Below, in pieces: positions 1-64,000 of a DNA stretch of 64,000 nucleotides; the stretch's first letter is position 1, and every line of letters begins with the position of its first letter. The notes under the pieces were generated by a model. It searched no databases. It worked only from the letters and a program-made list of their open reading frames with translations, and was not told the origin of the DNA. Made by a program: the position numbers and the translations under genes. The stretch comes from Sordariomycetes sp. S80-01Y (taxonomy: Eukaryota > Ascomycota > Sordariomycetes), in assembly GCA_037042185.1 (NCBI GenBank), contig JAXQJY010000022.1:806001-870000 (forward strand), written 5' to 3'.

Positions 1-1054
1 GTGCCGAGTGCGTGAAAGGAGGCCTCGTGAGGCAACTGAGCTGTTTATGGAAGAAGCTTTTCGAGCGCGGGCAGCTCATGGGGCCGGTCACTTCCGCACC
101 CTCTATGCCTTGAGTCTCTTTGCAGAGCAACTTCTTCGACTTGGCTGCTGGGATGAGCTCGAGCAGCTTCAGGTACGCCTCAGAAATTGCCCAGAATTGG
201 CACCATTGGCCGGTTCGCGGGCCCTCGATCACAGCAAAGCAAACAGCGACGAGAAGAGTGGCACAGGCAGTGACACGGACAGCGACGTGGACGTAGCTGA
301 CCAAGAAGACAACGAACTATTCGAAGGGGTTTTCCAGAACCTGATGAAACTTGAGCATTCGCCAGAGCTTCATAAGCAAATCCTTCAGAATGTCACAAAG
401 GCACACAGGTCAAAGGCTTGCGTAGTTCTGGCTACGTGCAATCTTGTGCAGGTGCTAATGAATCGCGGTGCACTTGCGGATTCTTGGAGTCTTCTAGATC
501 CGCTACTGCAACGTCCGCGCGACTCTTCGCTCGGAAGCGCGCATCGTCTTGGTCTGGCCACGGCCAGCCTCGCCCGCTGCAACCAACAGAGAGGCCAGTG
601 GAAGGAAATGGGAGACCAGTATGCAAGCATCATTCAACTCTTCGACACACACACGTCAATTGAGGACATACTCGAAAGTTCCAACCACCTCTTGGGCGGT
701 ATTTCCAATTCCGACCACGATTACACCCTTGACCCCGAATTCAATGTGTCAAGCGTGGAAAATGAACTTCACGATGCGGAGAGAGCATATACCATGGCAA
801 ATAGAGCACGGGAAGCCGCAGACCTCGTCTTCGGTGCTGAAGACGAAATTACTCTCATGATCCAAGTCAGCATTTCTCACATGTTGCACGACAAGGTAGA
901 GCACGGAAGAGCAATAAACCCCTTGAAAGACACTGTCGAGCTACAGGAACTGGCGCTGGGGCCGGATCACAGGGATGTGCAAGGCACTATGGAGACACTT
1001 CGGCGATGGGAAGACAGTGCAGAAGTGGATGGCCAGGCGACAACTCTGCGATGA
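1..1054 (+). CDS. TPR-rich protein, 3' part only
   Basis: The reading frame is open to the left edge of the window, and its first apparent start is only a GTG at base 8, so this is the C-terminal part (about 350 codons) of a longer gene. Residues roughly 245-335 (from HDAERAYTMANRAREAADL to LGPDHRDVQGTMETL) have the helix pairs and the 'LGPDHRDV' signature of TPR_10/TPR_12 repeats, which usually form the C-terminal sensor arm of fungal NB-ARC or NACHT receptors. A low-complexity acidic stretch (SDTDSDVDVADQED) lies near residue 90. The gene runs tail to tail into the PNP/NB-ARC/TPR gene downstream. That makes a second receptor-like protein plausible, but the diagnostic N-terminal and nucleotide-binding domains are outside the window. 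TPR content is fairly sure; function is inferred. Confidence 0.6.
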   Translation, partial: CRVRERRPREATELFMEEAFRARAAHGAGHFRTLYALSLFAEQLLRLGCWDELEQLQVRLRNCPELAPLAGSRALDHSKANSDEKSGTGSDTDSDVDVADQEDNELFEGVFQNLMKLEHSPELHKQILQNVTKAHRSKACVVLATCNLVQVLMNRGALADSWSLLDPLLQRPRDSSLGSAHRLGLATASLARCNQQRGQWKEMGDQYASIIQLFDTHTSIEDILESSNHLLGGISNSDHDYTLDPEFNVSSVENELHDAERAYTMANRAREAADLVFGAEDEITLMIQVSISHMLHDKVEHGRAINPLKDTVELQELALGPDHRDVQGTMETLRRWEDSAEVDGQATTLR

Positions 1055-2014
1055 ATCCGTTTCGTGATCACACCAACATACAACATTGCAAAGGATCTGT
1101 CCTTTGTGAACTACAGCGTCCATACCTGTTCACGTACCTGTGGATAGCTGGGGCGACACGTATACTAACTTCTTGAGAACACGCCTTGAGAATGGAGCCA
1201 AGGAGTGTTCGCACCGGAAACGTCAACTTGGAGCATTGCAGCCCATTACCTTCCGATCCACAGTAGTAACACTTCAAAGCTGCGCAGTCCGTAAAAGCAG
1301 ACTGGAAGGCTCATTGGCCCTGAGTGCGGCGGGAAGTAAGGGTTGAGACGGGAGTCTCGATGCAGACGTCAGACACGGTAAAGTTCTCGAGAGCTTAGTC
1401 ACTATTGGCGCAGGCAAGGTATGCCATCGCAAAGGCATTTGCGAGGTTCTGGGGGTAATTTGACAAAAAGAAGCTCTCTATTCCAGCCCGAAAGTGAGGT
1501 TCTCGCCTCCTGTGGTAATTGTCTTGATTTCTAGCTTCTCTAGCCATTCCTAGATCATTGAGAAAGTACGCAAGGCAACGTCCTCGGTCGAATTGTACTC
1601 ACTATTGACACGACCTTTGCTTCTCACAGAGAAAGTCGGGGAACGCTGAGCCCATGTCATACGAAACTTTCTATATTTTGCCTGCAATGCCGCAGGCTCC
1701 TTTTTCTCAAAAGCTCCAATACTATGCTCAGAGTCAGGGGATTTTCCTGCTATCAGGGCAATTCTCTTACAAATCAGGTGCCTCACTTAATCAGTTTGGT
1801 GCTTGATAGTAGCTAGTTGGGTCACAAGCAACCTCTGTGGTACGAGCCGGGGCTGAATCTTATCAGCCACTAATCCTCGACTCGATTTTCAAGGCTCAAA
1901 AAATAACCTTCGCAGCACCATCGAACGACTCACCACACTTGAGCAAATGGGCGTGCCTGCAACCAGTGGCAACTCTCAGCCAATGCACGAGCGTGGCAAT
2001 CAATATATTTCTCC
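1055..2014. other. Intergenic, between convergent genes
   Basis: This holds the 3' flanks of two convergent TPR-containing genes. I see no coding exon, repeat or RNA gene. Only short unsupported reading frames occur. Confidence 0.5.
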
Positions 2015-5000
2015 TTAGGAGATTAAGCTTTCTGGCTCTTCTACCAGACTTTCGAGTCCATCTCTGCGTTCAGAGGACACTGCTCTGAGGCTTTCCTTGA
2101 TATCCAAGGTGTATTGATGGTCAGAACCAAGCTTTGCCTCTGATAACTGTGCCACGGCTGATAGGAGCTTAATGGATTTCGGACTTTTTGCATGCCCTCC
2201 GTACCTTCTCGCCACGACATGCAAGCTTCTCCAGATACGAGGGTGGTCGTTCGCAAAGAAAGCTCGCGCTCTATCCACAACATCGAGACACAACATCTCG
2301 CCCTCTTCCCACCGATTCAATCTGAAGAGATGCAGTGCAGCCTCAATCATACTCGACAAGGTCAGGGGATGGTGAGGTCCCAATCTCCTTTTCCACACGC
2401 GCAAGATCTCGGCTTCCATGTCATACGCCTTCTGTGTGAAGCCCTGAGCAGACCAGATTAACGCCAACGTGGAAGCGGCTCGCAGACTACCCGGATGCTC
2501 TCGTCCGTAGAGGTCGACTGAAATCTGTAACAATTCTTTGAGAACCTGCTCTGCCTCGTCTTGAAAATTGCTGGATTCACACAACATTATTGTAACGGTT
2601 AGCACTTTCAACACCTCACTTCGTCCTGATTCCGTGACTTGTTGCCTTAGTTTACTCATAAGCAACGCCGCCCAGCCACCCTCCTCTATAATTTTATCTC
2701 CCTTACTTCTATTGGAAGCCTCGCCGACTCTCGAACTCGTCAATAGACTGGATTCAGATCGCAGTGACGTTTCAATGATTGACGATATCTTTTGCTTCAT
2801 ACGCTTCGATTCGTCAACATAACCTTGCGATTCGTAGATATCAGCCAACTGTAGCATGGTCTCAAGCATCGATGACTCTTCCCTGCCGTTCTTACTAGAC
2901 CAGTTCGCAAGAAGCTCCTGGAGAAGTGCGATGGCTTCCTCAAAACGGCGTTGATCCGCATATAATGTGGCAATGCTTCTCTTAGCTCTGATCGTGAAAC
3001 GATCATCGTTCCCAGGTTTATTCAGAGCACGTTCGTACACGAGCTTCAGGAGACTCTCTGCATCCTTCAGTCGAGACTGTCCACGATATATATCTGCCAG
3101 AAGACATTGACTCTCCATAGTCAAAGGATCATCAACTCCCAGAGATTTGGTCCTCTTTCGTACAGATTCGAAGACAGGGCTCTCTGATTCGGTAAATCGC
3201 CCATCGCTATAGAGATGAAATCCAAGTAGATGTTCGAGTTCCGCTCTGACCAGTGAATGTTGCTCAGATGAGACTTCGCTGACTTTCAGAACGGCTCTAC
3301 AGTGTGATAAAAGGGTTTGATACCCAAAAGGCAGGCCGCCGTGATTCAAGTCAGCTTGAATGGTCTGCCGGTCTTCAGGGAAGATGTAAAATATCACGTT
3401 CAATGCTTCAAAGGCAAATCGTGCCTTTCTCCCTTGAGCCTCGAGCCAATCCCGAGTGATAATTTGAACCAGTCGGTGCATGTCATAACTTCCATTGGTC
3501 GTTTCGCTGACGAAGGAAAAGGCCTTCAAGACTCCAATCCCCTCGACTAGTTGTATTTCTGCAATATCCTCGGTCAGTTCGCGGCGCTGTAAGTAGTAGC
3601 TTCGCAAAACAAGCTGCGGGATGTCTTGCCGGTCTAGCATGCTCATCAACGATAGGAGCTCGAAAGCAATCGGCCTGCGGTTCTCGATTTGCTGAAGAGA
3701 TAGAGATAACGCCTTGGCCACAGCACGAGGCGTTTCGGAGTCTCTACCGCTAGTCTCGAAGTCCTTATTGAGAAAGTATGAGAGCTGGGCTTCGTCGTCC
3801 CCCAGAAGCTCGATGTACTTGTCTACGGTTATGCCAGTTTCTTCAATATACGCCGCGGCCTGGGCCATCGCAAGTGGCAAGTGTTCGAGTCGCTCAGACA
3901 ATATGTCAAGGCTTTCAGACGAAACGTTTTTGCCCACGATTTTCGTGCGCATGAGCGCTTGTGACTCTTCTTCATCCATGTCAACGACTTCGATGGGAAT
4001 TTGCCCCTGCGTGAGGCGAATTCCAACTTGTTTGTTTCTTGTGGTGATCAGCACGGCGCCGTGGGAGCATTCTGGTATATAATGCTTGAGTGGTCGGTTG
4101 TCAGACACCTTGGCGCTCCCAGCCGATGATGCTTCTGGAGAGAACAAATCCACGTCGTCGGCGTTGTCGATGATCATGAGCCAATTGCCTCGGTCCTTGG
4201 ATTCGAGCCAATCTTTGACTGATTGTAAGATGTTGTTCTTGGGATCTTTATGGCCTTCAATCTGGCAGTGTTGCGCAATGGTCGTATAAGCCAGGTGAAA
4301 GCGTTCGGTGCTACTTGCATGGATCCAGAAAGTAGACATATCGGGATGATTTTTCTTCAATCGGAAAGCATACTCGGTTGCAATCTGGGTTTTTCTTCAA
4401 AAGTCAGAAAATTCACTGAGATCGCTAAAGCACGAACATACCCGATTCCTCCTAACCCACATAGGGAGGTTCTGACTTGCGAATCTGTACCAAATGGTTC
4501 CTCGGGAAGTCTGTCCAAGATACCCTGACGGCCAATAAAATGAGGGTTTCGTGTGTAAGGGACGATGTCTGATGATGATTAGAGCTTGATGACGCATTCA
4601 GTCTTCTGCATACTTACGATGAACAGCTGAGGGTTGCCTTTCGTCTTCACCCTTATCGTCAGCATCTACCAGCCAAGAACAAAGGGAGCAACGTACCATT
4701 GAATGGGAGGACCTTTGAACTCCAGTTCTCTAGGAACGCCTTCACACAACATGCAGCCGTTGCTGCAGCATATCGTTGCCATTTCTTTGACTTGTGGCTG
4801 TCCGCATAATCGCAGGCACCCTTGATAATCACGCACGGAAAACTGTCCCAAGCGCCAGCGCCCTCCATCTCAAACGCTATCACACCCTCTTTTTTTGCGA
4901 TTTCGTTGCGATGTTCTGCGGACTTCATGACTGTATCGCTTGAGGCAATGGGGCCGAAGTGTATGACGGCCTCGGGGGGGGCATCAGCCAGGCGAGTTCG

Positions 5001-5686
5001 CTGTAGCAGCTGATCTTTGCAACAACCACATGAATCGCAAGGGAGTTCGTCTTCTGGTGACGATATTTGTGAGGGAACAGCCGATCTTCATCAACTCCTG
5101 GGTACGTTGCCGCCAGCTCAGGTTCATTTTCTTGAAGCTGGCAGAGGTAGGCGTTGATCTTATTCTGCATTTTCTTCCGATTACGCAGACGCTCCAGAGT
5201 CTTTAGTAGAGTCGCAATCTTAAAGCTCACTGGTCCCAAGTTGTCGGACAGGGTGTTCTTGCGCACGAAATCCTCCGGCAGCTGTCGTCCCAGGTCATAT
5301 TGCACGACGCTGGTGCTGATGACGACGTCGCCCAGCACAATCTCCTTGAGTTCGCCGTCAAGATCTGGCACGAAAGGTACGGCGCCGCAGATACCCGTTA
5401 TGATGGCGACTTTGATATTCGGAAACGCCACCGCGACCTGTGTTGCGACGCGGCTCGCGGCCGCCTTGCCCATCTTTGGCAACTGAGCGAGCACGACATT
5501 GTGATCTCCAATAGATCCAAGTGACTGGGTGTCAAGATCTGCAGAAAGCTGGTTAAAGGAGCTGTCGGCTGCCAAGTCGTCCCAGTGCTCGTCGAATAGG
5601 GCCTCAACCGCGTCGGCTTCAATGGTCAAAGCGCAGATAATGGCAACTTCAAAGTCGGAGGGTCGGCGAGGACGCGTGCGCGCCAT
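2015..5686 (-). CDS. PNP/UDP-phosphorylase - NB-ARC - TPR receptor (fungal NLR-like)
   Basis: Domain order: an N-terminal PNP_UDP domain (start at 5686, DFEVAIICALTIEADAV; later IHFGPIASSDTV and GVIAFEMEGAGAWDSFPC), then NB-ARC, then many TPR_10/12 repeats to the stop. NB-ARC signatures are the P-loop GLGGIGKTQIA, kinase-2 NWLMIIDNADDVD, the motif GAVLITTRNKQVG, and LPLAMAQAAAYI. Such proteins are fungal NLR-like receptors thought to act in non-self recognition and cell death. Introns: 4395-4441 splits the P-loop codon (GG|A after GGIG); a second (about 4565-4613, acceptor CAG) precedes IVPYTRNPHFIGR; a short third (about 4670-4700, only about 31 nt) is uncertain. One apparent frameshift lies near 5040-5065. 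Upstream reads PGVDEDRLFPHKYRH; downstream PCDSCGCCKDQLL and LADAPPEAVIHFG continue in another frame, as if one base were missing. No GT-AG intron repairs it while keeping the conserved residues. The locus may be a pseudogene or contain a sequence error. Confidence 0.8.
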
Positions 5687-6219
5687 AGCGGTTGCGAAAG
5701 CACTCGAAAGTCGCGACTGTGAAGTACAGCGATTGACGACATGAGCGGGCTGTTGGGGTTTATGTTGGTTGCTCAGTTGCCGCCAGCCTTGGGCGACTCT
5801 GCCTTGCGGGGCTGTGCCGCGAGGTCACATCGTCGAGCCAGTGAGCAGCACCCTGGCCAGAGAGGATGCTGCGAGTAGGTGTAATGGCAACCGGGCTTGA
5901 TAATGGGCTCCGCTGGTTTCAACGTAAGACCCTCACAGCTAGATCCAACGAAGGCTTTTTGTTTACTTGGGAAAGGGTCATGTGGAGTACACCATGAACT
6001 AGTCAAGACTAGTAAGTACCTAGTAGCTTTGCAGCTGTCGGAGCTTACGAGTACCTAAAGTAGCCAAGAGAAATTTGAAAGATTATATAATTTACTGATC
6101 GAGCTGAAATAGTTCAACATCAAGTCAAACAGAGAATCTAAACCCGAATAAAGTATTGGACGACCCTTGCTGCTCCCGCTGTCCTTGCCTCCCGACTATA
6201 ATCATCTTTGACCACGCCG
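5687..6219. other. Intergenic, upstream of NLR gene
   Basis: This is the promoter side of the NLR-like gene and the 3' side of the micro-protein gene. An AT-rich patch (AGATTATATAATTTACTG, about 6080-6098) is the only distinctive feature. No coding sequence was recognised. Confidence 0.45.
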
Positions 6220-6656
6220 TCACTTCCTGGGAGTCCTCATGTTGGCCAACACCCTCGCCAGAAGCTCCTCGCGCGTCGCATTTTCTCCGGGGAACAAATT
6301 CCTCTACACAGAGACATCAGCCAGCGCCCTCATACTCACAGCCAGTCTTGGAGACCTACAGCGGCGAGCCACCGCCTCATCTCCTCACGCGTCCAGCTTT
6401 CTGGGTCGCCCTTTGGGTCTTCGCTCGTCGGGAACATGTCACCGCCCCAGATAGAGTAGACGGCTGCTGCCGCGACGGCGCCGCCGAATGCTGAGGATGT
6501 TAGTTGGCTTACCGCGATTACCCTGCGGTTGGAGCAACGGATAGGGCTGGCTCACCAAGCACCATGTTCTGTGTGTCGTCAGTACATTCATAGCAGTATT
6601 TAGGTGTGGTGTTGACTAACTTTGGACTTCATCATGTTGTCCAACGGAGTCGGCAT
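6220..6656 (-). CDS. Small four-exon protein with TM-like N-terminus and Ish1/SAP-like tail
   Basis: The gene is made of exons too short to stand out: 6621-6656, 6556-6568 (a 13-nt microexon), 6360-6490 and 6220-6303. All introns are GT-AG (6569-6620, 6491-6555, 6304-6359). The total of 264 nt gives 87 aa. It begins MPTPLDNMMKSKN, then an Ala/Gly-rich hydrophobic stretch (AFGGAVAAAAVYSIWGG, about residues 17-33) that could be a membrane anchor. Then come SWTREEMRRWLAARNLFPG and ATREELLARV, a helix pair resembling the Ish1/Msc1 or SAP-like motif. The last junction is in phase 0 and restores WLAA|RNLFPGENATREEL, a continuous helix pattern, which supports the model. From memory, similar small proteins occur across Sordariomycetes. 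Function is unknown; a mitochondrial or membrane location is an inference. It is divergent from rpl38. Confidence 0.7.
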
Positions 6657-7115
6657 GATGGGCAACGAATGGGTGTTGAGATTCGGTGTGTTTGGTGTTA
6701 GGTGTCACAATGCTTCAATGCAGCGACTCTTACACCCGCAAGTTGAATAACGGAGCCAGAGTAGGGACGATATTATGTTGCAGAGGTGAGCACGGCTCGA
6801 TATATAATATTAGAAGCGATCTGTCAACTTCATGCTCAACGATGCTAGATCAAGGTCGACGTGTCCGTGGTCGTCGTTGCCTACACCATACGTACATTGA
6901 CGCCACATCGTCACAGCGACCGCCACTTGTGGCTCAACCCGACCCATCAGCCACGAATGAGTCCGTCAGCCACAGACCCACCGGCCCCGCGAAAATGCCC
7001 AGCGCACAAAATCAATTCCTCCAAAATCCGCCTTTGGCAAAACGTTCCTCTGATTTTCGATCTCCTCCTCCCCTTCAAGACCCGTTCAACGTCCGCCCAT
7101 TGAACAACCGCCAAA
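6657..7115. promoter_or_regulatory. Bidirectional promoter region of micro-protein gene and rpl38
   Basis: This 459-bp stretch separates two divergent starts. The part next to rpl38 is pyrimidine-rich (TCCTCCTCCCCTTC near 7065-7078), as is usual for strongly expressed fungal genes. No specific operator could be assigned. Confidence 0.4.
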
Positions 7116-7564
7116 ATGCCTCGTGAGGTCGCTGATATCAAGAAGGTTCGTTCCTCCTCTTCATCTCAACTGTCTGGAAGAAAGCAATGCTGACCCGCGA
7201 CAGTTCATCGAGATCTGCCGTCGGAAGGACGCCTCCTGTACGTTTACGCGCGAACGAACCTCGACCGTCCACCACATCGAGGGGGAACCGCGGGGGCCAT
7301 GAAGGCTAACATTTCGCAGCCGCGCGCATCAAGAAGAACAAGAAGGTCGGCAACGTCAAGTTCAAGGTCCGCTGCCAGACGCACCTGTACACCCTGGTGC
7401 TCAAGGATGCCGACAAGGCCGAGAAGCTGAAGCAGTCCCTGCCCCCGAGTATGTTGCACCCTGCCACAGACCGAGCTCGCAAATTGGGCTGCGGCGTGTC
7501 TTGAGGATAAGATTACTGACGACGGGCAGACCTGGCGATCTCCGAAGTCCCCAAGAAGAACTAG
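7116..7564 (+). CDS. rpl38: 60S ribosomal protein L38 (eL38)
   Basis: Four exons (7116-7145, 7204-7237, 7320-7448, 7530-7564) total 228 nt and encode 75 aa. The protein begins [19 protein letters not shown], continues [17 protein letters not shown] and ends [11 protein letters not shown], which is the eL38 pattern throughout. It is a small basic structural protein of the large cytosolic ribosomal subunit. The length fits the family (about 70-80 aa). All three introns have GT-AG ends; the second leaves TCC T|CC and the third CCG A|AC. The intron-rich structure of so short a gene is common for fungal ribosomal protein genes. Identification is near certain. Confidence 0.95.
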
Positions 7565-7755
7565 ACGAGACGATGAAGCGATGACGAGGTGAAGGGTTTG
7601 CAGGGTCATGTGGCACGTTTTGGGCGTCTCGGGATATCTTGCATTTCATGTGCTGGAAAGCCATGCTCGGATAGAGTCCAACGGAAAATAAGAAACGATT
7701 CAAGTCATTACTCGCTCGAACGCTCCCCCTTGGGAATACTGATCTGGCGGGACAT

Positions 7756-8391
7756 CTAGCCTATGTGATGGAAGCACCGCGTTTCCTTCTCTTGGGATAA
7801 ACTGAGTTTCTGGACGGCTTGTTGGACGGGGAAATTGGTGTGCGACGAAAAGACGACGAGCTCTTCGGCGTCGTCGCTGGTCTTCTCGATACGCCAGCCG
7901 CCCCAGACGTGGTCTTCGAGCTTCAGATCCAAGAATGTGTCCTCCAGCTTCCGGTACTTGGCCTGCACCTCCTCCTTCTCATCCCGGGACACAAATATCC
8001 TGTCCACGTCAAAGCAATCGTGCTCGCGGAACTCCGGCGGGGTCCCCTTCTGCTTCCCTGCCGCCGTCATGTGGAATAACAAGACAGCGTCGTCCCCCTC
8101 GGCGAAGAATCTCTTCATCTCGCTCATGCCCTTTTGATTGACGTCGCTAGCGATCCATTCCTTGTGTCCTTCGGGCGAGTCCCACGGCGCAATAAGGAGC
8201 AGGTATGCGGGGTCGGTTTTGGCGATGAAGGCCGTGGTGAGGTTGCGCGTGGATGAGGGCGGGAGCAGGTGAGGCTGATGCTGCCGGATCCATTCGTCCT
8301 GCAGCTCGAGGTTCTGCATCAAGACATCGTAGAGCTCGAGCTCCTGGTAATTGGGCTCAAGCTTGAGGAGGGCGAACTCGGTGACGCCCAT
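7756..8391 (-). CDS. ABM-like (dimeric alpha/beta barrel) hypothetical protein
   Basis: The frame is open from 8499, but I take the start at the ATG at 8391 because MGVTEFALLKLEPNY is the usual first strand of this fungal family. That gives 211 aa. Two similar halves can be seen, each beginning a beta strand followed by a helix: EFALLKLEP...LMQNLELQDEWIRQHQP and CFDVDRIFVSR...YRKLEDTFLDLKLEDH. This resembles tandem ferredoxin-like ABM folds. Such proteins are often annotated as antibiotic-biosynthesis-monooxygenase-domain proteins without known substrate. There is no signal peptide or membrane segment. It is convergent with rpl38 (191 bp apart). The fold call is moderate; the role is unknown. 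Confidence 0.6.
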   Translation of the reverse strand: MGVTEFALLKLEPNYQELELYDVLMQNLELQDEWIRQHQPHLLPPSSTRNLTTAFIAKTDPAYLLLIAPWDSPEGHKEWIASDVNQKGMSEMKRFFAEGDDAVLLFHMTAAGKQKGTPPEFREHDCFDVDRIFVSRDEKEEVQAKYRKLEDTFLDLKLEDHVWGGWRIEKTSDDAEELVVFSSHTNFPVQQAVQKLSLSQEKETRCFHHIG

Positions 8392-9666
8392 GTTGCCGAG
8401 TGATTCTGAAGCTGCGCAAAGGGTTTCGGCTGCTGCTGAGTCGAGGAATGCAATCGGAGCCCTCCCGTCCTTTTTGTATCGCTGAGGCAGCACCGGCAAG
8501 ATGCGTCACGTCCAAGTCCGGAGTTAAACCCCACACCGGCCGTCCCGGGGGCTGGAAGCAACGGGCCAAAGATCGAGCGTCGAGGTCAATTGGAACGGGT
8601 TTGGGACACATGGGATTAAGCTCATCGTGAAAGCGCGAAAACGTCGATCCCGGCTGCTGCGCCTACTTCCATCGCCATCCACAACGCAGCATAGAGGCGA
8701 ATGAGGGGCAGAAGCGACACTCCGTCATCCACCTACAGGAAACCGTGACAGCGCTGGGAGACAGCCTCGGTGGGTGAACGGGGGGATGCGGACGAATTAA
8801 GTTTGGCCATGGACGGAACGGAGGCATCATTGATGGCTCGAATAAGCTTTGCCTTCTTCAACGGTTGTATGAATTGGTCCGAGGATGGAAAGCGGCGGCT
8901 GACAAGTACACTCGTTGACGCGGCCGTTGGTGGCTTGGCCTTTGGCTGTGTTTGGAACTCAGTCAAGACAGTCATGGGAACGCGGACAGAATCAGGGTCA
9001 CTGGAGCGTCAATGCACTCCGTCATTGCGAGACGGAAGAGGCGAGTCTTCATATTGTTCATGCTCTCGACGTCCGAGTCGTCTCGATATCATGATTAGTG
9101 GGTGGTGGATCCCACACCTCGCCGTGTAAACCAGCGCAGCCAATGGGAACAATGCAGTTGCAAGCAGCTGCAGGGAGTGCTGAGCGGCCAAAAACACGCC
9201 GAACACCCTCTCGCCATCCGGCAGCCTCGACGTGGTCGGCGTGTTTTCTTTACCCCACATCCGGGCTCAGCAGGGCCTCCCAGTGTGCCACTACCACTAA
9301 AGACGAACGGCTTGGCGGCGACCTCATCTCACATTTTAGGGGATCCGGAGCGCAGCCTAATCAATCGACCAACCATCATCTGCCCTGTTCCATTGCGAAC
9401 GAATCGTACGACATTTGTGACGCCGTGTGACACCCTCTTTTTATTTACCATTCAGGGGCACCATCGCCAGCAGCTTCGAGGAGGACAACCCCGGATCTGC
9501 AGCCTGTTTTGTTTCGCTTTGCTTCCGCTTCGTTTCCCTCCCGTCATCGCGCATTCCAGAGACGGAGCAGCAGCCCCTTAACCCGCCCGCCAACGACTCG
9601 AAGCCTCCTCCTCCCGCCCCGCGACTCGAATCGAGGCCCAGCCGTACCCACGCAAGCGACTGTCTC
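8392..9666. other. Intergenic, divergent promoter region of ABM-like gene and mevalonate kinase
   Basis: No supported gene. The part before mevalonate kinase (about 9430-9666) is rich in C and T and is open in frame with it, but has no further conserved residues, so I treat it as leader. An uncertain start further upstream (ATG at 9427) cannot be excluded. Confidence 0.45.
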
Positions 9667-11227
9667 ATGGGCGCCCCCGTCGAGATGGCAGCCTCCACCA
9701 ACGGCGCCCCCCGCGTCAATGGCAACTCCAACGGCGACGGTCCCCTCGCGCTGTCGTACCGCATCAAGATGGAGCGCAAGCAGTCCAGTCCCATGGCGCC
9801 GCCTTTCATGGTCAGCGCGCCGGGCAAGGTTATTGTCTGGGGCGAGCACGCCGTAGTGCACGGAAAGGTGAGTGCCCTCGCTCTGTTCGCGCGTCGTTGC
9901 GTGCGCTGGAAGATCTCCTGAAGAGCAAGTGCTGACGAGACAGGCTGCTATCGCCGCCGCCATCTCCCTCAGATCCTACCTTCACGTCACCACCCTCTCC
10001 AAATCCAAGCGCACCTTCTCCCTGCGCTTCCCCGACATCGACCTCGTTCACACCTGGGACATCGACTCCCTGCCGTGGGACACCTTCCACCAGCCCTCCA
10101 AGAAGAAGTCATACTACTCCCTCGTCACCGAGCTGGATCCGGAGCTGGTAGCGTCTCTGAAGCCACACATCGAAGCCATCAGTCTGGACCACCCCGAAGA
10201 TGTGCGCAAAATACACAAGAGCTCCGCGTTGGCCGCCTTGTACCTGTTCCTGAGTCTGGGCAGCAAGAGCTTTCCTGGATGTCTGTATACCTTGAGGAGC
10301 ACGATTCCGATCGGCGCGGGACTGGGGAGCAGCGCGAGCATATCAGTCTGCTTAGCAGCGGCTATCCTGAACCAGATGCGCATCCTGTCAGGGCCGCATC
10401 CAGATCAGCCCCCCGAGGAGGCGAGGCTGCAGATTGAGCGCATCAACCGCTGGGCCTTTGTGTCCGAGATGTGCATCCACGGAAACCCATCTGGAATCGA
10501 CAATACCGTCGCCACACAAGGAAAGGCCGTCGTCTTCCAAAGAACGGACTACTCAAAGCCGCCGACCGTGCGGCCGCTCTGGGACTTCCCCGAACTACCG
10601 TTGCTCCTGGTCGACACGAGGCAACCGAAATCCACGGCCAACGAGGTCGCAAAGGTGGGCAAGCTGCGCGAGCGGCACCCCAAGCTGGTGGGCAGCATCC
10701 TCGACGCCATCGACCGGATATCGGTCCAGGCCGCCGAGCTCATGGAGGACGAGGACTTTGACGAGGAGGACGACGCCTGCCTCAGCAAGGCGGGCGAGCT
10801 CTTCAGCATCAACCATGGCCTGCTGGTTTCGCTGGGCGTGTCCCACCCGCGTCTCGAGCGCGTGCGCGAGCTGGTCGACCACGAGGGCATCGGCTGGACC
10901 AAGCTCACGGGCGCAGGCGGCGGCGGCTGCTCCATCACCCTGCTTAGGCCCGACGTGCCGACGGCCAAGATGGAGCGGCTGGAGCGCCGGCTCGAGGAGG
11001 AGAACTACGCGCAGTTCGAGACGACGCTCGGCGGCGACGGCGTGGGCGTGCTGTGGCCCGCCATCCTCAAGAACGGCACCGAGGAGGACGAGGAGGGCGG
11101 CATGGAGATCGACGTCGAGCGCTTCCTCAACGCCGAGGGCGTCGAGGGGGTTGAGAAGCTCGTGGGCGTCCACGGCCACGGGGGCGAGAGCGAGGGCTGG
11201 AAGTTCTGGAGGGTCGAGAGCCGGTGA
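9667..11227 (+). CDS. erg12: Mevalonate kinase
   Basis: Exons 9667-9867 and 9944-11227 give 494 aa. The enzyme phosphorylates mevalonate with ATP in the cytosolic sterol and isoprenoid pathway. GHMP-kinase motifs are all present: PFMVSAPGKVIVWGEHAVVHG (motif 1), the ATP loop PIGAGLGSSASISV (motif 2) and KLTGAGGGGCSITLL (motif 3). SEMCIHGNPSGIDNTVATQG carries the substrate-binding segment. The intron (76 nt, GTGAGT...GACAG, branch GCTGAC) falls right after HGK and joins to AAIAAAISL. Compared with yeast ERG12 (about 440 aa), it has a Ser/Asn-rich N-terminal extension. An acidic insert (EDEDFDEEDD) lies near residue 340. The start may instead be the next ATG (9685). It supplies precursors for the prenylation enzymes found further along. 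Confidence 0.93.
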
Positions 11228-11694
11228 TAGATGGCCCGGTTGGGAGAGGCGAGTGCGGGGATGCTCGGGCGTAGATCTATAGATGGGCGCGACCTTACGG
11301 TTAATAATACTTCTTTCTGCTCAAGCAAGCAGGCTGTCCTACTTCCTTTCCCCCTTCTCGATGGTGAGGATAGGAGGGGTTACATCCGATCAGCACGGCT
11401 CCTGATGTTCCTCAGTCAGAAACGGACCCAACGAGACAAGACAAGATGTTTGATTGTACATGAAGAAAGAAAAATCATCATTTCGTTTGGTTAACCAGCA
11501 GTACCATAAATTCGTGCGCGCTCGCTAGATACATGACCACCACCACCCACCAATGCGCAGGAGGGTGCGCTTCTCCCACCATCCTTCCGCCAACACTCCT
11601 TTTCAATTCTTCTGCTAAGAACAGCCCATGACCTCTGCATCCGAAGAAGACAGCCGTCATCCATGTTGGGCGTCGCCCGGGCCGTGAGCTTCTG
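11228..11694. other. Intergenic, between convergent genes
   Basis: 3' flanks of mevalonate kinase and the methyltransferase gene. No gene or repeat recognised. Confidence 0.45.
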
Positions 11695-13277
11695 CTACTC
11701 TGGCTTCTGTCCGTAGACGACGTGGCTGTGGAGCTGTCAGCATGTCTGCCTCGCGATCCGAAGCTTGGGTGTGATTTTATTCTTAGGAAACAAAAAAAAA
11801 GTGGGAAGAAAATTGGAAGAGAAACTCACATCGGCCACCAGGCGTGAATGTTCCTATTCTTCATGTCGTCGCGCACCTTGATCATGAAGACCTCGACCTC
11901 GTTCTGCGTCCAGCCCAGGCCGCGGGTGAAGAGGGCCATGCTGATGCCGCTGAGGCCGCCGGCGATGTTCTGGTAGCACCAGAAGCCGAGCTCCTTGTAG
12001 TGCGGGTCGGCGGGCCACCTGTTCATGGGCCACTTGTAGACGACCTCGGTGACGTGGGTGAAGCCGGCGTCCAGCAGCTGGGACTTGTACTTGGCAGGGC
12101 CCCTGGCGCTGCGGCCGAGGGCCTCGGTGGCCTTGATCATGTTGTCGGACCACTGCCAGAGGTAGCTCTCCTTGGGCACGGAGTCGTCGTCGCACTGGAC
12201 GGGAAAGCCGATGTCCTGGACCTCGAGCCACCCGCCGGGGACGAGGGTGTTGTACGACTGGGTGTAGAACTGCGGCCAGTTGCCGATGCTGCCGGTTAGC
12301 ATGCGGGCAAAGACGAAGTCGAGGGACGAGTGGTCAAAGGTCCAGTTATCTTCCAGGTCGTCGATTTGGAAGGAGAGGTTAGGAGGAACGAAGCTGGGCT
12401 GGATGGGCGAGAGGTCGATGCCAATGACCTGGAGGGTTAGCGGACTTCTCGTGGCAGCTAAGGATTGTATACCTCGGAGTCAGGGTGCTCATCGGCTGCG
12501 ATAGTCTGTCAGATCTGCAACTTCGGAATGACGGGAAGAAGCTCACCAAAGTCCATTGCCCACACGCCGGTGCCTGTGCCGGCGTCGAGACAGCGGCCTA
12601 TCGGCTTGTCTTTTCCCGCCGGACACAGAAATAGCTTGCCTTCCAAGGTCAGTTGGAAGAGGTGATGCTGCAAGTCTGGGCTCGTCAGTACTTGCGCACG
12701 GTTGCAGGTGCCCAGGTCACAACATACCTAGCCGTTCTTGTTCGGGCTGTTGGATTACTAGGATTAGTCTTCATTTTCACCGACAGAACCTCACCGAGTG
12801 CGTGCACTGACAGCGTCGTTCGGGAGCACATAGTTGACTGCGACCGGTCAGCTCGGGGGTCCTCCATCATGAGGGCTTATAAGAGGTCACTCACTCTGCT
12901 CTTTGAATCCATGATACGTCCGGCCATTTTCGACACGATAGGCCATGATGCTCGACGTGATGGACGCCGTTGAGCTCGCGTTGTCATCCTAGCCAGGTCT
13001 CAGAAAAGGTCCCTCAATCGTCCCACACAACTTACACCCAAAGCCGAATCATTGTCACTGTTCTCTTCGGGATGCTGCCAATCTGTCAGCTACGCGCCCC
13101 TCCGCTCACCCCATGCTGGCTCACCTCTGCTATCAACGGCGGCTCATGTGTCGTCGGAGTATGAGACGCCTCGGCAGTTTCCTGTGGTGCCGCTGAGGCC
13201 GCGGCGGCATCGACGGCTGGCGGCAACTTTGACTCGGACGCCTGAGGCGCCACTTCGTCCGCAGTCGCTCCGCTCAT
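11695..13277 (-). CDS. LaeA-like / UMTA-type SAM-dependent methyltransferase
   Basis: Nine exons: 13125-13277, 13036-13074, 12895-12988, 12812-12837, 12728-12746, 12547-12675, 12473-12495, 11830-12428 and 11695-11725. They total 1113 nt (370 aa). The N-terminus is Ala/Pro/Thr-rich and disordered. The catalytic fold starts at MAYRVENGRTYHGFKE and LDLQHHLFQL. The SAM-binding motif is LDAGTGTGVWAMDFA, followed by VIGIDLSPIQP. FVFARMLTGSIGNWPQF and LVPGGWLEVQD are typical of the LaeA/TAM group, and the end is WPIHVVYGQKPE. Known LaeA proteins act in the nucleus on secondary-metabolite clusters, but this family has dozens of members per genome and most are uncharacterised. Exons of 39, 26, 19 and 23 nt make the 5' half unusually intron-dense. 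Every junction restores the frame. It is divergent from the P450 across a 3.5-kb gap. Confidence 0.88.
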
Positions 13278-16200
13278 TATGGCTTAGAAAGATGCGCTCG
13301 TGCTGAGTCGAGACGAGGCGCAGGTTGTGAGATTGAGAACAGGGAAGCGCTGTTCGTCCGAGGTTGCTCGTTGCCTCGGGCTGCTAGATTTAGGTTCGGT
13401 AGCACAGGAACGTGTGGTAGAAGCTCCTCTTAGCCCAAAAGCGACTGCGCCGGGGGTTGAGTGGCGCTAGAGTTGGAGGAGGACACGACGAGCCAACAGC
13501 TGTCAAAGATTGTCCGAAGTCAACCAACGGCGAATAGCGCGTAGCTTGGTTGCTTTTTTCTTGCGTGTGGTAGAAACTGTAGTTAGACGGGGGCCCAAGG
13601 CGTTTGGACAGCCGGCGGGAGGTTCCTTGGGGCGGAGGACGGGTTCTTGGTACGACTGCACGGACGCGGGTAGTGGGAGGAGGAGGAGGGGAGGTGAAGG
13701 TATATAAGATGAAGCGACCTGCTGTTGGGACCCTGAAGCTGGAGCTGTCTCCGTCCCTGCGCATGCGGCAGAAATGCAACGAGGCGGACTCTTCTGTGCT
13801 GGATGGCCGTAGCAGCTGCAGGTGTGGAGGTTGCCTGTTCGTCAATGATGAATACGGACGCTGCTGCTCAACCTGCGGTCGCAGTTGCAGTCACAGTTGA
13901 TGGGCTCTTGGTGACCCGAATCCGCAATCTGCTCCGCCCTCGCACGTGGCAGTCTTCGTCAACGATTCGAACCGGGATGCGAGGAGGGCAAAGGGGCCAC
14001 CGGCGGCCAACCACAGACGAGGTTCCGGGGTGTCGACAAGGGGTTGCGGCCTGTTGGTGGTGATGACGGACAATGTCGCTGTGAGATTGACAGCTTGCTG
14101 CCTTGAAACTTGCAGGCGAGGATATTCACAGCACGGAGTACTCCGTATCGTATCGCCCACACAGGCCTCCCGCAATGGACAGCAAGACCCCAGGCGGCCG
14201 CTTCAAGATTGATCCTACTTGAGGAGTGGACGGTCGCGTGATGACAGAAGCTTGACAAAGACAGACCTCGGTGGACGACCTTTGAGCTCTGTTCTGGCTG
14301 GACCAGCTTGAAACTACGGCGCCTTTCCCCTCAAGACCGCCAGTGCCAGCGAGACATGCACTGGCAAATGGCAACGTTGAGCGGCAATTGAACCGCACTG
14401 AGCATCGAGGGCTAACGTCCAATCTGTCTGTGAGCACACGCGCTCTGCACATAATTGGCCGAGAAAGAATTATCCAAAGTGCGTCACTATCGTGGGAGTA
14501 AAGAGACAACAAGACCGTCGCAAAGCAGGCCGCCAGTGATTGGCAGGGACCCGTCTCCGGTGCATGGCAGCGGGGAAGTTCCACGCGGGTGCAGCTTTAG
14601 CCCCCCAGCCAGACGGCATGGCCCGCAGCTACTCGCGCACGTCCGCAGGTGCCTTCAGGGGGGGGCGGCGCGCGGCGTCGGCCACCAGCATCTGTCGCTG
14701 CAGTGACTCTTCAAGTTGAACCCAAGGTGGGCTGTCAATGACAGTGAGAGACCTACGCTACGGAAGGGCTGCAGGGAGTCAACGAGTATGGAGTACTCCC
14801 CAAGGGGACCGAGGCATGGAGGCTCCAGCCAGTGGCATCTCTGCCGTTGCTCATCCTCGTCCATCGCGCGATAACATGCAGTCTGTCTTGTCTATCTCTG
14901 GCAGGCAATCGGAAGGACACTCGAGAGACCCCGTGTCCGGTCCCGACATGCAGTCGTCTTGATGGTGGCCAACGCGGAGCATGATGTCTTGCGCATCCGA
15001 ATCGGCATCGTCCAGATAGCAGTGGTCTAATTACACGTCCGCACGTTACGTCTGCTCAGCACACCGCGACCGCACTCAGCAAGGCCACGAGAGCATCGAA
15101 AATATCACCATCACGAGCCACTGCCATCCAGCAGCACTTGTCAAAGGCCGTGCGTGGCGCACGTCAGCTGCGACTGACGGCGTGTCTCTGGCTGCTGTCT
15201 CACCTTGGCTGCGTCCGCTTGACGTTTTGTCTTTCGGGGGACGACGTTTCCGCTGCGTCTGGGACGGGACGGCCGAGCACCTGGGCCAAGACGGCTGCTG
15301 CTTTAACGGGGGGCCTCGCCTCTCTCCCAGGTTGACGGGCTGGCTGCCCTGGCCGGTTCGCTGCCCCGATGCAGAAGAATTGTGGGCTGATGCCACCTCC
15401 AACCCGCGAGCCACGAGATGTCGGAATGGAGGGCACGAACAGGTTCATGGACGACCGGCTAGAGGAAGCAGCATCTGCAACGGAAGCTTGCAGAGCGCCC
15501 AAAGTCCGAAGGCAGCGCCACGTGGATGGCAGCTGAGCGCCACCGACGCCAAATATTCAACGCTCGAGGTCGTCCGAGCCAATGCAAAACTGCCTCGGGT
15601 GAACAGCCCACGGAACCAACATGTTCGGGGGCGACAGGGCCAACGGCCGTGCATACAGCTATCGTACCGACAGCCCGGCTGCCTCTCGTCATGGCTGCGG
15701 CGCTCTGGACGCAACCACACCGCTGGGTCGAGAATATCGACAGCAGCCCCCAAAAAATGGCGGTACTGCCTGTTAAGTCGACCGCGAATGCTCATGTCGC
15801 CGCAGACACTTCTGACGCCCTCAACGAGAGAACTACGCACGTATAGGCCTAGACTGCTAGTACGAAGTAGGTGCCTTAGCTCCCGGCAAGTGTCCACCTG
15901 AGCACACCGTGACAAACGGAGCGCCTGGCCGGCCGGAGCGGACCTGCAGCCTCCACCGCGGCCCCTATGCGCCCTACCAAGTACTGTCTGTGCAACCGGC
16001 GCGACCGTGACGCTGCCGGTGCTCAGTCGCAACTCGAACAAGGATCTGCCCCCAGAGCAGCGTGCCGCCTAAGCCTCTTTGGCTCCCATCGACTCCCATC
16101 GCACGCTTCGCCAGAGCTTCAGAGAACCCTGGGCGCGCTGCACCGGCCGACATCTCTCGGGCGAGGGTTCCAGTTCAGCCGCCCTTCAATCATGGGAGCG

Positions 16201-16765
16201 CACTGGCATTGGCACTGACACTCTAGCGCTGGTGACAGACACTGGCAGCTCCCCGTCGTTAAGCTAAGCTAGCTGAGCTCCCGTCCCTCCTGTCACCATC
16301 GCGGCTTGTCTGTCACTATCCTGTCCTGTCCTCTCCCGTCGGCCATTCAAAGCTGCCAGCTGCTCCCAGTCACTCACCAGACCGCGTGCGAGACGTAAAA
16401 AGCAGCTTCTCTCCGGTTCCCTCGTTCCGACTGGGGGTCTCCTTGCAACCTTCCTCGCTTTCGACTTTCGGGCCGTGCTCACTGCAGTGGTTTGATAGCC
16501 TCCGACTTCTGCCTGTAGAAAACAAGCCCAACAGAGAGGACGGCCTGGCCTGAAGACAGCTCGCGGGTTCTCCTTGTCCCTTTCCCCTTTCCTCCCCCCC
16601 AGAAATCGTCGTCTCGCCTCCCCCACAACGCTCTCGCCGTTGCACTGCTTCCGCTCAGTCCCCCTTCTGCTGCGAGCAACGTCCCAAGCTGCCGTGCACC
16701 GTCGCCAAAGACGGACACCTGCGTCTTACCCCGTCTTCTAGGACACGTCGCTGCGAGCCGCGGAA
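13278..16765. other. 3.5-kb stretch without recognisable gene
   Basis: GC-rich sequence between the divergent methyltransferase and P450 genes. Reading frames of up to 239 codons occur on both strands, but they have no recognisable domain, low-complexity Arg/Ser/Pro composition and no consistent splice signals. They overlap one another on opposite strands, so I read them as chance. The last 500 bp is C/T-rich and probably the P450 leader and core promoter. A 14-bp perfect palindrome lies at 14133-14146. A non-coding RNA cannot be excluded. Confidence 0.5.
14133..14146. repeat. 14-bp perfect palindrome ACGGAGTACTCCGT
   Basis: The site is an exact inverted repeat. A related half-matching copy (ATGGAGTACTCCCC) occurs near 14788-14801. 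From memory, CGGAGTACTCCG-like palindromes recur in intergenic DNA of Hypocreales and neighbouring orders. CGG half-sites are also the kind of sequence bound by dimeric Zn2Cys6 regulators. Function here is unproven. Confidence 0.35.
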
Positions 16766-18887
16766 ATGAGCCTCGACTTCGACAGTCTGCGCCTGCGGAC
16801 GCTCAACTACGTCGAGCGCCCGTCGGTAGCCGTCGCCATCGGCGTCGTGCTGCTGTTTATCGTCGCCAATGTTGTGTCGACAATCCGCCAGTACCGTCGT
16901 CTGGCCCACTTCAAAGGTCCTTTTCAGGCCAGTCTGTCCAAGTGGTGGCTCATCAAGAGGGTCGGCGGTGGCAGGGCCTACCTCGATTTCTGGGAGGTGA
17001 ACCAGCGTTATGGTAAGCCGCTCTGTTCTCGTGTTATGTTCTCATTACTCAATGCAGCTGCACCTGGCGCGCGTCCGGTGTGGCTGCCCGGATGGCTGGT
17101 CGACTTTCAAGGTGTCTGGTTCCAGAGCTATACTGCCGTTTTGGCACTTGTGCTTTAATCGTTTGCCACACCGCTGGTTCCACCCCGTTGGACCCCGTCG
17201 TTGTTGGTGACACGCGGACCGAGCCGGTGAAGAACCAACGGCGGCGCTGCACGAGCCACCCGAGACACTCACCTTCATATCAACGGTGACTTCAAACGCG
17301 TCACTCGAGGAAATACCCGCGCTCGACTCAGGCCCACTGCCATCACTTTGCACAAGAAATAGCAATTGAGCAATATGAGCACTGGCAGCAGGCAGAGTCG
17401 AGCAGGACGACTTCTCGCGCACAGCTAAGCGAGATCATGCGCTGACACTTTCGTGATGCAGGCTCCATAGCTCGAATTGGGCCGAATGACTTGGTGACGA
17501 GCGACCCCGATCTCATGAAGCACATGCTCGGTGCGAGGTCGGTCTATCGACGCTCCGACTGGTACGATGGCATGAGATTCAACCCGGCCATGAACAACTG
17601 CCTATCGTGGCGGGACGAGGACGAGCATCTCAAGCTGAGAAGCAAGATGGCTGCTGGTGTAAGTCGCCAGGGCCTCCCAGATTTCATAAATTCTGATGTG
17701 CTTGTAGTACTCCGGCCGCGAGGTCGAGGACCTCGAGAGGAAGATTGACGAAAACATCCTCCGCTTCGCCTCTCTCATAGACAGCTACGTGGCCCAAGGC
17801 AAGCCATTCGATTTTGGCCGGAAAGCTCAGTACTTCACCCTCGATGTCATCTCGGACATTGCCTTCGGCGAGCCGTTCGGCTTCATCGAGACCGACTCGG
17901 ATGTGTACGAGTACATCCGCACGACGGAAGAGACCATCCCCATGGCCATGGTCACCACCGTCATCCCCTGGCTCGTTACGTTGCTCAGCAGCCCTACCTT
18001 CAAGTGGCTCATGCCCTCGGAAAAGGACAAGCTGGGCTTCGGCAAGGTTATGGGCGTCGCAAAGGAGACCGCTGCTGAGAGGTTCGGTCCGGACAAGAAG
18101 GTTCGTCGAGACATGCTCGGCTCCTTCATCGCGCACGGCTTGACGCAGCGCGAGGCCGAGTCCGAGATTCTGCTCCAGATGTAAGCCAGGCCCCTGTGTC
18201 CAAACACTCTCAGAAAGCTTACCATCGCAGCGTCGCGGGTTCCGACACGACCGCAACCGCCATCCGCTCAACCATCCTCCACCTCATCACCTCGCCGCGC
18301 ATCTTAGCAAAGCTCCACGCCGAGATCAGCGCCCACCCCTACTCAACCCCCGTCATCCCCAACTCCACGGCGCAGGAGATGCCCTACCTCCAGGCCGTCA
18401 TCAAGGAGGGCCTGCGCATCTTCCCGCCCGTCGCCGGCCTCATGGCCAAGGAGAGCCCGCCCGGCGGCGACACCTTCAAGGGCCAATACATCCCCGGCGG
18501 CACGCGCGTCGGCTACTGCGCCTGGGGCATCTACCGCGACGCCGACATCTGGGGCGCCGACGCGGGCGAGTTCAGGCCCGAGCGCTGGATCGACGACAGC
18601 GAGGAGAAGATCAAGCACATGGAGTCCACCCTGGATCTCATCTTCAGCTACGGCCGGTACCAGTGCCTGGGACGGCCGGTGGCCTTGATGGAGCTGAACA
18701 AGGTGTTTGTCAAGGTGCGAAGCAATCATAACCCCCAAGCCCCCCGTGGCGTGACTGACCGGAGCAGCTTCTCACACAATTTGACCTGGCCGTCTGCGAC
18801 CCTACGAGGCCGTGGATGGTCAAGAACCCCGGCATCTTTAACCAGTCCGACTTCTGGGTGCGGGCGCACACGAGGACGATCGAGTAA
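16766..18887 (+). CDS. Cytochrome P450, pisatin demethylase-like
   Basis: Five exons (16766-17012, 17462-17658, 17708-18180, 18231-18714, 18768-18887) total 1521 nt (506 aa). The N-terminal membrane anchor is VAVAIGVVLLFIVANVV (about residues 24-40). Oxygen-binding I-helix AGSDTTAT, K-helix ExxR in KEGLRIFPP, FRPERW, and the heme loop FSYGRYQCLGR with the thiolate cysteine are all intact. The run CLGRPVALMELNKVF is typical of pisatin demethylase-like (CYP57-related) fungal P450s. These are ER-bound monooxygenases that detoxify phytoalexins or tailor secondary metabolites. The substrate is not deducible. Intron 1 is 449 nt, far longer than any other here; the others are 49-53 nt. The downstream end lies only about 100 bp from the convergent prenyltransferase gene. 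Confidence 0.92.
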
Positions 18888-18984
18888 GTTTCGCGGAACG
18901 GCAGAGCAAGCACACGCAATGGAGGTACCCTCTGTTTTACATAGTAGTTTAATGCTAGTCCGATGCTGCAAGACGCAGCCCTAC

Positions 18985-20575
18985 CTATGCCTGGTCCAGC
19001 TGCGAAATCCTCCACTTCCAGTAGCCCTCCCTAATGGGATCCCACTTCTCCGCCAAGCTCCTCCACGTTTCCCTGGCCTTGTCCTTCTGCCCCTGCTCCG
19101 CGTACGCATCCGCCAGCAAGTCGAGCGCGTGTGAGCTCTTCACATCCTCCGCGTCGGCAACGAACTGCTGCGCGAACTCTGTCTCTCCGCCCACGCCCCG
19201 CCCGGCCTTAGCCAGCACACCTCTCAGGTAGTTCCACGAGCTCTGGTTCTGCGGCGCCAGCTCAATCTTCTCCCTCGCGTACTTCAGCTCCCGCTCGATA
19301 ACGTCCGTCGGTATGCTCTCGTCGTGCTTTGTCGGTGGCAGGTCCGGCGTCGCATAGTCGGGGTTGTTGAAGACGAGGAAGAAGCGGTGCGACCACGCTG
19401 AGTTGTTCCGCACATCGTCCTCGATCATGTTCTGCGTGCTCAGCAGCTCGTTCACGCTCCACAGGCCGAGCTTCTCGACAATGTACTGCCTGTAGCTCCA
19501 GACGTGATAGTTCTTCGTGTCCTCCCTCAGGATCCTCTGGATGAAGTTTATCTCGGACCTCCCCAGACTCTTGAGCGCGTCGTGGTCGAACTCGATGGAC
19601 GGATAGTAGTGGTCCATCAGCAGCTGGCGGTGGTGCCAGATCTGGTAGTTCTTGAGGTTGGACAGGGCGACCTCGTTAAGCCAGGAGATCTCCTCAGGGA
19701 CGGGAAGGGCGAGCGTCTTGAGGATCTTGAAGCGGAAGAGCCAAACGGTGTAGTGTGCTGGGTTCATGCTGATGATGTGGGCTGTCAGGCGGAGGGTGCG
19801 CGGCGAGCACTCTTCGGAGAGCATAACGGCGCGAAGGTATGAGACGGCTAGCCTGGTCAGTCAATCGCTTCGTTCTACATTGGGTGGGCGGAAGCAGCTT
19901 ACCTTCGGCGTAGTCGTCAGGGTAGGCGATGCGGGCGAGAGCATCTTGAGGCTCGTCCTGCGGAATCGGTATGATATCGTCCCATTCCGGATCCTGAGCC
20001 AGCGTCCCCGTCACCTCGCCGTAGAGATCCTTCCTCAGACCCGCCATTTCCTTTCTGCGTACCTTCTCTTCCTCGACGCTATTCTCTCCCAGGTTTCCCT
20101 GCGCTCTGTCGGTCTTGAACCGCCGACTCCGAAGGCTCAGCCCCGTGAGCTTGGCCTGCTTGAGCGTCCGCTCGTCAAAGTCCTTGACAGTGTACTCTCC
20201 AAGATCGCGACCGGCTCTGTCCCTGCCCCAGCTGTGGTGCTTGAGGCGACGGATGGGAAGCTGCTCCTTGGCGACCGTCTTCCAGAACTCGCGCTCGGCC
20301 TTGTTGCTCAGCGGGAGCCTGTCCTGGGAGACGGGGATGATGAGGTTCGTGTGCGTCCAAGTCTTGCGTTGGGCGGGCGTCAGCGTGGGCAGCTGGCTGG
20401 GCGAGGAGACCTGGAGGGGGTTTGTGAGGGCGACGCGCTGGGCGGTGCGGGAGGAGATTGTCTGGTCAGCTGCGGGCATGTCAGCTGCAGTCACTTTATA
20501 ATGCCGCGACGCAATGAACTCACGTGAAGATGTCGGAGCGGCAGCCTTGGATTGGGCCTGTTGTTTGGGCGGCAT
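18985..20575 (-). CDS. ram2: Protein farnesyl-/geranylgeranyltransferase type I, alpha subunit
   Basis: The alpha subunit pairs with two different beta subunits to prenylate CAAX proteins such as Ras and a-factor-like peptides. PPTA repeats are visible: NPAHYTVWLFRFKIL, LKNYQIWHHRQLLM, TKNYHVWSYRQYIV, VRNNSAWSHRFFLV and PQNQSSWNYLRGVL. Exon 2 is 18985-19847. The intron 19848-19902 joins YAE to AVSYLRAVMLSEE. Exon 1 ends at 19903 and starts at the MPPKQQAQ ATG (20575). A probable extra intron (20470-20523, GTGAGT...GCAG, 54 nt, no in-frame stop) would give 493 aa; without it 511 aa. The ordinary family length is about 320-350 aa. The canonical part begins near an internal ATG at 20047 (MAGLRKDLYGEV...DPEWDDIIPIP), so roughly 160-175 residues are an N-terminal extension with no domain I recognise. 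Confidence 0.88.
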
Positions 20576-21364
20576 GGTGTAGTTGGGAGCTCGGAGGTGC
20601 TGGAGCGGACGATACAGGGAGCCGGTCTTCGACGCCGAAGGAAAGTTGGGGTGCCGCCAAGAATGCCCCGCAGTGCACATGGTATTGTTCTGGAGGGGCA
20701 CAATCGCACCCCGAGGCGAGGATGCATACACTAGGTCTAGATTAGGCATTTATTGAACAGCATGCCAGTGAATGTTTTCAACCAAGTTTCTAGTAGGGAA
20801 TATACAAGGGCTCGAACCGACGGATGTAGGTTCAACGGCTGAACAATACCGTTCCACGTGCGTTGGGCGGGACAGCTTTGGCTTCCAAAATCCTTCTACT
20901 AAGTTCCCTGGTGCGAGGAATGGCTTGGACCAAGCGCGTGGCCACCGTTGTGATTTTCCATTGTCCCGAGCTGCACTCTGAATCCCTTCCCACCGGACGT
21001 CAGATCCCAAAAGATCACAAGTAAAGACCAGGTCAGACGTGTTTGCCGTCCATCGCCATGTCGACATCTACACATTCGAGGCCCATCGTGAGTTCCTGAG
21101 CCTGTGTCCTCGTGGTTCTGTCGGCGGCGTTGGCGCAGGCCTCGGACCTGGCGTGGTATTCCATCCTCGTTGGTCGTAGAGCTTCTCTAAGCGCAAGGCC
21201 AGGTCCTTCTATTCCTTGCTCTTGTCTACCGAGGCTCTCTTGCTCGGCACACGCTTCTTGACTTGGCACACCTTGAGTTTCGCCGTTGGAAATTGCCTTC
21301 CAAGCCTCTTCTCAAGGCGTTGCTCTTGCTGGATCGCCATTTTCTCTAACCGGGTGGTCGCTCT
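20576..21364. other. Intergenic, promoter side of prenyltransferase gene
   Basis: This region lies upstream of the prenyltransferase alpha gene and downstream of the NTF2-like gene. No supported coding sequence. A string resembling a tRNA T-loop (GGTTCGAGCCC on the minus strand, 20808-20818) is not flanked by matching stems. Confidence 0.45.
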
Positions 21365-21925
21365 TCACAACGCCCGGAAGTTTTGTGACATGATCAACCA
21401 CTGCTTGATCCCTCTCGGCGGATTTCTCTGCATGGCGTCCCAGTTTGGAACCAGAACGAAGCACTCCGTGAACATGCTCCTAGGCGCCTCCCTTCCCCTG
21501 CCGTACTGAATGCGACCCATGACCGTGACTACAACGCTCATCTTACGTCCGCTCCGCTCGGCTCTGTCGGCATCGTGAATGTGGTCGGGAATGTTGAACT
21601 GAAAGGATGGATTGACCACATGCACATCGAAGGATTCGGCCTCGTAGTTTACGCCGTTTCCCTGGGCTTCGAGGAGGTTGTAGTACTCGGCAGGGGTGGC
21701 AATTTGCGCCCCGTTGATCGATATGTCGGCTGTGATGGCGTACTTGGGCGACGAGTTGACGTAGAACGGGAGGAGCGCGTTGCGTCGGTTGAGGGCGTCG
21801 TAGTAGCGGTTGACGAACGTCTCGGCGGCTGTGAATTTGATCAGCAATGAGTCTCTGGCACGACGCAATTAGAGCCCACCTTCACTGGACGCGGAGGTCT
21901 CGGTATCCGCGTTCGGAAGCGGCAT
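21365..21925 (-). CDS. NTF2-domain protein, Mtr2-like mRNA export factor
   Basis: Exons 21880-21925 and 21365-21828 give 169 aa. The 51-nt intron (GTGGGC...TTCACAG) joins MPLPNADTETSASSE to AAETFVNRYYDALN. The NTF2-like cone fold is indicated by ETFVNRYYDAL, FYVNSSPKYAITADISINGAQI, SFDVHVVNPSF, VVVTVMGRIQYG and the closing strand FTECFVLVPNWD...WLIMSQNFRAL. In fungi, single-domain NTF2 proteins ending in SQNFR-type sequences are typically the small partner (Mtr2/p15-like) of the Mex67 mRNA exporter at the nuclear pore. Ran-carrier NTF2 is shorter (about 125 aa). The Mtr2-like assignment is inferred from this pattern. The gene starts about 250 bp from the divergent MetRS gene. Confidence 0.75.
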
Positions 21926-22172
21926 CTTGACGGAGGAGCAAAGTTGTTGAGTGTGGATTAAGGGAGTGAAGAAGCGGCAGAAGGACTTGGTCTTCGGCGT
22001 TGAACTCTGTCGCGTGGAATTTCCTGCAGCAAGCTGGGCTGATGACGAGGGGCCACCGTTATCACCCGCGAAGCTGGCGCACTGTGCTTATCGTAGCTCG
22101 GCAAAAGTTCAGGGTCGCGACGTTCGCACCCCGACATCATCCCACCGCGGCTCGAAAAGTACAGCGCCCGCA

Positions 22173-24344
22173 ATGGTTCCCACGGGACTTCGATCCCTTA
22201 GGGGACTGCGTGCAGGATGCTCAATTTGCTCGCAGAGATCGATATTGCGCGCGCCGACTGTGTCCCGGCAATTGGCGCAACGAAGATGGAAGAGCGACAA
22301 CAAGTCAACCGATGCGAAGGGGAGACCAAATGATTTGGACTTGAAGAGCAAACCGCAAGCCTTCGAAGAGGTCGAATCGAAAAGCTCGAACCCCTCACCG
22401 GCCGAACAAGCTCAACAAACGACCGGGGCGGCGAACGGGATGCCTGGGATGCCGCAGTCGACACAGACCAAGGACAAGGTCGCGTACAACCGAGATACGC
22501 TTTTTGTTACTACGCCAATTTTCTATGTCAATGCCTCGCCGCATATTGGCCACCTTTACACCATGGTTCTGACCGACGTGCTGAAACGATGGCACGAGAT
22601 CAAAGACGCGACGAACACCGCCTATCTGAGCACGGGCACCGATGAGCACGGCATGAAGATCCAGAAGGCCGCGGACAAGGCCGAGATGGAGCCGCAGGAG
22701 CTGTGCGATATGTACTCGGGCGACTTTATGAAGCTTTCCAGGGACAGCGGGATCGCCTCCGACCAGTTCATCCGGACGACGCAGACAAAACATAAGAGAG
22801 CTGTTGCTGAATTCTGGGAAGAGTTGAAGAGCTTGCCGAAGGGTCGTGGGCTGTATGCGGGCAAGCACCAGGGTCATTACAGCGTGGACGACGAGGCTTT
22901 CTATGGCGAGGATGAGATCGAAGCTGTCATCCTGCCTCAGACGGGCAAGAGGGTCATGGCTAGCAAAGCGACAGGCAGCACCGTCGAGTGGATCGAGGAG
23001 GAAACGCTCTTCTTTCCCTTGTCAAAGTACAAGGACGATCTGCTCAAATTCTATGATGAGAACCCCGATTGGATCTACCCGCGGCATCGAATGAACGAGG
23101 TCAGGGCGTGGGTGCAAGATCACCTGACGGATCTATCAGTAACCCGGCCCTACAAACGGCTAAGATGGGGCATTCGTGATCCCCACGACAAGAACAACAC
23201 CATCTACGTCTGGGTGGATGCGCTGATCAACTACCTCACCGTTGCCGGCTACAACGGCTCCTGGCACACGGCTGGTGCGAACATGAAGTTCTGGCCCCCC
23301 ACGCATGTCGTTGGCAAAGACATCATTCGTTTCCACGCCGTCTACTGGCCAGCTCTCCTGATGGCTGTTGGGCTGCCGTTGCCGGAGAAGATCATCTGCC
23401 ACAACCACTGGACAATGTCGAACAGGAAGATGTCCAAGTCCAGGGGTAACGTCGTCAACCCAACGTTCGCGATGCAACGATGGGGAACTGACCCCTTGCG
23501 GTACTACCTTATGCGGAACGGCTCGTTCAAGGATGACATGGACTACAGCAACGAGAACATGTCCGGCGTCTACCTCAAAGAATTGCAAGCCAACATCGGC
23601 AACTTGTACCTCCGCGTCGCACGACCGAAGGTTGGCAAGATACCAAAATGGACCACCCGGGACGCCATCGAAGCAAAGGCGAATAGAAAAATAGACGAGA
23701 TCCGCAGACTCGATAAGCCTGCATCTCCAGACACGCACTATTCCTACCTCGAGCCCTTCTTGGACTCGACCGCCGACATCTTTGCGGCCAAGATGGACGA
23801 GCACGACATCCAAGGCGCTATCGCCTCGGTCACGAAGCTCTTGATGGAGGCAAATCGCTATATTGCACAGACCGAGCCGTGGCATATATCCAAGTCCCAC
23901 GACACCGAAGCGCGCGGGCTGGTCAACTGGATCATCTACAATTGCGCCGAGGCCATCCGCATAGGCAGCATCCTCCTGCAGCCAATCATGCCCTCCAAGA
24001 CGGCCGAGATCCTAGATGCGTTGCAAGTCTCGCCTGACCGTCGCACGCTGGCGCACGCCAGACCCGGCCTCGACCTCGACTACGGTCTGAACGCCGAGCA
24101 GCTTGGTGCACTAAAGCGCGTGAACGCCTGGGACAGCTTCTTCCCGCCTGTGCCGGGAGCGCACCTATCCGACGCGGACGTGAAGGAGGAGTTCCAGGAG
24201 GCGATGACGGAGGCGGGTAGCGAAGCGGGCCGAAAGAAGAAGGCGATCCCGGAGGAGTACTATGCGATGAGGAAGAGGATGGGCGACGACTCAGCGCTGG
24301 AGCTGCTGAAGATCGGCAAGAAGTGGGCAAAGGTGAGCAGGTAA
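22173..24344 (+). CDS. msm1: Methionyl-tRNA synthetase, mitochondrial
   Basis: An intronless ORF. I choose the ATG at 22173 (MVPTGLRSLRGLRAG), which gives 723 aa. The frame is open further upstream to 21951, but that part looks like leader. The class I synthetase signatures are intact: HIGH in NASPHIGHLYT (residues 124-127) and KMSKS in SNRKMSKSRGNVV (about residue 420). Other landmarks are the zinc-less knuckle region YSVDDEAFYGEDEIE and WVDALINYLT. The basic, Arg/Ser/Leu-rich N-terminus (LRSLRGLRAG...RQLAQRRWKS) is a good mitochondrial presequence. The absence of the GST-like or C-terminal extensions of the cytosolic enzyme also points to the organellar form. It charges mitochondrial initiator and elongator tRNAMet. 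Confidence 0.93.
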   Translation: MVPTGLRSLRGLRAGCSICSQRSILRAPTVSRQLAQRRWKSDNKSTDAKGRPNDLDLKSKPQAFEEVESKSSNPSPAEQAQQTTGAANGMPGMPQSTQTKDKVAYNRDTLFVTTPIFYVNASPHIGHLYTMVLTDVLKRWHEIKDATNTAYLSTGTDEHGMKIQKAADKAEMEPQELCDMYSGDFMKLSRDSGIASDQFIRTTQTKHKRAVAEFWEELKSLPKGRGLYAGKHQGHYSVDDEAFYGEDEIEAVILPQTGKRVMASKATGSTVEWIEEETLFFPLSKYKDDLLKFYDENPDWIYPRHRMNEVRAWVQDHLTDLSVTRPYKRLRWGIRDPHDKNNTIYVWVDALINYLTVAGYNGSWHTAGANMKFWPPTHVVGKDIIRFHAVYWPALLMAVGLPLPEKIICHNHWTMSNRKMSKSRGNVVNPTFAMQRWGTDPLRYYLMRNGSFKDDMDYSNENMSGVYLKELQANIGNLYLRVARPKVGKIPKWTTRDAIEAKANRKIDEIRRLDKPASPDTHYSYLEPFLDSTADIFAAKMDEHDIQGAIASVTKLLMEANRYIAQTEPWHISKSHDTEARGLVNWIIYNCAEAIRIGSILLQPIMPSKTAEILDALQVSPDRRTLAHARPGLDLDYGLNAEQLGALKRVNAWDSFFPPVPGAHLSDADVKEEFQEAMTEAGSEAGRKKKAIPEEYYAMRKRMGDDSALELLKIGKKWAKVSR

Positions 24345-24650
24345 AAGGGGCGCGGCAGTTGTTGTAATATGGCAATGTACGAGTGGATTTGTAGTACCAA
24401 GTGTAATTATATTGAACGGCACATCAAAGCCAGTTACCGTACCGTTGGCGTTGGCGCCCTATTTGCGGAGTCAAATCCGATAAGGTTTCAGCATGGTGTC
24501 GATCGATGGCAGGACTAGGAGTGCCAAGCAAAGCGGGACACTGTGGGCAATGCGTTGAATACTTAGTTTAGTGGTCTCCTCATCGACCTCACTCGCTATT
24601 CTCAACTCCACTTACACATCACCAAACAGGTCGTAAACCCAACCGCCATC
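24345..24650. other. Short intergenic spacer
   Basis: 3' flank of msm1 and leader of the acetyltransferase gene. The sequence just before the start (CACATCACCAAACAGG) is a typical fungal leader. Nothing else seen. Confidence 0.4.
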
Positions 24651-25434
24651 ATGAAGCTCAATCGCAAAACAGGTATACATGACGTTCCTCGTCCTCTGCG
24701 TGGCCACGTCGCTGACATGACCAGCCATCTCGACGTCCAAAGTCCTCCTCGTCCCGTACGAGGGCCACCACGTCGCCAAGTACCACTCGTGGATGCAGGA
24801 CCCCGAGCTGCGCAACGCCACGTCGTCCGAGGCCCTGACGCTCGAGCAGGAGTACTCCAACTGCCGCTCGTGGCGCACGGCCCGCGACAAGCTGACCTTC
24901 ATCATCTGCAAGCCCGTCGACCGCTCCTTTGACGGCACGGGCGAGCTGCCCTTCATCCGCATGGGCAAGCTGGACCGCATGGACCAGATGCTGGGCGACG
25001 TCAACTTCTTCCTGCACCCCTTCGACGAGGAGGGCGGCCAGGAGGGCTGGCTGGTGGGCGAGGTGGACATCATGATCGCCGAGTCCGAGGCCAGGCGGCA
25101 GGGCAAGGGGCTGAATGCCGTCCAGGCCCTGCTCGTGTACGTGTCTGTGCAGATGGGCTTTCTTCTGGAGGAGTACGTCATGTCGGACAAGGAGGGGCTG
25201 AACGGCGCCAGCTTGAAGGGCTTCTTTGCCAAGGTCAAGAAGGAGAATGAGGCGAGTAAGAAGCTGTTCGAGAAGCTGGGGTTCAAGCAGCACGGGGAGG
25301 TGAACTACTTCGGCGAGATCAAGTTGACGATCGGCATGGACGAGATACAAAAGCAGCCATGGTGGAATACGGTGATGGCGGATTGGGGACAGGTTCCCTA
25401 CGGTGGCATGGCGGACGAGCTGAAGTTCACGTAA
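24651..25434 (+). CDS. GNAT acetyltransferase, NAT9-like
   Basis: Exons 24651-24672 and 24725-25434 give 243 aa. The 52-nt intron (GTATAC...ACCAG, branch GCTGAC) joins MKLNRKT to AISTSKVLLVPYEG. NAT9 family landmarks: LVPYEGHHVAKYHSWMQDPELRNATSSE near the N-terminus (residues 15-45), LTLEQEYSNCRSWR, a long loop, GEVDIMIAESEARRQGKG as the acetyl-CoA-binding GNAT motif A (R-x-x-G-x-G), and ENEASKKLFEKLGF as motif B. NAT9 is an N-acetyltransferase-like protein whose animal member influences microtubule stability. The fungal role is not established. No signal peptide or membrane segment. Confidence 0.87.
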
Positions 25435-25700
25435 TCTTGGGTACATCTGAGGCTTGAAAATATCCGATCAAGGCAATGGGGCGACATCCCCGCCTGATTT
25501 TAACAATCTATCGATGCTTTCTCAACCCGTCGCGGGCCGATAGACAGTATGGTGCATCCTTGACGATGCCCCGGCATGCTTCACCTGCATTAGTACGGAG
25601 CACTTCAGGGATCGGGCTGACTCTCAAGGCAGAGCAGCGAATTAACACATCGCTCCCGCTTCTCTGGTCAAGGATCATGCCGCGATACGGGGAAACTCTT

Positions 25701-27610
25701 TCAGTGCGTGCGGCGCATCTGCTTTCCCGAAGCTAAGCAACCTGCAATGACAGCCACGACTGCCGATATCGTTGAGGCGATGAAGGCATACTTGAGGCCA
25801 TCGTAGTACACCAGTCGCGCTTTGAGCTGCAGGTCCTCGGGCAGGTCCCAGAGCGCATCCACGGAATGCCGAATCTCGTCAATGATCTAAATAAACTAGC
25901 GATCAGCAAACTACGCGTCTCAACTCGCCTTGGTAACGGGAAGACGCAGGCTCATGGGGAGAAATGATAGACATGGCAAAGAAAAGGGGCGTACTCTCCA
26001 TTTGTCAGAGATCTCGCCCAAAGCATCCGGCAAGCGGATGCTGAGCGTGGTTTGCACAATGGCAGATGTGATTGAAACTCCCCAGACGGTACCGAGGGAG
26101 CGGATGAGGTAGACTGTCGACGCAGACACGGCGTGGTCTGTTTCTGTGAGCATTCGTCTTTAGTAAAACAGCTGGGCCGCCTTACCGGCGTGGTCGAACG
26201 AGGCGAGGGACGTGAAAAGTATGGAAGGGTATATGATGCCCTGTCCCAGGTTTGCTGGAAAGATGTAGACAAAGTACTTCCAAGAGCTGTCCTTGAAGTC
26301 CAATGTCGCGACGAGAGCGTTGCCGAGAACCATGAAGGCTGCCCCGGCACGCATAAGTGGAAGCAGCCTGCCCCAGCGTGACATGACGACTCCGGCGAAT
26401 ATCGACCCGATTGGCGTGGCCAGGGATGGAATAGCCAATCTGGCACCGGCCTTGGATGCCGAGTCGAGCAGGACAACTTGGAAGAACAGCGGAATCATGA
26501 ATAGAAACTGACAATGTCAGCTTCTGGGTATCCCCTGTGTGTTCTGAAGACTTACACCGTATGCTGACAGTCCAGCACAGACGTTGGACGTCTGTGTCAT
26601 GATCGGGAGCCTGCCTTTCAACATCCTCAGAGGGATGATGGGAACGGCTGTAGTCCTGGCCTCGATGACGAGGAAGAGCCCAAGAAGCAGCACGCTCCCA
26701 ATCAACGACCCCACCACAAATGGATTATCCCAGGGTAACTCATTACCACCGAGGCTCAGGCCGAGAAGCTGGACCGAGATGCCAACGACGAGAACGACGG
26801 CTCCGGAGACGTCAACTCGCTTCCACGCGGCCTTCAGTCCTCCGTCCAAAGCCATCCCACCGGGCTGATTATTTACGGCATAATATCCAATTACGAACGC
26901 CATGATGGAAAGAGGCACTTGCAGGAGGAAGCACCACCGCCAACCAATCTTGTCTGCGATGGCACCGCCAAAAGAAGCCCCCGAGATGGCTCCCAGACCC
27001 CACATACCGTTCTGGAGGGCCTGATACATGCCTCGCCTTCGAAAAGGTATCATGTCGGAATTGATAATGGTGGCTTTGTGCGTTAGTTCTGTCCTGATTG
27101 ACCTCCTCCTCCAGCAGACTCACCCATCGTCATGAGACCCCCGCCGCCAAACCCCGTCAAGGCTCGCATGAGGTTTAGGGTCACAACATCACCAGCAACT
27201 CCGCAGCCCAGACACCCAACACCGAAGGTGGTCGTCGCCACGAAGAACAAGATCCGTCGACCGAAGATGTCGCTGACTCGTCCGTACAGGGGCTGCACGG
27301 CGGTCGTTGTGACGAGGTACGACGTCGTCAGCCAGGACGCAGAATTCGCGGCGTCGAACTCGGAGCTGATGACAGCGTATGTCGCAGCCGTGACCGTCCC
27401 GTCGAAGCCGTAAAGGAAGACGTTGCTCATGATGGCGAGCTGGATCCAGACGAAGCCTCTCGGCGGCTTCCAATGCTCTACAGAATCATCCTCTGCTGGC
27501 TCAGACTGTGCTAGAAAGGGCTGCTGTTCGTCGCTCTGCGCAATGACACCGGCACGGTCGCGGCTGAGAAGGCTCTCTCTATCCATGGTTTCAAGTTCGT
27601 GGTTGTCCAT
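25701..27610 (-). CDS. MFS transporter, DHA2/Vba-like
   Basis: Five exons (27124-27610, 26556-27073, 26186-26507, 25995-26143, 25701-25886) total 1662 nt and 553 aa. A cytosolic N-terminus (MDNHELETMDRESLLSRD) precedes about 13-14 hydrophobic spans. The first is VWIQLAIMSNVFLYGFDGTV. The MFS loop signature is PLYGRVSDIFGRRIL; the motif-C-like stretch is ALTGFGGGGLMTM. WGLGAISGASFGGAIADKIGWRW closes the first six-helix bundle. Sequence style matches vacuolar basic amino acid (Vba) or drug:H+ antiporter-2 exporters. The substrate cannot be read from sequence. Introns are 42-108 nt; the one at 27074-27123 joins MTM|A to TIINSDMIPF. The gene end lies 266 bp from the convergent NAT9-like gene. Confidence 0.87.
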
Positions 27611-27950
27611 TCTAACATAAAATCCAAGAAAGAAGGTCTAGTAATGTATTTGAGCAGTTTGAAAATCGTCATGAGCTTTTCGCAATAGCTGCATCCTAAG
27701 ACGTCATGTGCAGCAATGCGGGCCTCGGTCCATACCGCAGTGTTTCATTCGACGTGAGCAGCATGTTCCCGCTTTCACTGAGAGACACGAGATATGCGAG
27801 ATGCTCGGTGAGTGACTCATCGGCGATGCTGCACACGCGGTGAGCGAACAATGCGCGTCGCCCAGTCTAAGTGAAGCCATCGCCAGACGTGATGTTCAAA
27901 GCGCCTCGAGCGACGCACTGGCAGCTGAAGTCAGCAACGCATTGCAAATC
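27611..27950. promoter_or_regulatory. Divergent promoter region of MFS and GrpB-like genes
   Basis: A 340-bp spacer. A short upstream ORF begins at ATG 27851 (MRVAQSK, then stop), about 100 nt before the GrpB-like start. No other element recognised. Confidence 0.4.
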
Positions 27951-28556
27951 ATGGCGCCCTCGGTTGAGGAACTCATCAAGGACTACGAATTCAACCCGGA
28001 GCTCCTCCAACGCATATCAGTCCGCAAATTCAAGCCTCCCGTTGAGATCGTTCCTCCCAATCCGTCCTGGCCCTCCCAGTTCGCGGTCTTTAAAGACCGC
28101 ATCAACACAGCACTAGGAGACAAAGCCCTCGCAGTGCACCACTGCGGCTCAACGTCCATCCCCGACCTCCCAGCCAAGGACGTCATCGACATCGACCTCG
28201 TCGTGCCAGACAGCACCGATGAAGCATCGTACGTGCCGCTCCTCGAGGCTGCCGGGTTTCACTTCCTGGTGAGGGAGCCGCACTGGCACGAGCATCGCTT
28301 CTTCTGCGCCTACGAGCCGATGCTGGCGAATCTGCATGTCTGGAGCCCGGATTCCCCGGAGGTGGAGAGGCATCGCATCTTCAGGGAGTGGCTGCTGCGG
28401 AACGACGAGGATAGGGCGCTGTATGTTCGCGTGAAGGAGGAGGCGGCGCGGCAGACGAGGGAGACTGGGGGTGTGACGATGGATTACAATAAGAGGAAGG
28501 AGGATGTCATTCGCGAGGTTTTAAGGAGAGCGTTGAAGGATCTTGGTTATCTCTAA
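27951..28556 (+). CDS. GrpB / UPF0157 family protein (nucleotidyltransferase fold)
   Basis: A single exon of 201 aa. The start is ATG 27951 (MAPSVEELIKDYEFNP), because the frame further upstream opens only with GTG. The family signature is GSTSIPDLPAKDVIDIDL (about residues 68-85), equivalent to the GS-x(n)-DxD nucleotidyltransferase-fold motif. It is followed by FHFLVREPHWHEHRFF and LHVWSPDSPEVERHRIFREWL. Bacterial and fungal GrpB-like proteins are related to nucleotidyltransferases (dephospho-CoA kinase-linked in some bacteria), but fungal members have no established substrate. The C-terminus is Arg/Lys-rich. Soluble, cytosolic by inference. Confidence 0.85.
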   Translation: MAPSVEELIKDYEFNPELLQRISVRKFKPPVEIVPPNPSWPSQFAVFKDRINTALGDKALAVHHCGSTSIPDLPAKDVIDIDLVVPDSTDEASYVPLLEAAGFHFLVREPHWHEHRFFCAYEPMLANLHVWSPDSPEVERHRIFREWLLRNDEDRALYVRVKEEAARQTRETGGVTMDYNKRKEDVIREVLRRALKDLGYL

Positions 28557-28976
28557 GGTCGGAATTAGTTATTGCTTGTTAAATTTAAGGACCAAAGTCT
28601 CGATTGTCACGTACGACTACAACGCAGAATCATACCGAGCTTTGCGGTTGGCATTGTCTTAGTGCTGCTGTCCCAGACAACGTCAAGTCACCACACCATA
28701 AGCACGTATTCAAGAGAAATGATCAACGAACACAATTCTAGCTCACGAATATCATCTTCTCAACATTAGGCGATAATAGTATACTGAACAGCATGAAAAC
28801 ACCGCCTTGGTACACCTGCGCCGCAGGGTACCTAGTCAAATCCCTGAGTCGTCAGCCAATCACGATCCACTTCCCGCTGACTGATTCAAATTTCCAACTA
28901 CCGCGACATCATCGCAACATTCAACCTCTGCCTCGCAAACCTCAAACCACATTCCCTCCCAGGGCAAGCAGCGGCC
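28557..28976. other. Intergenic
   Basis: 3' flank of the GrpB-like gene and promoter of the mitochondrial ribosomal gene. No coding sequence seen. Confidence 0.4.
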
Positions 28977-29380
28977 ATGAACGCCCTCTGCCTAACAGCG
29001 CGCTTCGCGCGCCTCACAGTCCGCACCTCAGCCCAACGGTGCGTTCCCAAGCCCGCGCTCACGCAGCCTCTCCCAGCTGACAAGGTCCCAGGACATTCAC
29101 AACCCTCGTCCCCAACCGACCCCGAATCGCCCTCCCTGCCACGACCGGCTTCACGCCCGCAGAGGGCGCCGCTGCAGATCTGGTTCCCAAGACGAGCATC
29201 TCGGCCCACCCCGCGCTGCTGGGCACGTCGATCCGCTGCGGACCGAGGAACACCATGAACGGGCACACGAGGCTGATCCAAAAGAGGAGACATGGCTTCC
29301 TGAGGCGGAAGCGGAGCAGGACTGGGCGCAAGATTCTCATGAGGAGGCGGCAGAGGGGAAGGAAGGACATTGCCGATTAA
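28977..29380 (+). CDS. mrpl34: Mitochondrial large-subunit ribosomal protein bL34m
   Basis: Two exons, 28977-29038 and 29092-29380, give 116 aa. The intron (53 nt, GTGCGT...TCCCAG, branch GCTGAC) joins CG|G to form MNALCLTARFARLTVRTSAQ|RTFTTLVPNRPRIALP. The C-terminus contains the bL34 signature: TRLIQKRRHGFLRRKRSRTGRK followed by ILMRRRQRGRKDIAD. The N-terminal half is an Arg/Thr/Ala-rich presequence. The protein binds 23S-like rRNA near the exit tunnel of the mitoribosome. Neither exon alone looks like a gene; the C-terminal motif decides the call. It is convergent with the beta-glucosidase gene. Confidence 0.9.
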
Positions 29381-29701
29381 AGAGGCCTGATGACGTGGGG
29401 AGTTGGTAGTTGGAGGCCAAAGGATAGGGGTGCTCTCCCATGGGGCGTTTCTGCCGGCTGCTCAGCTTGAGGAGTGGTACGCACGTGGAATGAGGGCTCT
29501 GCTACGGCCCTGGTGCCGCAACAGCCTGGTCAGGCTGAGCACGAGCCCAGGAGGAAGAGAATGTACGATTGTGTATACAGCTCACATGTCACTAACCAGA
29601 GAAAAGATCTGGGCCCGCAGCCACAGACTGAATGTACAACACTTTACATATGTACCCTTTATTTACTGCTGCGAAGAAGCCCGCGTGTCCACCCGAACAT
29701 C
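29381..29701. other. Intergenic, between convergent genes
   Basis: 3' flanks of mrpl34 and the beta-glucosidase gene. Nothing further seen. Confidence 0.4.
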
Positions 29702-32492
29702 TCAGACGGGTCCGTCGACGCCATCCTCACACTCCAATCCGTCGACCCTGCAAACGACCCCGAGGTCATCACTGGCCGCGCCAACCCAAACCCTATACCC
29801 GCCATCAACATCCGGCACCACCCAATCCTGCACCTCCACGTCCCAGACGCTGACATCCTTCCTCGTCAGCTCCAGCTCGACCGTCTGGCTCTCCCCGGGC
29901 GCCAGCTCCTTGGTCTTCTCAAAGTCGCGGAGCTGGATGATGGGCGTGTCGTACTCGATGTCGCCCGGGAATTGGACGTACAGCTGCGCCGAGGCCTTGC
30001 CGCTGAAGTCGTCGCCAGTGTTGGTCACGGTCAGGGACACCTTGTACGCGACGTCGTAGAGCGCCGGGTTGCCGCCCTGGGCGCCGCCGGCCCGTGGGCC
30101 GGGCTTCTGCTCCGTCGTGTAGCCCTTGGGGTAGTGCTGGTACTCCTTCTCCGCGTCCTTGGCTGCGTTCTCCGCCTCGCTCTTGGTGAGCCAGGAGTAG
30201 ATGTAGCGGGGGATGCGGTAGAAGCCTGCAGGGACGATGGCCTCTTCGATGTCAGGTATGTCCTGCTCGTACTCCAGGATGGGGCCCTTGTCGGGTCGGG
30301 TAGGAGGCAGGCGGGAGAGCTGCGTCACCTTTTCGATGGATGCGTTGCTGTAAGAGAAGGAGGTGTAGCTCAGGCCGTGGCCGAATGCGTACCGGGGACG
30401 GATCTCCTGGTTGTTGAGGTAGCGGTAGTCAATGTACAGACCCTCAGAGTAAGTATCCTGCGGCTGGTTGAGGAATGCGCTGTCGATGAGATCGGTCACG
30501 CTCTCGGGCATGTCCTCCTCACGATACGTGATCGAGTAGGGCAGGTGGCCGCAGGGGGAAGCATCGCCGAACATAACATTCGTGAGAGACTGGCCGGCTT
30601 CCTGGCCAGGCATGTGCTGGATGAGAACGGACTTGACGGAGGGCAAATCGATCCATTCCTCAAGAACGAGCTGACCAACCGTCTGCGCAACGACAATGAC
30701 GTTTGAGTAAGTCCCTGCTACGTCCTTGACGAGCTTGTCACCGTTGTGCCAGGCGTGGAGGCCGGAAGCATCGCGGTCACCGTGGTTGCCTTCCACAGTG
30801 TAGGTGTTCTCGCCCGCATCAGACGTGATGAAGACAATAGCCACGTCGTCCTCGCTCGGCTCATCGACCTTGGGGAAAGAGTCGGTGTTGAAGAACTCGA
30901 CATCGCCCGCGCGCTCCTCAATGGCACCGATGGGATCGTCGAGGTACATGTAGTCCACCGTGCCGGAGCCCCAGCCCTGGCCCAGCGTGCCCTTGTTGCA
31001 ATTCCTGTCCGCGCAGGCATTGGGACCGTCCGGGTTAGTCTTTGCTGCGGTGCCGAACACCTTCAGGGTGCGCGACTCGGAAAGCGGAAGCAGGCTGTCT
31101 TCGTTCTTGAGCATGGTGATGGCCTCCTGGGCGATTTGTCGCGCAACGAGGTGGTGGTCATCCTGAACCTGAACAAATTCGTTGACAAGACCGATGGGCG
31201 ACTTGGGCCAAGCAGCGGCATAGAGAGGCCCCATGGCCTCGTTGCTGTTGGTGTCAAAGTTGACGGAGGGGAAGTCCTCGGCGTCCTGGCCCATCTGATA
31301 CCAAACGGCCACGACCCTCGTAGCCATGTCGTTTACGCGCTCCATAGGCACTGTCCCGTTGAGCACAGAGCGCGTCAGCTCGTACATCCAGAAAGAGCCG
31401 CCGAAGAGCGGAATCTGGACGTCGCCTGGCATGTCGAGGTCCAGTCCAGCGAGCGCCGAGTCGACGCCAGACATGTGCGAGAGCCAGTCGGACATGACCA
31501 GGCCCTGGAAGCCGAGCTCGTCCTTGAGCAGGCCATTGATGAGATAGGGCTGGTGGCTGCTCGCGGAGCCGTTAACTGCGTTGTAGGCTGTCATGACTGC
31601 GCCTACGCCCACGCGGACGGCCTCGGCAAAGGGCCAGAGGTAGAGCTCATGCAGCGTGCGGTCGTCTGACTCGGTCAGCATCGCGATACAGTATCTCTTC
31701 ACCTGTGGCTCACTTACCGATATTTGAGCTGTATCCGTACTGGAAGGGGTTGTACATGCGATACATCTCCTGCTCGTTCCCGATGAGATGCTTGACCGTC
31801 GCGGCCACGCCCTGCTCCTGCAAACCCCTGATGGTCTCCCTCGCGCCGATTCCCTGCAGCACCGGATCGCTACCGAAGCCCTCCCAGTTTCTGCCACCCT
31901 TGGGCTTGCGGCCGAGCGGACCGACCGAGGGTCCCAGCCAGATGTTGACGCCCTTGCCTCGGGCTTCCTCGCCGATGGCCACGCCGCGCTCGTACATGAG
32001 CTTCTTGTCGAAGGTGGCGCCGGCCGTGATGCCGTCTGGGAAGACGGTCACGTTGTCAGCCTGGCGGACGCCGTTGGCCGCGTCGTTGAGGCAGAGCTGG
32101 GGAAACCCGACGCGCTCTGCTGAACCTGTGTTGCCGTTGCAGCGGCTGTGAAGTCAGTTCGTGCTCATCTCAAAGCCGATTGTCTCACTCACCCTGTTCG
32201 ATGTTAGCAACGCTCGCAACCAAGAGTTGGTGGACTCACCCATGAAGATTCCCGAGCCAGCTGTGATGTTGGTCTTCTCGGCCAAGGTCATCCTGTCGAC
32301 CAAGTCCCTCGCCTTCTCGTAGCTCTCGGCCCAACTGTCCACCCACCCGCCAAAAGGCGCGGGATAGTAGGCAGGGACATAGTACCCTTCCGGCACGTCA
32401 GAGCGTGCCTCGACATTAGCTGGCCTCGCAGGACCCGTCTGCGCCAGAGTCAGCAAGCCTGACAGGGCCAGGAGGACATTCGCAGGCGCCAT
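29702..32492 (-). CDS. Secreted GH3 beta-glucosidase with a one-nucleotide exon
   Basis: The protein starts at ATG 32492 ([20 protein letters not shown], a signal peptide). Domains follow the GH3 order: an N-terminal TIM barrel with the catalytic aspartate in [11 protein letters not shown], the C-terminal alpha/beta sandwich ([20 protein letters not shown]) and a fibronectin-III-like end ([20 protein letters not shown]). It hydrolyses beta-glucosides such as cellobiose outside the cell. Exons: 32240-32492, 32193 (a single G), 31718-32145 and 29702-31665. The sum is 2646 nt, exactly 882 codons including the stop. Introns are 32194-32239 (46 nt, branch GCTAAC), 32146-32192 (47 nt, branch CTGAC) and 31666-31717. 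Only inclusion of that single G gives MGRCNGNTG, aligned to the family's MGPCVGNTG. The start ATG was chosen for the signal peptide; the open frame continues upstream without conserved residues. Confidence 0.92.
32146..32239 (-). other. Two abutting introns separated by a 1-nt exon
   Basis: Reading along the gene, exon 1 ends ATG G. A full intron follows (GTGAGTCC...GAACAG), then one G, then a second full intron (GTGAGTGAG...TTCACAG), then C CGC TGC. The joined codons are ATG GGC CGC TGC (Met-Gly-Arg-Cys). Removing either intron alone, or splicing from the first donor straight to the last acceptor, puts the strongly conserved downstream GH3 sequence out of frame. Confidence 0.75.
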
Positions 32493-33724
32493 GGTTGATG
32501 ATATTTGGAGTAGCTTTACGGGCCAAGGCAAGGTAAACCACGCGAGTGCACAGTGAATGGAGTCCAGCCCCGCGGATCGGGGCCCTATTTGAGCGCGAGG
32601 GCGTGTTCGCAATCGTCACTTCTCAGCTTCGAGGTGCGATTTAAGCTTGCAGGCCAGCTCCCAGCCCCCTTGTCGAATGTGACGTCGGCCACCAATAGCC
32701 TCGGGCTGTATAGTAACCCGCGTGCCCCCTTTTGGGAATATTGACTCTGCCATTGTCACCTGGACGATAGGCCCCGCGTGGATCAAGGCAGGGAGGCAGG
32801 GAGACGCTCTGGGCAGACGTCGTTTCCCTTACCTCACTCTCCGTCTTTCCTTCACGAACCTACGAACGCAGCCATGCTGCTTGGGAACGGTGAGCGGCCA
32901 TCGGCAGGCAAACAGCCGAGATTGATGCCAATGCCAGAAGCAATACCAATGATCCCCATTCGGGCGATGATTGACGTCTGGCTCCCCGGTCACCTTGCCC
33001 AGGTGCGGGGGGACCAGCAGCGTGACAGCTGGGAACCCATGCGATGCGACTCCGCCGAGCGGACGAGGAGCAGTCCCGAAGAGGATGCCCCGGCTGGTCC
33101 TGTGGTCTGCGAGCCCTCCAAAAAAGCGTATCGACGTTTATCCGGGCGAGGCTGGTGGGGATGCAGCCAGATGGCTCGACAGTTCGGGGCATCTGTGGGG
33201 GGAATCGTGATAACGTGCGTCGGTATATCTGCCGAATCGGTCGTGGATGGCCGCCCAGCTCATTTCACCCCCTATCGCGAGATCAGCGGCAGAGCCAATT
33301 ATCGACAAGGGTGGGCACCTGTATAATGGCACCTACAGTGGGAACGAGGTCCATCATAATGCAGACTCCGGTGCAAAACGCGTCACTTGGTCCTGGAGCT
33401 TCGTCCTGATGGGGGTGGCCTTGCCGAGTGCGACGCTGGGAGAAAGCAGGTTCCAGACTATCTTGTTGCATAGCTCGCCGAACGCAACCTCCGTTTCTTG
33501 CTAGCTAGTTTTAGTCGGATAGTCTTAGCACCAATGGCCTCCCCATCCCCTGTCAGGGTTCCAGTGAGATACGTTTGGTTCTTCACAGGTCAGTCTGGCG
33601 CGTTCTCCTTCTTGCCAGACATGTGTGCATCAGCGTAGCCTCAGGCAATAGACATGCCCGATAACTAAAAGCTTCACATGTGCTCAGATTGATGCACGAA
33701 CTTCGTAGAAACTATGTTATCTCA
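32493..33724. promoter_or_regulatory. Promoter region of the beta-glucosidase gene
   Basis: This 1.2-kb GC-rich stretch lies upstream of the GH3 start and downstream of the lipase gene. G/C-rich runs such as GTGCGGGGGGACC (near 33004-33016) and CTCCCCGG (near 32982) resemble CreA-type carbon-repression sites (SYGGRG), which are too short to be decisive. No supported gene. Confidence 0.35.
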
Positions 33725-34704
33725 TCAGACTGGAAAGTCGGGCCTGTACTCGGGCGGCATGCACCCTCCAATGTTGCCAAAGTACATGTAGTGCGTGTTC
33801 AGATCCCACCCCGTCGTGCCGCCATTGCATTTCAAGTTTCTCAGGCCCTTGCAGACCTGCACATCCTCAACGGGATACGTATCTTGCGTAGCGTTCCTCC
33901 CCATCAGCCAGTACTCGGTGCCAGCGTGGGTGTAGCCGATGTATCCCGCAGGGCGGCTGCTGATGCCGTCGTTCTGGTGCGTGATGCGGTAGTTCTCGCC
34001 CTCCTCTTGCTCATTGATGAAGCGACTTAGGTGGTCGTTGCCCAGCCGCGGCGCGCCGAACGAGTAGAGTTCGATCTGGAAGTCATGCTCCAGCCGTAGC
34101 TGCGCGGCGGCGAGCATGGCGATGGCACCACCCAGCGAGTGACCGACCGCCCTCATCGCGTAGTCTGGGTGTGCCTTCTTGGCCTTCGACATGGTTGAGG
34201 CTACCTTTTCGGGACCCATAGCGTCCCACGTAGTAATGAACTGCTCGTGGGCCTGCGCGTTTGGGACCAACGGCCAGTCCACGAGCGTGAAGTTGGACGC
34301 CTTCGCCCACATCTCGGGTTCGTCGGCGCCGCGGACGGACAAGATGATCTGCTTGCTGGTGTGATCGACGGCCGTGTAGGCAGCTATGCCCTGGAATTTG
34401 GGGTCGAAGACCCCAATCACAGAAGTGTTGTGGGTGTTGAGGATGGGGCACACTACGTCGTCCTGGTCGCTGCACATGATCTCTTTTTTGATGTTGTCTG
34501 GGGAGGTGTTACAGTAAGCAGCGCTCGCGTGCTCGGCCATGAAGTTAAAGGCCTTGATGTCGGCCTCGGTCACGTCTGTATCTCCGCATACAATGAGTCA
34601 GGGGTGTCTGGATCGCTTGGGACCTACTTGCCTCTTGCTTGGAGCACCACAGGCGAAGCTGCAGCCGCAGCGGCGGGGACGGCGAGAAGAATGGCTCGCA
34701 ACAT
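33725..34704 (-). CDS. Secreted class 3 lipase / feruloyl-esterase-like
   Basis: Exons 34632-34704 and 33725-34575 give 307 aa. Exon 1 encodes a signal peptide (MLRAILLAVPAAAAASPVV). The 56-nt intron begins GCAAGT and ends ATACAG, a GC-AG intron, and joins AG|G|AC to make LQARDVTEADIKAF. The nucleophile elbow is GHSLGG (Ser170). The alpha/beta-hydrolase core includes QIILSVRGADEPEMWA, QIELYSFGAPRLGND (Asp side) and YRITHQNDGISSRP with a following TEYW. This pattern is class 3 (Rhizomucor-like) lipase, close to feruloyl esterase A. Paired cysteines near the ends (CNTSP...CSDQ...CPIL, CKGLRNLKC, CMPPEY) fit extracellular disulfides. Substrate, triglyceride or feruloyl ester, is not decided. Confidence 0.9.
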
Positions 34705-35272
34705 GGTGAGAATTCAATGACAATGATTTGCTCAAACCAACGGGGACTACAGAGAGTGAAGACCTCAGACCTTCTTCGAATGCGGAAGAGCCAGCTTCTT
34801 ATGTGGGCCATCAAGTACGGCGAGACTGTTCTTTTGTCATGTCGTATTGCCAGCCTGAATGACGTATTCCAGGTATTATGTTTAAATAAAATCTCGTCCC
34901 ATCTTGTGGATTTCGGGAATGAATTGGCGTGGCAGTTTGGGATGGGGTACTCAAGTCCCTGCAGACAGGTCACGGGCGGTGTAGGCCGCATCGTCGCATC
35001 CTCGTATTGGGTGTCGATCCAAGCGGCATCGTGCAGATGCCGGCAGCACGGCGATTTACTAGGCATAATTTGAAACATTCGCCTCTCTGCAGACTCGTGT
35101 CAGCAGTATACACTTTGGGGGCGTGAGGCGGTGGTTGATCACCTGACTATTCAAGGTTATCCGTGGGGACGGTGAACCGTAATCCTCTCTTCTCTATCTC
35201 TGATTCCGAACGCCTCGCAGGCCGAAAGCAAGATCCCCTTCGCATGTAAATAAAAGACCAAGTCCGAGCTCT
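34705..35272. other. Intergenic
   Basis: Promoter side of the lipase and 3' flank of rad7. No coding sequence recognised. Confidence 0.4.
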
Positions 35273-37237
35273 TCATTCGTTACCTTCCGTGATCATGCCC
35301 TGCGCGTTGGGAACGCCAACAAGAATCACACCCCGCGGCACGCGCACCTCCTTCACCTTCATGCACCCAAATACATTGACCTCCTTGATGTTGGGACACG
35401 CACGAAAGATGCTTCCAAGCACAAAATCAGTAACCTCTTCGCAAAAGCTGATCTCCAGTTTCCTGAGCTCCGGGTAGCGGGCATCTTCGCTGAAGACCTC
35501 CTCGAAGGCCTCGCGAGTGATGTTGCGGCAGGCATGGATGTTGAGATCTTTGAGATGAGATCCGGAATGCGCCATGAGCGCCTTGAACCCCTCGCTGCAC
35601 AGGCCAACAAGGTCATCATTGGAACGTGGCCTAGCAGCGTTGACGTAGCGACACTTCTGGAGATCAAGTATTTGGAGGGGCGGATTAGCCCAGTTCTTGA
35701 ACATCCTCGCAAAGCCAGCGTCAGTCATTTTCTCGCTGTCCGTGATGCGGAGCTTGACAAGGGATCGACATGTTGCGTGGATGGCGTCCAGCACGTAGTC
35801 GTTCGCATCCGGAACAATCTTGAGTGAAAGCGTCTGGAGGTTGCCGCCAATGGCGGATATGAATTCAGTCAGTGCTTCGGCAGATGTCTTCTTCTGGAGC
35901 TGCAGGCCGACATGCTCAAGTGACGGTATGTCGGCAAGCGCCTTTACGCCCTCATCTGACATCTTCTGGTTGTTCTCAATCTTTAACCGCCTGATCTTGG
36001 GGCAATGCGTCTTGAGCATCTTGATCGTCTCGTCGCCCACGTGGAGATCAGTGTAGTAGATCTGCAGCCCTTGCAAATTTGCGCCCTTGGCGACGAGGAA
36101 TTCGTGCCACTTGTCCTCGCCGAGCAGATTCGCGCCGTGGAGGTAGAAGGTCTCGAGATTGGTGTCGCGCGAAATAAGGTAGTCCATCACCTCATCCTTG
36201 AACTGGACGGCACAGCGTGCCTTGAAGTGGCGCAACTTAGGCGCCGTCTGGAAGATACTGATCAATTCTTGCTCGCCCAGCCTGGCACCATCGTAGATGC
36301 AGACCCTTTCTGTTGTAGGTTGCACGAACAGGGGGAGGGTTTCGGGTTTCAGAAGGCGGCGTTTTGAGAAGATGCGCGCAATCTTGTCAACGAGGTGTTC
36401 AGGCAGGTCGCCTAAGCTCTCGGCAAGTTCAACATTCTTGGCCAAGGTTTGAACACACAGGGTGGCAAGATTCTGGGTACCGACATCTCCATCGAGGATT
36501 CGACTTTGAACCTGCCGTCTCGAGCCGACGCCCCCTGTCTGTTTCCGCGGCGCCTTCTTCTTCGGCTGTCCGGCCTCCCGCTCCTTGGCTACTTTCCGAC
36601 CACAGGAGACGCACAGCAGACCACCATTGGGTCCTGCTACCGAGTAAGGAGTCACTGTGAATCGCTTGGTGCAGATTTCGCAGTTCTCCATCTGCCCAGG
36701 CAACGGCGCATGGCTCTCCTCGAAGATAGCTCTCGCCAGAGCGTCGTCGTCGGATGCGTCGTCGTCTCGTTTCCGCTTCTTGAACGCCTTCGTCGCCTTG
36801 ATCTTTTCAATCTGCTTCTCCTTCTCTTTTTGCTTCTTCAAATCGACATCTCCTTGAGCGGAGGACTCGCCTCGGGTGGACTGACGCCGGCTGTTGGGTG
36901 GTTGGTTCTCAACTTCGGGGGTAGCTACTTCGTTTTGGTCGTGGTCGGCAGCTCGAGCGCGACGTTGGTCAGCCGAGTCGCGGATCTCGCGGGCAGATAT
37001 GTTGTGGGAGGCCAGAAAGTCTGTCAGGGCCGACTGCCTGGGGCAATGTCAGTGTTTGCAAACGATGTGATGGTGTTTGCACTTACGGGCCCGTAATGTT
37101 GCGGCGGGCAGGCCGATCAGGGTTGTTTCCGTTGGCGCCATTCGCGCCATCACCCTGATTTTGAGCCTGGCGGCTGCGACGCGCCCTGGAAAACGATCAG
37201 CTCACGTCTTTGGAGGCTGCAGAGGGTTCACGTACAT
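35273..37237 (-). CDS. rad7: DNA repair protein Rad7
   Basis: Rad7 pairs with Rad16 in global-genome nucleotide excision repair. Three exons: 37236-37237 (only AT of the start codon), 37087-37185 and 35273-37037. They total 1866 nt (621 aa). The first intron (50 nt, GTACGT...TTCCAG) turns AT|G into the initiator, giving MARRSRQAQNQGDGAN. The second (49 nt) joins ITGP to QSALTDFLASHNISAREI, the conserved Rad7 N-terminal motif. A CxxC...CxxC zinc-binding pair (CEICTKRF...CVSCGRK) precedes a Lys-rich linker and about ten leucine-rich repeats (LKDLNIHACRNIT, LRKLEISFCEEVTD, IKEVNVFGCMKVKEV). LRR length and order match Rad7. Without splicing, the ATG at 37237 would give only an 11-residue peptide. 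It is divergent from rad16. Confidence 0.92.
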
Positions 37238-38001
37238 GGTTGTTTGAGCGTCGGGTCCACGGCTGAGGGGCAGCGACGTAGTTCTGCAAGGTCAACGCTC
37301 GCGCGATGTTTCCAGGACAATTTGAACGCTGAGAGCACCCAGCCGACACTTCCTGACGCCGGATTGGAATTTGCGTGACGATTCGAGCTTAAGGTGGAAT
37401 GACGGATGGTCGGATTTCTTTTCTCAGGGACGGAAGGTTTGGACCGATCGCGGTGGCGATATCGGCGCACACTGTGCTTCGCGGTCTTGACGCGGAGTCA
37501 TGTGACCTCTGTAGCTTTCATCTGGCCACTCACGCACTGTGAATTGGTGCATGACGCCACCACTTACCCCTGAGAGCGGTTCACGGTGGGACAGTGCGGC
37601 ATCTAATTCAAACCCCTGCAGATCGCGCCGCACTGTACGGCTTCTGTGCCCTGAATCGTGTAGTTATCGGGAAAGGGAGGCGCTGGCAGGTGCTGGCGGT
37701 GCCAGTGGCAAAGCCGCCGACCCTCCAACTCGGATTTCCAATCACCGTGAGTTTTGTCGCGTCAAACTCTGTCACGACCTACTTCACTCGCGAGGCTCCG
37801 TGTCACCCAGGCTTCCTAAAACTGCGGCCATCGCCATTGACGGTCACTTGTACCTGTTGGTCGCTGTTCGATCCCTCTGGCGTCATTGTACATTGACTCG
37901 ACCACGGCTCACTTCACGGGGCTCGGCCTTTACGAATCTCGAGGCTGAACTCCAGTTCTCACCACGCGATTCATTCAGAAAACTTTTCAAGTGCAGCGAC
38001 C
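37238..38001. promoter_or_regulatory. Shared divergent promoter of rad7 and rad16
   Basis: A 764-bp region between the two repair genes, which are transcribed outward. No further gene is supported here. I could not identify a damage-response element by eye; a GGCGCTGGCAGGTGCTGGCGG run near 37679-37699 is an imperfect short repeat. Confidence 0.55.
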
Positions 38002-41000
38002 ATGGCTCCGCGCGGGCGACCGTCTCTTAGGTCAGCTGCCAGCTCAGCAAATAGTGAGTGTCTGATCGTCTTACTTCTCTCACCCTCGAGTTCCATCTAA
38101 CATTCACCAGATTCACCCAAGATTGAGCCCACCACTGCAATGGACCCTCCATCAACGACGAAGCGCGGCCGAGGCCGTCCTCGCAAGTCAGATGTCGTTG
38201 AAACACCAGTTACGAAGAAGGGTCCTGGACGTCCTCGAAGGTCTGTTTCGGTCAAGGAGACCAGCCCCTCCATCTCATCTGCACCAACTCCTCTCGACGG
38301 CACTTCAGAGAGCGAATATTCTACGCCTGGGACCAGTAAGAACCCAACGCCCAGCGTCTCCGAGGTCGCAGGCTCCTCCAAGAGGCAGTCACTTCGAGTC
38401 GAGCTTCCTTCGCGCGGACTTGAGCGAGAGCGCAAGCTCCGCAACAGTGAATACTCCATGAAATCCAAACTCAAGAACGAGATTGAAGACTCCGACGAGG
38501 ACATTTTCTCCGACGACTCGCCCGATGCCAAGGTTGCCCGTCGTCTACAACGAGAGGAGGACGTGAAAGGAAGCGGCGGGCAGGAAACGGCGAACCTCGG
38601 CAAGGCTCCAACCAAGCGCCAGAGAGCTTCGACCGGCGCATCATCCAAACCAGGTCGCCCTTCCAAAAGAGCCAGATACATCCCCGACTCCGCCTCCGAA
38701 GAGGACGTCGACATGGCTGACGACGAAGCGGTTGCCCGCCAGCTTCAAGACGAGGAATGGAGAAAGGAGGTCAAAGGGAAGGCGCCACTCAAAGCTCCCG
38801 ACGAACCCTCCGCGTCAGGATTTGCTTCGGACTCGGAGGATGACGAGCCGTTGTTTACGACTAGGGGCCGCGCAAAGAAGCAGACGAAGAAGCCCGTCAA
38901 GCTCGAAGAGCTGCCGGAAGATGAGTCTGCCACCGAGTCTTCGGCGATCGACACTGAGGATCTGGGAACCACTAGCAATGATAGCGACTCCAGTGTAGAT
39001 GTCAGCAGAGCCTCCGCACAACGACCCGCCATCACCGAACAGCGTCGGGGCTACCGGCAGCCAGCCAACTCTCGTCGCGGCAAGAAGGAGCGTAACCGCC
39101 TTGAGCAGCATCATCCAGAAATTAAGACAATGTGGGATGATCTTAAAGCGATGCCTATCCTCGACGCCGGCAAGGCTGAGCAGCCCCAAACTATCTCCCG
39201 CCGTCTCAAGCCCTTCCAGCTTGCAGGCTTAGCCTGGATGAAGGAGATGGAGAAGACGGAATGGAGGGGTGGCTTGCTAGGTGATGAGATGGGTCTCGGC
39301 AAGACCATCCAGGCCGTTTCTCTCATCATGTCCGACTATCCCGCCAAGCAACCAACGCTCGTTCTCGTCCCTCCTGTTGCTCTGATGCAATGGCAGTCAG
39401 AGATCAAGGCCTACACTGACGGCACTCTCAAAACCTTCGTCTTCCATGGCACTAACCAAAAGGCGAAGGGTATAACCATCCAGCAGCTCAAGAAGTACAA
39501 TGTCATCATGATGTCGTACAACAGCCTTGAGTCGATGTACCGCAAGCAAGAGAAAGGCTTCACCCGCAAGGACGGTATTCACAAGGAACAGAGTCTCATC
39601 CACGCCATCCATTTCCATCGCATTATCTTGGACGAAGCGCACAGCATCAAGACCCGAAGTACCATGACGGCCAAGGCCTGCTTTGCACTCAAGACGGACT
39701 ACCGTTGGTGTCTCACCGGAACTCCCTTGCAGAACCGCATTGGCGAGTTCTTTTCTTTGATTCGTTTCCTCAACATCAGGCCCTTCTCCAACTACCTGTG
39801 CAAGCAGTGTCCCTGCAAGACGATGGAATGGTCGATGGACGAGGACAAGAGATGCTCCCAGTGCAACCACGCCGGCATGCAGCACGTATCGGTATTCAAC
39901 CAGGAGTTGCTCAATCCTATTCAGAAGTACGGCAATTTTGGCCCTGGTCGGGAGGCCTTCGCCAAGCTTCGTCTCATGACTGAACGCATCATGCTGCGGC
40001 GTCTGAAGAAGGACCACACCAACGCTATGGAGCTACCCGTCAAGGAGATTTACGTTGACCGCCAGTTCTTCGGAGAGGAGGAGAACGACTTTGCCAACAG
40101 TATCATGAGCAGCGGCCAACGCAAGTTTGACACATACGTCGCCCAGGGCGTTCTGCTCAACAACTACGCCAACATTTTCGGTCTGATTATGCAGATGCGT
40201 CAAGTCGCCGATCATCCGGATCTCATCTTGAAGAAGAACGCTGAAGGTGGCCAGAATGTGCTGATCTGTTGCATCTGCGATGAGCCCTCTGAGGACACGA
40301 TTCGAAGTCGGTGCAAACATGACTTCTGCAGGACCTGTGTTGCTAGTTACGTCAGGTCCACAGACACGCCTGACTGCCCGCGCTGCCACATCCCGCTGGC
40401 CATCGACCTCGAGCAGCCAGAGATCGAACAGGAAGAGAACATGGTCAAGAAGTCGTCCATCATCAACCGCATCAAGATGGAGAACTGGACCTCGTCTTCC
40501 AAGATTGAGCTCTTAGTCCACGAGCTGCACAAGCTTCGCTCCAACAACGCGACACACAAGTCTATCATATTTTCGCAGTTCACGACCATGCTGCAGCTTA
40601 TCGAATGGCGCTTACGCCGCGCTGGCATCACCACCGTAATGCTTGACGGCAGCATGACCCCAGCCCAACGACAAGCTTCCATTGAGCATTTCATGAACAA
40701 CGTTGATGTCGAGTGCTTCTTGGTGTCCCTCAAGGCAGGCGGTGTTGCTCTCAACCTGACTGAGGCCTCGCGCGTTTTCATCGTTGATCCGTAAGTTGGA
40801 CCCGAAACTCTTCACGCATAGCTCCTTGCTAACCAGCTCAACCAGGTGGTGGAATCCCGCCGCAGAGTGGCAATCCGCCGATCGCTGTCACCGAATCGGA
40901 CAGACACGCCCTTGCACCATCACTCGGCTCTGTATTGAGGACTCAGTTGAGAGCCGAATGGTGCTCATCCAGGAGAAGAAGACGAACATGATCCACTCCA

Positions 41001-41074
41001 CCGTCAACGGCGACGACAAGGCGATGGACTCGTTGACCCCCGAGGACATGCAGTTCCTTTTCCGTGGTACTTAA
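38002..41074 (+). CDS. rad16: DNA repair helicase-like ATPase Rad16
   Basis: Exons 38002-38053, 38111-40790 and 40846-41074 total 2961 nt (986 aa). The first intron (57 nt) joins [17 protein letters not shown] to NSPKIEPTT. Swi2/Snf2 motifs: motif [14 protein letters not shown] (about residue 405), Ia [22 protein letters not shown] in ILDEAHSIK (about 525), [32 protein letters not shown] and [16 protein letters not shown]3HC4 RING lies between them ([10 protein letters not shown]...CKHDFCRTC...CPRC, about 735-780), plus a zinc knuckle CKQCPC...CSQC. This is the Rad5/Rad16 layout, and the rad7 neighbour supports Rad16. The N-terminus adds AT-hook-like repeats ([27 protein letters not shown]). 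It acts in the nucleus, with roles in damage recognition and ubiquitination. Confidence 0.95.
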
Positions 41075-41465
41075 ATGTATTGTCTGTCATTGGCGCCATG
41101 TACTACGCTAGTGGGCTGCTGTGTCTTTGATCGGTAACCTTTAGACTGAATTGCGCTCGGGCTTAATGTAATTCCAACTAGAGAATTCAGGCCTGGCTAA
41201 CGTCGGCGCGTGGGATTTTGGTCCTGCTTTCATGAGCGAGGAGTTGGGGATATCTTTTATACAACTTTGCTAGCAATGCAGCATTAGCTCACAGAATATA
41301 CAAACATTTGTCAAGGCTTTGCGCCATCTATGATCTGTGTAAAATTCTCTTATTTTTTTATCTTACACACTACGAAGGTTGTAACCGCACCCTATCCAAG
41401 CAGGGCATCCAAGATCGCTCTAAAGTGCTCATCTAGTACGGGATTCCTTCGCCGCGGTGTCCTTC
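41075..41465. other. Intergenic, between convergent genes
   Basis: 3' flanks of rad16 and the arabinofuranosidase gene. AT-rich patches (ATTCTCTTATTTTTTTATC, about 41344-41362) fit polyadenylation regions. No gene. Confidence 0.45.
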
Positions 41466-43427
41466 TCAAGCTCGGCGACACTTCTTCTTCTCAGTGTCCA
41501 ACAGGGCAATACTCAGCTCGGGCAAGTCGAACTTGAAGCTGCCGTCCTCACCAGCCTCGACGATGGTCGTCGTGCTGTCGACAATGTTGACACCTGTGAG
41601 CGGATCGTTGTACGCAAATGGGTCGCCATCGCTGTTGGTCAGGACGGTAAGCTTGGCCTTGGTTCCAGCCTCGACACCGTCGAAGTTGAGGGTAACGGGA
41701 ACGTCGGCGCCCTCGGTCGTGTTGTACACGGCAGCCTTCCAGATGAAGGAGCCCTTGTCCTCGTTCTTCCCGGCGACGTAGAAGAGGGGATCGAAGGAGC
41801 CCTCGGCGGGAAGGGTGTGCGTCATGGGGTGGCCGGCGAAGAGCTCCCAGACGTACCACGAGGTGGAGCGGGTGGTGATCTTGGGGTCGGCGGCGAACTG
41901 GACGATGGTGACGGCCCACTGCCAGCGATCCATGGAACGGAGCACGGGAGCGTAGAAGGTGGCCGGGATGCGGTCCGCGTTGCGCTCGTAGCCGATCAGG
42001 CTGACGGCCTCACCCACGGTACCGATCCACCAGGGGAAGGGCATGAGGTCGCCGTCGAAGCCAGTGCCATTGTTGGGGTGAGTGGCAGCGACCTCGCCGA
42101 TGATGTGGCCGAAGTCGTTGTCGAAGCGGTCGAACTCATCCACGAGCTCATCCGGCTCGCGGTAGGGGTGGTAGTCGCCGATTCCAGGGGCCGGGACGTC
42201 GTATCCGTCCGAGGAAGCGCCCGAGGAGATAACGGTGATGTCGTCGTAGGCCTCGGTGATGGCCTCGAGGAACATGGGGAAACGGTAGTCTTTGTACGTC
42301 TCCCAGCCCTCCTCGCCACCAGCCAGCCAGTCCTCGTTGCCGACCTCGACGTAGTGCAGGGGGAAGGGGTCAGGGTGGCCCAGCTCAGCACGGCGGGCGC
42401 CCCATTTGGAGTCGACAGGACCGCGGATGAACTCGATCTGGTCGAGAGCGTCGTCAATGAAGGGCTGGAGGTCCTCCTTAGGCGTGATGTCGCCGTTCAG
42501 GGCCAGGCCAGCCCAGACGCCGATGACGATCTCGAGGTTCATGTCCTCGGCCCACTCGAGGTACTCTACCATTCCCAGGCCGTGAGTCTGCTGGTATCCC
42601 CACACGCCTTGGAAGCCAGGGCGGTCCTTCAGAGGGCCGAGGGTGTCCTTCCAGTCCCACCAGGTCTTGTTGTTCTCGCCCTCGAGCATGTTTCCGCCAG
42701 GGAAGCGGAGCATGCTAGGGTGCAGCTCGGCAAGAGCCTCGGCAATGTCAACGCGGAGACCGTTCTTGCGGTCCTTGTACGTGGGTGGGAAGAGCGAGAT
42801 CAGGTTGAAGTCGAGGGACTCATCTGCCAGGCCGGCAGGGTCGAAGGTCAGGGCGAAGGTGTTGTTTGAGTTGGGCGCGTCCATTTCGGGCACGAGCTCG
42901 AAGGTGTGCTCCACCCATTCGCCCTTCTTGGTCTGGCTTTCGACCTCGACGCTGCCGAAGACGTCCGAGTTGAGATCGCTCCTCAGCTCCGCGGTGAAGA
43001 CGCCATCGTACTCGCCGTAGACCCAGAAGCTGCCCGTGTAGGTCTGCTGGGCGACGTGCATGCCCCAGTATCCCTCGTTCAGGAGACCGACGGCGCTCGA
43101 GCTGCCATTGTCGGAGGGCGACACGGTGACAGAGACGGGAAGCGCGTCAGAAAGGGGCGTGTCGAGGCGGTTCAGGGCGAGGTTCGACCCGCCGACGGAA
43201 CGCCACCCGCTGAGGGAGACGGGGTAGCTCTCCGAGTACTGGAAGGCGCGGTTGCGGATGAGCTCGGCGTAGATACCACCGTCGCCCGAGTTGTTGATGT
43301 CTTCGTGGAGGAAGCCGTACTGGTGACCGGACGTGGCGTTGCCCCCGGAGGAGGAGACGGAGATGGAGAAGGACTCTTTGCCGAGGGCCGTGGTAGCCAG
43401 CGCGGCGAGCGTGGTGAAGGCCTTCAT
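41466..43427 (-). CDS. abfA: Secreted alpha-L-arabinofuranosidase, GH51
   Basis: An intronless ORF. The start is ATG 43427 (MKAFTTLAALATTALGKESF, signal peptide), giving 653 aa, the usual size of fungal GH51 enzymes. An N-terminal beta-sandwich region (YGFLHEDINNSGDGGIYAEL, a GH51 hallmark) precedes the TIM barrel. MLRFPGGNMLEG, VWGYQQTHGLGMVEYLEW and IVIGVWAGLAL are conserved barrel strands. The proposed acid/base is the Glu in HYVEVGNEDWLAG and the nucleophile the Glu in HIIGEVAATHPNN. The enzyme removes arabinose side chains from arabinoxylan and arabinan. N-glycosylation sequons are frequent (NNT, NKT, NGT), as expected for a secreted protein. A long antisense frame over this gene is a codon-usage artefact. 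Confidence 0.93.
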   Translation of the reverse strand: MKAFTTLAALATTALGKESFSISVSSSGGNATSGHQYGFLHEDINNSGDGGIYAELIRNRAFQYSESYPVSLSGWRSVGGSNLALNRLDTPLSDALPVSVTVSPSDNGSSSAVGLLNEGYWGMHVAQQTYTGSFWVYGEYDGVFTAELRSDLNSDVFGSVEVESQTKKGEWVEHTFELVPEMDAPNSNNTFALTFDPAGLADESLDFNLISLFPPTYKDRKNGLRVDIAEALAELHPSMLRFPGGNMLEGENNKTWWDWKDTLGPLKDRPGFQGVWGYQQTHGLGMVEYLEWAEDMNLEIVIGVWAGLALNGDITPKEDLQPFIDDALDQIEFIRGPVDSKWGARRAELGHPDPFPLHYVEVGNEDWLAGGEEGWETYKDYRFPMFLEAITEAYDDITVISSGASSDGYDVPAPGIGDYHPYREPDELVDEFDRFDNDFGHIIGEVAATHPNNGTGFDGDLMPFPWWIGTVGEAVSLIGYERNADRIPATFYAPVLRSMDRWQWAVTIVQFAADPKITTRSTSWYVWELFAGHPMTHTLPAEGSFDPLFYVAGKNEDKGSFIWKAAVYNTTEGADVPVTLNFDGVEAGTKAKLTVLTNSDGDPFAYNDPLTGVNIVDSTTTIVEAGEDGSFKFDLPELSIALLDTEKKKCRRA

Positions 43428-44605
43428 CTTGACGGGGGACGAGCAGTCGTCTGTACAGTCAGGACAGGGGCGAGCATCAAGCTTCGAGGGCCCGGGGAGT
43501 CCCACGAGGAGCTACTTATACCCAACTTTCTCTCTTCCCCAATAATCAGGTACGAGGGGACACCTTTACCCCCCTCCATCCGCACTGCAACACATGGTCC
43601 CGAGCCATTCACAGCGCAGCGCTTCTACCTCTTCTCCCGGGATGATGAGCTTAAACGACGCAAGAGGGCCGATCGCTCTACGTCCGCCCGCAGGTCCGGC
43701 CTCCAACTCCAACCGCACGGAGAAATTGGGACCTGGCCAAGGGGCCTCGACTGCCGAATTCCATCCAAGGAACTGCGCGGGCAGCAAACCTGGGGCCGCC
43801 GCGCGGGGTCGTAGGGTTACATTGGAGCTGGGGAAGCGTGGAAAAGGGGGAGCCCGATTGGGGCGCGTGTGAGGGTAGCGGGCCGGGGATGCTAGGACAA
43901 TAGGCTGTTGTAGATGGATGATGAGATGACTATGCGGGTTCGTTTGCCCTCTTATTTTGTTTTGTTTAAGCTGCGAAACGTGGCTGGCGGCGCTGCAGGG
44001 GTAATTGGCTCGCTGTGTTGGTGGCTAAACCTCCATCGTGGAACTTGCGAGCGGGTAAATGGCTGAGCTCGGCTATTGGCTGTTCACACCTCTGGCATTG
44101 GGGTAGTTATGGAAACTTTTATGACTGGGGCTGGCTTGGATTGTTTGAGTTAGAATATCCGGGTGCGTGGTTAATGGTTTAAAGCCGCCTCGTTTGCTCA
44201 CTAGCCTGAAGTCTCAGAAGAACCCACGTGCAGATCGAGCGTCTTGGAATTGTAAGGCTATTTCTCATGCATAAGTTAGTCAGCCTGTTGTGAGTACCTT
44301 GGAACACGTGTGTCACCATACATGAGTGCACGTCGTAGTGTTTGTAAAGTTGCTCTTTACTCACACGCCGTAGATTAAGCTGATAAAGTCATTTGCTTCA
44401 CCCATGGTAGCTTTATTGAACTATGTTCCCTACGGCCACTTCCCTGCCGTCGAGACAGGCACCTGGTCCACCTGAAGCGGCATCCTGAATGAAGTGACAA
44501 ATGGGCGTAAAGATAAGACTCGTAGAGATTCTACTTTCTGACCTGTAGTCCGTACTTCTCATATTCAAGGTCTTGACTGTCCGCTCCAGACCACTTGGCT
44601 CTCGC
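43428..44605. promoter_or_regulatory. Promoter region of GH51 gene, with one XlnR/XLR-1-like site
   Basis: This 1.2-kb spacer contains GGCTAAA at 44023-44029, about 600 bp upstream of the GH51 start. It matches the GGCTAAA/GGNTAAA site of the xylan-response activators XlnR/XLR-1. A single seven-base match may be chance. No supported gene in the spacer. Confidence 0.3.
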
Positions 44606-45050
44606 TTAGTGGCAGCTGCAGCCGCAGTCGTCGCAGGATTCAGGAGTAGCAGGGTCGTCAGCGCCGCAGCTTAAAATTCGTCAGTTTCTATGTGCTTTTA
44701 CAGACTCAACAGTAGTTTGAACTCACGCCATGTCGGTGTTGCAGTCACTGTCCGACGAGCAAGCATACCAGTCGCCGCAGCCAGTGCAAGAGCCCTTGTC
44801 AGCAGCAGTCCAGCACTGATGGTGTCAGTAACTATTCATCTTAAGGACACTGAATCTTAAGAAGAGTCAGACTCACCCAGGTGCCAGAACCGGCGTCACA
44901 AGTCTTCCAGCACCACTTGTCGTGGCAGCCAACCTCCTTACCGAACCAGCAATCACGGGCAAAAAGCTCGCCCTCACTGGCGGGGACGGCGGAAGCCAGC
45001 AGGCCGGGGGCCTGGAGGAGGGCGACAGCGAAGATGGAAAAGAATTGCAT
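44606..45050 (-). CDS. Small secreted cysteine-rich protein (effector-like)
   Basis: Exons 44877-45050, 44727-44815 and 44606-44669 total 327 nt (108 aa). Introns of 61 and 57 nt have GTGAGT donors and branch CTGAC. A signal peptide (MQFFSIFAVALLQAPGLLAS) is followed by a short propeptide-like stretch (AVPASEGELFAR). The mature part, about 75 residues, has 14 cysteines. They lie in DCWFGKEVGCHDKWCWKTC, WCWTAADKGSCTGCGDWYAC, DSDCNTDMAC, ESCDDCGCSCH. The even cysteine number and the CWK-C...WCWTA pattern resemble a widespread group of small disulfide-rich fungal secreted proteins, many of them effector candidates. No enzyme signature. A defence or antimicrobial role is equally possible. Exon borders are well supported because both junctions keep the cysteine spacing. 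Confidence 0.8.
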
Positions 45051-47171
45051 GATGGTTGCTCTAGTTGTTTCTTGTGTTTGGTATGGAAGGGGTTGGGGCT
45101 TGAGATATTGAGTGTACTTTGGGGTGAGCAGCTCTGATATTTATAGCCAATTTCCTCAACCTTGGATATCACCTGAAGACGCAACACCGCCTCGAGATCT
45201 GGCATATCTTCTTCGCATTTCCGTGCCTTGACGCAGATCTCGCTTCCAGGTCGCACAGACTAGGCAATGGATCGCGTGCGTCTTACTCGGAGCTTCCCTC
45301 AAGGTCGAAAGATGGGCGCATGTGCCGCCTCCTGATCACGGCCCCCAAGTGTCTCTCTCCTACCAGAAACACTCCAAGGTTCCATGAAGTCATGCTGGAG
45401 CCGAATCACGAAGCAAGGCGACGACCCGGTGCCTTGCGTAGGCTGGACTTTGTCCTACCGTGAGATCCGCTACGGCGGTAGCACGTAGACGACTAAAATT
45501 CCCAAACAATCTTGGGTTGGTTTCGTATACTGAATGGAATTCTTCATGAGAATCATACCGGTTGTTCGGAGGATTTGTTCCCGCTATCAGAGACCGGGAA
45601 GTCAAAACAGAACTTCCACGCAACGATCTACACGGCACAGGCTTGGACCCCAGATTGCCTCTTCATGTAGGTCGATATGTCTCCTTCCCGTTACATACAG
45701 TACGTAAGCGGGGCTTATGGTATATCCAATCAATCCCGAGAACTAATGTTGCAGTCACGGCAGATGTTTCGTCAGGTACTGCGCCGCACGTGTCAGCCAG
45801 CCTTATACCCTCTTGGCCACGGATCGTCGTCGCGCAATGCTTTCAGCGCTGCCGACAGACCCGATCCCCCGCGTTCGAGTGTAGGTACGGAAAATGGCCG
45901 AGGGGCGAGAAGGGTAATAAAGACGTTTGGATGGCTGGGCAATCCCCAGGATGATTCGCGCTGCGCCTTCGGAGTCGCTTCGCCGCTATGTTGATCGGCA
46001 TAAAGCCACCCGTTTGAGCCTCGCCCTAGCTCAAAGAAATGTCACTGACTTTTCTATACGAGCCTTGAACCATGATCGCAGCAATGAGAGCACCATCCAA
46101 AATACCTTATGGTTCCAACCAGCTGGAAGAGCAGTGATGGGAAAAGAGGACGACACGGGTATTTCGTCCCTCCTTGACGACACCAAAACCTCGAAGAAAT
46201 CGTACACAGAATGATCATCTTGCATACAAGATCCCTCTAGTTGACACGTTAAAAAGAGAACCCTTATGCACTCAGAGCATCCTCGGACTCCTCGGATTCA
46301 ACGACGGTACGTACCGAGACAAGTCGACCATCGCCATCAAGATGGTACCCCGGGTACCCATTTTTTTTGGTATCATGACCATTGTACGCCTAAGTTCCTC
46401 CGAGTCTTTCTATTTATGGCTATTGAAGGATTGAAGAGGCCGGACAGTGGTTGCGATCTTCACGCTTACCTGCGGCAGGGCTTCTGACTGATACCGCTCC
46501 AGCTGACTTAAGAAACACGTTCAACACTTTCGAACAAAGATTACAGCGATCGGAAAGCCAGCCGGACTTTTACAAAGGCTTATGAAGGTCCAGAGCGTCA
46601 GAGGGCTTGAGCTTCTCACATGAGTACACTTCCATGAGCCATCGTTTCGTTGTCCAGTAACCACATCAGACCTGCCAGCCGAGCTGCAATCCCCAGTAGA
46701 TGACAAACAGATCGAGAGGCCAAACAACCCATTTAGAAGGTTTCCTACCGGATACCTGGCGGATACGGTTTGGTTCATTCGAGATGTAAGGAAGGACTTG
46801 GGTCGCTCGACACAGCACACTTGCACTCCTGAAGCTGTCCTTTGAGCATATTACCATATCGAAGTGTAGTAATGATCTTATCCTACCCTAGGTTGTGTGG
46901 CTTCCATGAGCAAAATCCGAGGTGCTTCTAAGCGCGTGAGACCGCTCAGCTGCGGTTGAAAGAAAAGCGGGGCCTCCCCAAATGAAGTCAGCGAGAGGGT
47001 GCTGGATGGTCACGTGCGATAGACAGTAGACGACGGAAGTGCTATGAAACATCGAACAAGTTTATGGTGGCTTTCTGTGATGTATGTCTATGTTTCTTTG
47101 GACAGTTTCCATTTATAATCTTTCAACCAAAAAAAAGGAACACAAAACTTTCCGATCTCGAAATGAAACAC
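45051..47171. other. 2.1-kb stretch without recognisable gene
   Basis: Only short unrelated reading frames (up to 130 codons) on both strands, with no conserved motifs or matching splice sites. Composition is more even than the GC-rich gap at 13-16 kb. No terminal repeats or transposase-like sequence seen. Confidence 0.45.
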
Positions 47172-48530
47172 TCAGAGGTCGAGCAAAGCCTCAGCGCCGG
47201 GCTCGCTGCAAACGTAAATCACGTCGTGGGCGTTGCTGAAGCCGTTGAACTGGGTAGCCGAGCACTTCGTGTAGGCACCCATGTCCTCAAAGTACAACCA
47301 GTCGCCGACGTCCAGGATCGGGTCAAAGCGGGTGCTCTCGGTGATGCGGTCGATGCCATCGCAGGTAGGACCCCAGACGGAGTACTCAACGCCCTCGCCG
47401 ATCGGTACCGGGTTGGCCGAGGGCATGTTGTACAGCGTCTGGCCGCCAGCGCGGAGGATCTTCGCAACAGGGTTCTGATGGTCGAACATGATGGAAGAGA
47501 AGTTCCCGTAGACGCCGTCGTTGACGTACACCATGTAGCCCTTGCCATCGAGAGTGGGGTCCTCGACAGTGCGGCGGGCGATGACGTTGCAGGCGATGGT
47601 GAAGGCAGACGAAACGTAGTAACGTCCAGGTTCGGCGATGATGTCGACGTTGCTACCAGCGGGGAAATACTCGTTCAAAGCTCCGTCCAAAACGGCAGCC
47701 ATGTCCTCGAAGGAGTCGCCGCAGAACCCTCCACCAACATCGAGGGTGCGCATGTTGTGACCACGCTCACGGCCTTGCTGGAAGACGGTGTGGGCGTCGC
47801 GGACAGCCTTGAGGAAAGCCATCGGGTCAGAGGCGCCGGAGCCCACGTGGAAGCTGACACCAACAACGTTGAGGCCGAGTTCCGTGGCGAGCGAGAGCAG
47901 GCTCTCGGTGGTATCCATTGCCGCGCCAAACTTCATGCTGAGACGGCACAAGCTCGAGGTGTCGTCTGTCATGATACGCAGGAAGAGCTCGGCGCCGGGG
48001 TAGAGCTTGGCAATCTTGTAAAGCTCGTCGGCATTGTCAAAAGTCATCTGCTTGACGCCGACAGACTTGACGAAACGGACGTAGGAGTTTGTCTTGCAGG
48101 GCTGGGCGTAGATGATGCGGTCGGGGCTGGTGCCCATGGAGAGGACCTGCTCGATTTCGGTCTTGGAGGCGCAGTCAAAGCCAGTGCCTAGCTCGGAGAG
48201 GAGCTTGAGGACCTTGGGGTCGGGGTTGCACTTGACGGCGTAGAAAGGCCTGACGCGAGGGAGGTTCTTCTTCCAGCGGAGGTGCTGGCGGTACACGTCG
48301 CCCAGGTCGGCAACGTAGAAGGTGTCCTCCTCGCCGGGGTCGCACATCTCGTGGTCGACGGCCTCGACACGTTTGTGAAGAGCCTCGCCAATCAGCTGCT
48401 TGGGGCTCGGGCGACGGCTGGCGATGTTTTCATGATGAAGCAGGGGCTCCACAAGGGAGGGCCTCTTCATGAATACATGATTATGAGGTTGAACATGGCA
48501 GTTGTCGAGAGCAGCAGTTGCCATTACCAT
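47172..48530 (-). CDS. spe-1: Ornithine decarboxylase
   Basis: A single coding exon of 452 aa (MVMATAALDNCHVQ). The PLP-dependent enzyme makes putrescine, the first step of polyamine synthesis in the cytosol. The PLP lysine is in PFYAVKCNPDP (Lys100). GVSFHVGSGASDP and TLDVGGGFCGDS form the phosphate-binding part, IIAEPGRYYV is the family signature, and the active-site cysteine is in VWGPTCDGIDR. Length fits the family. The frame has a second ATG at codon 3. Fungal ODC is under tight polyamine feedback. Here the 5' leader is long, has no ATG in its predicted exons and carries a separate coding-like frame (described separately), pointing to translational control. Confidence 0.95.
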   Translation of the reverse strand: MVMATAALDNCHVQPHNHVFMKRPSLVEPLLHHENIASRRPSPKQLIGEALHKRVEAVDHEMCDPGEEDTFYVADLGDVYRQHLRWKKNLPRVRPFYAVKCNPDPKVLKLLSELGTGFDCASKTEIEQVLSMGTSPDRIIYAQPCKTNSYVRFVKSVGVKQMTFDNADELYKIAKLYPGAELFLRIMTDDTSSLCRLSMKFGAAMDTTESLLSLATELGLNVVGVSFHVGSGASDPMAFLKAVRDAHTVFQQGRERGHNMRTLDVGGGFCGDSFEDMAAVLDGALNEYFPAGSNVDIIAEPGRYYVSSAFTIACNVIARRTVEDPTLDGKGYMVYVNDGVYGNFSSIMFDHQNPVAKILRAGGQTLYNMPSANPVPIGEGVEYSVWGPTCDGIDRITESTRFDPILDVGDWLYFEDMGAYTKCSATQFNGFSNAHDVIYVCSEPGAEALLDL

Positions 48531-48815
48531 ATCCCTGGTGTTTACGGGGTGTGGGATATGTGTCGTTGCGACGGTTGTTCTGATATTAAATCAGGCAGAG
48601 TGAAGGACTGAACAACAGTGAACAGGCGTTAGGGAGGTCGAAAGCGAAAGCAGACTGTTCCCTCAATGGATTGGCGAGGCCTCCACGACTCTTCCTCGGC
48701 GAGAGGAAGAACCACAGGATTCCTCCTATGCGGCAGCTGACGGTTTTGGGGGATCGGCGGCGGTTGCTGGGGGGTTCGGCCTGCGCCGGAATCGAAGAAC
48801 AGCGTTTCGAGGAGC

Positions 48816-49096
48816 TTAGGCGAGCTCAGCAGCGGCGGGAGGGGGGATGGCGTTGATGATGTGGCTGGTCTTGCGAAGGCTGAAATCGCGGTCACTGACA
48901 AAGGTCACGGCTTGAGGAGCCGTGGTGGGGGCGGTGCCTTTGAGGAGACCAAAGGCAGTCGAGACGAAGGGTTGCTCTGCAGGAAGTGTTAGTCTGGTAC
49001 TGGGCAACGTTAAGGCCGAGGCCTCCAGCATTGTCTCCAAGTGAAGGTTCTGACGGAGAGCCGGGCGGCTGACGTCTGGTACGTACCTGAGCGAAT
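48816..49096 (-). CDS. Candidate AUG-less upstream ORF in the ornithine decarboxylase leader
   Basis: Two exon parts, 49087-49096 and 48816-48976, flank a predicted intron 48977-49086 (GTACGT donor, ACTAAC branch, CTGCAG acceptor). The 56-codon frame reads from ATT (49094-49096), right after an in-frame TGA (49100-49102) and one Ser codon. It continues RSEQPFVSTAFGLLKG, VTFVSDRDFSLRKT and SHIINAIPPPAAAELA, then stops. Its codons end almost always in C, G or T, as in real genes here. No ATG occurs on this strand between 48531 and 49265 except one inside the intron. An ACG at 48921-48923 sits in ideal context (CACCACGG) and is an alternative start. Known precedent: ODC and antizyme-inhibitor mRNAs in several eukaryotes carry AUU-started, polyamine-responsive uORFs. 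Start choice and function are inferred. Confidence 0.6.
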
Positions 49097-50507
49097 TGAT
49101 CAGAGCGGTGAAAGCTGGGTTGAAGCGCTCGAAGCGGCTTGGAACGAGATTGGTGGCCTAGCGGGTGGCTGGGACGGGAGCTGGTAACGATGCTAACGCT
49201 GTGTTCGCACACGCAAGATGGGTTGAAGAGGCAGAAGCTTGATCTTGGTGGGGGGGAGCAGCTTTTTAAAGTTCCTGCAGTGGCCTCTCCTTCCTCGACT
49301 CGACATCGCCGCGATGATTTGCTTGGCGTGCCTGGTACCCACTTCTTCCACGCAGCCAAACACAGTCACACAAAATTTTACCTCTGGGCTCCCATCGCTC
49401 CTTGCGCCGCAAAATCTCTCCGACCCAGGGGGGGCATTTACAGCGATCCGTCCGCTATACGGATGAAGAGCATCTGTGCCCAAACTCCTGAATCTCGCGT
49501 CTACTGACCAACCCACCTCTTCACCGAATCTTTCAGCGGGCAGGGTGAAAAAGCGGTGTCACGCTGTCATCTCTTGCTTCGTCTCGCGTTCGATGCAGCA
49601 CCGCAAAACCCGCATCGTGCATCGAGCGCTGCCCAATCGGCCAGACTCCTCCAGGCAATGTTCCTGAGACTGGAGCCCCCAGAAGCTCCAGCCTTCTTAG
49701 CTCGGGATAGGCCATCGGGAGATCCGTCCGAGGGAAGTTTTCACTGGGGAACCGGCACGTCACTCCTCGACTAAGAGCCGCTTGGCCGCCATGTTCCTGC
49801 GGCTGGCTGCGTGTCTCGATGCTGCCCACCTGCTACCGCGGGTCACTGGCTCACTTCAGCAGCAATTACTATCACGATGCGCAAAGACGCAGATCTGCTC
49901 ATTTACACATGCACTCGATTGACGTTCGCTGTGCAAACTCTGCACTGCTGTCGACAGGCCGTCACACACCCCGTCGCCGTGCGTAAGACCATCCTGCTGA
50001 AACCCACATTTCCATTTCCAGATACGTACTTCATGGCAGTGACGTAAGCGGGGCAATTCCCTCCTTCACCTCACCCAAGTGCTCACGTGACATGGTCTGG
50101 AGGTTGTTGCACGGTGCCTTTCTCCCCAGAACTGAGATACCGTACAGGCAGTAATTAGACCATGGGGGCACGCGCCTACAGCAAGACTCTGGCATGTCCT
50201 CTGCTCTTTAGTCCAGTAATCCAAAGCTCAAGGACTCCGGCTCTGAGAGAGCGAGCACCTCGCCCCTACCCTGGATCAGCTTGGTGTCCGAGGACTCCGC
50301 AGCCAGATGACAGGGCATGTGAGCTAGATGTTGGTTTGTTCTTGCGTTGCTCTGTGGCCTTACTGCCATTGAAAAAAAGGCAGAAAGACGTATCGTATCT
50401 GAACGCGTGGGAGAGTTGGTTCACGAGGGGAGACAGGATTGAGTGGTGTCGTCATCCATGTCCTATATATGTACAAGTGTGATGTATCTACCGTTCACTT
50501 GTCATGT
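49097..50507. other. ODC promoter and intergenic region
   Basis: Next to ODC, the minus strand has an A/T-rich element TTTAAAAAGC (about 49262-49271), followed by a pyrimidine-rich leader-like stretch (CTTCTGCCTCTTCAACCCATC), a plausible core promoter. The rest, up to the 3' end of the cym1 gene, shows no supported gene. Confidence 0.4.
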
Positions 50508-53500
50508 CTATTGCTCTGCCGTGGCCTTGATGTTCATGTCTTTGATGGTCCATTGGCCATCGACCCACGGGGCCTTCTCTCCCAAAAATGCGGTGCGTTC
50601 CTCTCCCTTCTCAACGGCACCAACGAGGTACTTCTGAGCAACCTCCTTGACCTGCTCCTTGCTGACGTCGAGCAGCTGCTCCCTCTTCGTCTGCCTCATG
50701 TCCTCGGTGATGCCAGAAAGGAATTTCGCCATCCCTTCCTGGTTCACGCTCTTCGGCGCATCCACGCTTTGGAAGACGGAGATCTTGGCTTCTTCGAGGT
50801 CGCGGTCGGTCCATTCCTTATCCGTCGCCCAACGACCCGCGTTGCGCATGATGCCCAGCGTATTGACGGGATTCGGGTCGCGGTACGAGTAAAAGCCGAA
50901 CAACCCATCGAGAGCGCGGGAGTAAGCTCCGCCGCCGTAGGCACCTCCCTTCTCCCGAATCTCATGATGCAGGTGCTTGTGCGTGAGTAGTTGAGACAGG
51001 ATCTGAAGGGGCGCGCCATCAGCATGGGTGTAGGACGTGGTGGGCACCGCGAGACCACCATAGTAGACCTGGTATGGAAGGGGGAAGAACGTCTTGCTGT
51101 CCTTGGGCAAGGAAGTTCGCGTCGCCGTTGCGGGCGCCGGGGTGCCCTGCTGCACGCCGCTGAGGAAAGACTGAAGAGACGACGTGTTGGCTTGGGCGCT
51201 CTCTGAGCCGCAGGTGATAGCTGTGCGCATGTTGCCGCTAGAAAGTGCGAAGCTCTGAATCTGCTTCAGTTTGGAGATGACATCTTGAAGCGGGTCGGAT
51301 TCAGGGCGGTTCGCCAGTTGGGTCGTGAGCTTGACCTGCGACAGGCCACCTATCTGTTGCCTAAGCCAAGCGCTGCGGGTAAGACTCGACTCGGCGTAAC
51401 CCATCGCAAATCGATGTCCAGATGAGGCAATGTCGTTGACGATGCCATCGGCTGATGCTTGTAGCAGTTGGCGAATGCGCAAGGCAGCTTCAGGGCTGTC
51501 GAAGTTGGTTTCCACTACTAGCTTCCGCAGCAATTCGTACATGTCCGGAACATTGCGGTCCAGAGCCATGCCGGTAAAGATGATACCCTCACTGGATTGC
51601 TGGAAGTCGGTTGGTGAGGGTGTAGAGTGGTAGCCAACCGAGACTCCGCCTGTCTTCAATTTGATGAGATCTTCTAGCTGCTCCATCGACATGTCCTTGG
51701 TGCCCAGGCGCATGATACTATCGGTGAACAGCGGGATGAGTTCACGAAGATCGTCTGGCAGATTCTCGAGGGTGTTGATGGCGCGGAAGTAGGTGAGACC
51801 GTTCGTGGGTGCTTCGTGCCATTGTGCCGGCACGCCACCGACTTTGTCGTCACGGATCGCTACTCCATCCTTGGATCGAGGGATGTCTTTCACATAGACT
51901 GTGGGCAAGCAGCTCAAATCCTCCGTGTTGGTCTTATTCTGCTCCACCAACAGATCGGCTTCTTGCTTTTCAAACTGCTCGCGAGCCTTCTCAGGGCTGC
52001 CTGCCTTCTGCTCTGCGGCCTTAATCATTGCAGACAACCTCTGCTGCTCCTCCTGAACAAGCTCCTCGCCGTAGGTGGTGGATGGAGCCATCGTGAAGGT
52101 CAGGGTGTTGTCGTTCAGTAGGTACTTGTCAATCAAGCCTTCGAGGTAGTTGCCCTGGTCGAGCTTTTCATGGAAGCGGGCAAGCGTGTCCTTCCAAGAA
52201 AGGGAGTCAAATGGATCGACACCATTGAACCACTTGGGCTTTAGACGGTTGAGCATCGAGAAGCCAAAGTTGGCGGTTTTGTGCTTCAACGATAGCTCCA
52301 ACTGATGCAGCGAGCCGTCAATTTTTGTCTTGTCGAACCCCTTGTCCCGCGCCTCCTTGAGGATTTCCTGCACCCGAGCCTTGAGCTTGGGCACGTCCGC
52401 CTCTTGTACGCCTGTCAACCCAATGGAGAAGATCCCACGCTTCTGTCCGCTATCGTAGCCTGCGTTGGGACTGTAATCGGCGCCCATGCCGGTCTCAATC
52501 AGGCCGCGGTAGAGTGGTGATCCATACCCATCCATAAGCAAGGTCGACAGCAAGGCCATCGAAAAGGACTCCAGAACATCTGTTGTATCACCAATGACCC
52601 AAGAGACTGAAGTCTTGTACTGGCGGTCTGCATCAACCATGGGGTCAACGGGCCCTTTGAGTGTCACCTCCTTCGGACCCTGCAGTTCCATTGGCTCGTG
52701 TATCTTGCGATCCGCGGCGATTTTCTCGAATGCTTGTAACCTCGCATCGATATCCTGCAAATGATCCGCCAATGGCATGTCACCATATGTGAAGACCTTC
52801 GCGTTGCTTGGGTGGTAGTGTTCGGCGTGAAATTGCTTTAGCTGCTCGTACGTCAAGTCCGTGATTTTCTGCGGATCGCCGCCCGAGTTGTTGATGTCAG
52901 GGAAGATGTGATCCTGGAACCGAATGTAGTACAGGTACCCAGCGTCCGACATCTGCCCCTTCATCTCGTTGTACACGACGCCCTTAAACACCAGCTTCTT
53001 GCCCTCCTTGTCCTTGGCCAAAGGGTTCTCGGGTCCGATGCGCCATCCTTCCTGAGTGAAGTCGGACTGCTTCAGCAGTGGCGTCAGGGTCGAGTCGAGG
53101 TATACAGACATTAGGTTCTTGAAGTCTTGAGCGTTGGTTGTCGCGAAGGGGTAGAACGTGTGGTCGGAAGCAGTAAATGCGTTCATGAAGTTCGAGAGTG
53201 TTCGAGGGAGCATCTTGAAGAAGGGGTCTCTGATGGGGTACTTTTCGCTGCCGCAAAGGGTGGTGTGTTCCAAAATGTGCGGGATCCCCGTGTCGTCTGG
53301 CGGATTCGTCTTGAAGCCGATGGAGAAGACATTGTTGCTGTCGTCGCGAGCGATGTGCAGGTAGTCGGCGCCAGTCTTGTCGTGTTGCAGGTGAAGAGCC
53401 GTCAGCTCCAGCTCAGGGACATGCTTGGAGCGCACGAGGGTGAAGCCATGAAGCTTCTCGCCGACCTTGGGGAAGAGGCCGAGGTCGGTGACAGCTTTGC

Positions 53501-53528
53501 GGGCTGCCTTGGCCGCGTTGCCGAGCAT
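50508..53528 (-). CDS. cym1: Mitochondrial presequence protease, M16C (Cym1/PreP)
   Basis: A single-exon gene. I start at ATG 53528 ([19 protein letters not shown]), giving 1006 aa; the frame upstream is leader. The inverted zinc motif HxxEH is HILEH (residues 84-88). The distal ligand Glu lies in a conserved [11 protein letters not shown] segment about residue 200. [13 protein letters not shown] and [11 protein letters not shown] are typical PreP sequences. The C-terminal half holds the paired Arg-Tyr region ([11 protein letters not shown], then [10 protein letters not shown]). The protease degrades cleaved presequences and other short peptides in the mitochondrial matrix. The amphipathic, basic N-terminus fits import. 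Size is as expected (about 990-1030 aa). It is divergent from the taxilin gene. Confidence 0.94.
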
Positions 53529-54288
53529 TATTTGCAAAGGGGATATAGTACAGACAAACAAGAAAAGCAAGATATAATACAGATGCAAGTCTAGAAAGAA
53601 AGTGCAGATAGAGTTCTAAGGAGGGTCGCACTTTCGAAGCGCGATGACGGCGACGCTCCAGAGAATTTCAGCGGCTGCATGAGGTGGACCCTGCAAGGCT
53701 CTGCTTAGTCACTGCCATACTACGATCGGTTGTGGAGATTGCCAACGGCCCCAGTCAGTGCCGTGGCTCCGGCCTGTTAAGGCGTCATGACTCTGTGTTA
53801 GCGGCTCTGTGTGTCAGCCGCGACAAACGCTAACACATTACCCATCCGTAGCATCGTCGGTGGCGCCTTGAGAAAACCACCACAACTTCTCTTGCTGGCC
53901 TGCCTCGAGGCCGCGCGACGACTATTCGAGCCTCAAAAGCGCGGCAACCGATTCAATCCTCGAGCTACGTTGCACAGCGCGTTGTCAACACATGTTCGCT
54001 CGCACTCCCTCGTGAGTTCCAATTCTGACGCCCTCAGCGCTACCTAACGCTGCTCGACCGTCCTCGTTGATGGTGCGCGTGCGGTGTAATGACGGTCTCT
54101 AACGATTGGGTCATGCAGGACTCATCGCACCCGATCGCCCATCCCAAGAGGCTTGCGCCGACGAGGCCCTACCCCGAACTTGAGATCGCCGACACTGGAC
54201 GACCTCCTGTTCCGGGACCCATGAACACAACGTCAACGTCCCGACCGCAACCGCCCTCGTGACGCTTCGATTTCCCCCCTCCGTCGCC
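53529..54288. promoter_or_regulatory. Divergent promoter region of cym1 and taxilin gene
   Basis: A 760-bp spacer; no supported gene. The final 60 nt before the taxilin start is C-rich (CGATTTCCCCCCTCCGTCGCC), a usual fungal leader. Confidence 0.45.
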
Positions 54289-55829
54289 ATGCCGTCGAAC
54301 CACGCCGAAGCTGCCTTGACCAACGGCCACGATGATATCACGCACCCCGCACCGACACCCAGGAAGCCGGCCAGCAAGTCGAAAAAGGCTGCGCCCAAAT
54401 CCACCGATGAGGCATCGCGACTTTTGCAAGCTAGAATAAACCAACTCGAGCAAGATGACGCCGCAGAAAAGGATTCGGCTTTGGAGATAGGTCAGTTGAT
54501 CTGAACTTGGTTTGGCAGATTGGCAGTCTGACGAGAGCAGAACGCGAGGTAAAGCGCGCAGACAGAGACCTCCGGCAACATGTCTCGAAGATGGACAGCA
54601 TGTCTAAAATCGAGTACCTGCACAAGAAGTCCTCTGAACTGTTGGCCGATATGCGAAGACTAGACAAGGAGAACAAGCAGAACAAGCGCAGAGGGGACAG
54701 CCTGCAGAAGGAACGGGACAACAGCCGCACCGAGTTGAGCAAAACCGTCAGCCTCAAGGAAAAGCTCGAGAAGCTGTGCAGGGAGCTTCAGCGGGACAAC
54801 AACAAGATGAAGGTGTGTGCTAGGATAGACAGGCAGGAAGGCTGGCGCTGACCGGTGTAGAACGAGAATAAGGAGCTTCAAACGACACAGAAGCGGAAGG
54901 ATGCATCATGGGACGACAAGTTTTCGAGTCTACTGTCGAAACTAGAAAACTACCAAGAGGACAAGGACACGCCCAAAAAGCAGGTGGTGGACATGTCAAT
55001 GGACAATCTGTAAGCGTTCCGTGCGCCATTGGGCAACGTTGGAGCTAACATCTTAGCTTCAAATCACGGTTCAAGTCCTTCATCGACCAGTACGAGCTGC
55101 GCGAACTGCACTTCCACTCACTCATGCGCACGAAGGAGTTGGAGGTGCAACATCACATGGCTCGCTTTGAGAAGGAGAAGAAGACTGCCGAAGCCGAGTC
55201 GAACAAAGCACGGCAACTTCAGAGCCAAGTGCAGGCCTTCACGCGGACCGAGGCCGAGCTTAGGAATCAGCTCAACGTCTACGTGGATAAGTTCAAGCAG
55301 GTGGGTTTTGAAACGGATGCAACTCTCACAATCCTGACTAATGCTGAAGCAGGTGGAGGACACGCTGAATAACAGCAATGATCTATTTCTTTCCTTCCGA
55401 AAGGAGATGGAAGACATGTCAAAGAAGAGCAAGCAGCTTGAGAAGGATAACGCCCTGCTCAAGCGGCAAAAGGACGCCACGTCGGAGAACGTTCTGCGCT
55501 TGGCGGAGGAGCGGCAGGAGTACCAGACTCGGATCAAGGCTGCAGAGAGGAAAGCCGAGCGGCTCATGAGTATCATCAAGGGGATGCAGGACCAAGGCCG
55601 AGCGGTACCACCAAATATGGCCAGCACGTTGGACAAGTACTACTCGGAGAATCCCCAAGGGGACGAGGAGAGCGAGTACTCCGACGAAGGGGAAGACGAA
55701 GAAGAGCTGAGCGAGTTCGACGATGATGAAGATACCGAAGAGGATGCCCAGCCCAATGAGAACCCAACGCCAGTCTACGGACCAGAGCGTCCGCCGCATC
55801 AGCAGGGACAGGTTAATGGAGGACACTAG
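54289..55829 (+). CDS. Taxilin-family coiled-coil protein
   Basis: Five exons (54289-54490, 54541-54812, 54861-55009, 55057-55300, 55353-55829) total 1344 nt (447 aa). After a disordered Lys/Pro/Ala N-terminus, one long heptad coiled coil spans about residues 45-370. Conserved taxilin blocks include SSELLADMRRLDKENKQNKRR, LKEKLEKLCRELQRDNN, FKSRFKSFIDQYELRE, and NNSNDLFLSFRKEMEDMSKK. The C-terminus is strongly acidic (EESEYSDEGEDEEELSEFDD). Taxilins bind syntaxins and are linked to vesicle traffic and, in animals, nascent-chain and centrosome functions. Fungal roles are little known. The first intron uses a weak donor (GTCAGT); its acceptor was chosen because it restores ALEI|EREVKRADRDL. Confidence 0.9.
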
Positions 55830-56872
55830 GGATCGAAAGCTCCGCTTGTAGGATCTGGGCATCAACGTGGGGGCAGGAAACGGCAGCGGCACCGTGCCAA
55901 GTTCTTGAAGCTGTTCCAAGTCGTGGCTGACCCCTGTGTCACCTGTACATTCTTACTTGTATGGCATCTGTACAGACAGAAATTGCGCACCGCCGTTGTG
56001 ACACCGTCCGACCTGCAGCAAGCAATCGAGGCTAAATGGAGAATCATCAGCAATGTCACAGTACAGAGATGGTCCGGATAGCAAGTGTAGATACTCGAGG
56101 CATCTTCCATGCATGAGCTTTCCCCAGAACCATATCCGAGCACCCGGTACCCCATCCGTTTGCCCAGCCGGGCAATACGCGTGTGCTAAAAACAACTAGG
56201 CCTTTGCTAGATATCGCTTTCCTGAGTCGTGCTCCCCGGACGGCGCCTTGGAAACGGACCGAAGGCAGAAAAGGCGCGAGATTAATGTGTTTCAAGCAGC
56301 CTTCGAGTGCCGAACTAAGGAACGCGAGCTTGCGAATTGGACAAGCAGAAGCAAATCGATCCAGGAGCCGGAATGCCAGAACGGTCCGTGGGTGCTGGAG
56401 GTGGAATGGGGTCACGTTCGGCCGACGTGCGAGACGGGGAATCCAAGACATGGGGCTGCTTGTGCCGGTGTCTTGGATCTGGCTGGAGATGTGCACCCAC
56501 ATATCCAGGAGCACGATCAGGCCGGCCCAAGGGCGATAGGCCGAAAATTGAGGACTTTGGAACGTTGGCCCGTTAGCCTCTTGTTGCTGGACGTAGCATG
56601 GACCGTGATGTTGGATACCACGAGCAATGAGACAGCCCAGCGCAGCGAATGCCGACCCCGGACGAAAAAGAAAACAGCAGCAAGCCATGGCTATCTGTGC
56701 TTCGAGTGGTTTTTCTTGTATAAGTACGTTGGGTTAGACCTCCTTTTACGTTCCCTTTGTACACACACTCACTCCCACATTCGCTCTATATCGAAATAAC
56801 ATACCCTCCCTTTCTACCTTGCTATTCAGTCGCTCGCTCGCTCGCTACGAACGTCTTCACCCCACATTCAAG
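55830..56872. other. Intergenic, promoter region of the repeat protein gene
   Basis: About 1 kb. No supported gene; reading frames of up to 210 codons on both strands lack domains. The last 100 bp contains TCGCTCGCTCGCTCGC (about 56832-56847), a short tandem TCGC repeat just before the start. Confidence 0.45.
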
Positions 56873-57520
56873 ATGAAGACCTCCACCGTTCTCTCCCTCG
56901 CTGCCAGCTTCGCCGCTGCGTACGCCTACGACTGCCCCGGACCGGGCGAGACCAACGCCGCCGGCGACTATGGCTGCAACCCTGCCCACGAGTACCCCGA
57001 GGGCCAGGTCTGCGAGGCAGTGGATGGTGATTGCTACGTGATCAAGGGTGGTGGCGATGGCTACGTCTGCCCTGGGCCCGGCGAGACCAACGCTGAGGGC
57101 GACTACGGCTGCAACCCGGCTCACGAGTATCCCTCGGGGCAGGCCTGCGTTCTGGTGAACGATGACTGCTATGTGCTCAGGGGCATGGGCGTGATCGTGC
57201 CGACCGCCACGTCTTCGGGCGCTGCTCCCACGTCCACCTGCCCTCCCGCCGGCTCTACCGACGACAAGGGCCAGTACGGCTGCAACCCGGCCCATGAGTA
57301 CCCCAGCGGTCAGCTCTGCACCCTTCAGGGCGACTGCTACATCCTCGAGGGCACCGGAGTCATCATCCCCACGACGACTCCTCACAGCGGGACTCACACG
57401 TTTGAGCCTACCCACACGCTCCCTCCTGCTGTCACCAGCGCCATTCCCACTGCTGGTGCCGCTCAGCTTTCTGGCGCAGGTGGCCTCGCCGCCCTTGCGT
57501 TCTACGCTGCGCTTGCTTAG
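56873..57520 (+). CDS. Secreted three-repeat cysteine protein with GPI-type C-terminus
   Basis: An intronless ORF, 215 aa from ATG 56873 (MKTSTVLSLAASFAAAYA, signal peptide). Three tandem units (residues 21-58, 66-103 and 123-158) each contain YGCNPAHEYPxGQ and CYVxxG. Cysteine spacing is C-x13-C-x11-C-x6-C in units 1 and 2 and C-x13-C-x11-C-x5-C in unit 3. Units 1 and 2 are nearly identical at DNA level, which suggests recent duplication. A Thr/Ser/Pro-rich linker (PTTTPHSGTHTFEPTHTLPP) and a hydrophobic tail (GAGGLAALAFYAALA) indicate O-mannosylation and a GPI anchor, so a plasma membrane or cell wall location. Function is unknown; an adhesive, hydrophobic-surface or effector-masking role would be a guess. 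Confidence 0.82.
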   Translation: MKTSTVLSLAASFAAAYAYDCPGPGETNAAGDYGCNPAHEYPEGQVCEAVDGDCYVIKGGGDGYVCPGPGETNAEGDYGCNPAHEYPSGQACVLVNDDCYVLRGMGVIVPTATSSGAAPTSTCPPAGSTDDKGQYGCNPAHEYPSGQLCTLQGDCYILEGTGVIIPTTTPHSGTHTFEPTHTLPPAVTSAIPTAGAAQLSGAGGLAALAFYAALA

Positions 57521-58015
57521 GTGCATGTGATATCCGTCAGCATAGCCTGCATCTGTCGCTTAGAGACTCCGACGGCCGTGGGTGAGATGGGCATGTGAGG
57601 TCTCTGACCGTGGATATGCCGGCTTACGAGCCACTTACCTTCACTATAAGCTTTACTTAACTATCAATTTAATTCAATCTATCGTACCGCATTACGTTTC
57701 ATCTGCGAAGTTGAACAATTGAAGTGTAAAATTATAATCTAGCCCATACTTGGTCGACTGTCAGTAAAGTAGTCTAGTCCATCTAAGTGACAGCAGCCAA
57801 AAGGGGCAGCGGCTACGTAATGCGTGCACCGCGCGGGAGTGACGTGCATCTGCCTGTGGTGCCTGTGGGAGCCGCGCGACAGCGGAGCTCTAGAGGCCAC
57901 CTCACACGCGCCGCCTCAGCCTTGACCTTAACCTCCCTCCTCCACCTCTCCCACCACTGCATTACCATCACCAAAGGCGCCTCACGTAGCGAAAGTGCCA
58001 ATCCGAGTCGCAGTC
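57521..58015. other. Intergenic
   Basis: AT-rich 3' region of the repeat-protein gene (TTAACTATCAATTTAATTCA near 57656-57675), then the leader of ste24. No gene. Confidence 0.45.
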
Positions 58016-59463
58016 ATGGATTTCCTCCAGGTAAAGCCCCTCCCCTTCATCCCTATCCCGCTGCGCTCGCTCAATGCTGACGCCTGGACCATCAGCGCCT
58101 CGCGCGGTTCCTCGACCGCCCGCTCTTCCCATGGAAGCGCCTCATCATGTCCTTCTCTGTCGGCCACTACCTCTTCGAATCCTTCCTCACAATGCGCCAA
58201 TTCCGCGTCCTCCAACGTCCCGCCCCGCCCGCTGTCCTCGCCAAAGAAGTCACCGACGAGAAGTTCCAGAAGTCCCAAGCTTACGGCCGCGCAAAGGCCA
58301 AGTTCTCCCTCGTGGAGGGCTTGATCGACCAGGTTCAGAACCTCGCCTTCATTCACTTTGACGTCCTGCCCAAGGTCTGGGAGTGGACTGGGAATCTGCT
58401 GCTGGAACACGGGCCCCGGTGGTTGCAGGGCGAGATCGGGCACAGCATTGTCTTTGTCCTGGCCTTCATGGGCGTGCAGCAGGTGCTGTCTCTCCCCGCT
58501 CGTTTGTACTACACCTTCGTCCTCGAGGAGAAGTACGGCTTCAACAAGCAGACCCCCGCGCTCTTCTTCATGGATATGGTCAAGACCAACGCCGTCACCG
58601 CCGTCCTCGTGCCCCCCGTCCTCGCTGGTTTCCTTCGCATCGTCCAGAAGACCGGCAACAGCTTCTTCTTCTACCTCTGGGCCTTCGCCGCCGGACTACA
58701 GGTCTTCATGACGGCCGCCTACCCGACCCTGATCCTGCCGCTGTTCAACAAGCTTTCTCCCCTGCCCGAGGGCGAACTCAAGTCCAAGGTCGACGAGCTC
58801 GCCGCCTCGCTCAAGTTCCCCCTGCACGAGCTCTTCGTCATCGACGGCTCCAAGCGCAGCGCCCACTCCAACGCATACTTCTTCGGCCTGCCCTGGAAGA
58901 AGCACATTGTCCTCTACGACACCTTGATTGAGGGCAACGAGCCTGACGAGGTCAAGGCCGTCCTGGGCCACGAGCTCGGCCACTGGAAGCTGGGCCACAC
59001 CACGCGCCTCATGGCCATCTCCCAGGTCCACCTCCTCTACGTCTTCGCCCTCTTCTCGGTCTTCATCAACAACGCCTCGCTCTTCTCCTCCTTCGGCTTC
59101 CACGCCACGCGTCCCATCATCATCGGCTTCCTGCTCTTCAACGACGCCCTCGCGCCCATGGACATGGTGGTTAAGCTGCTCATGAACATGCTGACGAGGA
59201 AGTACGAGTTTGAGGCCGACAAGTTCGCCAAGGACCTCGGCTTCGCCACCGACCTTGCCAGGAGTCTGCTCAAGCTGCACACGCAGAACCTGTCGAGCCT
59301 CGATGCCGACCCTGTGTACGCGAGCTACCACTTCTCGCACCCCCATCTGACGGAGCGCCTGAAGGCCTTGGGCTGGAAGGGCGAGGAGACTATCAAGGGT
59401 GACATGAACGTGTTGGGCGACAAGGAGGAGGTCGCCAAGGCCACGGGAAGGGATGAGCTCTGA
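58016..59463 (+). CDS. ste24: CAAX prenyl protease 1 (Ste24, M48)
   Basis: Exons 58016-58030 (only MDFLQ) and 58096-59463 give 460 aa. The 65-nt intron (GTAAAG...CATCAG) joins to RLARFLDRPLFPWKRL. The zinc motif HELGHW is at residues 297-302, with the third ligand Glu in KYEFEADKFAKDLG. About seven transmembrane helices are visible (for example IVFVLAFMGVQQVLSL and FFFYLWAFAAGLQVFM). Ste24 sits in the ER membrane and removes the last three residues of farnesylated CAAX proteins; it also makes the second N-terminal cleavage of yeast a-factor. The substrate modification is made by the farnesyltransferase whose alpha subunit lies at 19-20.6 kb. Size matches the family (about 450 aa). Confidence 0.95.
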
Positions 59464-59691
59464 GCGAGCTGCGTGTATCGGATTTGAGAGGTCGGCATTT
59501 CGCGGTGCGACATGGGTAAAAGCTATGAGTTTTTGATGGCATAGAGGTGATGAACCATGTATGATATAGAGCTAGACCCAAAGGCCAAAATTGTATCCTT
59601 GCCTCGGCCATATCAGGGTCACAGTGGCGCTTCTGGATCTCGCATCTCGATCTTGCTCGAATTGACTACTAACAGCAACTGCTCGTCTAGT

Positions 59692-62600
59692 CTAATCTTC
59701 CTCCGATTCCTCCGAGCCCGAATCGCCGCTCTCGCCCTCTTCATCCTCATCATCCTCGTCATCTTCGTCGTCATCTTCATCATCGCCAGTCTTGAGCCCG
59801 TAGTCGTCGTGGAAGTAACTCAGCTCTCGCGTCTGGACCTTGTACCCAGCTGCCTTGGAAGCCTTCTCGAGTCCCTGGAACTACGTGTCAGTATGGCAGT
59901 TCGCACACTAGAGGTTGAAAGAATAAGAAACTTACCTCGACCATGATCTTGGCGCAGGTGATGACGACATTGCTCTTGCCGGGCTCGAACAGCGGCAGGA
60001 TCATGTCCGACATGATCGCCTTGATCTCGTCGATGGTGACGGCGCGGACCTTCTTCAGGATCTGCTTGGACCAGTCCTTGGGCAGGTCGCGGATAACGGC
60101 CTGTACGAAGTTTTGCTGAGCCGCGTGTGGCATGGTGGACTGCTCGTCTGCGAACATTGTGACGATACCTGATATCGTACCCTCGAGCAGATGACGATCA
60201 ACGTCGACCTCCCCGGTAGCAATCTTCTGAACGGCATCTTTCGTGGCCCCGATGGCCTTGGCGGCGTCAGGTGAGCGGTAGACACGGTAGGAGATGGTGC
60301 CGGACTCGACGTTCCTGCTGAAGAAGGAGCCGTAGGCGTATCCCGCACCGCGGAGAGCGCTCCAGAGTGGTCCCTCGACGGTCTCGAGGTAGCCGATGGC
60401 CACCATGATGGCCGGCAGGCGAGGATCCGAGTAGGAGTCGATGCCCTTCGCCGTGGAGACGGTGAAGGAAGAGTCGAGCGTCGTCATGGGGACGATAACG
60501 ACACCCACTGATCCTGGACTCTTGCCTTCTTCGTTGAGGATGGCAGCAGGCTTGGCGATCGGGTTCATCTTGTCTTTTGCCGTCAACGTCGAAGCGAGCA
60601 CGTCCCACGATGCCAGGGGTTCCGCGAGGGTCTCGAGGTTGGCTGTCACGAGAACGCGCATGTTCTCGAACTTGAAGAGCGAGTCTCGGAGGTCGGAGAA
60701 CCACCCGACGACCTTCTCGGGCTCGCGCTGAAGGAGCTTCTTGAGGCGCTTGAGGTAAACGGCTCTTACGAGAGTGCGCTTGGCCGCGGGCATGGAGTCT
60801 CGTTGCAAATGGATGTGCGTGTCTACCTCGTTGGACATGGCTTTGCCGTTACGCTTGTCCTCGGGGATGTCGGCCAGTGCTTTGCTGATGGCCGCCTTGA
60901 GACGGACAGGGTCGAAGACGCATTCGAAAGCCATGGTGCGAATCCATTCAATCGCCGTGGTGTACTTCTCGGGTTCGACAATGATAGAGAGCACGATGCC
61001 GTTCGCATCGCCGAGATGGCCGCCTGAAGCGAGGACGTAGCTGATCGTGTCGCGCTCGAGCTCCATGACGACGTTCTCGAAGTTGACGGTCTCTCCATTA
61101 CGCTTAATGTGCGTGTTGAAAAAGTTGTCTTGGAAAATGGGCATCAGCGGCTTCAGTTCGAAGGGCACGTCGGCGGTTCCCATGTGGACGGTGATGTGGA
61201 CGAAGCTGCTTGGTACGGACTCGAATTGAATGAATAGGGGCAGTTTGGCGGCCTTGGTTTCGTCAAGAAGCTTTTGCGCAGGACCGGTCCCGAGGCCCAG
61301 AGAGCGAGCTTGTCCAGCCCGAGCGGTGTCCGACTCGATGAAGTGGATGGACTCGGTGCCGGGGATGCTCCATCGGTCAAGAACCTCTGCTGGGATAGGT
61401 TCCTCGTTCCTCTTTTTGGCTGCTTCGAGGGTAGCGGCGAGTTTCTTCAGACCCTCGGGGCCGAGCTCCTCCTTACGCTTGGCGATGCGGGCTTCTTCGT
61501 CTGCCTTGAGCTTAGTCGCCAGCTCGAAAGATGGCTTCCCGAGAACCGACACATGTTTGGCGTCGGCCATCCACTTGCTCAAAAACTGCCGCCACTGCGC
61601 ATCAGTCCACTTCTCCAGCTCGTCGTACTCGCTCAGGGTCTCGAGGGTCCTGAGAGTCGAGCCATCGCGTTTGCCGAAGAGGTAGTCTTCGATGATGGAG
61701 TCCGAGTAGAAAGAATTCGAGTTCTCGGCGTGAAACTTGACTTTGCGCTTCTCGCGACGCAGGCATTCTTTCAAATAGTCCATATCCAGTGGCTTCGACG
61801 CGACTTCCTTGAGAAGCTCAAATAACCTCTTCTCGACGAACTCGAGCTTCTCTGTGGCGACGCTGGTGGGCTGAAGCCATATGATGGTGTTTGGTCTCGA
61901 ATCCCACCAGTAGGACACCGAGCTGGCCAGCTCCTCCTTCTCGACCATGATGTTCTCGAGGATAGAGACAGACGAGCCGCACAGGTATGTCATGAGAACG
62001 GCCATGGCAGTCATGGCGACTTGGTCATTGCAGTCAGGGCCGAAGAAACCTACAAGAATCTCACCCATGGACTCGTCCTCCTCGGGGAAGTCGGCAGTGG
62101 TGATGACGGTCTCCTTAAGCTCTGGTGGCTGTGCTGAGTCGATCCACGGTCTTTTGAAAGGAGCATCCATGGGTGGTATGTCGTCCCTGATGCTCTCCTC
62201 AAACTCATCCAGGATTTCTAGGAGCTGCTCCTGGTTTGCTTCGCCAACAATGACGAGGCAAAGATTACGAGGCTGGTACATGTCACGGTGGAACTGACGG
62301 ATCCGCTCAGGGGTCAGCTTCCTCAGCGCCTCAGTCATGCCACCAGTCTCGTAGCGGAACCCAACGTTCTCCGGGTAGAGCGTTCGGCGCGCCTTGAGCT
62401 CCATGATCTCACCGCTGTTGGATTGAACGGCCTGCATCTCGGAGTAGACAACGCCAGCGTCGTTGCCATCGCCATCGACGTGGTGGACTTCGGTGACAAT
62501 GCCCTCGTCCGTAATGGTCGGCAGGATAATGTGCTCCAGGTACAGCGGTAGGATCTGTGCAAAACCATCCCAACCAGCGGTGTCGAGGGTGTAGGCAGTA

Positions 62601-62908
62601 TGGTCCGTGGCTGTCCACGCATTGGTGCCGGAGTAGGCTCTTGACGCAAGCTTATCGAGCAACCCCTTGTACTGGTAACTCTTTGATCCCATAAAGACCA
62701 AGTGCTCCAGCGTGTGAGGTGCTCCGGAGTCATCGAAGATTTCGGTGGCTAGTGTGAAGCAGCCCTTGATGTTAGGCCCCTTGCGGTCGGCCACGACGAC
62801 CTGCATGCCGCTCCGTTCAGAGACATATTGGGTGATGGTGCAGGGCGCAAAATCTGTCTTAAAGGACTGGACTTGGCGAAAGCCGGTCTTGTTGACGGCG
62901 GCCGGCAT
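59692..62908 (-). CDS. M16 zinc metalloprotease, Sdd3-like
   Basis: Exons 59936-62908 and 59692-59880 give 1053 aa. The 55-nt intron (GTAAGT...ACACGTAG) joins MVE to FQGLEKASKAAGYK. The inverted zinc motif is HTLEH (residues 65-69) in SGAPHTLEHLVFMGS, and the distal Glu is in VVYSEMQAVQSN. TATDHTAYTLDTAGWDGF and YPENVGFRYETGGM are typical of the cytosolic M16 group that contains yeast YOL098C/Sdd3. The C-terminus ends in an acidic, disordered tail rich in Asp, Glu and Ser (from GLKTGDDEDDDEDD onward). It differs from the Cym1-type protease in this window by lacking a presequence. Substrates are unknown. An acceptor-like TTTTCCAG lies 20 nt upstream of the start, so the leader may be spliced. 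Confidence 0.9.
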
Positions 62909-62941
62909 GCTGTTCCAGACGGTCCTGGAAAAATGTGTCAG

Positions 62942-63470
62942 TCAATGATGGGGAAGCTTAGGAATGCGACGTGATGCAAAAGTGATAAAGCAGCGTGGTG
63001 CGTGATCCATGACGATACCCGGGACCCAGAACAGAACTGACTCGAAAGAAGGTCTGTTGAGATCCAACCAAGGCTGCTCAGTATACAGCATTTGATAGAG
63101 CAAGAAACTCAGCAGGGCAGCGGCGGTTGCAAACAAGCCCTGTGCAAAACGAGTCATCTTTTCCAAGGGTGCTGATAGTACCAAACCCAAACCCCGCTGT
63201 CATGAGTTTTCCAGTCGCGGGGCAGCATCAATCAACCAGAGTCAGGTGTACCTGGATAGCGAAAACCAAGTCCAGGATGCTGATGAGCGTAAAATAGAAG
63301 AAAGAGTCACTCACTGTAGGCAGGTAGGGTGGGTGTCCAGGCTGACTAGGATGCGAGGCAACCAGGCGACCCTTGAGAGACTCTTTGACCTTGGTGGTGT
63401 CGTGAATCTTGAAAATGCCCCGCGTCTTGACCAGTTACTCCACGCTGCCAGGGCCGGTCAAAGGGAGAGG
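62942..63470 (-). other. Unresolved coding-like segments upstream of the M16 gene
   Basis: Two short coding-like pieces lie here. (1) About 63310-63433: KTRGIFKIHDTTKVKESLKG followed by RLVASHPSQPGHPPYLPT. Codons end strongly in C, G or T, and the piece ends at a good donor (GTGAGT). It has no in-frame ATG; the frame opens with CTG right after a TAA. (2) 62942-63157: MTRFAQGLFATAAALLSFLL and onward, with one likely membrane helix. An acceptor-like GCACAG within piece 2 would join both in phase (PYLPT|GLFATAAALL). They could be one small membrane-protein gene, an upstream ORF of the M16 mRNA or chance. I do not recognise the protein. Confidence 0.3.
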
Positions 63471-64000
63471 TGAGTCGCCTCGGGTGTTCTAGAAGGAGGG
63501 AAAAGAAACAGAAGCAGAAATGAGAGATGATGAGGTTTGGTGCAGATATAGTAGCGTAGGCAAAAGGCACAAGCGCTTTTACAATGTTCTCAGAGGCTTC
63601 CAGCTACGGGATGGACAATGTGAAGTACGTACTTAGTGGGTACCGCGCGAGAGACTGAACAATGGGCCACACATGGGTGCTGTGGTTGGCTGCTGTTCAG
63701 AGCTCTGCGACCCACATCCTGCCAAGCCTGAGCATGAGTCCCGAAGCTGGCAACCTGGCACCATCGCCCACGACGTCAAGCCTCACCCAAATCTTGCCCA
63801 GTCAAGATCGACAATAGCTCGAGCCACCTACGCCGGGCCACGCGCATGATACTAATGGGTGAGAGCTTCGCCCTGTCGACGACATGATACCGTGACGAGA
63901 ACGAAACGAACTTTACGTCTACCGAACTCCAATCAAGCCCATCCCCAGTCCGTCTAAGCTATACCACTGAATGCGCCTCGGCTGGCCTCACTCTCCCGCC
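63471..64000. other. Right-hand end of window, no gene seen
   Basis: A minus-strand pyrimidine-rich stretch (TTCTGCTTCTGTTTCTTTTC, about 63500-63519) with TACTATATC (about 63545-63553) upstream looks like a core promoter and leader for the minus-strand transcript to its left. Beyond 63600 nothing is recognised. Confidence 0.4.

Follow-up and report, generated by a model that had tools for sequence, protein, structure and literature searches.

Conserved upstream open reading frames (uORFs) of ornithine decarboxylase (ODC) homologues, from yeast to mammals, are said to have been reported by Ivanov, Loughran and Atkins in 2008 (PNAS). AUU is the usual, albeit not the sole, start codon of the described members of this group. 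The AZIN1 leader contains a uORF whose AUU start precedes a PPW motif by about 30 codons; high polyamine levels hinder eIF5A and cause a stall, and the resulting queue promotes initiation at the AUU and switches off the main ORF (PMC9082881, PMC11550727, PMC11058473). The HOL1 uORF of budding yeast responds to polyamines via an elongation/termination factor, with a stall at PS-stop before a transporter gene (PMC11550727). ATF4 combines a near-cognate CUG with a conserved stem-loop, SL3, at a critical spacing, and involves queueing (PMC11058473). Finally, the Neurospora cpc-1 leader carries non-AUG starts, including ACG, that are deeply conserved in Pezizomycotina (PMC5487733).

Here we describe a uORF in the leader of an ODC gene on the minus strand of the window, i.e. 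the whole stretch of 64,000 nucleotides that was analysed. The product of the main ORF matches human ODC structures at E about 1e-119, and no other match to the N-terminal ODC domain was reported from the 30.9 Mb genome, which is taken to be fungal on the strength of its genes and their relatives. The features of the locus are as follows.

47172..48530, minus strand: main ORF, ornithine decarboxylase (ODC), 452 aa, with both Pfam ODC domains
50508-53528, minus strand: M16C/PreP-type peptidase gene (Pfam), upstream of ODC
49261..49270, minus strand: TATA-like TTTAAAAAGC, assigned from sequence only
49086-48977, minus strand: predicted leader intron of 110 nt, with the sequence signals GTACGT at its start, CTAAC near its end and CAG at its end
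49029..49031, minus strand: the single ATG of the intron, in frame with the uORF
49094..49096, minus strand: AUU, the start codon first proposed, with T at −3 and C at +4
48816..48923, minus strand: uORF of 35 codons from ACG plus TAA, peptide TAPQAVTFVSDRDFSLRKTSHIINAIPPPAAAELA, the first residue being Met if initiator tRNA starts translation

Antisense to ODC runs an ATG-started ORF of 375 codons (47064-48191, plus strand), which probably results from codon bias. Elsewhere in the genome lies an ODC antizyme gene (G000:C10:2768050-2768442; L126, L127), seen as a match in two pieces, one of which contains an internal TAG; antizymes are produced by frameshifting.

The TATA-like element suggests a transcription start some tens of bases downstream of it. 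The leader from 49265 to 48531, 625 nt long when spliced, contains 0 ATG, compared to a mean of 4.2 in dinucleotide shuffles of the same leader (n = 2000), 0.4% of which had none. The preliminary description had pointed out that AUG is absent outside the intron where several would be expected by chance, and this is borne out. The frame that it had described is likewise present: a TGA is followed by one codon and by ATT at 49096-49094, the reading continues unshifted past the intron, and after 56 codons it closes with a TAA ending at 48816. Its codon choice had been called gene-like, in agreement with codon log-odds referenced to two genes of the window, ODC and the M16 peptidase. From the ACG onward, the 35 codons score 9.7 (shifted frames: −2.4 and 2.7), a value reached by 1.7% of leader segments of 105 nt, and the 21 codons between the AUU and the ACG score 3.4, which is positive but smaller per codon. 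The 3′ end of the intron sits 53 nt upstream of the ACG, and 285 nt separate the uORF stop from the ODC ATG. An Rfam search of positions 48500-49300 gave no match at E <= 1.

Conservation of the peptide across species was shown by successive protein searches, in which the hits of each round widened the next (4, 12 and 28 proteins, the window's own P0001 counted). The 27 other database proteins comprise one labelled Klebsiella, eight without organism and 18 that carry the names of fungi, namely Drechmeria, Fusarium, Epichloe, Clonostachys, Hypoxylon, Canariomyces, Podospora, Dichotomopilus, Schizothecium, Cladorrhinum, Colletotrichum, Verticillium (two), Monilinia, Botrytis, Sclerotinia, Cadophora and Lachnellula. 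A lineage look-up of six matches returned Sordariomycetes (four) and Leotiomycetes (two); with the placement of the remainder, the range extends from Hypocreales, Glomerellales, Sordariales and Xylariales to Helotiales. The coding uORF without AUG that had been postulated for the ODC leader is supported, its peptide being shared by relatives from Sordariomycetes to Leotiomycetes, and the polyamine-sensing kind suggested for it is plausible. Neither the hairpins described below nor the invariant proline motif figured in the preliminary description. The 28 rows share the core T-A-x-x-A-V-x-[FL]-V-S-D-Q-D-[FY]-S-L-R-K-T-x-H-I-I-N-x-x-P-P-P, with substitutions at several positions; strong residue conservation spans about 28 residues, and the N termini ahead of the core are mostly dissimilar between rows. 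It should be noted that the relatives were compared as protein only, the place of their copies before ODC being assumed, and that leaders open to read-through by a gene caller are over-represented in the database sample. As related species are non-independent, no probability is claimed on row counts here or below.

The database entries themselves merit a remark. The same peptide is filed as hypothetical, predicted, uncharacterized or unnamed protein in P0002, P0005, P0007-P0011, P0015-P0019, P0021 and P0024-P0028, with differing N termini that are probably gene-caller artefacts. P0006, a peptide of the fungal type filed under Klebsiella pneumoniae on a 253-base contig, looks like contamination. 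Searches with the peptide alignment returned 87 pattern stretches in viral contigs and 75 stretches in genome contigs, with no relative in either set; ODC searches gave no relative in viral contigs and nine stretches, again with no relative, in genome contigs.

The part of the frame that is kept as peptide begins at the ACG. Four elements at and around this codon are considered in the following.

48936..48956, minus strand: hairpin H1, GCCUUUG-loop-CAAAGGC, ending 12 nt before the ACG; extended 9-bp stem 48935-48957
48921..48923, minus strand: ACG, putative start codon, context CACC-ACG-G, with A at −3 and G at +4
48906..48924, minus strand: hairpin H2, CACGGCU-loop-AGCCGUG, with the ACG in its 5′ arm
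48837..48845, minus strand: Pro-Pro-Pro (PPP), uORF codons 27-29, putative eIF5A-dependent stall site

Of six near-cognate codons in this frame, a list that omits AAG and AGG, the ACG at 48923 has the best context. Its position is occupied by Thr in 26/26 usable rows and the next by Ala, also in 26/26, which places a G at +4; these counts are partly built in, since row selection demanded a TA..A or A..A core, and the same T and A columns stand at 90% or more in the unfiltered alignment of 28 rows. P0022, which begins past the ACG codon, and P0024, which has a five-residue gap after Thr, were left out, and counts of 24 and 26 rows include P0001. The residue before Thr is T (13 rows), N (4), S (4), I (3), A (1) or V (1). 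Its codon can begin with a purine in all 26 rows and certainly does so in 22 (with A in 20), compared to a possible purine in 15 and 16 rows for the two columns further upstream. Still, the purine signal is not unique to the column before Thr, as a purine is possible in 24/26 rows at column −4, beside H1, and in 26/26 at H1's Lys and Gly/Ala columns. Unlike residues sharing a possible first-base purine before an invariant Thr-Ala have the appearance of a start-codon context read as protein, although this is not a proof. Met is absent from residue −11 through the C terminus in 26/26 rows. We infer that the uORF starts at ACG 48923, the codon itself being observed in this genome alone and represented by Thr in the relatives. 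The ACG, previously mentioned as an alternative start, is thereby favoured on account of the Thr and Ala columns and its Kozak-like flank.

The second fixed point is the proline motif. PPP is present in 28/28 aligned rows, lies at the same distance from Thr with no indel in 26/26, and is followed by the stop after four to eight codons in 25/26. From the ACG to a P site stalled at codon 28 or 29, the distance is 81-84 nt. By analogy to AZIN1, the leader probably contains a conserved, ACG-started uORF that acts in cis and stalls on polyproline, so lowering ODC synthesis at high polyamine levels. Most scanning ribosomes would bypass the ACG and reach the ODC AUG, and a minority would initiate at the ACG and produce the 35-codon peptide. 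PPP would require hypusinated eIF5A; if high polyamines hinder eIF5A, as in AZIN1, a pause at codons 27-29 would follow. Scanning ribosomes might then queue back by about 80-87 nt, placing one of them over the ACG, a distance near three footprints of 30 nt (PMC11058473). H1 could refold right behind the ribosome seated at the ACG and, as a matter of conjecture, may hold it in place. With initiation at the ACG raised, the leader would be blocked and ODC synthesis would fall, closing a feedback loop. Given the antizyme gene in this genome, translational control of ODC would not be strictly needed.

Compared to AZIN1, the locus shares an ODC-family leader, a putative non-AUG start, a conserved peptide and a proline-rich stall motif near the terminus; the start-to-stall distance of about 30 codons in AZIN1 corresponds to PPP at codons 27-29 if Thr marks the start. 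The likeness drawn here is one of layout. The fungal uORF would start with ACG rather than AUU, lies before ODC itself, has PPP in place of PPW (the residue after PPP is W in 0/26 rows) and is preceded by a hairpin at fixed distance from the start. With the uORFs of ODC homologues, it has in common the position in an ODC-family leader, observed in this genome, a conserved peptide (28 proteins including its own) and perhaps a conserved non-AUG start, as the Thr in 26/26 rows with its Kozak-like flanks points to ACG. The start is probably not AUU, but as AUU is the main and not the sole start in that group, membership is still possible. A polyamine response via an elongation or termination factor is the proposed likeness to HOL1, where PS stands at the stop; the fungal PPP lies four to eight codons earlier in 25/26 rows, and 0/28 C termini end in PS. 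ATF4 resembles the proposed arrangement in its near-cognate start with a conserved stem-loop at set spacing and in queueing, but SL3 is found downstream of the start whereas H1 lies upstream and H2 contains it. A deeply conserved non-AUG start in a Pezizomycotina leader would be shared with cpc-1, where such starts, one of them an ACG, extend the main protein; the fungal ODC uORF would encode a separate short peptide. The arginine attenuator peptide and the MAGDIS uORFs of AdoMetDC are AUG-started, whereas the ODC uORF has no AUG in the spliced leader and would acquire one only via intron retention.

Upstream of the ACG, conservation takes a different form. H1, formed in this window by the bases GCCTTTGGTCTCCTCAAAGGC, folds with seven pairs at probability 0.99-1.0 in the folded leader and with −10.4 kcal/mol alone. 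The 126-nt stretch as a whole folds with z −2.05 relative to shuffles, 6/200 of which are as good. As this is only modestly beyond shuffles, it is the conservation in different frames, and not the energy, that speaks for H1. Back-translation showed 24/24 sufficiently long rows to be compatible with GCCTTTGGT-N3-6-CAAAGGC, with loops of 5, 7 or 8 nt and a distance to the ACG of always 12-13 nt; P0013 and P0014 end inside the 5′ arm and were left unscored, and the upstream part of P0024, typed by hand, fits. Among control 14-mers from the window (n = 20000), seven were compatible at any spacing and one at 12-13 nt, numbers that are possibly too high because the controls were drawn from all six frames including the H1 site. 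Read as protein, the region is AFGxxKG (17 rows), PLVxSKA (4), PLVxxKG (2) or PLVxKG (1), two rows being cut short, and the window's own third frame over H1 reads RLPLVSSKA. The same bases are thus kept in shifting frames, and the target of selection just 5′ of the ACG appears to be RNA or DNA, not a peptide. The pattern occurs at three places in the 30.9 Mb genome including the uORF leader; other GCCTTTG...CAAAGGC repeats, with different loops, are located at G000:C7:716280-716303 (L123) and G000:C13:1703477-1703500 (L124). A hairpin-only scan of viral contigs yielded at least 120 stretches, which were treated as chance.

Scanning ribosomes are reported to slide backward (PMC8593136), which makes a latch at the rear a conceivable role for H1. 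Conversely, the hairpins described as aiding weak starts lie downstream of the start (PMC8593136, PMC11058473), and the upstream position of H1 counts against the explanation preferred here. H2 has pairing probabilities of 0.93-1.0 in the leader and −10.0 kcal/mol alone, and the codon closing its 3′ arm encodes V/A/E/G in 26/26 rows, all with G as first base. It is less secure than H1, and its role is a conjecture. A more elaborate proposal would join these elements: the ACG in the arm of H2, 12-13 nt past the near-invariant H1, would form a conserved module for non-AUG initiation in which H1 serves as a latch at the back of the scanning ribosome and polyamines adjust initiation via RNA folding in addition to the polyproline stall. 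We regard this extension as rather unlikely; a literature search for a start module with a rear hairpin found none among the matches listed.

Alternatively, H1 could be a palindrome at the DNA level, such as a transcription-factor site, with the uORF functioning without it. The arm sequence itself is kept, as expected for a binding site, and the relatives were seen only as proteins, but the loop varies (5, 7, 8 nt) at a steady distance of 12-13 nt to the ACG. As this combination fits better with an RNA acting on the start codon, the palindrome appears unlikely, if somewhat less so than the alternatives that follow. Should the product be a microprotein acting in trans, its place before ODC would be secondary. 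The strong conservation of about 28 residues would suit such a role, whereas a polyproline near the terminus, an apparent non-AUG start and the leader of a key enzyme suit regulation in cis better; moreover, the peptide has no Pfam match, and a search of the 30.9 Mb genome with it gave a single match, ahead of ODC, and no second copy. A function in trans is therefore considered improbable.

Intron retention would provide another route to initiation. An RNA that keeps the intron would carry the in-frame AUG at 49031 and hence a 71-codon, AUG-started version of the uORF, so that regulated retention could supply the start and the uORF of the spliced mRNA would be absent or weak. Many database entries do start at a Met upstream of H1; those N termini, however, are largely dissimilar and may reflect how gene callers chose a start. 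With no Met conserved and the signature of a start context located at the ACG, retention has little probability. Initiation at AUU 49096, the start of the preliminary description, is the least probable of all: although no stop interrupts the frame from that point, its 21 leading codons score mildly positive and ODC-homologue uORFs usually start with AUU, the context is poor, the codon lies outside the conserved part, the following codons up to the ACG are not kept as peptide (the only invariants before the core in 26/26 rows are Thr and Lys −6, here AAA within H1), and the retention of H1 across differing frames is a strong argument against it. A uORF starting at the ACG would have the predicted intron before it, and the earlier view of a 56-codon uORF spanning the intron is most likely wrong.

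As for precedent, the fungal ODC uORF is not described in the excerpts consulted of PMC5487733, PMC11550727, PMC9082881, PMC5009743, PMC3982577, PMC11506843, PMC4505036, PMC9025450, PMC11058473, PMC3432380 and PMC8593136, nor among the matches listed in a full-text literature search, and a search for the peptide's own residues found no paper. Novelty is provisional in so far as the fungal group may already figure in the work of Ivanov and co-workers of 2008. If the ACG-started, polyproline-stalling uORF is true, the lowering of the first enzyme of the pathway by polyamines in filamentous fungi could be tested by a few codon changes. The leader would then hold a natural, deeply conserved ACG start with fixed context, hairpin spacing and stall distance, and would be a useful case for how near-cognate codons get chosen.
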